From positions 132,392,385-132,456,384 of the forward strand of contig NC_079487.1 of the NCBI RefSeq assembly GCF_020520425.1: a stretch of DNA of 64,000 nucleotides. Reading direction: 5' to 3'. Below the pieces are notes generated by a model, which saw only the letters and a list, made by a program, of their open reading frames with translations, had not been told where the DNA came from and made no database searches. This document shows, piece by piece, positions 1 through 64,000 of this stretch (position 1 is the first letter of the stretch; each line of letters starts with the position of its first letter). A program made the translations under genes and the position numbers. Origin of the DNA: Spinacia oleracea (taxonomy: Eukaryota > Streptophyta > Magnoliopsida > Caryophyllales > Amaranthaceae).

Positions 1-2077
1 CTGACCATTTCAGTCAGTTCTTCAAGTCTAATTCCAAAATCACCAGATACTATTGGGGGTGACAATGAAGGGTCTAGCACTAGATGCATAACACGGAAAA
101 AACATAATAAGAAATTGTCACAGGAACCAAATTGTAAGTGTAGCAGAGGATCTAGGAGTTACCTATATCTCGTTGCCCAGCCAATTTGAAAAGCATTGCC
201 GCCTAATGAATCACCAAAAGAAACAACAGAATGGAGAAATATATCTAGTCAAAACAACAACAACAACCAAAAAAAAAAAAGTAAATCAACCCTGAAGTAA
301 GTCTGGTAGTACTTACTCTCACAACTTGTGCATGGGCTCTTATCATTCTCCTCCTTTGTTCTTTGTCTTCATCTTTCTTTAGATCCAGGGTGTAGCGAAA
401 TCGTCGGGAGGCATTTAGCACAAGTGCTGCTTGCTGCAATGGGGGAAATGCATTAGAAACATAAGGTTCAAAAGACTATGCCATCCTAAAGGAAAGCAAT
501 TTTTAAGAAGAATGTTTATAAACAGAACACTGGGGAAAAAAGGGGGGAAAAAAGGAGGGAAAATGCCAGATTAATGATGGAAATCTGAAACTCTTGGTAT
601 CTACCTACAGCATGCATATGTAAGAGAAGAATCCACTCGAAAACCTAAACCAACTCAACAAATTATGGTAGCAAAAAAATTCATCACAAAACAGAAAATA
701 ATGACATAAACAAATCCATCTTAATGCATAGGGCTTCCCTTTCTCATAGTGCTAAGATCTTTTGCAGCGGCTTTTGTTAAATGGATGCAAATCATCATCC
801 TACTTAGGCATGTTAACTCATTTTCGATTCAATTCTAGTGCTCATGTTCACCACACTACACTTCCATCTACCAAATACAGATTCTATTTCTCACTGACCT
901 ATAACCTCAACTGCACCCTATACTTCTCACAAAAGTCATGTCCAATAACAATGCCTCTACTGAAATCCAATCCAAACTAGTTTACAGAAGTTAAGTCACA
1001 TACTGCCATCCCTGAGCATAAAATCCTTTTCTCCAAAACAAAAATGGCTGATGAAACAAGGCCAGGGAAGAACCTTTTACTAAATTGTTTACCAGATGTA
1101 TCATTTTCATCAACCGCAGCACCTAAAAATTTCTCCCTCTATAATGGCAAGGCATCATGTGTAGATAGTATGTGCAAAAGACAATATGGTGCATTTTTCA
1201 TGACACGGAAAATTTAACACCCAAAATTATCATGTTCAGAAGTTCAATCATACAAAAAAAAAAAAAAAAATTGCACTATATTTATTTCCTTTATGGCAAC
1301 ATGATTCCTTCACATACAACTTCTCCACAAATCTTCACAAGTTAAGGGTAGAGGTAAAACATTTGGACCTCCATAGACCCCGGCAAATACAAAAAATTCT
1401 ACAATGCTATGGTACTCTTTTGAAGATAATTGTCCAATCTTGTGGTCATGGCTGCTCTGCTACAATGGTTGTCCTTAAAACACAACCTCAACCACAACCA
1501 CAACCAAATACAAGAATTCATTACACAAACTAGTCCTTTTCATCATTGTCGTAGTTGTTATAGTCGCGTACCCCATTTTACATACTAACTTCCTTAATTC
1601 ATAGATACCATCTCAATCACCATAAATTCATTGAACCCCACAATAAACAAACATGATAGGGGCAATTGGGCATCCCCTCCTACTCTCCTAGTCAATAAAA
1701 TTCCATACATTACAATTTACACGACAAACCACATTAGCAAATACGATCATGTTAATTGTTAAATACCACATTATCACATTATTCACATTACCACGAACCC
1801 TAGTAATTGTAGTAACATATACAAATAATTCCCTAATACATTCTTGGTAAAAATTACTCTAATTAGTAAAAAAAATTCATACCCTCCAACGCCTAAGGGA
1901 TTCAGGTGGGGCATTCTTAGTATTAGCAATATCAAAAGGGTCATCAAAGTACGCCTCCTCCTCTTCATCCTCCTCGTACAGGTGTTGCGCCTCCACATCA
2001 GCGGCATCCGGCGGCGGCGGCGGCGGCGACGGCGACATATCCTTATTATTCAAGGTTGGCTCTTGGCCAGCCGCCAT
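1..2077 (-). CDS. Autoinhibited plasma-membrane-type Ca2+-ATPase, ACA8/ACA10 group (5' end only)
   Basis: N-terminal part of a type IIB P-type Ca2+ pump, which exports Ca2+ from the cytosol and is activated by calmodulin binding to its N-terminus. Exons read on the minus strand: 1883-2077, 317-433, 163-202, and one running off the window from about 73 to 1; all junctions keep frame. Exon 1 starts MAAGQEP, has a poly-Pro stretch and a Glu-rich acidic run, then DPFDIANTKNAPPESLRRWR. Exon 2 begins QAALVLNASRRFRYTLDLKK, the conserved calmodulin-binding/autoinhibitory segment of ACA8, ACA9 and ACA10. Exon 4 reads SGDFGIRLEELTEMV, matching the segment just before the first membrane helix. The catalytic core lies outside the window. 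The start at 2077 is supported by family alignment and by the pyrimidine-rich leader seen on the plus strand at 2085-2125. Exon 4 could instead begin at 79, since two AG acceptors six bases apart are in the same phase. The group assignment is firm; the exact orthologue is not. Confidence 0.9.
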
Positions 2078-2806
2078 GATTAATTTCCTTCTTTCTCCTC
2101 AATCTCTCTCACTTTTTTCTCTCACTATACAGAATCACAAAACCCCACAAAAGGAAAATTAAAAATTAAGGAGCCTTCTCATGGAGAGATGGCACCCGCC
2201 CTAATTTTTTTTTCTGGGGGGTTAAACAAAATAGTTCAGAGCCAGTGCCACCACCCCCAACTCAAAAAAAAAAAGGGAAAATTAAAAAATTAACCAAAAT
2301 TATTGCAAATGTTATTGGATAATTAATTAACCAACAACGAAATTAAAGTGGATCATTGAAAAAAACAGAAAGAAGCGCGTAAAATGGCTGAAAGAACGAA
2401 AACAAAGGAGAGAAGAGATTACCAGTAACTAACTTAGGAAATTTTCTATTTTTAGTAACTGTAATTAGACCATAATAATCATTCAAAAATGCTGAATTTG
2501 TGCCACCAATTTCTCTCATTTCTCTCTCCTCCTCCTCTTCTTCTATGGAGGTTCATCTTTTTGATGAGTGATTGATGACAGTCGATGGATGGATGAAACA
2601 TGCTATAGTGGGGGATGATGTTTAAGTGCAGACTATGAGAAGTTTCTAAGAAATTTCGCGCCTTAAATTCTTCCACACGTTGATTATAGTTAGGTGCTTT
2701 CAAGGTTCGGAAAAAGTACACTTTTACTTGTACCCGTGTGATTCACGGTTAGAACTTATATAGAAACAATAATTAAGGAATCCGAATGTTAATCAGTTAT
2801 TTGTCT
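2078..2806. other. Upstream region of the Ca2+-ATPase gene, no further gene seen
   Basis: Presumed promoter and 5' leader of the divergently placed ATPase gene. It holds AT-rich sequence with short A and CT runs. An 80-codon open frame on the minus strand at 2479-2721 resembles no family I know and looks accidental. Confidence 0.5.
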
Positions 2807-2977
2807 ATTAATTGTCTGTTGGTTTAGTGGTGATTGGGGCTGAATTTGGTAGGGAGGACTTCGTGTTTGAACCCCTACAACAATAATTGGGAGGAGACTG
2901 AAACCTATTCACTCAAAACTCGCCACGGATCCGAATTAGCTCTAAGGTTGAATCGGATGATACACCAAAAAAAACTA
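2807..2977 (+). mobile_element. tRNA-derived SINE
   Basis: Carries an RNA polymerase III A-box-like segment (GGTTTAGTGGTGATTGGGG) and a B-box-like GTGTTTGAACCCC, followed by an unrelated body and an A-rich tail at about 2966-2974. It is flanked by near-identical 11-base repeats, GTTATTTGTCT (2796-2806) and GTTATTTGCCT (2978-2988), which are probable target-site duplications. The body resembles dispersed Amaranthaceae SINEs; the family name is not assigned. Confidence 0.75.
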
Positions 2978-2988
2978 GTTATTTGCCT

Positions 2989-3726
2989 GGGTGATGTATC
3001 GAGTCATTAGCCCGTTGGCCATTGCAGGTAATATGGTACTTCGTATCTTCTAGATAAATGATCAAAATATTAAAATTTTAAATGAGTCAGATATACTCCG
3101 TATAATAGTTTACCCATTGTTTAGAATCATTTTCTTACTTCGTATTTGTTTTTGTAACTTTGAAATGCTAAATATTAAACGTTGGGTAGAAATAATTAAC
3201 ATAAAACGGGTAGTAATTCTTTCATATTATTAGTGAGAGGTCTTTCATTCAAATCTTGTTAATGATACTTTGTTTAAGTGAATATAATTGTAATTAGCTA
3301 AAAGTACACTTCCACGTATTTGCTTATGTACAATTCCTTCATTTCTTATTAGTTGACACGTTATGATTTTAGGTAATATTTACGTAAGTTTTTTTAGCAA
3401 AAATTATTTTGTGATCTATAGTCAAAAAAAAGAAAAAAAAAAAGAGTTGTCCACCATTGACAACAATGACTAACTTTAACCCTCTCGTCTTGCATGCTCA
3501 AATCAAGTGTAAAAGGTTTGTCAACAATTTTATAAAATTCTCAAAAGGTTGGGGTTCAACTCTTCAAGCCCCCAACTAATTGCTTAAGACACAAAGCAAT
3601 CAACCACGGTTGCAAAACCAACTAGGTTTAAATCAACTTTTTATAAGATAATTGAAATTGTTAATGTTTAAAACCATACATTGTCAAAGGTGATTAATCA
3701 AAGGTCATTAAATGGCAATTTTAATA
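2989..3726. other. AT-rich intergenic stretch, nothing recognised
   Basis: No open frame, RNA gene or clear terminal repeats were found. It contains only A-rich runs and degraded sequence. Confidence 0.5.
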
Positions 3727-3928
3727 CTTTCTCCGTATTTTAAAAATAGATACACTTTGATCGGTATGTAGTTTTAGGAAATCTAGTGAGTTAATTTTAT
3801 TAAAATAAGATGAAAGTGTGGTAGTTGGTGAATTATTTTATTATAGTAAAAGATGATGTGAGTAGATGTGGGGACCACAAGAAATGTCAAAAAAGGAAAG
3901 TGCATCTCTTTTTAAAATACGCTCGTTT
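3727..3928. mobile_element. Degraded Stowaway-like MITE
   Basis: The left end CTTTCTCCGTATTTTAAAAA and the inverted right end (CGTATTTTAAAAAGAGATGC read on the minus strand) pair over about 25 bases. A TA dinucleotide precedes the left end. The CTCCGT start is typical of plant Stowaway (Tc1/mariner) MITEs. Confidence 0.55.
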
Positions 3929-4159
3929 AAGAAAAGTGTTTTTTATTTCAGCGCGTCTCATATGTTTTGGGCACCGTTAACTTCCGTTAATAGGCTTTAA
4001 ACGTGGAAGACGTATTTGTAAGTGTGAAAATATCACACCTTCAAGATGATGGTGTGGCTGGTCACTTATAAGACTTTATATTTTTATTTAGTACATAGAC
4101 TAGGCAGCCTATATAAATACTTTGTAGTTTCTATATCACAACTCACAAAGAAAATACCA

Positions 4160-4284
4160 ATGAGATTTTAGGTTATTGGTTAAAACTGAGAATCATTGTA
4201 AAATAGGTCTCAGATTCGAATGCCCACGTCCCCATTTATTATTTGTATTACCCTTGTGGCTCATTCAAAAAAAAAAAAAAAACA
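4160..4284 (+). mobile_element. tRNA-derived SINE with poly(A) tail
   Basis: The segment TTGGTTAAAACTGAGAATC resembles a pol III A box and CTCAGATTCGAATGCCC a B box, with spacing like a tRNA. It ends in a 16-A tail at about 4267-4282. Target-site duplications were not clear. No intact tRNA fold is apparent, so this is a SINE and not a tRNA gene. Confidence 0.6.
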
Positions 4285-4679
4285 AGCTCATGACATCAAA
4301 TATGACAAATACAATTGAAACACATATTCCCTCTGATGTTCCATTTTTTTTCCACGTTTGCCAACACACGTTTTTATATCGATTTTATCTATAATTAAGC
4401 AATATATAAAATTATAAAGTTTTGATATTGATTAATTACTCATTGAAACGAATCAAACAAGACTCCACATGATATTTTTTCTTATACTATATTGGAAAGA
4501 TTTAGAAGAATCTCTTTAACTCTGAACATCATTATACAACGGAGGGAGTAATTATTAAGCAATATGCATCCAATGTACAATAAATTTATTGTAAACCAGG
4601 GTAACTTTTTACTCAATTTTTGTTGACCTTTAACAAGTTTTGATTAACTTTTATATTATAAAGTACTACAACTGTTTAA

Positions 4680-5307
4680 ATGATCTTTACACTTTCCGTT
4701 TTAGTATGTTTCATAATGTTATTTACACTTTACTTTATATTTGACATAAAAATTTACTATCTTACCCTTCGTACCCCACAATATTTTATTTTTCTGACAT
4801 TCACCCACTTTTTAAAATATTTCTCTTACTTTATCCATATTTTATTTTACGGATTTTTCATGAAATACCCCGAGTTTTAAGGAAATCACCAAATGTCCTC
4901 AAGTTTCAATAATACATAAAAATACCCCTAAAACAAAACTTAATACTTCAAATACCCTTAATGACATCATCATCCCTTAATCTGGTATTTGAAGTATTAA
5001 GTTTCAATAATACATAAAAATACCCCTAAAACAAAACTTAATACTTCAAATACATAAAAATACCATTAGTAAGTTAATTAGGTGTTAATTAAGTGGATTA
5101 TGTCATTAAAGGTATTTGGAGCATTAAGTTTTGTTTTAGAAGCATTTTTATGTATTATTGAAACTTGAGAACATTTGGTGAATTTCCTTAAAACTCGGGG
5201 GTATTTCATGAAAAATCCGTTTATTTTATTCAACCAACTTTTCTACTTTTGTATTAATATTTGTGCAAATAATAATTGTTAAGATGTTTATGAAACAAAG
5301 GTAGTAG
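4680..5307. mobile_element. Older MITE split by a later MITE
   Basis: The flanks 4680-4849 and 5229-5307 read as one sequence once the element at 4850-5219 and its target duplication are removed. The same sequence occurs uninterrupted at about 20197-20450 (shared: TTCATAATGTT-like start, TTTGACATRAAAATTTACTA, and AATATTTGTGCAAATA near the right end). The ends are degraded CTCCGTTT-type, so it is probably Stowaway-like. Confidence 0.6.
4850..5219. mobile_element. Mutator-like MITE with ~100-bp terminal inverted repeats
   Basis: The terminal inverted repeats begin CGGATTTTTCATGAAATACC on both strands and pair for about 100 bases with few differences. A perfect 9-base target duplication, TTTATTTTA, flanks it (4841-4849 and 5220-5228). 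A 9-base duplication plus long inverted repeats is the Mutator-superfamily signature. It has no coding capacity. The ends match those of the larger element at 12486-14234, so both belong to one family. Confidence 0.88.
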
Positions 5308-6060
5308 ACTAAAACATAAAGTATAAAAATAATTTTGAAATAGGTAGTATAGTGTAATGAGTGACTATTTGTAAAATTTGAAATAATAAATCTTTTTGTA
5401 GCTTTTTTTTTCAATTGTATTTTTTAAAATGTAAAGGCTTGCTAAAAGTTGTTGGTTTTTGTCTCTACAAGTGCACATGGCAATTGTATATCGGTTGATG
5501 AACGAACATCCAATTACTTACGTTTAAAACGTTTATTCAGAGAACTTTTATGAGTTCATTGTTTTAAGATCCAAAAAAAATGTGCATAGCCATGAACAAT
5601 TAAAAATTTCATTGTTAAGGATGCTCTAAAGGGTTCGGTTTAGCTCATATACCTTTACTCTCTTAATGTCAAATAAAAGAATGAAATCTATAATAAAATA
5701 AAATCTATACTAAAATTAAGTTATATTGAATTATTGTAATCAATCAATGTATATACAATAAGTCTATAATCAAGGAGAATATATCTCCTTGATTAATAGA
5801 AAAGTCCCTAAAAGTTAGTAAAGAATCAGAAAATAATACTAACAAACATAGTAAGTGAGATGGACTTCTTAATTATGTGCAAAAGATTATTAATTCATTA
5901 CTATATTACCAAAATTTACTAAATTAGGACATGTCATCCTCTCTTATATATTTGTTATCTCTTACAATTATAAATAATAATATCATTATATAATTAATTA
6001 TAAAAATTGAGTAAAAATCATACATTTTTATAGTAAAAATCATACATTTTTACAGTAAAA
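5308..6060. other. AT-rich intergenic region upstream of the expansin gene
   Basis: Presumed promoter of the expansin gene. A TATA-like TTATATATTTG lies at about 5944-5954. A short direct repeat (AAATCATACATTTTTA) sits at about 6016-6050, just before the start codon. No other feature was seen. Confidence 0.45.
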
Positions 6061-7330
6061 ATGGTTAGATTTCTTCCATTTTTGTATTATTGTTTCTTTG
6101 CTATTACAATAGCACTTTCGTTAAGTTGCCAAGCCACCAACGACGGATGGGTGACAGATGCCCATGCTACATTTTATGGTGACATGAAAGGAGGCGAGAC
6201 TATGTGTGAGCTATTCAATCTTATCCGAAGTATTTATTTTAATTTAATTAGATTTACGGTGTGTGAAGCTCATGAGTTCATGACAAAGGGGTTCGTAATA
6301 TTCATTTTTCCTTTACTTTATTAAAAAAATAAATATAATTAAAGTGTTTCAAGAACTTTAGAAGCACGATATAATTAAGTACTATATATTATTATATGTC
6401 ATGACTTTTAATTCACTATAAAATTATGTATTATTAAGACAAGGTTTTGAGATGGATTACTAAAATGTTTTCTTTAAATTATAATTGAGAGGGAATTGTA
6501 CATGGATTTCCAAAAGTTATCTCAATTTTGTAATGCATTTTCCAAATTCCATCTCAAAAGTTTTAACTACTTTTGTCTCCAATCATCAATTTGAGATGAA
6601 TTTTGACTATTTAGAGACAAAATTCCTCATATATAAAACTGTAAAAAAGGATTATTGTGTAGTCATTGTTGTGAAAATAAATTTGCTAACTTACTTTGAG
6701 TTGATTTCAGATGGAGCTTGTGGGTATAAAAATCTATACTCACAAGGCTACGGTCTTGAAACAGCAGCATTAAGCACGGCATTATTCAACAATGGATCGG
6801 CATGTGGATCGTGTTATGAGATACAATGCGTAAACTCCAAATGGTGCAAACCCGGCCATAATACTATTAAGATCACTGCCACAAACTTCTGTCCCCCTAA
6901 TTACACAAAAACAGTCGATATTTGGTGTAATCCTCCTCAAAAACACTTTGATTTATCTCTTAAGATGTTCTTAACCATTGCGGAGTACAAAGCCGGGATT
7001 GTACCTGTACAATTTCGCCGAGTTCCTTGTGTTAGGAAGGGTGGCTTGAAATTCCTACTACAAGGTACTCAAGGCTGGTACCTTGTACTAGTGTTTAATG
7101 TTGGAGGTGTTGGAAATGTTGCCGATGTTAAGATTAAGCCGTCTAACTCCCAAAATTGGATGCAAATGACGCGTAATTGGGGGCAAAATTGGCAATTCAC
7201 GAAAAATTTGATAGGGCAAAGTTTGTCATTCCAAGTGACTACTAGTGATGGTAAAATGGTGCAGTCCGATAACGTTGTACCGGCTAATTGGCAATTTGGC
7301 CAAATATTTGAAGGCAGGAAAAACTTCTAA
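6061..7330 (+). CDS. Alpha-expansin (EXPA family)
   Basis: Secreted cell-wall-loosening protein of 254 residues; expansins loosen cellulose-xyloglucan contacts at acid pH without hydrolysis. Two exons: 6061-6205 and 6711-7330, joined at donor T|GTGAGC and acceptor TTTCAG. An N-terminal signal peptide ([19 protein letters not shown]) is followed by the double-psi beta-barrel domain (TFYGD, then [27 protein letters not shown], the HFD motif in KHFDLS). A C-terminal cellulose-binding (CBM63-like) domain contains RRVPC, NWGQNW, and the end [16 protein letters not shown]. Spaced Cys residues of domain 1 are present. The length is typical for EXPA. The usual GGSDASGTMGGACGYGN segment is changed to [17 protein letters not shown], so it is a diverged member. 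The 505-base intron is in frame-open sequence for much of its length, so a retained-intron reading could mislead an automatic annotator. Confidence 0.9.
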
Positions 7331-8007
7331 TTAACATAATTAAGTATGACTTATATTGTTCTTTAAATATTTGGCTTACGAGTTTAAATTGTATGATATA
7401 ATATTTGGTTGTAAGAGAGATCGGAAAGTTCGATCCTTTTTCAACCAAGACAATTTTTTTTTGGAAATTAAAGTATGCAAATACCAGTTTGACATTCGTG
7501 TTTGAATCGTTATTAAGATGGTTGTTTCCCCTTTTTTAGTTTCTCACATGCATCAATAGTTTCTTATTTGTTGTCTTTTCGATCTCTACAGTAATACTCC
7601 TATTGATTTGTGATAATTATTGGATACCTATCGTTGGACAACACACACAATTCCTGAATATTTCGTATATCACAATCTTACAACTTTATCTTTTCTAGTA
7701 CGATTTATAAATCACAACGAAACAATCAGCAGAAGAATCGTGAATCAACATCCTACTTTGCCTATTATTGATCTCATATATTCTGATTACATGAACATCC
7801 ATTGTTCTATAAGCTTCAAATAATGCAAACAAAACTATGACAAAATTCGTAAGAACCCTTGACATCTATATTTTCCTACCAAATTCTCTCCTCAGAACTA
7901 AAAATAACTAGGAACCAAACACAGGCTTTTTGCTGCCTAAAAATAATCTTATACACAGCCGTTGAAAAAAGATTTAATGCATTTTTGACACAACTTCTTC
8001 AACAAGC
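7331..8007. other. Convergent intergenic region between expansin and Hsp70 genes
   Basis: Holds the 3' ends of two convergent genes. No repeat or extra gene is evident. Short open frames here match nothing known. Confidence 0.5.
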
Positions 8008-11897
<3,890 letters not shown>

Positions 11898-12165
11898 TGT
11901 TGTGAAGAAGGTCTAAGCTTCCGGAAATGGAGATTTGGGGAGAGAGAATTAGGGTTTGCCGGAAGAGGAGGGAGAGAAATGAGAGTAGGTGAATAGAGAA
12001 GTGTCAGGAAAGGATAAGAGAGTAGAGGGTTTTAAGAGGAGGTAAAGGAGGAAATGGGTGGCAATTAGATGGACTTCTAGAAATTTCTTTTGCCCAGATT
12101 TTAAGAAAGAAAATCAAACAATTTTTATATTGTGGAAGTAGCAAGGCCCTCGACTTCTACTACGT
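11898..12165. promoter_or_regulatory. 5' leader and promoter-proximal region of the Hsp70 gene
   Basis: The minus-strand leader is rich in CTCTC/CTTCC-type pyrimidines just upstream of the start codon at 11897. No clear TATA box or heat-shock element was confirmed by eye. The promoter is cut off upstream by a large transposon that begins about 275 bases before the start codon. Confidence 0.45.
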
Positions 12166-12485
12166 GTAATTTACAACGCGCGGATGGTGCAGGGGCCTGC
12201 ACGTAGATCTACGTGCACCTGCACCAAAAAAAAAAAAAAAAGTAAAAAAAAAAAAACATAAGAAACTAAACAGAAAGAACATAATAGAGTAAACGAAAAG
12301 AACATTAACCAAAACCTGAAAAGAACATTAATGTTAAAAAACTAAAGAAAATGTACAAAATTGAAAATAACATATTCTATCTCCTGATACATTATAAAAA
12401 GAACAACTATTTTACAAAAAGAACATCATGTGAAAAATGCAACAGAAAAACAAAAAAAAACATATTATCGATAATATTTATAAAA

Positions 12486-14234
12486 CGGTTTTTTCATGAA
12501 ATGCCCCTGAGGTTTGCAAAAACGCACCAAATACCCTCGCGTCTTTTGAATCACATAATATACCCCTATTTTTTCCCAAGTTTGCACCAAATACCCCTAA
12601 ACCGACCTTCCGTTAAGCCTCCGTTAAGTCGTGTTTATAATTCACAGAATACCCCTATTTATAAACTAAGTTGCACCAAATACCCAAAATATTTTTAAAC
12701 CGCATAATTTGATTTCCATAAATCGTTCACCTAATATGGGGATTGAGGATATGCAATTAATAATAGAAAATATTGTCACTCAAATCTTTCACCTAAAATA
12801 TCACACTTTGTTTGACCAGCAATGGAAATAAAAGGGGGGCGTCTACACAATCACCACCCACAAACATTAATCGGAAAACCAAATCATAGTGGTTCATTTC
12901 TATATTAGTTCACCATCACCTCTGGGCTTGAATTCACAGAAAAACAATAACCGACTAGTTTCATATCCCATAGATACAGCAAGGTGGGGCAACAACTTAG
13001 CAGGGAAGTGCTAATAATCAACTGACTTTAGCTCACTCTAACAAAATGAGATCAAAATTACAAGAAAAAGAAAGGAACGTGACTGTCATGATGAATTCAA
13101 GGGTGAAATATAACCAATTTCAACTAGAAAGCACAACCAAAGAGTATATAGAAATCAAAACTGTAGAAATCATCATCATCAAGTTGTTATCTGAAATGGC
13201 TACTACAAATGACCAGCAACTTCATCTGCTTTACGATACCTAGGGCCTTGAACCCAAGCACCATCAATGGGGGGTAATAACTCCAGTCAAGCCATCGTCG
13301 ACAAAATCACAACCCTCTTCCCCTCTAAAACTGCCTTCACCGGCGCCAACTTAAGCTTCACACCAAAGTCCCTAATCCTCTGTGAAGGCTCGATAAAGGT
13401 TCTCCCCACATAATGGGACCTAATCAAACCCTTTTGAAAGGGCACACCAGCTTTCTCAGCATCCCCAAGAGCAGCAACAACCCCAGAATCAGGCACTGCA
13501 ATAACCACATCACATTCAACAGGCGAATCAAACCAAATAAAAAACGCCTAGAAATCAAACGCCAATTTGTAATCAAAAGAACTAATCAACAACAAACCCA
13601 AGAATCACAACCAAACCACCGATCAAAATCCGGCGAAATTTGTCGATCCCTTGCCAGAAGACCCGAAACCCATCCCTAATTCAAACCCAATGAGAAACTT
13701 CCTTCTACTGGGCAATTATAATTATCAAAGGAAAGAGAAGAAGCTTTGTAGAGCTTTACTTGATAAGGAGAGAGAAAATAATTTGGGTTTGGAATCTGGT
13801 CACGAGGATGATGCAAGTGAGGCTGTTGGGTTTGGAATCTGGTCACGAGGATCACCAACATCTTGCCCCCATTTGTAGTAGCCACTATACTTCAAAATCG
13901 TGGGTTAGGCTTGCCGGCGACCAGAGATCGGCCTCCGCCGGCGAAAAAAGAGCGGAGATCGGATGCCGCCGGCGACCAGAGAGCCGGAGGAAGAACATCG
14001 GAGAGGAGAGAGAAAAAGATAGAGAAAATGGTTGAGATTTCTTTGGGAATTTTGTCAAAAAACATGTTTTAAGGGCAAAATAGTAAAACGCGACTAACGG
14101 CAGACTAACGCCGTTAACTCAAAGGTGTATCTCATGAACAGTACGCAAAAATAGGGGTATATTATGTGATTCAAAAGACGCGAGGGTATTTGATGCGTTT
14201 TTGCAAACCTCAGGGGTATTTCATGAAAAAACCG
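12486..14234. mobile_element. Pack-MULE: Mutator-like element with captured gene sequence
   Basis: The inverted repeats start CGGTTTTTTCATGAAATRCC and pair for about 88 bases with only two mismatches seen. A perfect 9-base target duplication, TTTATAAAA, flanks it (12477-12485 and 14235-14243). Subterminal copies of CACCAAATACCC follow the left repeat. The interior is unrelated to the ends and includes a host-gene fragment (13290-13525) and a GC-rich stretch at 13900-14000 that could be from another gene. No transposase is present. The near-identical repeats suggest a fairly recent insertion into the older element around it. Confidence 0.92.
13290..13530 (-). pseudogene. Captured fragment of plastid amidophosphoribosyltransferase
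   Basis: Minus-strand translation gives [20 protein letters not shown], then [40 protein letters not shown] and [14 protein letters not shown]. This is unmistakably the phosphoribosyltransferase domain of glutamine phosphoribosylpyrophosphate amidotransferase (plant ASE/ATase, first committed step of purine synthesis). Similarity stops just before the PRPP-binding loop (expected VVDDSIVRGTT). The frame then ends after a few unrelated residues, so no working enzyme can be made. A second in-frame stretch downstream, GAWVQGPRYRKADEVAGHL (about 13210-13270), looks like the tail of another, unrecognised gene. Confidence 0.9.
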
Positions 14235-16577
14235 TTTATAAAATATTAAAAAACAGTAAAAAAGTAAAAAAGAACACAAAATAATTATAAAAAAAGAACA
14301 ACAACTTTTTTAGAAAACAAAAAGAACAAAATCAAAAGAAAAATAAAATAAAAAACTCAAAAAAATTTATGAAAAAAAGGCAACAAAAAAAAGAACAAGA
14401 GAACAAAACACATGAAAAAGAACAATTTTTTCTTTTTCCTTATCATACAAAAGAACAGAATGAAAGGGACGAAAAGAACAACAAATCTATGTTCTTTTAT
14501 TAGTTGTATTTGTTCTTTTCAAACCACTTAGTGTTCTAATTAAAAAGACAAAATCGACGATATTTTGATGCACTTAAAACTAGATCTATATTTTTATTTA
14601 AATGTATTTTTGTTCTTATCCATCGCATCAGATCTACGTTCTTTTATTGAGTGTTATTTGTTCTATTCAAACGATTTTATGTTCTAATTAAAAAAGACGA
14701 AACGACGATTTTTTGATGCACCTAAAAATAAATCTATAAAAAAAAAGTATTTTTGTTCTTTTACCCCGAATCAGACTATGTTCTTTTTTAAGTGTTATGT
14801 GTTCTTTTCAAACCATTATATGTTCTTTTTTTCACAATCTATGTACGTTGATATAAAAGAACAAACTATGTTGATTTAAAAGAACAAACTATGTTGATGC
14901 CACAGTAAAAGTAAAGTTGTGAAAAGAACATTACAATTTGAAAAGAACATTAGAGGAAAGAACAAGGAAACGTACCTTAAACACTTGATCAACATTTATC
15001 AGGAGCATCAATATCTTTTAATAAATCTTCAAAAACTGATCTCAATCCTCGAAAAATATCACGCTCTCCAGATATTCTCTTGTTTCGAAAACTAGCCAAA
15101 TTGAACTAGTGTTTTTCTTAATTCACTCATTTTTCAAACGAAGGAGAAACATTCAGAAAGAATTTTAGAGAGAGAATAAGGAGAAAACATATTTTTTACT
15201 CTTTCACTCACCATCTCACTCTTTCTCTCTCAAAAAATCTCTCTTATGTTGAGAGAATATAAATCCTCTCCTCTTTCTCTCTCTAAAATGTATTTATAAA
15301 ATGACTAATGATTATGATTCATAAGTACAATTATTATATATATAGTTGCTGGAAAATAGAAAATGAAAAAATAGGAAGTAGAATCAAAGAATAACAAAGA
15401 AGGAGAAAGGAAAAATTCTTAAAGAGTGTATAATGAGAACTATGCACGTGTTTTTATTTTGTTCTTTTAACAGAATATTATAAAAAGAACAAATGAAAAG
15501 ACTAAAATAACAAATAGAGAGACTAAAAGAACAAGTCAAGTACCTTGTCCAACAATAATATATGATTCAGAATCATCATTTTGATCATTCTGTTATCAAT
15601 TATCAAGCACATTATTCATAATATCAGGAAAAAATAATAGGTTTAACATGTATAAAACCAAGAAAAAGAACGCAACCAAAAGAACAAAGGATAAATAAAA
15701 AATAAGAAAGAAAAATAACACAATAAAATAAAAAGAACAAGTTATGAAACGCAAATGAAATTGAAAAAAAAAAAGAAAAAAGAACACAATAGAATGAAAG
15801 AACAAATTATGAAACGCAAATGGTCTATTTTTCTACTATAATGAAACTGTTCTTTTAATACGAGCATAAAGAAACTGTTCTTTTAATACGAGCATATGTT
15901 CTTTTAATACGTAAAACTGTTCTTTTCTGGAAAAAAATCGTAATTACATAATCCAAATCTTCAAAATCAGCGATTTCAACGAAATCAGCGTGTTGTTACA
16001 TAATTTGATTCATTAAAATCATCAAAACCATCAAAACTCGATTATTACAAAAACAAAATCATCAAAATCATCAAACACACGATTATTACAAAATCAAAAT
16101 CATCAAAACCTAGAATTTATTATTTCAAAATTGAAAAATTACCTCCCAAAATCTGATTATCAGCTACAGAATTCAGATTTGAAGAAGAAGAAACGGTTTA
16201 ATTTGATGTTGAAGCAGAAAAATCAACGAATTTTTGGGAATTTTTACTACTTTCTCACTCTAAGAACCATTTTAGAAAACCTAGTTCATACTTTATCTCT
16301 CCTCTTCACAATTTGAGTTCAAAACATAAAATCTAGAAGAATATATATCGCAAGAAGAAAGCAAATCGAATAAAAAACGCGAAATACAGAGCTGAAAAGA
16401 ACATAGCTTTTAATGTTCTTTTGTTCTAGGGTATTGTTCTTTTGCTCAAGGAAAATGTTCTTTTATTCCAGGGATTTAATGAAACACGCGCGTTTTATGT
16501 GTTTTTTATGTCGTTTTGTTTCCGGTGCACCTAGAGCACGGTGCACACGCCTGCACCATCAAATTTGCGGTAATTTA

Positions 16578-16891
16578 GGGCTAGTTTGGTTGACATGTTA
16601 ATTTAATTCCTATAGGAAGTTGTAATTCAAGGAAAATTACTTCCCTTGTCAAATTCATGGGAATTTCCTTAATTTGTTTTGACAACATGGGAATTAGAAA
16701 TTCCCATGAATTTTGATTGACCAAGGAGGAGCTAGGTAAATTAACTTTCCATGTTTTGTAGGAATTCCAACTTCCCATGAATTCCAACTTCCTCCATTTT
16801 TACTTTTTTATGTCAATCAAACAACTACACTATTTATAAATTCCCATTAATTTACACTTCCCCCATTTTTAATTGTCAACCAAACAACCCC
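16578..16891. mobile_element. Tourist-like MITE (PIF/Harbinger)
   Basis: Ends GGGCTAGTTTGGTTGACA and, inverted, GGGGTTGTTTGGTTGACA. A 3-base TTA duplication flanks it (16575-16577 and 16892-16894). It landed inside the right target duplication of the 4.4-kb element, so it is younger than that element. Confidence 0.85.
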
Positions 16892-16894
16892 TTA

Positions 16895-17748
16895 ATCCTA
16901 TACCGTTAAATACGAGTACTCCGTATTACTTAATGAGTTTGGAGATGCGGCATGCTGTGATTTGTCAGCAAACACATCACAGCGCAATTTTTGTTTGCGT
17001 GCCTTCGATCTATGGTATTTTACTGTACATCCAATCCAGTACGTAAAAAGTGAAAAATAAAACTTGCTTAAGGTAAAAAGTGACCCAAACTAAAGATATA
17101 AGTGAACCCGACCAAAGATATGAGTGACCTTATTCGAGAACTGAAGTTACCTTACTCAAGGATAAATGTGACCACCAATGAAAAATATGACCCTAACAAT
17201 AAACAATGAAGTGACCCCCACTCAAGAATTATATGTTTGTTACAAGTTATAACTATAACCAATATCAACAATGAGAATATATCAATACACAACTACACAA
17301 GTGTAATACAGGTAGTAGGCTATATGGGGCTTGAACCAACACCATGTGCAATATTATACATTACTTTATCATTTAAGCTAATAGCCTTAAAAATAAGGTA
17401 ACTTATAACTATAATAAAGAAAACTAATAACATTAATAAGGGTAACTAAAATAATAGAACATGTGTGGATAACCTTTCTCTTTTAGGCCGCCACACAATA
17501 TATTATCGTAGATCAGCCTTTCTGAAAAGTTTGTGTTTATGTATCATTTTAAAAAAAAAAAGTACCATTTTATTAAAAAAAAAAGAGTACCATTTCGTTA
17601 AAAGGAGTTGCATTTCGTTAAAAATATAGTACCATTTCATTAAAACATTTACCATTTTATTGAATTTTTTTGCTGAATAACAGACTGCGATTTTTACTTC
17701 CTCATTATCCAAGTATCCTAATTCAACGTTAATATCGTAACTCTACGA
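16895..17748. other. Intergenic, no gene seen
   Basis: AT-rich. Contains loosely repeated AAGTGACC motifs (about 17050-17220) and repeated GTACCATTTCGTTAAAA-like units (about 17560-17670). No supported coding region. Confidence 0.5.
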
Positions 17749-17866
17749 GGATCAAGGTTGACCTAGTGGTTATAAGACTCTTTTTCCACCCCTGTGATAG
17801 GGGTTTGATTCTCACCCCTTAAAATCTTTCTTGTAAGGGAATTCTCCTTACCAAAAAAAAAAAAAT
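17749..17866 (+). mobile_element. tRNA-derived SINE with poly(A) tail
   Basis: GACCTAGTGGTTATAAGAC (A-box-like) and GGGGTTTGATTCTCACCCC (B-box-like) are followed by a short body and a 13-A tail at about 17853-17865. It differs from the SINEs at 2807 and 4160, so it is a separate family. Confidence 0.68.
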
Positions 17867-18025
17867 ATATATACATATAGTAGCCCTACCGTAACTTTTT
17901 TTTCCAGAGTTATATGTTGACCGACACTTGAAGGTATAATATAAATAATAAAGTGGGGGAATAAGTAATAAACAAATAAAGAAAAAGATGGTGGAAAAAA
18001 TATATTTCACAAATTCTTATTTATA

Positions 18026-18340
18026 AGTGGTGTACATTAAATATTGTACACCGAAATAAAAGTTAACTCAAAATACTTAAAAGTTAACCTTATATAATGC
18101 AAAAGTTATCTATTTTTTTTAGTGATAATTTTTTTTCATTTTAATAAAAAAATATTTATTCAATATCACTAATAATGTATAATATTAATCCTTTAACCCT
18201 TAAAAATGTTAATCCATCAAATTTTGTTATAATATAAAAGTTAAATTAAAACATATTAAAAGTTACAAAAAAAATAGTTAAAAATTTACAAAAAATTGGT
18301 TAAAAGTTATCTTGGTGTACAATAAATTTATTGTACATAT
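18026..18340. mobile_element. MITE with palindromic ends
   Basis: The left end GTGTACATTAAATATTGTAC and the right end (minus strand: ATGTACAATAAATTTATTGT followed by ACACCAAGATAA) form inverted repeats, each of which is itself nearly palindromic. Target duplication not identified. Confidence 0.6.
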
Positions 18341-18458
18341 GATGCGCGCAAGACCTTTTGAAAGTATTTTAATTAAAGTAGAGAGGGGTCCGTTTATTGT
18401 AGTAGTGGCCCCATAGGAAAGTGCAATATATTAAATAATTTGCGAGTAGTTAGAAAAT

Positions 18459-18590
18459 TTACCAAAAATAGAAATGTAATCCCTAAATAAATACGGCCGC
18501 AATGGTTTATGTAAGAGGTAGTCTACATCGTTGGTCACCAGCGACAAACTGACCAAAAATAGAAATGTAATCCCTAAATAAATACGGCCA
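18459..18590. repeat. Tandem duplication, unit about 91 bp
   Basis: The block ACCAAAAATAGAAATGTAAT followed by CCCTAAATAAATACGGCC occurs at about 18461-18498 and again about 18552-18589. Confidence 0.85.
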
Positions 18591-18719
18591 TCGTTGGTCG
18601 CATGGCCGGACTGAAAAGTTCAAAACATGTCCAGTACAGGTCCACAGGCTGTCGGGCCAGATCGGGACGGGCCGTCGTGCTTGATGAATAATGGTGATAG
18701 GGAAGAAAGAAGTGGAGAA

Positions 18720-19600
18720 CCAATAAACCATGTTTTAAGAAAAAACCTAACCATGGTTAATATAGTTTAACTAATTTATTAATTAAAATCATCGATCATA
18801 AGGTCATGGGAAGGAAAAACTAAGAAAAAAAGCTACCAATAATAATAATAAATAGTTTTGTTGGTTACCATTGAGAAAATATAATAGTATAAGGCTATTA
18901 TTGAGAATTCCCCAAAAAATAGTATAAGGCTATTAGTGAGACAGTAACGTAGATACTAATTAATAAGTGGATTTACTTTGATTGTATCACGCATTCTTGC
19001 ATCTCCTCTTCTGGGAAACAATTGCAACGAAATTATAACCCAAATTTTGGTACAACAAGAAAACCCCTAACCAGATATTTACCCGACCTGACAAAACCGA
19101 CCATAGATTTGACTCGATAATTCTTTATCCGAATCTAGACTTATATTTATCCGCGCAAATCACCAATCATTCACTCCTTTTGGAACTCTTCTTGAAAAAA
19201 ATTGTTAGTTACTCTCCTTTTGTGGATTATGCTTGCAATTCTTGCTAGTAACTTGAAGTTGACGTTGTTCTACCCTTGATCATAATAAGATCAATTTGTT
19301 GATATGTTCAATTATAGCAAATAATGAGTCATATTTGTATAGATTTTTTTAGGCTTTGCATAATAGTTCATATTCGAGCATTAATTTATTTAGTTTCTTT
19401 GAGGTAACAATGATGCTAATCGAGAGTGTTTAGCATTGTCAAACAACATTTTCATTAACACAATAATAAACCATAAATTTCATTATCGGATAATTAAATT
19501 ACATACTCCGTACAATATAGAATCGAAACCTTCTCTAGATTTTACTCCGCTTAACATTGTTGTTGGTAAATTAGTTTGGCGGTGTTAACGGTTAAGAATC
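18720..19600. other. Intergenic, no gene seen
   Basis: AT-rich. The block ATAGTATAAGGCTATTA is repeated at about 18884 and 18919. No open frame of interest. Confidence 0.5.
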
Positions 19601-19881
19601 GTAATTTAGAAGGTGGACCATGGTGCACATAGAGCATGGTGCACCTTAAGAACACTAGTATATAATTGAAAGAACATCTGATTACGAGAAAAAGAACATG
19701 AGTATTTTTTTTATTTAGGTTTTTAATAAATAGTAAAATAACATATTATTTTTATAACAAAAAAGTGAAATATTATATCGCATGTTCTTTTGCCGTAGTG
19801 TCATGTTCTTTTGCTTATACACATATGTTCTTTTGGTGCACCATGATCTATGTGCACCACGGTCCATAGTCCACGGGTTGA
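19601..19881. mobile_element. Small MULE-like MITE related to the 12.2-16.6 kb element
   Basis: The left end contains GGACCATGGTGCACATAGAG then CATGGTGCACC; the right end read on the minus strand has GGACCGTGGTGCACATAGAT then CATGGTGCACC. Inside, AAAGAACAT occurs near the left and ATGTTCTTTT near the right, the same motif set as the larger element. TTAAGAAT flanks both sides (19593-19600 and 19882-19889), a probable target duplication. Confidence 0.75.
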
Positions 19882-20196
19882 TTAAGAATGAAAAGAAAGG
19901 AAGAGTAAGAATGTCTGACTTTATTCAATGGGGAATGCGAGTGCTTGATTTTATTGACTTGAAACTCAATTCCATTGCTCATACACAGAAATAGGAAGTA
20001 CATATTTATAAGAAACTATACATCCGTGATACCGACTTTAGTAACTTCTTTCTTGATCATTCTACAGTTCTAATTACTACTACGTACTGTTCTTACTTTG
20101 CTTGGTAGATTATTCTAGACTTAATCCTTTTTCCTTCCGGCCAGATTTTCCTTCCGTTTACTTTTATTACCGCCATTTCAAAAAAATCAATATGCT

Positions 20197-20455
20197 TTTC
20201 ATTTTGTCCGTTTTATAATGTTCTTTACCCTTTACTTTATTCTATTTTTTGACATGAAAATTTACTACCTTACCCTTCTTACCCCCACAATATTTACAAT
20301 TTTCCATTTACTTTATTTTACTTTATTCATTTTTTTTACACATTTCTCTTACTTTATCCATATTAATTATATTTAACCAACATTTCTACCATTGTCTTAA
20401 TATTTGTGCAAATAGTAACTGTAAAGATCTTTCTGAAACGGAGATAGTACAACTT
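20197..20455. mobile_element. Uninterrupted copy of the MITE at 4680-5307
   Basis: Starts near TTTGTCCGTTTTATAATG and ends near TGAAACGGAGATAGTA. The body matches the split copy at 4.7-5.3 kb and lacks the 4850-5219 insertion. Confidence 0.65.
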
Positions 20456-20982
20456 TATGTGGGGCATAAATGGAGGTCAAAACGTGAGCTTATTTAAAAA
20501 AACTGATCAAACCAATTGACATTTGAACGGAAGCAATTGAATGTTAACTCGTCGTAAATTTAAAATCCGAATACGAACCGCGCCCCCTAAGAGACTATAA
20601 CCCGATTTGAATCCGATAACAATTAAACTATTGATCCTGCATCCAATCCGGTAACAATCTGTGCGTAAAATCGATTTTACACTATCTCTAAAAGAACAAT
20701 TGTTTACCGTTGGCTATTACAGATGGCAAACGGAAGTTATGGTTATCCCCTCTCCCGTATTAACTTTTGAATTTTGAGTAGCGGATAGCCATTGATGCAA
20801 CAGAAGTAACAAATCTCCATTGATGTATGTCTTTCCCTAATTTCAATAAAACCTGTCTAGCCCGTGGTTTATACCCACCACGATTAATATAGCTTTGCAC
20901 CAGCACGACACCATTGAAATTTGTTGCAACAACACCTTTCCGGGTTAACTAACTTTGTTGCAGGCAATCTCAATGGAATGAT

Positions 20983-21122
20983 TGATACGGGATCACAGGA
21001 GAACCATCCCCAAAAGCTAGCTCAAGGGTAGAAGAACCCATGATCCTATATAAATTCCACATCAGTCACCCATATGACCGATGTGGAACTTAAGTCCCAT
21101 AACCTTACAATGAACCGTAACA
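20983..21122 (-). mobile_element. Solo-LTR-like fragment (LTR or TRIM retroelement)
   Basis: A 140-base insertion starting TG and ending CA, absent from the matching sequence at 33 kb. It contains a TCCACATCGG-type motif common in plant LTRs when read on the minus strand. It has no internal region. Family assignment is tentative. Confidence 0.5.
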
Positions 21123-21231
21123 CTAAAAGGGGTATTTGAGGGATTAGGCATATTCATTCATTAATTTTAGCACAAGGTTGATCACGTAAACTGACAAGGT
21201 ATAATTAATAATTTGCCTTATGTAGGACAAC

Positions 21232-22277
21232 TAGGGGTGTCAAATCGGATCAACGGATCGGGTTTGGGTCAGACTCATCGGATTCGGGTTGAAACGAATC
21301 GGATTGGAGCGGATTAATTTGGCTAACGGGTCGGATCGGATCGGATTGAAAACTTAATGGACCGGATCGGGTCGGATTTTTTATTCACGGATTCATATCG
21401 GATCGGGTTGTAAACGGGTCGGATTGTAGTCGGTTTGGGTCGGATCGGATCGGATTGGAATACGACGGATTGTTAACGGGTTTAGTCGGACTATAACGGG
21501 TTCGGGTTTATGTCGGTCGGATTCATATCGGATCGGATTCATTTCGGGTCGGATTCCTATCGGATCGGATTCATTTCGGATCGGATTCATATCGGATCGG
21601 ATTAATCGGTAACAGACTAAAACAGTTTGGATTGAAACTAATTTAGTCTGGTTACATTGGATTCAGTTTTATATTGGTTCGGGTAATTATCGGATTGGGT
21701 TATTTGGTAGCGGGTTGGAATTTGGGTCAGTTCGGTTCCAAATTATATATTATCATATCGATGACTTAATTAGGGGACGAAAATAATAACTAACTTTTAA
21801 AAGTAATAAGAATTTAAGATTAGTAGTATAAGTTATTGAATATATTATTATATCGATGGGTTGGAATTAGTTCGGATTAAACAGGTCACAGATTAAAAAC
21901 GGATCGGATTAAAAACGGATCAGATTAAACGGGTCACGGGTTGAAACGGGTCGGATTAAACGGGTCACAGATTAAAAACGGATCGGATTAAACGGATATT
22001 CCTCGGGTTGGAACGGATTCGGATTGAAACGGATCGGATCATAAACGGGTTTCGGATCGCTTCGGATCGGATTAAATGGATCCGGATTGTCACGGATCGG
22101 TCTGTTAACGGATTCGGATCTTAATCGGATCAATACTAACGGGTTGGATCAGATTCGGGTTGAATATAATCGGATCGGATTTCGGATTTTAACTCGCGGG
22201 TTCTAAACGGTTCGGATTCTAAACGGTCGGACAAACCCATCGGGTTCACTGGGTCGGATTGAGAATTGACCCCCCTA
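21232..22277. mobile_element. Non-autonomous hAT element filled with CGGATCGG-type repeats
   Basis: Starts TAGGGGTGTCAA and ends TTGACCCCCCTA (inverted). A perfect 8-base duplication, AGGACAAC, flanks it (21224-21231 and 22278-22285). The uninserted site TTTAGGACAACAGAGAG is present at about 33231-33247. The interior is about 1 kb of degenerate GGATCGGATT/CGGGTCGGATT units in one orientation. No transposase. Confidence 0.93.
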
Positions 22278-22478
22278 AGGACAACAGAGAGTTTCTCATT
22301 TAGTATAAACTGGAGAGTGGTGACCCTTGCAACAAAAGTTATGGACATAGTCGCCATGGCCATGGGTCATAAGTCATACGTAGTAGTAATTAAGTTACTA
22401 ACTCATAAGAGCAAAATTTGCAAAATTATAAATTTACAAAATTAAAGAAACTCAATTGAAATAAGAGCAAGATCCGAG

Positions 22479-23281
22479 CTCTGTTCTGCTTGACTTATTT
22501 TGATTTATTTTAGATAAGATAAGTTTCGAAAAGATTAGATGAGTTAAATAAGTTTTTAATATAAATTCAGTAAAAATAAGTTAATTTCAGACAAAATAAT
22601 TATTTTCAGATAAAATAAGTTTTTGTCCAGATAAAATAAATTCAGATAATATAAATTCAATCAGAATAAGTCCAATAGAAGGTGTATTATGTTTCTCCCC
22701 TCTCTCCCTCTTTTTTCTCTTTTTAGTATTTACAAAAATTAGGTTTTCTAGGGCGGAAATAGCCAATTTTCTTCGGAAATTTGGTTATTTACGCCCCATT
22801 CTCTTTCAATTCGGTTGTACTTTTTCGTTAGATTTCAATAAAACTACATAGTTTCAGTGTAGTAGTGTAGTAAGTACCCTTATGGTGGGTTTGATTGTTT
22901 TAGTGTAGTAAGTACCCCTATGGTGGGTTTGTTTTTAGTTAAGTTTTGTGTGTTTAGTTTAGTTCAGATTGTTTCTTTGGTAAATATTTATGCAGGATCG
23001 AAGAGGATGTCAATCTTTCGACGAATCAGACAGAAATCATATTTGTCACGGCTACAACAGAGCTATAGACCCCCTCGTCAATGAAGGTTGTAAATCACAG
23101 CGATATGAAAGAGGTATACAGAATATTTGATATACTACGATCGTAGCTATGGTGAAAGGAAGTTTTTATTTGATTCGATTGTTATGTATTTGTTAGATTT
23201 AAATCTTTATGTAGATATCGTATGACTTTTTATCAATGAATTAATTAATTTATCAAAAAAAATAAGTCCAATAGAACAGAG
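22479..23281. mobile_element. MITE split by a retroposed insertion
   Basis: The left end CTCTGTTCTGCTTGACTTAT pairs with the inverted right end (CTCTGTTCTATTGGACTTAT). Its AT-rich body (GATAAAATAAGT repeats) is interrupted by the 580-base insert at 22681-23260. Superfamily and outer target duplication not determined. Confidence 0.6.
22681..23260 (+). mobile_element. Unidentified retroposed sequence with 16-bp target duplication
   Basis: A perfect 16-base repeat AATAAGTCCAATAGAA flanks it (22665-22680 and 23261-23276). The insert ends in an A run (6-8 A), starts with pyrimidine-rich leader-like sequence (CTCCCCTCTCTCCCTC), and has an internal 23-base near-repeat (GTGTAGTAAGTACCC..TATGGTGGGTTTG, two copies at about 22866 and 22905). 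No tRNA-like promoter and no protein I recognise. This fits LINE-machinery copying of some RNA, either a processed transcript or an unknown SINE/LINE tail. Confidence 0.8.
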
Positions 23282-23753
23282 TGATAGCCCACCAATCCCA
23301 AAAATTACAGAAACTTAATTGAAATACGACCAGGATTTGCCACCGATTTGGAGTTAGCGCGTGATTAATTAGGTGCGATGAATGTTTCTCCAAGTAATTG
23401 TCCAGCACCCTAACGTCAGTGTAAGGCCCATTATATAGGTAATAGGACCCATTCACCTCCATTGGCCTCTATATAGATTATAAAGAGCACAGGTCCAATG
23501 CTTTTTCCAATCAATTAAAGTTAGATTGAATAACAAAAGTCACAAAATCACCAACAATAATACTCCAATATTCACTACAACTCTCTCTCTCTCCTCTGTT
23601 CTCCAATACACTTGAATACCCTACCAACTCTTCTTTACGGCCAACATAAAACAACCATTCTTCTCTTACTTTTCTCTCTCTCAAATCTCAATCTATCCCT
23701 TTTTCTCTCTCTAAAATCTCAATCTATTACCGCAGAAGAACTGAAAATCTAAA

Positions 23754-26700
23754 ATGGCTGACAACAAGGTGAATCCGATTGACAACGCAATGGGTCTGCT
23801 TCGTCTTCGTGTCGTTCGTGGTATTAATCTTGCTATTCGTGATGTTAAGAGTAGTGATCCTTATGTCGTTGTTCGTCTTGGCAAACAGGTACACTTCTAT
23901 TTCATTCCTTTTATCTCATTTTCGATCTCTTTACCTCCATTGCTATTCCCCTCCTTCTGGAATTAATTTGAACCTGACAACTAATCTCACAAGGAGTATA
24001 GTCAGCTTGTTTTGTTTCTGCTTAATTTCTGTCATACTTCTATGTGTTAATTTTAATATAATTTTTTGGATTATCGATTACCCCCCCAAAAAAAGTCGGA
24101 ATCTGAAAATGCACCGTTGAATAAAAATGAGAAGAAAAAACAGAAGTCGCTTTAAATTCTGCTTTAACTTATTTCGTGTCGGGCTAACTTCATTTAGACC
24201 AACTAATTAATCAATTTTATAACTTAATTACGCTTATTTAAAGTTAGTGGATGTTATAACCGACTCTTTCCGTGTATTTAAAAATCTTTGTCTTAATTGA
24301 AAAGTTAATTAATAAATATAGCCGGATTTTCTGGTTGAGCCAAACCCAACCTGAAACACTAGTTTGACATAGAGCTTTTAAAATATGTCATCTGGTCGGG
24401 TCTAGGTCGGGTCATAATCAGGTCAGATCATATCGGATTACTTTATCACTCTGGTTCAAAGCGGGTTGGTTTTCTGTAGGTCATATCGAGTTATTTTTTC
24501 TATTTCGGGTGCAAATCGAGTTAGGATCGATTCATGCTCAAATTGGGTTAAATTTTGAATTTTGGTCATTGCAGCAGTTAATGTTTGTCACGGTTAACAT
24601 GGAAAAGAAAACCTTGTCTATAGAGGCGTACTGCGTACACGGTTCTCTAGTTTTCTAACGTAGGCACGAGGTAAAGCTTTGTATTAATTACGGATCGAGT
24701 AAACACTAAATAGGCTATTGATAAGTAATAAAGACATTGACAACACTTCAAAAAAACTTTTGACAATTTTATAATTTCACGTAACATTTAACTCCGTATA
24801 CTATTATTTGATAGAGAAGATGACGTAAAAATTAGGACAAAGGACGAATTTTCCACGTGAAATGGGCCGTCTAGGTAGACGAAGTTCGTAACATAGAAGA
24901 TGGTAAATGAAGTAATTTGACTGGAATCTGTGGATAAGGTAGTCAAACCTCAAACCTCATAATTATATTTTATATTATGCCCCTCTATTTGAATTGTCAT
25001 AGATAGAGTCTGACTAATTGCTTAATTAATAAATCGGCGTTGTCAATAGTGTGACATTTGACATTAGTCCGGCCACTAATAACATTTCGCCTTCTGTTAA
25101 TTGCTTAACTATCTACCTAAAATGGATTCTACTACATGTACACCTAGTGTACAATTCATTTTGTACACCATGTTTTTCTATTAGTTGAAATGACATGTTT
25201 ACTGCTTTTCATTCTCATTTTTTAGTGGATTTGATAATGTGTCAACAAATTAATGGTGGTGTACATGAGAAACTTGTATACTAGGTGTACATGTAATCTT
25301 TTCCACCCAAAACACCCTGATGCTTATTAGTAATTAATTGGGATAAATAACGGATTTTACAGTATTGGTTAAGTATTAAATTAATACTCTTGTTCATGTA
25401 ATTCTTTCTCAGAAACTCAAGACTCGTATCATTAAGAAATCTCTTAATCCGGAGTGGAATGAAGATCTAACTCTCTGTGTTACGGATCCCAATGAATCAA
25501 TTAAATTTGTAAGTACACTTAACTTTATACCAATTTCTTCATGTCTATCAAATGAAATGAAGCAAAACATAATGCAATCTTGCTTTTTTGTTGTTGATAT
25601 TTTCCCGTTAATCATGGAAGCATTTTATGTGGCTCTAGATGTTTTTTTAACAAAATCTTTTTTCTAGATTAAAGCTGATCCTGTAATCAGCATTATGTAA
25701 AGTCTCAACTACGTAAACAATAGCTTTTGCTTATTCTTTTTGGCTTTCACTGGGACCCATACTTTTTAAACTGGACAATCTTGACACCTTTCTAGTTATG
25801 TGATGGATACGCGGCATATGCTTGTGATGTATAGATGTCAAAAACTGATCCGATCCGAATACCCGATTGAATTCGTAATTGATCATGGTCTAAAATTTTG
25901 GTAAAATAGATAATCCGAAACCCGACTTGTACTGGACCAGAAAAAATCGATAATCGATTTTAACCCGATGTTGTATAACCTAAACCCGACGGAAAGATGA
26001 TCGATAACTGAATTAACCCACTGAACAATGACCTTAGCCCGATTTTTACACATAACCTGTTAGTTACTTGACTTGTGGGATAAATATATTATGCTTGAAT
26101 ATTTGAGATGACCAAATCAGTTATCGACTTGATCTTAATCCACCGAGAGTGAACTCGGCCTAAATTTTAACCGACTCGAAAATTATTCGATCAGAACTTG
26201 ACTCCAAGCCCGAGATTAACTGCTACAAATCCGATTTAAACCCGACTATATAAGACCCAAACCTGGAATTGGACCCGATCTGTATATGAAATGGGAAAAA
26301 CCCGACATGGCCCGACCAAAAACCAACCCAAGTGATAAAATAACATGATATGACCCGAGATCACCCAACCCGGACCTGACCCGATGACTTTTTTTTGACA
26401 GCTTTGTGATGTAGACGTGATTTTATCCTAGACATCTTTCTAGTTTTGTGAAGCACCTAAGTAATTTCGAATTTTGACTAATTGTCGATCATTTGTGTGT
26501 GAAATTGATCAGTTTGTTTACGACCATGACGTATTCTCCTTGGATGACAAAATGGGAGACGCAGAGTTTGATATCAAGCCATTTTTGGAAGCAGTGAAGA
26601 TGAATCTTCAAGGTGTTCCAGATGGAATAGTCGTCACAAAAGTTAAACCAGACAGGGAAAACTGCATTGCAGAAGAAAGCTCGATTGTTTGGAAAGATGG

Positions 26701-26794
26701 TAAAGTTACTCAAAACATGTTTCTCAGACTTAGAAATGTTGAGTGTGGTGAGATCGAGCTCCAAGTTCAGTGGATTGATCTTCCCCGTTCTTGA
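23754..26794 (+). CDS. CAR-type C2-domain protein (C2-domain ABA-related)
   Basis: Single-C2-domain protein of 170 residues. Members of the CAR family bind phospholipid in a Ca2+-dependent way and recruit PYR/PYL abscisic-acid receptors to the plasma membrane. Exons: 23754-23888, 25413-25508, 26513-26794, with canonical GT-AG joins. The protein starts MADNKVNPIDNAMGLLRLRV; the C2 core shows RDVKSSDPYVVVRLG, KSLNPEWNEDLTL and VYDHDVFSLDDKMGDAEFDI, with the Asp residues used for Ca2+ binding. It ends ELQVQWIDLPRS, the usual CAR ending. The leader at 23580-23730 is rich in CTCTCT. Intron 1 (1.5 kb) carries a palindrome-ended MITE and intron 2 (1 kb) a hAT-like element. The family is firm; the member number is not assignable. 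Confidence 0.93.
24340..24560. repeat. Degraded GGTCGGGTC-rich repeat in CAR intron 1
   Basis: Short degenerate GTCGGGTC / TCGGGT / GGGTTGG motifs similar to those in the hAT-type elements elsewhere in the window. Ends not defined. Confidence 0.4.
25124..25304. mobile_element. Palindrome-ended MITE in CAR intron 1
   Basis: The left end has CTACATGTACACCTAGTGTA and the right end, inverted, TTACATGTACACCTAGTATA. The flanks ACCTAAAAT (25115-25123) and ACCCAAAAC (25305-25313) match at 7 of 9 positions, a possible aged 9-base target duplication. Confidence 0.65.
25832..26405. mobile_element. hAT-like element rich in CCCGA motifs, CAR intron 2
   Basis: The 8-base GTGATGTA flanks it (25824-25831 and 26406-26413; the match extends to TTGTGATGTA). 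Ends contain inverted GATGTCAAAAA / GCTGTCAAAAA. The interior is a series of ACCCGA, CCCGAC and GACCCGAT motifs. No coding capacity. Confidence 0.65.
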
Positions 26795-27039
26795 TTAATT
26801 TCCTAGCTAGTCTAGTCTGTTATTTGTACATATAGCAAACTCATCAACATATTATTGGGGTTTTTTGGATCTCATGTATGAGAGAGTTTCGAATCTAGGA
26901 TGCATAAAAACATGCAATAGTTTCATTAGTACTATTTTGATTTTAATGTAGCTGATTAAATTTTGTATGTGAGACTTTTAATGTTACTATTTGAAGATTG
27001 TTAATTATCTAGAAGATGTCGTGAGTTTGTTATTTACTA

Positions 27040-27364
27040 CTCCCTCCGTCCCATAATATAGTGCCTGTTTTCCTAAAATGGTGTCCCTAAATGATGTGCC
27101 TATTTCTATTTTAAACCATTAATTTTTACTTTGAAAATTGTATTTTTTGACTTTTATTCAACCCATGTGCTTGATTTTTGTCTTTTTTAGGCCTATTTAT
27201 TATGTACACACCTTTAATCTCTAATTTCTCTCTCCATAAAAGCCAACTAACATGTACTTTATCTTGAAAGAACAAATAATTATTGTTTTTATTATCAATG
27301 TTATACTTTACCTTAATAACCGTGATTTTGGTCAAACGGGCACTATATTATGGGACGGAGGGAG
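27040..27364. mobile_element. Stowaway-like MITE
   Basis: The ends are perfect inverted repeats CTCCCTCCGTCCCATAATAT followed by AGTGCC, flanked by TA on both sides (27038-27039 and 27365-27366). Length and ends are typical. Confidence 0.9.
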
Positions 27365-27623
27365 TATGCAATTACAAGTTAATCATTGATATAGTTCAGA
27401 TAAGATAAACAACCAGCAAAGTGATAAAGGTCGCAAGTAAAAGTAATTTGTGTTGCAACTGATTTTTTAATTACAATTGTAATTTCTATTTTTAATTTAT
27501 AATTTACAAAATAAAAGGAAACATATATTTACTATAACCATTATAAAAATTATTTTCATTTCGTATGTTAAGCACTTAAGCCTATGAAAATATATATTTA
27601 CTATAACCAATTACAAGGAAATA

Positions 27624-27875
27624 CTCCCTCTAGTCCTTAATACTCGCACCGTTTTGACTTTTTGCACTAGTCACTTTGACCTTATTTTATTTCTAGTATA
27701 TGAAAATAAATGTTAGTATATAATATATTGTTGGCTTCATCTTAATATATATTTTCAAAATATTAATATTTTTTATAAGTTTTTAAAATATGTAGTTAAA
27801 GATATTGGTGGTCAAAGTTGTGCATTGACAAGCGTGTCCAGTCAAAACGGTGCGAGTATTAAGGGACGGAGGGAG
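27624..27875. mobile_element. Stowaway-like MITE, second family
   Basis: The left end CTCCCTCTAGTCCTTAATAC and the inverted right end CTCCCTCCGTCCCTTAATAC continue into the shared TCGCACCGTTTTGAC. A TA precedes the left end; the right flank is TT. Confidence 0.85.
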
Positions 27876-28146
27876 TTTATATTTACTATAACCATTATAT
27901 ATATGTAAAAATAAATTATTTTCATCTTTTTTTATATATTACTTTATTTTAATATTTTCATAGTAAAATTATGGCGTTGATAGTAAAAATAATTTGATGA
28001 GTCACGATCTATGTAGCACCCTTGTGGTACCATTCATAGAGTGAAATATAGGATTCCGACACATTTTATTTTTCGCAACTTGCGATCTTTATCATCGCCC
28101 AAATAACAAACATGAAGTAGCATTGTATGCCTAAATACATCGGCAC

Positions 28147-28516
28147 TGATTCTTAAATGGACTTGGTCCACACTAAATTTATTGTGGACCATGTCTTAAA
28201 ATAAAGTCAACAACTTGTTCCTAATTCATTGTGGCATTTTAATAGGATTTATGAAAACAAACATCAAATTAGTGTCGTTATACATGTGTGTGCTTGAATA
28301 ATGTGATTTTAAGTCACAATTCGCTTTTAAAAACATAGGGTTAGTATGCTTCAAAAAATAGTTACTATGTCTAAGAATTTTCGTGTTTAATTTATTATAG
28401 TTACTATATGAACAATAAATGTCACTATGAGTGTAAAAATGTACTAGAGAAAACTATTAATTTTCGGTCCACACTAATATAGTTGTGGACCAGGTCCACG
28501 TAAGAATAATCCATAT
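28147..28516. mobile_element. Palindrome-ended MITE (GGTCCACA type)
   Basis: The left end has GGACTTGGTCCACACTAAAT then TTATTGTGGACC; the right end, inverted, has GGACCTGGTCCACAACTATA then TTAGTGTGGACC. The flanks ATCGGCAC (28139-28146) and ATCGGTAC (28517-28524) match at 7 of 8 positions. Confidence 0.7.
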
Positions 28517-28667
28517 ATCGGTACATTGATGCATATAGGCATGCATATAACTATTGACAAAGAGTTGCAATCACTGATTAAATGATTGTATCCAAACACT
28601 ACCTTAATATAATAATCATAATAAAGTATCATAGAATTTAATTTATTTATAAAATTAAAATTACATA

Positions 28668-29009
28668 TCTCTATTATATAAGTGAAGTGATGAGGTTATT
28701 TTAGTAAATCCACTTTTGGTGTCTCCCTTGGATTACTAAAACACACTCCACAATTATGGAATATAGAACATAATGACAACCTACTCAATAGGAAAGTCCA
28801 AAGAAGCATTTTAATCAATCTAGCCCTTAAATAAATTCTTACCATTTTAATCAATCTGTTTATATGCGTTCGACTCTATCTAACTTATATATTTCTAATG
28901 TTCGCACACATCATATTTATATTATATTTTTTACATGTTGTTCAGGTTTAAATGTAATAACACAAATCTATTTCTTATATTCACACGCATCACGTGCGTA
29001 TAAGACTAA
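28668..29009 (+). mobile_element. Short non-autonomous Helitron
   Basis: Begins TCTCTATTATATAAG after an A and ends with a GCATCACGTGC hairpin (28988-28998), then GTATAAGACTAA, followed by T: the A^T insertion site, 5' TC and 3' CTRR expected of Helitrons. Its 3' end is almost the same as that of the element at 46064-47303. Confidence 0.78.
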
Positions 29010-29494
29010 TACACGTAGTAACTAAACTACCCCTTCAAAATGTTCCCCTTTATAAACCTCTACCACTTTATTCCTTACCATTACCAGAAATACCTGCTCT
29101 TTTCATCATCTTCTTCCACTTTTTCCTGATATAATCGATCTCCACTATTTTCTTCCCTAAAATAAATACACAACATCTTTACAACCTTAAACATTTATCC
29201 TTAATCAGACTTTTCCTAAAAACTCCTCTCCAAAATCAACCAAAAGCGTAATCAAATGAAACAACAATTAATTCGAACCACAACTTCAATTTATGGTAAT
29301 GTCGGTAAGCAACAATGTCTTTTTTCATGCCTTGTGTCTGTACTCTGTTGTTCAAAGTGTCCATCATATTAACTGTCTACGCAACTAGCACAGGCCATTC
29401 ATTCTTTCTTCGTACTGTTTATCTACCTTATAAACATAGGTACACTGAATTGCACGTACCCTCATATATAATTTTAAAATTTTCTGGAAAAAAA

Positions 29495-30643
29495 ATGAAG
29501 ACAAACAGTAAGTGTTTCGAGTGTAAGAACAAAGAAAGGTTGAACAAGAAACGATTTCTGATAATTGTGAATGTGTTGGGAAGTGCGGGACCTCTAAGAT
29601 TTATAGTGAATGAAGAGGATGTTTTGGGTGGAGTTATTGAAACTGCTTTGAAATTATATGCTAAAGAAGGTCGTCTCCCTGTTTTGGGTTCTGATAATTC
29701 CAAATTTCTCATCTATTGCGCCAATCTTGGATCTGATGGTAAATACTAAATACAGAGACTCCGTTTTGTAGGGTGTAAAATGTTTCATGGAAAACAATTT
29801 TTCCTTTTTTCAATCATTTTAAGCTGTTTGGTTTGGCAAGAGAAGAAAAATATTTTTCCATAACTCCATGGAAAATATTTTATTTTTCCATAGGAAACTA
29901 CTTTTCCATCTTTCCTCACCTTCATCTTCCTTCTTCAGTTCTTCCTATCAATCTTAACCCATTCTCCTTTTTTTTTTTATTACTTTTCTTGTAAGGAACC
30001 AAACAAACAAAGGAAAATTAGTTTGTTATTTTGTAAAATCACTTTTCACTGAAAATGTTTTACGTCAAACCAAACGGAGCTTAATACATACTATGGTCTA
30101 GTTTGGTTGACATTCTAATACATGGGAAGTTTCAATTCCTAGGAAGGGAAGAGCAAAGAGCTTGTTCGGTTGACATGTGCATATGAAGTGAAAGTTCATA
30201 GGAAGTTCTATTTCTCCAAAATGGGGGAAGTTGCTTACCTAGTCCTCTCTACGTAAGTAGAACTTCCTATGGGAATTCTAACTTCCTATGCTCAACCAAA
30301 CAAGAATACTAAATTTCTAGGAAGTTAAAACATACTACTATGAGAATTGTAAATGCAAGGGAAATAATTTCCCAAGTGCAACCAAACATCACCTATGTTT
30401 CACCCTTTTCTCTCGATACGTACATTCTAGTCACTTTTTAAATACTATTAGTAAAAGCTTTTTAATTTGACAGCTTTGAGGCCATGGGACGAGGTAGGAT
30501 GTTGTGGAGCAAGGAATTTTGTGTTATGCAAAAAGCGAGAGCAGCAATCAAACATGAGTGAGGCAAGATCCCATATCATCTCACGTAAGGGGTATTATGG
30601 GAATTGGAAAGCCTGGCTCAACAAACAAATCCTTCACCTTTAA
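29495..30643 (+). CDS. DUF7054 protein, At4g22758-like
   Basis: Small plant protein of 137 residues, function unknown. Two exons, 29495-29738 and 30474-30643, joined GAT G|CT with acceptor TTGACAG. The protein contains KKRFLIIVNVLGSAGPLRFI, then VNEEDVLGGVIETALKLYAK, EGRLPVLGSDNSKFLIYC, and from exon 2 ALRPWDEVGCCGARNFVLCK. This is the core of the ubiquitin-like-fold DUF7054 domain found in At4g22758 and relatives. The usual long Ser/Arg-rich N-terminal region of larger family members is missing, so this is a short form. An alternative upstream ATG at 29315 is in frame but adds residues unlike the family. The intron holds two Tourist-like MITEs. Confidence 0.82.
29822..30080. mobile_element. 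Tourist-like MITE in DUF7054 intron
   Basis: The ends AGCTGTTTGGTTTGGCA and (inverted) GCTCCGTTTGGTTTGACG pair. TTA flanks both sides (29819-29821 and 30081-30083). The interior has GGAAAATATTTT/AAAAATATTTTTCC-type complementary stretches. Confidence 0.78.
30096..30392. mobile_element. Tourist-like MITE, possibly with another nested inside
   Basis: The left end GGTCTAGTTTGGTTGACA and the inverted right end GGTGATGTTTGGTTGCAC pair. An inner pair, GCTTGTTCGGTTGACATG (about 30168) and, inverted, CTTGTTTGGTTGAGCAT (about 30288-30304), suggests a second related element inside. The left end matches the element at 16578. Confidence 0.6.
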
Positions 30644-31138
30644 AATATCATATTGATATCCATCCTTTTAGTAATTTGCTGCTTAAATCAAACATATTTG
30701 CTTTTGTGTACTACTGCCTTTATAAAATAATCGGTGCTCCATCATTATCATATTTTAACTACTGTACTACTTTGTCAAATAATTATATCAAGTTAAGGAT
30801 GAACCGGATACTAAAACCAAAAAAATAATGTGTTATACACACCATACTGCCAGAAATTTCAGGCAATTAATATCAATGTGTAATCTATATGTATACTTCG
30901 GGGATACAACAGTGTATTTTAGTACTGTAAAATAATATTGTTCCAACATGAATAATATGGGCTTCATCAAGTTGTGAGTTTCGTTTTCGGGGAAGCCAAT
31001 TGAGCGGCATATTAGATAGCAAATGTAGGTCATCTTATTAGTAACACTATGTGTATTGTTTCTAGTACTAGCCCACGTTTACTCTCTATTTTAGATAGTG
31101 ATTACTTAGGAATAACCGTCGTGCGGAAGGGCTCCTAA

Positions 31139-31473
31139 GAGCATCTCCAATGGTTACATGTAAGGACTAGCTTGCAATTTTCATAAAACTTTTAGCTACT
31201 AGCCAACCATTGGAGTACATATGAGCAATTAGCCAAGTTAAGAAAATTAGCTCTACAAAGCTAATTAGCTTGGGAAAGAAAAAGAACGTAAAACAATTGT
31301 TTTATTTGATAAACTTGTGAATTGAATCATAAAAATAAATTTAAAAAATGGTTAAAAAAATTCAAGCAACTTGCTAACCATTGGAGCAAAATACACATGA
31401 AAAAATAGTAGCTTGAAAATCTGACATGGCAAATGAAAGCAACTCACCAATTTACTTACCATTAAAGATGCTC
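31139..31473. mobile_element. Tourist-like MITE (GAGCATCTCCAATGG type)
   Basis: Starts GAGCATCTCCAATGGT; the inverted right end is GAGCATCTTTAATGGT. A 3-base TAA duplication flanks it (31136-31138 and 31474-31476). Confidence 0.85.
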
Positions 31474-31752
31474 TAATGTACTATTTCTCCTTACCTTCCA
31501 AAAAAAAAAAAAAAAGTTGAGAGTTTGTACACCCTTTGTTCCTAAATGTTTGCCCCATACTGACTCAGCCTCAGCCAAAGCCACGGCCAAGGCCATGGGT
31601 AATAACCATGGTGTGAACAATACCAACTACCAACAAAACCAAGCAATTCATGTATATCCCATGTGTATTATGTACACAAGATTTTAGCAAAATTCTGGGT
31701 AATTACATATCAGCCAAACTCAACAATCATTAGATGTATGAATATATCAAGA

Positions 31753-34700
31753 TCAAGGAATAATGGGGTTATGCGCCTCAATGTCTACATGTCGAATACC
31801 AGGAACAAGCTTCTGAATCTCGGATTCCAGCCTATCAACTTCACTTCCAAGAGCAGTCACGACTTCTTCACCTGCCGGTCATATACAATTATTAGCTTCT
31901 CAAAGTGATGACATTAGTAGTAAAAATCCTCTACATACATAACAGTTGCATGCTCATTCATCAAGACTTAATTAGTCTGCAATTACATACCATAATTTGA
32001 CATAACCTTGATCATTTCAGTATCATCCTCTACATTTGCAGCATCCCGGAACTGCACATGGCCAGAAGCTTTCAGCTAAGTACATGGACTATGAAATTAC
32101 ATGTACAACAGCACATACAAAGAATATAATTAAGGATGTTTTAAGTTAACTAGCAGACATTGAATGTGTACACATCTGTATCGGTATGATGCAGCTAGGA
32201 TTAAGAATTTAAGATGCGGTATCCACGCCCAACAGTTACAGAACACTTCATGTGACACAGTTCAAAGTTTCAAACGAGAAATGAGGCCATAAAAGGAGGG
32301 TTGGGAGAATGCAGTCAACCAACATGGATAGATTCGCCATTCATACAGCAATGTAGAGGTCTTTAATTAGAGTGTATTTATATGCACGGATCTAAAAGGC
32401 CTTAGAAAAAAATGAGTTTCGTTTAGACCACGTTAATAACTGGGCTATGGGTTTTAGGGCCCCTAACTTCCTACTCCCTCCGTTCTTGTTTGTTAAACTC
32501 ACCTTCCATTTCCATTTGTTCTTTCTGAGTTTTACCCACTTTCACTTTATTCCTTCCAAAGTAAATGTATTTCCCACTTTTTCCCTTCCTTAACCCACTA
32601 GTAACTTTCCCCCCATAAAATGGGTGGTCCCTCCTTCCCTTTCTCTTTGGTCTTAATCTTTGTATCTACACTTCTGTAGATGAATTAGACAAAAGGATTA
32701 CACTACTACTGGGCACATTAGTTTTTACCAGTGCACAAAGTTTTAGAAGATAAGTTGTTTTAAAATTAGATGTGATATGAGATAGTGGGGTATTATTTTA
32801 TTGAAAAGCAGATGTGATAGAATAATTCTAAACTATTAAAGAAATAAGAATGTTGAACACTTTGATATGTACACATATCCGACACCTGTCTCAGAGTCTA
32901 AGTAACATACGTCTACAAAAAGTGAATATCATTGGAGAAATATATTTTATAAAAAGAGAACCAGTGAAAAAAAGTAATTGGAATAGATTATTAAAAAAAC
33001 ATACCTGTCTAGCCCATGGTTCACGCCCAGCACGATTAATATAGTTTTGCACCAGCACGACACCATTGAAATCTGTTGCAACAACACCTTTCCAGGTTAA
33101 CTCACTTTGTTGCAGGCAATCTTAATGAAACGATGGAGCTAGAAGGGGTATTTGATGGATTAGACATATTCATCCATTAATTTTAGCACAAGGTTGATCA
33201 CGTAATTTGACAAGGTACAATTTGCCTTATTTAGGACAACAGAGAGTTTCTCATTTAGTATAAAACTGGAGACCCTTGCAAGTTGCAAAAAAAGTTATTG
33301 ACATAATCGCCATGGGTGTAATAAGTACTTGTATCCTTTCTGTGTTCTATACTAAAAAAGGTTACATCGGCAGACAATAGACTGAACTCTGTTCAATGTT
33401 CAAGTAAGTTGATATGAACAGCAAAGGAAGCAAATCAGATAAGCAATACCCACCACTAGCTACTCCCACCACAAAAAAGATGGAAAGAATAAAGCATCTG
33501 CTTTCCTTCTTGGTGAACATGGTCCCAAGTGCCGACCAGAATACCGTATCATGCAGTACAAAAATCACAGAAAGGGAAGGGAGAACATTACCAATTTCTG
33601 CCTTAAACCTGAAGAACCCAGGTCCAATCACCTCACTTTTGCAATCATAAATTGAGTCTACAACCTTCCAAAGTTTAAAGGGTATGCAGTGAGAAAGAAG
33701 TGGCATAATAATCTTGGTATTAACAGATAAAGTTAACAAGTGACTCAAGGAAAAGCGTGTCTCCCAAAGAGGACATACCGGGTCATTTTTCAAAAACTCC
33801 AAGACCTTTTGCATATCTTGATCATCAATTGCCCTTCCGATCAAAGCATGACGGTTTCTTTGGATCAAGAATATGGCGACCTGCATTATCCCAGATACAA
33901 ATATTCAAAAAAAATTAAAGGAAAGATACACATAAACATACAGTAGTATCCATGAGCCACTAGTTGCAAGCTAACTACTTCTTTCTCCTTCCATGGAGAT
34001 TGATTTCAACAACGCAGTAATGACCTTGCCACGGGCAAGGTTTGGGCGTTCAGGGAGGACCTCATGGCTCATGTACACAACATAACCCCTACTAGTCATA
34101 GACTATAAAGAGGTTGTGAAAGGCCACAATCTACTCTATAGATTAACTAAAAATGTAAAACATAGAAAAGAGAGACTTCCACCTTCCAACAATCAAATCT
34201 ACAGAAATTGTTAAAAGTTGATCTTCTCCCTAATATATGCAGTGCCCCTCAGGGAATATAATACCTTGCGATGACTTAAAGACATTTTCGTAGACGCTCA
34301 GTGTAAACTACCCATCATTTTTTCTGTAACCAAAATTTCTCTCCTTAATGAAATACTCGTGCCCGAGAACGACAAGGAATGCCTTTGAGTTGTGGTGACA
34401 TGGATAAGCCGATAATCAGCCATGTATTGATAACATAGATGTTTAGGTAAAATACGTGAGTTTGCAAGGTGTAAAGGGGAAAAAAAATTGTTGCTACTTT
34501 GTCTGTTTGATGTTTTTGTAAATAATTAGGTCAGAATAATGATAGGATGTTTGATGATCAGGTATCTACCGATCTACGGCTACTTTGTGGGAATGGATTG
34601 TATATTCAGCTTCTCAGCTGCTCAGGTTCATGGTGCTTCTCCTAGCGTTCCTCTCACTTGTTATGAATGCAGTTCTATTTTCTGCGTAATCTTTATGGTC

Positions 34701-37700
34701 TGCAGACTGACTCTTCGCATCATATTAAACTTCCCCCAAAAGAACCAATAGCGAATACTCCTTAATAAGCAAGCTATCAACGCAAGTTTTAGAGAAGAAG
34801 AGTAGGAGACTAAACCTTCTCTCTCTCTCTCTCTCCCCCCCCCCCCCCCCCTCCCTCTCTCTCTTCTCCCCCCTCTCCCTCCCTCCCGAAACTATGAATA
34901 AAATAATACCGAACCAGAAGAAACTAGAAATTTCACATAAGGTATGTATGATAAATCAATACAGTAAACCAAAACAAAGGTATCAAACATCAATGAATTA
35001 AAGCAATCCAACATCTAGCAATTTCTTGAGAAGTTTTACTCACCATTCCAAGCAGGTTACCGACAACAATAGAACCAATGGGGTCAAAAATTGGATTTCC
35101 GGTGTAATGCACAGCCATAAGGGAAGCGCCAGCAATAGCTAGGCCAGTAACTGCAGCACCATCCTGCAGATTCGAACTTAATAAATCAGGGACATGATGA
35201 GGGAAGGTCAAAGTCACCAAACAATACAACCCACAGCAGAAACCCATCCTTCAGACAAAAGAAAAAAAAAGGGACGGGAAATCGAAATAAATTGCAGTAC
35301 CAAATGAAAGAGAAGAAAGTCAGTGTGTCCCATGGAGTGCTTCAGCAAATAAATCATGTACCATTAGTGGAAGTGAGGGAAATCATGTTACAAGTGATTT
35401 GCATGATTGCATGAACAGGAGGAAAAAATGAAGTCTGGGAGGACAAGGACTGAAGCAGAAACAATCAAGATTATGGAATTGCCCGCCAATGCAACCAACT
35501 GAATCATTAGGTTATGGACAGTATCAGCAGACTCTAGAGATCGTACAAGCCCTTCAAACCAATATTCCTATAGACTTAACAAAGATTATAATTCTTGACT
35601 TTCTTGTCACCAGTAACATGGAAAAGAAGCTAGAGGAGCATAGACAAATAAAATATGTACATGGAAGAGTTTCATTTCTCCGAGCATGGCAAAAGCAAGA
35701 GTTTCTCCTCTAGGAGTTGAGTCCTTATTTCGTCTAGCTTAAATTTCTTTGAACTTGTAATTGTTTCAGAAAGAATATAGGAAAACCGAAAGTCCGAAAC
35801 ACAGGGAATCTAGAGACCTCATTAATGGAAGTATAAGATTTTACCAATACTTCCTAATCAATCATGGGCCTTTTCAGCACAATAAAACCCATCAGACCCT
35901 ACTCCTATTTGTTTGGTTCAACTCCTGATTTTGAATAAAAGTATAAAACTATCCCTCGCTATTGAGGAAAGTGCCAGAAACCAAAAGAAGACAAGTTCTG
36001 AAGCAAAACGCATGCTTGTCAACATTCCTAAAATCTGGCTCACTTTCCAAAAACTAGGATGCATAATATATTTTGTAGTAAATATACATTGAACCAAAAA
36101 GGTATACGCTTCAACGACACCAAGTTAATTAGAGTATTTGTAACTTCTTTTCGTCCTATAATGCAAGAGTAACAAACATATACCTCTGTCATGACTGCAA
36201 CAGCAGTTGGATCATGGCCACGCCAAATGTAGTCTCTGAGCTTCATTCCCTCAGCAGCTGCCCCTTTCTTTACAGCATGTATTGCAACGAGAAGAGAAGC
36301 ACCTGAAAAGCTACTAACGTGTAAGATTAACAAATCAAACTCAAATTATGACCAGAAAACAAAATTAAAATGACTATACCTTCAATAATAAAGGAGCCAG
36401 CAATCACAAGGGCTGCATATTTAATGTGTTCTGGGGGCTGAAAAGATGCACCATAATCCATGAAAACAGATTGACTTTAGAGCAGCTGTATAAACTGAGT
36501 AACTGATAGTCTGACACTCATAATTTAGTGAGATTTATTTTGATTTGTATTACCTCTGTATCCCACAAGTGCTGGAACCCGTGTACTATAGTTGCCCCCG
36601 AGCCAAGGCAGAATATACCAACAGCAGATATCAAGGACCAAACAAATCTCTCCTTTGAGTAACCATAGCTATGCAACAAAAAAGCAATTAATGTAAATAT
36701 AAATCAAGATTAAAAATAGAATAACTATTTGAGAATGAATCCTATTTTTTTATAGCTGCTTTACACCGAAACTGTTAAATGAAAGTGTAACATTGATGGA
36801 GTTAGTTTCTATGAAATACTTACGGATGAATAGCGTCTGGGCCGCGCCTTGAACTAGTCAAACCATAAGCAAGAAGCGCCTACAATGTCAAGATGAATTA
36901 GTCTCTCTGCATTCAATAATCAATGGATAGAGTCAATCTCAACGCACCAGAACTTTCAACAAATGCCGGATAATGTCACAAGAGCTTACAAGGAAAAGGA
37001 AAGGAATTAAGAATTTACCTGATTTGCAAAATCAGCAACAGAATGTATAACTTCAGCCAGCATAACATGGCTAGAAGTCGTCATCCACACCCCGAACTTG
37101 AGTGAAAATACAAGAAAGTTGCAGCATAATGCAGTTGTGACAGCCCGTTGACTAGAAAATTAAAGAAAGCCAATCAACTAATCAAGATAAAAAGCAACAA
37201 AATGAAGAACAACAAAAGACATCTGATATTTTTAGTAATCTCTAAATCACCCAATCGAACTTTGAGCATTCGGAAGCATAATGTTCACTATGCTCCCAGT
37301 TAATGTCCTTTTCATTATACTTCTATCATGTAACTAATTTGCGCCAAGAAACCTATCACTCTCAATAAGATCATCCTCAACATAATTGAGACTGCTACCA
37401 CTATACTTTCATCCAAAATTAGTCATTATAACCTGTTGAATAATACAACTATTGAACAAAGACAACTACACAAAAAAAAAATCCAACTTATTAATGACGC
37501 AAAAACTAAAAATAACCACAACAAAATACAAAAAACAAGGGGATTTTGTACTAATTTCCAACTTACTACTCATAATCTATGAAACCTCTAACTTTATTTT
37601 GTACTATCAGACAAAGCCTCTAACTTAGCTTCTATTTAAAGTAAGTAAACAAAAACATATCATTAAAAATGCGATTAATCAACAAGAGGAAACTGACAAC

Positions 37701-38185
37701 ACTCCAGCAAAATTACAAATAATTTTAAATATTACACAAATGATAAATATATATCACCTGTGTTGATCATTAACTTCAATCCTCTGAACTTCTTTAGCTC
37801 TAGTAAAAAAATCTGCAGATAAATTTAACAAAATTAGCAAAACAAAAATCAAATTTTAATTTAAAAAAAATTAAAGATGATGATTGAACAAAAATAGGAA
37901 GAAACAATTACTGCGACGAAGAGAGAGCTGATGATGGGTGAAATCAAGTGGAATTTGGGAAAATGGAGGAACCCTATTCGAAGAATCAGACAACAAAACC
38001 CCTCGCAAAAACGTGGGGGAAATACTTCTTCCAAACCCTTGTTCAACACCCGATTTCGCAGGCGGAGTAGAATTCGAATCGTCGGAAGAACACCCGAGAA
38101 GAGGAAAGAGAGAGTGAGGCGGAAGTGGTGGCGGACGTCGAGGTGGATGACGAGGGAGGAGAGAGAAAAGGCGCCGCCTCTGCAT
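31753..38185 (-). CDS. MTPC4: Metal tolerance protein C4-like cation-efflux transporter
   Basis: Cation diffusion facilitator that moves divalent metals (family substrate mainly Zn2+) out of the cytosol. The 450-residue product is encoded by 13 minus-strand exons: 37912-38185, 37758-37812, 37019-37151, 36824-36879, 36554-36668, 36380-36437, 36184-36302, 35044-35163, 33779-33880, 33592-33664, 33005-33072, 31991-32051, 31753-31871. Lengths sum to 451 codons. Diagnostic sequence: HVMLAEVIHSVADFANQ (HSxxD-like metal site on helix II), GYSKERFVWSLISAVGIFCL, RDYIWRGHDPTAVAVMTEDG (HDxxA/ED metal site on helix V), GNPIFDPIGSIVVGNLLGM, AEIDFNGVVLVQNYINRAG in the cytosolic domain, and the end VPGIRHVDIEAHNPIIP. 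I chose the start at 38185 (MQRRRLFSLLP); an in-frame ATG at 38305 would add 40 residues. Intron 8 has a long CT/C run, intron 9 is short, and the intron between exons 11 and 12 carries a one-sided CTCCCTCCGTTC MITE end near 32474. A broken copy of exon 11 lies at 20.9 kb. Confidence 0.93.
32474..32830. repeat. Probable truncated Stowaway-like MITE in an MTP-C4 intron
   Basis: The left end CTCCCTCCGTTCTTGTTTGT after TA is typical. No matching right end was found before exon 11, so it is truncated or decayed. Confidence 0.45.
34807..34886. repeat. Simple (CT)n/(C)n pyrimidine tract in MTP-C4 intron 8
   Basis: A CT dinucleotide run followed by about 18 C and then mixed CCCTCT. A likely site of slippage or assembly error. 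Confidence 0.9.
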
Positions 38186-38295
38186 CTCCTCTAATAATGT
38201 TACTACAACTGCATTTTCTTCAGGGCAGATGAGGAGAGAGAAAACGAAGAAGATGGAAAATTGGAAATGTCGGGAAAATGGGCGCTTAGACGGAG

Positions 38296-38317
38296 AAGCA
38301 AGCAAGCAAGCAAGCGT
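38296..38317. repeat. (AAGC)n microsatellite in the MTP-C4 5' region
   Basis: About five repeats of AAGC just upstream of the gene start. Confidence 0.8.
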
Positions 38318-38444
38318 ATGAAGCTTTATTCTTTCTTCCCTCCAACCTCAACTCAACTCACATTACACTTTTGCACTTTGGATCGGGGATTGATTTTTAG
38401 GATACTACCGACATGGAAAGTTCGTACATCTGAGTAAAGATTGC

Positions 38445-38765
38445 TAAGGGCCGGGCCGGACTTCGGGCTGCCCCACGGGCCAAGGGCCTACCGGGCTGGT
38501 ACCGAGCCAAGCCACCTCGACTTCAGGCCGGGTCGGTCTGAAAGTGAAAAACAGGGCACGAGCCCACGGGTTTTCGTGCCCAGCCAGGTCGGACCGTCGT
38601 GCATAAGCCTAATTTTACTAAATTTAGCCTACTTTGTCGTGCTGGGTCGAGTCGTGACGTGCCTTGTCGTGCTCTTTCCCAAAAAAAGCGGCCCACGACT
38701 TCGTGTTCTTGTCGAACCGTGCTTTTTTCAGGTCGGGCCTCGGGCCGGGCTGACCCACAAACATC
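38445..38765. repeat. GC-rich GGGCCGGGC-type dispersed repeat
   Basis: Opens with GGGCCGGGCCGGACTTCGGG and closes with GGGCCTCGGGCCGGGCTGAC. The base composition is sharply richer in G+C than the surroundings. Inside are repeated CGGGC, GTCGTGC and GGTCGG motifs. It resembles the cores of the hAT-type elements in this window, but no target duplication could be fixed. Confidence 0.5.
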
Positions 38766-38810
38766 TTTAATATTATGAGTGAATATGAAAATGAGGGGTT
38801 AATAAGATGA

Positions 38811-39464
38811 TCTATACTAATATATTAAGAGGCGTTGAGAAAAATGTCTATGTGGCACGTAGTACTCTTCCCTTTGCGCCACATCATCCACTCACCAAAT
38901 GATATGTCATATCATGGACAACCAAAAATCAATACATACAATGAGGTTCAAACTCGAGACCCCAAGTGTGGAGGATAACTCTCATTACCATCTTAACCAA
39001 CAACCATTTGTGGTTTATCTTTTCACATTAATTTATAAATGAATGTTAACATGAAATTTACAACAACTAAACTTTTATGTGACTTTTTATTTTCTATTGA
39101 CTATTTTGGAAAAAAATAATAATTAAAGAATTAGGATAACCATGAATAACTATAATGTCATAAGTCTCATAATTAAGCATCAACTACAGAAATGCCTTGC
39201 ATGGCTACATGTATCTAATTTGGTGTTTGTTAATTTTGAATCACTTATTTCCACTAGAAAACAAATTATACAAATTGTAAGATGATGCAATTGAAAAATT
39301 ATTTCTCACGATAAATGACTTAGTTTGTTTGTGTAGTTGACGAACTTGATGAATGCTTTCACTTAATGCTTTACATGTATCTTATCAAATATTTTGCTCA
39401 AGAAAAATCTAAAATTTTAACTATTCAATGTAGCAATCGGGGCATCGCCCGAGCCACACACTAG
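38811..39464 (+). mobile_element. Non-autonomous Helitron
   Basis: Begins TCTATACTAATATATTAAGA directly after A and ends CACACACTAG directly before T. A GGGGCATCGCCC hairpin sits about 12 bases before the end. These are the A^T site, 5' TC and 3' CTRR of Helitrons; the 5' end matches the TCTATACTATATTAA style known from Arabidopsis ATREP elements. A tRNA-like SINE fragment on the minus strand (A box TTGGTTAAGATGGTAATGAG, B box GAGTTTGAACCTC, about 38935-39010) lies inside. Confidence 0.82.
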
Positions 39465-40559
39465 TTTAAATTCTAAAATGTGTCCTCGTCAGAAGTAAAA
39501 GTTTCTTTGATTATCATATAAAGTGATTTTTTTACAAGACGAAAGAATATCCTATAAAATTGATTAGATTACACTTAAGTTATTTTTAGTAAAGGTCATA
39601 AGTAAACATGGTAGTTTAGAAGTTAAACGGTATACCTCATATTGTATTTAATGGAAATCGCACGTAGATTATATAACAAAATTTACTTAGTCATAAATTG
39701 TTGATGAATAATTACTTTGGTTCTTACCTTTCAAATTAGCAACCACAAACCCTACCATTTATGTGAGTCTTTTTTTCAAATAAGTTATAATCAAAGTTAA
39801 TATTTAGGGAAGGACACATCCATCTGAAAAAAATAAACCGAGTAAAGAGTAATTTTAATACTATAGATCAACATTGTGTCGAACAACAAATGACATACAA
39901 ATTATGACTTGTAATAGGGTTAAATAGTGTACATTTTTTAACTATGCATCTACTTTTACCTAATTACCATACCAGGAACATGTTTTTGGTTCAAACCACA
40001 AGTTCAAAATCTACCAATGAGGTAGAGAGCATATGTACAGTAGGTCACAGGTTCGAATCTCCCGAACCTCATTTGTAATTTATATTGCCCCGACACACCT
40101 CAGTTGCCAGACCTCATGTGTACGACAGATGCATGTAATATGCTCTACTTCCTCGATCTCTTACACTCGGGATATATATAACAATGTCAAAAACAGGATA
40201 TTTCATTAATCTTGAGAGACTACCTAATCATCACTAGACAAGAATTAGAGTGACTTATTTAGTAGTACATCTCAATCAAAAAATATCTGAAACTTCCTAC
40301 ATTCATAGAGAACCTATAGGCACACCTAAGAACTGCAGAGGGGAAAAAAAAGACTAAATTACAGCCATGGCATCATGGTGTATAAATGCCTTAATGAACA
40401 ACAAATTAAGATTAAGTTACACTTGTTCTACTTTACACACCTATAATAAAAGAGGAAAAATGAAGCTAATCCAGAAGCGTAACGTTGAAACAGGTATCTG
40501 ATCTAAGTACAACATTCTCTACTCACCGAGTTTTGACTTCCTCAAAAATTGTCCATGGG
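39465..40559. other. Intergenic, 3' side of the mannosidase gene
   Basis: AT-rich. A possible tRNA-like SINE remnant (GGTCACAGGTTCGAATCTCC) lies at about 40043-40062. No gene. The last ~150 bases probably hold the mannosidase 3' UTR. Confidence 0.5.
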
Positions 40560-49824
<9,265 letters not shown>

Positions 49825-50905
49825 TTTCTTGACTTCCCCCCTTGAACCCTAAATCTAGAATTCAATTATTCAGCTAGAAAACATAGAAGAAACTAAAATC
49901 AAAAGAATCTCATAAACTATGAGAGAGCTTAATTCCAAGAAAATTGATCGATTGAAAACTCTTTATTTAATTAAAACTTTTCCCCTCAAATTTTAATAGG
50001 TAATTTTAGGGTTAATCTCTCTCCGAATTTTTCCCCATTATTGATCGTCGGCGTAATTTAGTTTTTTCCGTAATATTCAGGAGAGAGAGAAAGATGATGA
50101 AGAAGAAGAGGAGGAAGAGAGGAATCTCATAAAACTAAAAATGAAGTAAACCAAATATAATGATTATTAAAAATATTTTTTTTAGTGTAGTACGAAAATG
50201 GTGTAATTAGTAAGAAGTGGAGTAATTAAAAAGAGGAATTAAAGGGAAAATGAATGGAAATGTAGTTGATGTTCTTGTTTGTTCGAATCGTGAGTTTTAA
50301 GTCAAGCATATGTGCGTGCATTTTCCAATGGGAGATTGCCACGTGGTAAATTAGAAGATATAGTTTGTATGTTGTACTAGTCAACCAAATAAAATAGAAG
50401 ACTAGAATAGTCAATTTCAAAATAAAAATAGAATTCCAAGTCAAAAGTACTATGATATCTAATGCACATCCAAATAATCGAAAATGTTATGAAAATTTGA
50501 TATTTTGAAAATACAAATTATTTTCCATACTAATTTAACAAGACCTTACATGATAATGAGTATTTTTACATAATAGTATGAAATGTAAGTCACAAAACAT
50601 TGTTAAATTTTGATCATTTTGACCTGTAAATAGTCAATTAGTAGACATAAAAAGAAGTATGTTTAACGACTCGAAATGCTAAACTTACTACTACTTGTAT
50701 TTTGTCCACTAGTTTAGCTAACAAGCACAGAGTATATCGACTTATTTTATCTAAATGTAATAAATTTGTTGAAATAAATTGCCAACTTATTATTTACGAA
50801 TTACAGTAAATAAAGTTAATTAATCTAAATTATCTAATCCAAAATTACTTCGCATGAAAAGCACAAAATTAAATATTATAGGCATTTGCCAGATTATGGT
50901 CCAAT
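49825..50905. other. Upstream region of the mannosidase gene
   Basis: The leader up to about 50130 contains GA/CT-rich stretches typical of plant 5' UTRs. Beyond that it is AT-rich with no gene seen. Confidence 0.5.
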
Positions 50906-51571
50906 ATGCGGAGTATTTACGCGGTCAAGCATGACTGCATGAGTTTACCGGTGTACAAGATTACAAGGATCGTCACAAGTCATAGAAACTTATGGTTAAT
51001 GTTGACCTCGAAGGACATGAGTATGGTCCGAAATGATCATGCTCGAGATTTCAACAAAATACTTTGGGCATTGAAAATTCATCCTAAGTGGAAACTTTTT
51101 CTTCGGAAGCTGCTTCATAACGGCATTGCAATAAGGATTAACCTTGGAAGAAGAGGGTTACAAGTTTCGCTTATGTGTGACATTTGTTGTAATATGGAAG
51201 AAGATGTTCAACATCTTTTTAGGTTTATGTACTTTTGCTCAACAAACTTGGAGGGGTGGAAGTCTTGCTATCCACTCATAAAACAATGAAGCTATGTCCT
51301 TTATGCAGTGGTTTATGTATTATACTCGACAATTTCACAGCCAGGAGGGGAGAAATAGTCCAAATAGTGTTTCTTTACTTTATTAGTATACTTTGGGTGC
51401 TTTGGTTGTCTAGGAACAGTCGAGTCTTTAGAGGAGAAGCTACAGAGTATTACCTTATCTACAGTCCAAATACTAGTTGATCAAGGTATTCAGTATAATG
51501 GAATTTTGAGGCACCATGTTCAACTAACGTTGCGCTTTCTTTTAAGCTCATGTCAAAAAAAAAAAAAAAAT
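50906..51571 (+). mobile_element. 3' remnant of a LINE (L1-type non-LTR retrotransposon)
   Basis: An open frame from 50906 to 51289 encodes the reverse-transcriptase zinc-binding (zf-RVT) region: WKLFLRKLLHNGIAIRINLG, then RRGLQVSLMCDICCNMEEDV and QHLFRF, with the paired Cys and His of that domain. A further stretch resembles the region after it (ILWVLWLSRNSRVFRGE). The element ends in a poly(A) run at about 51556-51571. The endonuclease and polymerase are missing, so it is strongly 5'-truncated, and the coding part is shifted in frame within the zinc-binding domain (around 51230), so it is dead. Confidence 0.85.
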
Positions 51572-51978
51572 TACAAGCATTGAATCATTGAATGCAATGT
51601 ACTTCATAGCTCGGCACAAAATGGGCTGCCATAAATATCACCGTAGCACTGGTTCTTCCTATAAGCAAGTATCTGCCATCATCATTAGTAAACAAGAGCT
51701 GCAAACGATTTGAGATTCAAATATATAATTTTTCAATAAAAAGGGGTACGAATGTACGATTCAGTTGAAATTGTGTACAAGAAGAAGACACATTTCATCT
51801 GTTTTCTGTAACAAAACTCAATCCTAACACTAAAAGAGTACAAGCCTAATCTCGTCAAATTATCATCAATGCGATGCCCAAACTGATGATCCTCTAAATG
51901 GGAATCAAAGATCAGAAGTTTCACAAGAATTCAAGGTGACTTCCAACAACTACATTGTCTGCACCTGATATAGGCTAA

Positions 51979-54900
51979 TCACACCGATTCACTAACGTTT
52001 CCAGCAACTCTAACAATTTGTTGGTTGGCCTCAAAATTTCCATTCTGTAACCAAAACAAAATTGACATAAACATAAAGAGAAAAAAAAAAAAGATTTAGA
52101 TCAATGCAGAATAATTTAGGGTTCCTTTTCCAATACTATTTACCTCCTCGTTCCTAGTAAAGGGAAGATTTTGTCCACCCTGCACTGCTGATTTCGAAAG
52201 GTCTCTAAGAGCTCCCTAAAAAATTCCAAGAAAAACAACTATTTTAAAGCAGCTAACCAGAATCATGAAAAGTAGGTTATAAAGGAGAAAACTGTAAAGA
52301 CGACTCAACAAAGTAATTCCTATTCTCAATGTCCCTGTATAAAATAGGAAAGAGAAATTCCACAGCACAAACCATTTCTTTCAAACATTAACAATTGGTA
52401 AATTGACACATACCTTGTTAGCCCACATAAGTCCACAAGCGTTGCAAAGAGTCCTTGGTCCTTCAGGTCCACGCCGCATCATCGGCGTAGCTTTCTCACT
52501 AATACCGCAATGTCGGCAGCTAAAGTATACGTTTGCAAACAGCACAATACAAACTTTAGTATACAAAATATAGCAGATTATTACTAAATGATATCTATCT
52601 AGTCTCACATCAAGGTGTATGCATACCGCTATACTAGCACCAAAAAAGTTTGCATGAAAAGTAGTGCAGTATCAAATGTTAATACTACAAATTAGCCCAG
52701 GCAATTCTACCGATTGCTGGCTAGGGCCTTGTTTGGTAAATGGCTTTTGCCAACTTTTTATTCACGTTTTGCAAAATAAAAACAAATTTCACATACAAAC
52801 ATAGACTTCCATAACAGCAGTGAACAAAATAAAGAAAAGAACATTACCACTCCAACATATGCAACTCTGGTGACAGGATATTCAAACGGGGAAAATGGGT
52901 TTACAAAGCACGAAGAACATGTTAAACATCTGACTGAAAGTTACAAGATAAATTTTAGACGACTGAACAGAGAGAGACAGGACATTAATTACTCACCAAA
53001 CTTCTTGTTGTAATGGTAAAGGTCCATCGGGTCCCCAATTCTGATTAGACTCCCAGCTAGTTGCACCTGAGGAAGACTCATCCTGACTAGGTTTTGAAGA
53101 AGTAAATTGACCCTTGTTTCTCTGCATCCTGAACAAGAGAGTGGAAGTAAGAGACAGCAAATCAGTAGAAGTATTGTTCTTTCCTGGTTCTATGTTCCCT
53201 TGATTATTGATGTGAATGCATCAAAGCATGTTAAGAAAACAAATGAAAATTAAATGAGCTAAATCTCTGCGTGAAACTACAGATATCAAAACTGGATTCT
53301 TGAAGTCTCAAAATCTAATTCCATTGGCAATGTTAGAATGCATGTGAAAGGAACAAAGACAACAGAACTGTGAGAGCAAAGCTTCATCACACTAGAGGCG
53401 AATTTTTCATTGGATTCATTGTATCTCAGAGCATTATTTGTTTGTTTTTTTGAAGGAAAGAGCATTATTTGTTTTATTATTGCAAATTTGCAGAATCCTT
53501 TTGGTTACTGGTCTGTACATTTTCTTAATAACATATTCCATGAAAGACCAAAAATAGCATGCCTTATTATATTAGTCCAGCCTTATTTTTACCCATTTAG
53601 CATCTTCACGTATAATTAGTATCCTGATGCAATGTAGAAGTCATAGGACACCACTAATCCCACAGAAATTGTCATAGTTTAAGCGTTTAACAAGCGAAAT
53701 AATACCATGACAAAGAGCAAAAAAAGGTGCCTACATAGATATGAATTACCTAAGAGCCACCTCCTTGCGTACTGTGTAACGGATTTTCTTGTCAAAATTA
53801 CGTTCCTTTCTCTTTTCACGAAACCTGAGTAGTGATGCCAATCTTTGTGGAACATTGAACCTCTGTGGTGTGGGAGCCACCCCCTGATTGAATAGTCCAA
53901 TAGGTGAGTATACAAATAACAATATGTATCATAAGCCCAATTTTACTATGATCACATTACTCTGTTATTTGCAGGGGTCAATGGCACAGCAGGAACAGTT
54001 GAAGGTATTTCACGACCCCCTAACAACAGAAGTACAGCTTGAACCTGCATAAGATTATACAAGGATTACATTTCTCTTCAAAAAATTAGGGGAATAAAAA
54101 TTGAGATCGGAAAAACAAGTTTACAAATTATGAAAGTACATGTTAAGAAATGAAAAATCTTACCCAATTTCGGCAGATAATACAGACATGCAACCATATT
54201 TAAGAAAAATACGCTACGAACTATGGAAGAGGGGGAGCCATGCTTTCACCATTATAATCAGTCAATGCTAAATGTGGAATAGGCAAATAAATGCTTAAAA
54301 TCCAACACTGGACAATGCTTAAGCCTTGAACATCCAATCACCAGAATCTTAAGGCTACCACAGTTCACGAGATTTTCTCCAATAGAACTGCATTTCAACT
54401 TTGTTTACTCCAGTTCACAACCTCTCATTTTGTCTCATTTTGACATATTGAGTTGAGAACGGCTACATGGAAAACGGGCTAGCCAGAAGGAGCAATGCCC
54501 AAAAACAAGCAACCAAACAAGATGAGCAAGGGATTTAAAGGTACACCAAGTGAAATCGGATAGTTCCATTCTCCTAAACGATTAGGGCGCTGAGGATAGC
54601 AAGGAATAGGTGGGAAACATTCCACTCATCCCTCCTAGGATTCCAGGGACAATTGGTTATGCTAGGCTTCCACAATTTCGATGTGTTTACTAATTAGATG
54701 GTGGCTATGGTGCTTTTGATGAAAAGAACAATAAAAAACCAATGCCAAAATCAAATTAATAAAACAGTGGTGTATATGTCAAAAAGGCGCTTCAAGTTCT
54801 ATACATCACTCCTTCCTCATGCAATCCTAGTCTCAAAAGAAATCCCCCCCCCCCCCACCCACACACACCCAAAGCCACCCACCTCCAAAAAATTAGAAAA

Positions 54901-55891
54901 TAGAAACCATCCCAATCACAACTAGAAACCTTAAACAGACGGAGTACTAATTTTCCTACAAGTCGACAATTCAATTATTAATATGTATGCTATGCAATCC
55001 AAAGTCACAGTCTCTGAGGACCCTAGGAAATTTTATCTCGATAAGTTATTTCAACATGAACAAATCTCTTAAGGTGCAACATACTACCACTTACCGTAAA
55101 CTATTATTCTTTCCTTTCCTTAAGGGGAGTGCACAACAGAAGCTTCAAATTCAAGATGTTCTGCTAATTCAGTTAATCTCACATTCTCACCCGCAAAACA
55201 CTAGTATACCATATAATTTTCACCATTACCATCGGATAAGACCACTAAGTCAATTCTTAATCAAGTTATCTAGGATTAGAGGACAGTCATTGAAGATTAG
55301 ATGCTATGAATAGCTATAAAAAAAAACCCCAATGAAATTGCAGAGGTGTAAAAGCAAATACATTCCAAGAAGTATATGAATGTCTCACTAAATTACACAT
55401 GAATTTCATCATGATTCTCGAATTGCACAAAATGCTCAAGGCTTTAATTCATACAGATGTAATGCAATGACAACTTTCACATATCAAATATGCAAGGAAG
55501 ACTTTCAACCAGCAGCACTAAACGCAAGAGATAGATCGACAAGCATAAATCGAATAATAAGCAAAAAGCTAAGAGAAAATGGACTTGCCTTTTCAGGTGA
55601 TACGGAATCAAAGACATAAACCTGACCCTGAAAAGAAAGAGTTAGCTGATTGTTATCAGCATTTGCCACCATCAATCCACCATGTGTATCAGAAACGTTT
55701 CCGGGATCATTATGGAGTTCCCCATCCATACCCTCACCACCCGCAACCCCATCATCATGTTCATCCTCCATTCCATTCCCATTGCTCATATGGTGCATGC
55801 CATGACTTTGCTCGTGTAAATAGTGTGCATGCATTTGTTGCTCAGCCTCCGTCATGTGCATTTGAGCATCATCTCCGTGCAAATCATCCAT
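51979..55891 (-). CDS. TIFY-CCT-GATA transcription factor (ZIM/ZML type)
   Basis: Nuclear transcription factor of 298 residues, of the GATA24/GATA25/GATA28 (ZIM, ZML1, ZML2) group. Seven minus-strand coding exons: 55589-55891, 53961-54044, 53750-53883, 52997-53128, 52414-52519, 52144-52215, 51979-52044. Domains in order: an acidic His/Met-rich N-terminus, TIFY ([20 protein letters not shown], then [14 protein letters not shown]), CCT ([20 protein letters not shown] then [14 protein letters not shown]), and a GATA zinc finger ([20 protein letters not shown], then [16 protein letters not shown]) with CX2CX20CX2C spacing. Intron 1 uses a GC donor (AAAAG|GCAAGT). A leader intron is likely, with donor CAG|GTATGG at 56357 and an acceptor just before the start codon; the leader is purine/pyrimidine-biased up to about 56600. 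The finger is preceded by an extra Cys at the exon 4/5 join (VCCRHCG). Confidence 0.94.
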
Positions 55892-57273
55892 ATTGATAAA
55901 AACCCTTTATCAACAACACCAATTAATAATAGTATAAGTCCTCTGCCTTCCTACTTCACTCCTCCCACTCTGTATATGTGTACAAAACAATATGAACACT
56001 CTATTTATCATACATACACAAACAAAACTTAATCTTTAAACTGCATTCGTGCAAAAATGTCGCTTCCTTGTTCTCTATATCACTATCCTTCTTCCCTCAG
56101 TCTCCACTCCTTTGCCCAATACAGCTTTTCTGTTCAAAAACTTTGAATTTTTAGTTTTTACACCTTAACTAAAATCTGTGAGCACAATTATCAAATTAAT
56201 GCTATCACACTTGCATGAACCCTAACGCAGAAACCCTACCAAATTGGGAAAGAAAAATTCTACATGTAATTTGCCTACGACTACCGTCATTTCTTAACCA
56301 ATCAACAACAAATTTAAAATTAAATATAATTCAAACCATTGAAAATCAATCCATACCTGGAAATCGCGTGGGAATTCGAATTAGGGTTTGAATAATCTGG
56401 AATAGTGCAAATTGATGTACAAAATCAAAACTGGGAAACGGAAGAATTAAAATCTTTAAAAAAGTTATCCGCAATTAAGATGGGGGTTAAAAAAATTGGG
56501 ATTGAGGCGTTACTAGTACGGAGTATTATCAAAGTTGAAGAGGATCGATGTGACCTGGGTGGTGTGCGGAGAGAGAAAGAGGGGAGAAAGGAGAGAGAAA
56601 CGGAGAAGAAGGGATCGAAATTAATGTAGTCTTTTGTACGAACTATTTGTTTGCTCGTTAATCGTTATCAACGACGTTTTCCAAATAAGGACTACTCCGT
56701 ACTTAACTACTGCGGTACTGCCCTACATTTGATATCCAATCGAGATTAGTCACTTTAAGTATTACGGGCGTTTATAATGAATGAAAATAGTGAGTATTCA
56801 AGTCAATACGGTACAATATACATTCAATTTCTTGATTAACATGTTGGTGGAGTTGGTGGGAATCTCATCTTGTGATTTGGAGGTACGACCTGAGAAGCAC
56901 GGACACGCCATTAAGCTGCCGTGTCCTGTGCCCGACACGTATTGGACACAGATACGCCTTGGACACGCGAAAATATGTGTCCGACACGCGAAATCACGTG
57001 TCCGATTTTTTTTGAAAAATTAGGACACGAGACACACGCCCGGATACACGATGGACACGTCTTGAATACATATTTCAATATAAATTAATATTTTAGATTG
57101 CTATCTCTTTTTTACAATTCTTTCGAAAGTCTCCTGAGCAATCAACAACCTTCATAAATATAGATCGGATTCACAAGCCACCATGACATTAATTACGGTT
57201 TCCTTTGTGGGTTACTCCATCCATCATGTGAATTTGATCTTATGTTTATGAAGGCTTGGTGTTCATTCACAAC

Positions 57274-58056
57274 CAGGGGCGGATCCAGGAATTTATAAAT
57301 GGGGGTCCAAAAAAAAATTATGATTTGCTTTCTAATTTATCATATTTGCTCCTTTTAGGGGTAAAAGTTTAGGGGTAAGTAGTCGAAATATTAAAAACAC
57401 CATAATAAAATATACGTAGGATTTAGGAACATTTTTTTTTGGGTTTTCATAACAATAAAACTCAACACCTAGTCCAAATTTCAACAATAACTTAGGGCGA
57501 TATCAATTTAAAATGGAAAAAACGAGTTTTTCATCTTTGAAGGAGATTTACTTTATTACAATAATTGCAACTGAACAAATAGCACACAAAGACACTCACA
57601 AAAAAAGAAAAAAAAAACATCATTCTTAACGATTATGTGGCATTATGCTATTATATACGTATGAGGGAATTAATTAAGTCTCTAAGTTTAAAAAACATGC
57701 AACTATAGTACAAAATGTTTTTGAAGAAAAAATAACATTACTATTTTTTTTTTTTTTTTTTGTAAAAGCAAAATCATGAACCATTGGAAAAAAAAGAAGA
57801 AGAGATGAAGCAAAAAGGGAAAAACATCATATTTAACATCCTTCTAGGAGGGTTTGAACCCAGCCATATTTTGTAGGATAGTAGTCAAGCAACCATTATA
57901 CTACAAGTATATTTCATTGTAATTAATGTGAGTTAATTACACATAAATTATCTATTTCAAGTGAAATTAATTACCCCAATATCAAATTTACAGTTTTTTT
58001 CCAAAAATAATGGGGGTCCCTTTGAACCCCACGGGGTCTACATAGGTCCGCCCATG
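57274..58056. mobile_element. Non-autonomous hAT element (CAGGGGCGGATCC type)
   Basis: The left end CAGGGGCGGATCC pairs with the inverted right end CATGGGCGGACCT. A perfect 8-base duplication TTCACAAC flanks it (57266-57273 and 58057-58064). A second inverted pair, ATGGGGGTCC (57300) and GGGGGTCCC/TTTGAACCCCACGG near the right end, lies just inside. No transposase. Confidence 0.88.
57741..57908 (-). mobile_element. SINE nested inside the hAT element
   Basis: On the minus strand: TTGTAGTATAATGGTTGCTT (A box), GGCTGGGTTCAAACCCTCC (B box), a short body, and an A tail seen as about 18-19 T on the plus strand at 57742-57760. No clear target duplication. Confidence 0.65.
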
Positions 58057-59910
58057 TTCACAACAATCTCCGTCTACTTTCTAGGAGGAGTGAAAGTTAT
58101 TACAAAGGAAGAACAAAAATGAGGGATGTGAGAGGAGATGATTATCATGCAATTTTATGTAGTATAGTTCAATTTTCTTATTTGAATGTCGTTAATAAAT
58201 TTAGTTCCTTTTTGCATTATTTTATTAATGAATTTAATTTTCTTTGATATATTATATTATTCTAATATTACTATTTCCCATGTCCCTGTGTCCGTCATTT
58301 CTAAGATGGCGTATCCCCATACCCGTATTGTGTCCGTGTCCGTGTCTGTATCCGTTTTGGTGCAACCTAGTAGGACTGAGCAAAACTATCTGAAAATCCG
58401 AATATTCGATAATCCGATTCGTATCTGATTCGATTTTTTGGATATCCGATCCGAAAATTAAATTCGGATCAGATATCCGATCCGAAAATTCAAATACCAA
58501 ATACCTATTTGGATATTGATTTTCATTATTTCGGATATCCGATATCCGAAAAATATCCGAAATAAAAATAAAATCTAATGCAATTTATTTTAATATTTAC
58601 AATGTGAACAATTTATGAAGTATATGCTCTGTAACACGTTAAAAGTAAGCAACACTATGAGCTTGTTTAACACTAGGACACAATTAGTTGTTTGTTTGAA
58701 ATCGTCGATTAATATAAATTTTTCGGAGATTCTAGCAATTGTACTTGTTTTTTTATACAAAGTAAGAATTTACGTATTCTTAAATTACAAATCTCCATTT
58801 CATAATAAGGAATTTTATTTCTTTGTTTTGGATAGTGAACGGTGAGATTACAAGTAATAGTGAGAAATTGATGGAAAACAAAGTTAAATTTTTTATAAAA
58901 CATTAAGAAATTGGATATCGGATATCCGGGATACCCGATCCGAAAAATTTCAGGTATCGGATACTGGATATCCGAAACTTTTCGGATCAGATACAAATAT
59001 CAACTTTCATAATTTTTGGATTCGGATATCCGATCCGAAATCAGATTTCGGTTCGGATTCGGATATCCGATCCGAAATCAGATTTCGGATCGGATATCCT
59101 GTCCGTGCTCACCCCTACTAGTTGGAGGTCACAGGGTCGAGCCCCAACAATTGCAAAATGCTTGAGAGTGGCTCAAGCGAAGACCTGTATAGCTCGACTT
59201 GATTAACTGTCCTGGTTCAGTAGGGTTGAAATTGGAGTAGGATGTTTATTAGACAGGAAAAACGACTACGAAACTGGACAGTGTAATTTCTATTTTGAAA
59301 AATCTTTCGGGCATACCACTAACACGAACATTGGGTTATTGCGCCAGAAAAACCAAAAATGTTGTATGCTTGACGCATTTAAACCTATGGAGAAATCATC
59401 AAAATTGAGTTTGGCGAAAGGAATATGGTAGAGTTGCGCTTGACTCTGAATAGGAAAAAGATTACTTGTAGAGGGGAAAAAGAAAAAAAAAAGTGATCTC
59501 AACTCTCGAGCAACATTAGAATCAAATTTCAACAAAGGAGTAGCAACCCTTGTTATGTATCAAAAGAATAATCCATATAGATCAAGCTGTTACAAAAATT
59601 TGACTTATTGACAAAGTATGGAAATTTACAGTTATGTATCAAAAGAGCAACAAGTTTTACCTATCATCCACAAATTTGATGGATGTCCAATTCTTTAAAA
59701 GAATGAAACGACCCAATTGGCCAAATCAACAGATATATCGGATTAATACATAAACAATTTAAAAGAATGAAACGACTCAATTCGGCTTCTTTTTGTTTCT
59801 GAAACATCAACTTAACTAACAAAATTGGGAACATGTTATACAGGTTAGCACAATAATGTACACATCTTGCTTTCAACCGTCTGGACTGCATGTGAGTTGT
59901 ATTATGGTCC

Positions 59911-62820
59911 TCAAAATGCTTGACCGCAGAAGATGAAGGCTTGAACAAGGCTTTGTGCCGTGTGCAGTTGGCTTGGAGTTCCTGATATTACAACTCGGCC
60001 CTCAGATGCCCCCGGATTTGGATCATGAACAATTACATCAGCTCCAGAAAACTAGAATCAAGAAAGAAACAACAGAGTTTATGTCAGAAACCAAAAAGTC
60101 GGATTAATTTCTTAGATGTTACTGCAAAGGACATAAAACTGCAATAAAGAAGCAACACATAGTTTATTACAGAAATAAGACCATAATTGATTTCTCAGAT
60201 GTTACTGCAATAGACACAAAATCTTGATATGGCTACATATAGTCAGTGACGAACATTATTACAGTATACTGCAAACAACTACAAATCTGCTGTTCCAAAC
60301 CCACCTGTGTAATATGACCAAGATTAGTTTTGTTTTCTCCATAAACATGAGGTAGCAATATCTGCGGAACTACAACTTCTACAGATTTCACCATTGACAT
60401 CTGACCACTGCACCATGAGAAAAAAAAATCAAATCAGCATGTCAGTATAAAGCAGAGAATCAGGACACAAAAAGTTCTGCATTTTTTCTTTCCGTTAGGC
60501 CTTTGTTCACGATGTTGGACAATGATCATGGCATTAAACAATAAATCAAACAAAACTCCAGTAGAATAAATAAACTAATAGGTAGGGGTAAAGGACAACA
60601 GTTACCTACAAAAATTTTGAAGCTTTCTACAGACAGGGAGAACATTCACACAAATACATAATTGCACCAACATTGATAATATGTTCTCCTACCACGATCT
60701 CAAGTGTGGAAGGGAGCCAAAGAAGGAAAGAACTCCACATCTTACAAACTATGCGAACATTACACTACTGAAATCCTTTCAATATAACATTGTTCAATCA
60801 CCTAATATAGAGTATAATTTACTCAAAAACACCAGGCTCACCTTTCACTATTATTTGCAACAGCACCTGAAGGCCCAGGCCCTGCATCAGAAAATCTGCT
60901 AGGATTCCCGTAGTCAACTGCCTGAACAATTAACGTTGTGCAATACTCAGAGATCAATTTCAAACACATGTTAACTCACCAAAGAAGCAACAGGTTATTA
61001 CCTGAGGATTCCACGCTTTAGGAGAAGGTAGTCGCTCAAATGACAGGCCATAAGAAGTTCTATCACCACCATAATGATGATGATCATGTTCACCAGTAGC
61101 TCCGTCAGTTCTATCCATATCATGTGGAAACGATGAATGGGCTTGGCCTTGACCAGAAGAACGGTTATCGTAGGCATGAGGCAATCCAACAGGCGAATGA
61201 TAATGACCGGGGGAAGCCTGATCATGTCTAGGCCGAAATGAAGGAGATGGTAATTCCTGATAATTAGTGAAGTAAGATGAGCTACTAACATGAGAAAGGT
61301 GTTGTTTTGGTGGAAACACAATGTCCCGAAGCCTACTGGTAATCTGAAATAAAGCATCCTGTACTGACTGTAAGCTCCCAATGACCTGTGAAATATGTTG
61401 AACGATCAGTATCTTATTTGAACTCTTCACTGATCACAAGAAAACACGGAAATAAGCACCAAGTTTGTGGTAGAAAACATAAAAAAAACGTAGGGCAAAA
61501 GGTCTTCCTTTCATAGTGTTCAGTTCAATTTTAATGCAACTTGGACAAAAAGTTTCAAATTTTGAGGGGAAGGGGGGTGGCAAGCAAAGCCATAAGGAGC
61601 GTAACTAAGGAGAACTTTGGTGCTATTGCCAACACAACAAACAATCTAATTTAGGAATCAGCTTAAATAAAATGATAAACGAAGAAAGTTCCACCCCCAA
61701 GCTAAGGAATCATTAGAGTTCACCAAAATATTACCTGCACAACTTCATCACTTTGGGAATTAGGATTCAGGCCTTGTTCCCTGCCAAAAATTCGAATACT
61801 AGCACCAGTAAGTCTTCTCATTTCTGCAATAATGAGCCCTCCTTTACCCAATAAACAACCTATTTGTTGTGAATGGACAAGAAGCCGGCAATAACAGCAG
61901 CACCTGGTTCAAATCCGACCTCAGCTATTCTGCTGTGCACACGAATGACAGCATCCTGAGCAGGAGAGTGTTTCAGTTCCATACTCTGAAACAGTTTGAA
62001 AAGAAAAAAGAAAAAAAATACAAATGAGTAAATCAGTAGGATATATCCATACAAGTGATTTTACTAGAAAATTGAACTTTGATGCTGACAATGCCACAGA
62101 GCAAAGACAAAGAAGCCCGTTCATCTAATAATACCTAGCTCTTAGCTCTGCTCCTTTATCATGATTCAAAAGTACTATTTCCTGATATAATGGAACATTC
62201 AGTTTCTTGTTTTGACACCAAAGATTCTAGGCAGAGAAAAAAGCTATAATTGATTGGACACTGTAGCTGATGCAAAAGACTTCCAAGCATGCATAATCAA
62301 AGGCTCCTGTTTTTGAAAAATCCATAAAATATATTTCACTTCCTTTTATGGGTGAAAGAACGTGATTTAAACGAAAACCTCAGATTTTTCACATTTTCAC
62401 ATCTCAATTGAACTACAAAAAAACTTACAGAAACCAACAAGTAGAATGTGCATAACAATAAAAAATTTATTGTTTACGTGCCTCTCGTGCTGATACGATT
62501 ACAACCCGCTCATCTGAATCAGGAGCAACAGGATCGCCTATCTTGACTGATGCCCCAGTTTCACTTTGAATCGCCCGTATAACGGACCCACCTTTTCCTA
62601 TCAAACCACCAATTTTACTCACATGGCATAGCATTCTGAAAACGACATCATCTTCGTGAGTCATCCTATGGTTATGATCGGCAGCATGACCACCTCTTTG
62701 AGGGAAAGAATCTGTCGGACTAATGTTAGTTCCTTGAAACATATCAGCTCTGGGGTGCTCCTGAAGACAACTTGAAACTGACAAGAGAGCTTTCTTTACA
62801 GCTTGAATGTTTCCTGCTAT
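59911..62820 (-). CDS. Multi-KH RNA-binding protein (HEN4/At5g15270-like), 3' part, with a frameshift
   Basis: Nuclear KH-domain protein of the HEN4-like group, which binds RNA in pre-mRNA processing. Minus-strand exons here: 62482-62820, 61735-61985, 61002-61385, 60842-60921, 60305-60407, 59911-60051; earlier exons lie beyond 64000 or in the unread 1.2 kb upstream. KH signals: DDVVFRMLCHVSKIGGLIGK followed by GGSVIRAIQSETGAS; then QQIGCLLGKGGLIIAEMRRL followed by TGASIRIF; then VEVVVPQILLPHVYGENKTN. A His/Ser/Pro-rich linker lies between the last two. The end is HTAQSLVQAFIFCGQAF. The exon at 61735-61985 is 251 bases where phase on both sides needs 252: one base is missing near 61885-61889 (ATTGCCGGCTT where family sequence needs GCN CGG CTT), so the frame breaks inside that KH domain. 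Exon 62482-62820 must join through a GC donor (GAG|GCACGT). The family is firm. Confidence 0.88.
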
Positions 62821-63172
62821 CTAAATTTCAGGAAAGGTGTTAATACACAGAAGGATCTATTACCCATCATAATGGAGGAAAGAGATTGATGGATCGATTG
62901 TATTTATCAAAATAGAAATATGAAAATGATGCATGAGATACTATTCAGCAGAAGAGACAAGTTACAAGCTTACTTATGTCTTGTGTCATCCACTCATCCC
63001 ATGCACTTCTTAATATTAAATCTTCCTATTCCTTCAAAGCCACCATTCCACCAACATAGATGATATATGGGATTTGACATCAATCAAAATACATCATAAA
63101 TTCCATCTTAATACTAAGATCTGAAGAATTTGTAAACCCTGATCAGCAATATAACTTAGGAGAAGACATTTA
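62821..63172. other. Intron sequence of the KH gene
   Basis: No exon could be recognised between 62821 and 64000 on the minus strand. This stretch is AT-rich with no repeats of note. Confidence 0.5.
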
Positions 63173-63476
63173 GGCTCCATTTGTTTTGACGGCAAACACT
63201 TCCCCCGAAAATGATTTTTCCATTTTTCCCAAGTGGAAAAACATTTTTCCTTCTCAAAGGAAGGAATGCCAAATTTTTCTCTCTACTCCCTTACATTTCT
63301 TTTTCTCTCCTCCTTTAATCTCTCATTTCCACTTCTATTATCTTTTTCTCTATAGCTTTTCTAATAAGGAAACAAAAAAAAGGAAGACTATTTTCCCATG
63401 ATTTTCTCTTGAAATTTGTTTTCAATGGAAAATCATTTTCCTTTGAAAATGTTTTTCGTTGAAAACAAACAGAGCC
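63173..63476. mobile_element. Tourist-like MITE
   Basis: The left end GGCTCCATTTGTTTTGACG pairs with the inverted right end GGCTCTGTTTGTTTTCAACG. TTA flanks both sides (63170-63172 and 63477-63479). The interior is built of complementary GGAAAAATCATTTTC-like stretches. Confidence 0.85.
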
Positions 63477-63479
63477 TTA

Positions 63480-64000
63480 GAGGACATATCGTTATGCAGT
63501 TCCACTTACCTAATCTACACTGACGCAAGATACAACCAAAATACTGAGTAATAAATTGGATTTCTCCAAAGTCTATTCAAGCAATACCACAAACTTATGA
63601 AAGTCTCGCCTAGTTTTTTATAACCTCGTATCTCTAATTTGACAAATCCATACCAAACAAACAGAAGATGCAGGGAGTGGTTCATTAAAAACAAGATGAG
63701 TTCCTCAGCCGAGTCAGCCTTGATAACTCTTTAGCATCGTCAACCTCCAAAGTCCAAACATCAATCTCTGAGTCTATCCCTATTTTGCAACATCGGCAGT
63801 AGTAGAAGCAGTAACATTCTACTACTTACCTCCCAGTAGTAGAAAGGGGAAAAGGTATAGATCAAAAGGTGCAACAAAGAGTTAGCAAGATCACATCAAC
63901 AGTTAAGCATACCTGGAATAACTCCTCCTTACCTCCCATCTCATTCTAAGCCTTTTCTTATACCTTTGAAAATCTCATGCTTTTAATGTCAATCCTGCAA
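63480..64000. other. Right edge, no gene recognised
   Basis: Probably intron or 5' flank of the KH gene. No coding stretch or repeat boundary was identified. Confidence 0.4.

Follow-up and report, generated by a model that had tools for sequence, protein, structure and literature searches.

Capture, internal deletion and recent spread of amidophosphoribosyltransferase DNA by a spinach Pack-MULE

In a 64-kb stretch of the spinach (Spinacia oleracea) genome (C1:132392385–132456384, hereafter the window), positions 12486–14234 are a non-autonomous Mutator-like element (MULE), a Pack-MULE with DNA of the purine-synthesis gene amidophosphoribosyltransferase (ATase). We hold with high confidence that the 3′ half of ATase was captured, internally deleted and extended by filler, and that the product spread recently, presumably by means of transposase supplied in trans. 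A chromosomal ATase gene would have supplied its 3′ half to an ancestor of the group, which took it up between its terminal inverted repeats (TIRs), most likely from DNA and by gap repair or template switching. The captured DNA would later have lost internal pieces, in a presumed order, and gained ~247 bp of filler, and a trans-acting, presumably MURA-type transposase would recently have recognized the TIRs and inserted the element at no fewer than 22 places, generating a 9-bp duplication at each. The first-pass annotation had already read this element as a Pack-MULE carrying a piece of ATase; its TIRs, target-site duplication (TSD) and a parent gene on C6 bear this out.

Results

Structure of the element

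The genome searched comprised 894,210,420 bases in 242 contigs, six of which measure 115–189 Mb. It encodes spinach ferredoxin I at 100% identity over 97 residues, a sequence whose best matches are PDB 1a70 and Ferredoxin-1 entries. Around the element, inverted-repeat arms at 12472–12573 and 14147–14248 (102 nt, 95% complementary) extend into the target duplication, itself nearly palindromic. The TIR proper spans 88 bp with two mismatches, at positions 18 and 42, in agreement with the ~88-bp repeats and two mismatches first proposed, and the perfect 9-bp duplication described earlier is present as TTTATAAAA on both sides. Left subterminal DNA is common with elements of other payload up to element position ~180–250 and is then unplaced until the first captured block. 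The three captured blocks (Table 1) are collinear with the C6 ATase gene, in the same order and on the same strand, and blocks 2 and 3 overlap by similar bases at their junction. Their GC contents are 0.36, 0.44 and 0.49 for blocks 1, 2 and 3, respectively, against 0.35 for the window, and the element contains short open reading frames (ORFs) only. The DNA past the right capture breakpoint includes a ~45-bp motif recurring in other elements. Where the filler ends on the right, the inverted ATase piece forms a template-switch-like junction.

Table 1 Features of the ATase-bearing element and its borders (window positions)
Feature	Position	Strand	Basis
Left TSD copy TTTATAAAA (9 bp)	12477..12485	.	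Perfect match to right copy
Left TIR, 88 bp	12486..12573	+	Arm comparison; 42-base core pattern genome-wide
Left subterminal region	12574..12795	+	Comparison with other-payload elements
Captured block 1, ATase 3′ flank	12796..13170	-	94% to L009 1898-2278
Captured block 2, ATase residues ~542-575 with the stop codon and adjoining DNA beyond it	13168..13319	-	89% to L009 2581-2732
ATase-frame ORF, window copy, 73 codons from GTG	13287..13508	-	Predicted ORF, gene status unsupported
Captured block 3, ATase residues ~355-432, phosphoribosyltransferase domain	13305..13530	-	96% to L009 3054-3279
DNA past right capture breakpoint	13531..13632	.	Common to siblings L022 and L053
Extra ~247-bp filler	13633..13879	.	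Missing from siblings L022 and L053
15-nt inverted copy of ATase 3′ end, right edge of filler	13870..13884	+	Inverted-repeat comparison
Right subterminal region	13880..14146	+	Element 1395-1749, whole or parts, 83-89% in the family's short elements
Right TIR, 88 bp, two mismatches to left	14147..14234	-	Arm comparison
Right TSD copy, 9 bp	14235..14243	.	Identical to left copy

Insertion site

The element lies in another high-copy repeat: window 14244–14900 matches at least 39 other places at 92–96% (best 40 of 477 candidates scored). Four of these places were fetched for comparison. One of them (L078), 94% identical over the joined 600-bp flanks, contains a single TTTATAAAA and lacks the element, a direct empty-site demonstration in a paralogous repeat. 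The other three are also uninterrupted by the element and vary in length at an AT-rich point. The DNA surrounding the insertion (window ~12186–14900, outside the element) is AAAAGAACA-rich and belongs to the high-copy repeat. Two observations could have overturned the first-pass reading: an ATase segment belonging to a continuous host gene, or the segment at this place in relatives lacking the element. A host gene running through was rejected, since intact ATase genes reside on C6 and at C1:95.07 Mb and the element at the window site interrupts a repeat. As to the second, the paralogous repeat has neither element nor segment.

Parent gene and captured DNA

The search for a parent suggested in the first-pass annotation led to C6, where locus L009 holds an uninterrupted 575-aa ATase frame on the minus strand, without introns. 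Its best PDB match is 6lbp (E 1.2e-281), chloroplastic amidophosphoribosyltransferase 2, an entry that we take to be the Arabidopsis protein. A second intact gene, at C1:95072356–95074080, is 97% identical in protein to the C6 gene. Block 1 (~375 bp) corresponds to DNA ~340–720 bp past the C6 stop codon and, among the matches listed, was located only at the C6 gene and in the element group, save for 31 bp at the C1 gene. This specificity points to the C6 ATase gene as the donor or the gene closest to it. The C6 gene also carries a 61-bp direct duplication in its 3′ flank (L009:2235–2376; 93%, spacing 81), which lies at the captured block's edge.

Both coding pieces derive from ATase, and capture of two different genes was rejected on that ground. 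The phosphoribosyltransferase (PRTase) piece initially recognized is indeed ATase; its length, put at ~65 codons, is 78 codons, as block 3 encodes parent residues 355–432 on the minus strand with 90% protein identity. The coding-like tail IDGAWVQGPRYRKADEVAGHL and its stop are likewise present in the window copy, and the tail, previously left unplaced, lies in block 2 and matches the C-terminus of the same ATase. It adjoins the PRTase piece because the intervening gene DNA is missing. In the window copy, a private 1-bp insertion separates IDGAWVQGPRYRKADEVAGHL from the preceding LTGVIT.

A comparison of intron content had been proposed to distinguish capture from DNA and from RNA; as the parent frame is intronless, this comparison is uninformative. 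The distance of ~340 bp between the stop codon and the captured 3′ flank favors DNA, so that capture most likely took place at the DNA level.

Copy number and age

DNA searching of the genome returned at least 115 matching pieces (best 40 of 1991 candidates scored, for which reason all copy counts are lower bounds). We defined the group as those loci, at least 22 including that of the window, whose TIRs are paired. Of the 22, 21 are flanked by perfect 9-bp TSDs, every one different: 18 have them at plain ends, L006 and L010 at the outer ends of composites and L021 at its outer ends. The remaining locus, L008, is damaged at its right end and shows no TSD. A protein search found the ATase PRTase piece, at least in part, at all 22 loci; with 21 differing TSDs, the captured DNA thus sits between the TIRs and travels with the element. 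A group-specific right-end 42-mer has 19 exact sites in the genome, all inside the 22 loci examined.

The window copy departs from the majority sequence of 21 aligned copies by six substitutions, of which four are private, and by a G insertion of its own within the G run at 13269–13274 (block 2). L021 was left unaligned, and four length or sequence variants (L019, L020, L022 and L023) were excluded from a tight set of 17. Among these variants, L019 is 43 bp shorter, corresponding to the spacing of a 27-bp tandem repeat, and L023 is ~139 bp shorter. The 17 tight copies differ by a mean of 0.52% pairwise and 0.29% from the majority. Plant substitution rates are 0.7–1.3e-8 per site per year, at which this divergence would correspond to roughly 0.2–0.4 million years.

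Recent activity had earlier been deduced from the near-identical element ends. Recent spread stands, the reasoning does not: the same two TIR mismatches occur in 19 of the 21 aligned copies and are, therefore, inherited and uninformative on age. TIR similarity was rejected as a clock, and it is the copy-to-copy divergence that argues for recency.

Older siblings, deletions and filler

A decayed element, L053 (C3:32.837 Mb), retains a left TIR, has no recognized right TIR and shows the same right subterminal region as the main copies. It keeps the ATase 3′ half (parent residues ~353–575, with one stop and smaller gaps) and is free of the two large internal deletions, which marks it as an older sibling in which that half is undeleted. 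L053, L022 and the main copies have a common right capture breakpoint together with bases unlike both intact genes, and hence descend from one capture on the right side. In L022 the filler is missing and the region matches that of L053 at 90%, indicating that the filler was gained later, in the main copies. At the filler's right edge, the main copies have the 15 nt of reversed ATase 3′ end, and L022 and L053 have other DNA. The search for a donor of the filler gave only a match of 80% over ~155 bp (C3:61056080–61056235); the filler ORFs yielded no identification and Pfam returned nothing for a 69-residue ORF.

Block 1 is specific to C6; in L053 most of it is missing and the left capture edge differs. 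The divergence of block 1 from the C6 gene (10/373 sites) is also lower than that of block 2 (12/135; p 0.005), so that the blocks may differ in date and need not all stem from one event. These observations would suit a second, later capture of block 1 from the C6 gene by an element already holding the ATase 3′ half. However, the divergence contrast weakens to p 0.02 if a clustered change counts once and to p 0.18 in L022, and the absence of block 1 from L053 is explicable by deletion in that lineage. We regard a later capture of block 1 as possible but rather doubtful; the unequal divergence as such may hint at repeated exchange with the gene.

A three-TIR composite

In two group loci (L006:1501–4023 and L010:1093–3614), a full ATase element runs into 775 bp that come from another family member, with a third TIR. 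The composites measure 2523 and 2522 bp, respectively, are 99.8% identical and have perfect TSDs only at their outer ends, which differ between them (TTATTTAAA in L006, ATATATTAT in L010). That the three-TIR composite moved as a unit, by nested insertion and joint transposition, is well supported. The 775 bp are 99.4% identical to the right part of L082, a 1729-bp element with its own perfect TSD, and the join coincides with an internal point of L082. The simplest reading of these sequences is nested insertion, loss of the left part and joint transposition: the ATase element would have inserted into an L082-like element, the left part of this host element would have been lost together with the left target duplication, and the remainder would have transposed via the outer TIR of the ATase element and the right TIR of its host. 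Nesting of a different kind is seen at L021, where a related ~1.49-kb element lies at element position 279–287 with the 9-bp overlap that a duplication would give.

The composites resemble the solo-extra-TIR MULEs of Ferguson and Jiang 2012 (PMC3310237) in having three TIRs and TSDs at the outer ends only. They differ in that their parts are traceable and that two copies with different TSDs exist; in tomato, that study gives another copy for only one of 12 distinct solo-TIR elements. There, the origin of multi-TIR elements is left open, with nested insertion and loss of the internal duplication among the options. The spinach composite offers one concrete route to such elements.

The wider TIR family and a second ATase capture

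Searching the whole genome for the 42-base TIR core with up to three mismatches gave 508 sites in forward and 506 in reverse orientation, and the reversed control pattern had 0 in either, which excludes chance matching. Among 13 TIR pairs with other payloads, examined with ends allowed to shift by up to two bases, 12 had perfect TSDs, the exception being L062. Two further loci, L058 (TSD agreeing at eight of nine bases) and L057 (one recognized end only), carry the ATase 5′ end. Their common flanking DNA indicates one further capture, separate from that of the 3′ half. From these comparisons it appears well supported that a single TIR family captured ATase at least twice, as the 3′ half (the group and L053) and as the 5′ end (L057/L058). 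L055 contains an ATase fragment without recognizable TIRs.

Other genes are represented as well. In L060:441–3020, the same TIRs surround a fragment of AP5B1 (AP-5 complex subunit beta-1), of which one frame matches the Pfam AP5B1 C-terminal domain above cut-off (E 6.9e-11). L063, L064, L065, L071 and L072 have ends like those of L060 and differing middles; one L072 frame has weak leucine-rich repeats in Pfam, below cut-off. At a threshold of 0.01, seven of the nine proteins searched had no Pfam match, including the 73-residue ATase ORF of the window and the L058 ATase frame. The window itself contains a second, MITE-like relative of 370 bp (4850–5219), whose termini are related (CGGATTTTTCATGAAATACCCC and the inverse of it) and whose 9-bp duplication, TTTATTTTA, is perfect. 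A tandem repeat with 61-bp spacing lies at window 10802–11106.

Class membership and transposase source

The 9-bp TSDs at 21 of 22 loci and the empty site fit the 9–11 bp expected for Mutator-like elements. According to PMC3310237, MULE TIRs are typically 100–500 bp and those of DNA transposons usually under 50 bp; at 88 bp, the present TIRs fall below the first range and above the second. As in other Pack-MULEs, the captured fragment comes from a non-transposon gene with its parent elsewhere, here intact on C6 with a paralog on C1. No transposase was found inside the element when four MULE-domain frames (431–767 aa) were compared with the window and the other loci examined at E 1e-3. A genome-wide MULE-domain search (best 150 of 1960 candidates scored) provided four regions of 7 kb each, representing four reading-frame classes and reaching ~3.5 kb from the domain; within them, matches to the element ends were no better than E 0.02, and none of the four held an autonomous element bearing these TIRs.

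Possible function

Could the captured DNA act? A small-RNA effect is possible in principle, because exact sharing of 21–24-mers with the gene is plentiful: 105 24-mers and 114 21-mers of the majority copy recur in the C6 coding frame, as do 81 and 93, respectively, of the window copy, and at least 22 loci are involved. Small RNAs and methylation are also reported at rice MULEs in PMC4858842. TIR-driven sense or antisense transcripts might then yield small RNAs tuning ATase. On the other hand, block 3 shows no clear constraint, its minor-allele density of 0.0021 comparing with 0.0029 and 0.0027 at the left and right ends (17 copies, small counts); the same small-count data give 0.0016 for block 1 and 0.0062, the highest value, for block 2. 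We consider such action on the parent very unlikely and any effect on ATase putative. That ATase was repeatedly captured for a reason, with small RNAs from many ATase-bearing copies tuning purine synthesis, strikes us as highly improbable.

A new protein made from the ATase pieces would draw on open frames of 86 residues over block 3 and 48 over block 2 in the majority sequence, and of 81 residues over block 3 in the window copy (27 in the protein-search listing for the same copy). Yet blocks 2 and 3 are mutually out of frame in the majority sequence, and an in-frame mini-ATase was rejected on this basis. The PRTase remnant extends to only ~78 codons, the window copy has its private insertion in block 2 and the 73-residue ORF lacks a Pfam match at E 0.01. 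A protein product is thus exceedingly improbable, and the element probably has no protein function.

Discussion

The element is a soundly supported Pack-MULE of the ordinary type, whose history can be read with unusual clarity. Pack-MULEs were reportedly the subject of Jiang et al. 2004. Like those of rice, maize, Arabidopsis and tomato, as portrayed in PMC3310237 and PMC4858842, it is non-autonomous, has TIRs (of 88 bp here) and a 9-bp duplication, and combines captured gene fragments and many copies with a parent gene that is intact elsewhere. Pack-MULEs of rice and maize are reported to prefer GC-rich DNA; the spinach element holds a 3′ half and 3′ flank of modest GC. For animal Pack-TIRs, PMC8277862 proposes capture by template switching with microhomology, a likeness to the present case, and describes mostly single-copy elements, in contrast to the many copies of this plant MULE. 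A title search of the open-licence literature, with subscription papers outside its scope, found no such Pack-MULE or Mutator-like ATase family in spinach.

The element leaves knowledge of ATase and purine synthesis unchanged. Its interest lies in the group as an ordered set, comprising an intact parent, an older sibling whose capture is longer, derivatives with deletions, a variant with filler and a composite of known parts, which lets capture, internal deletion and multi-TIR formation be placed in sequence.
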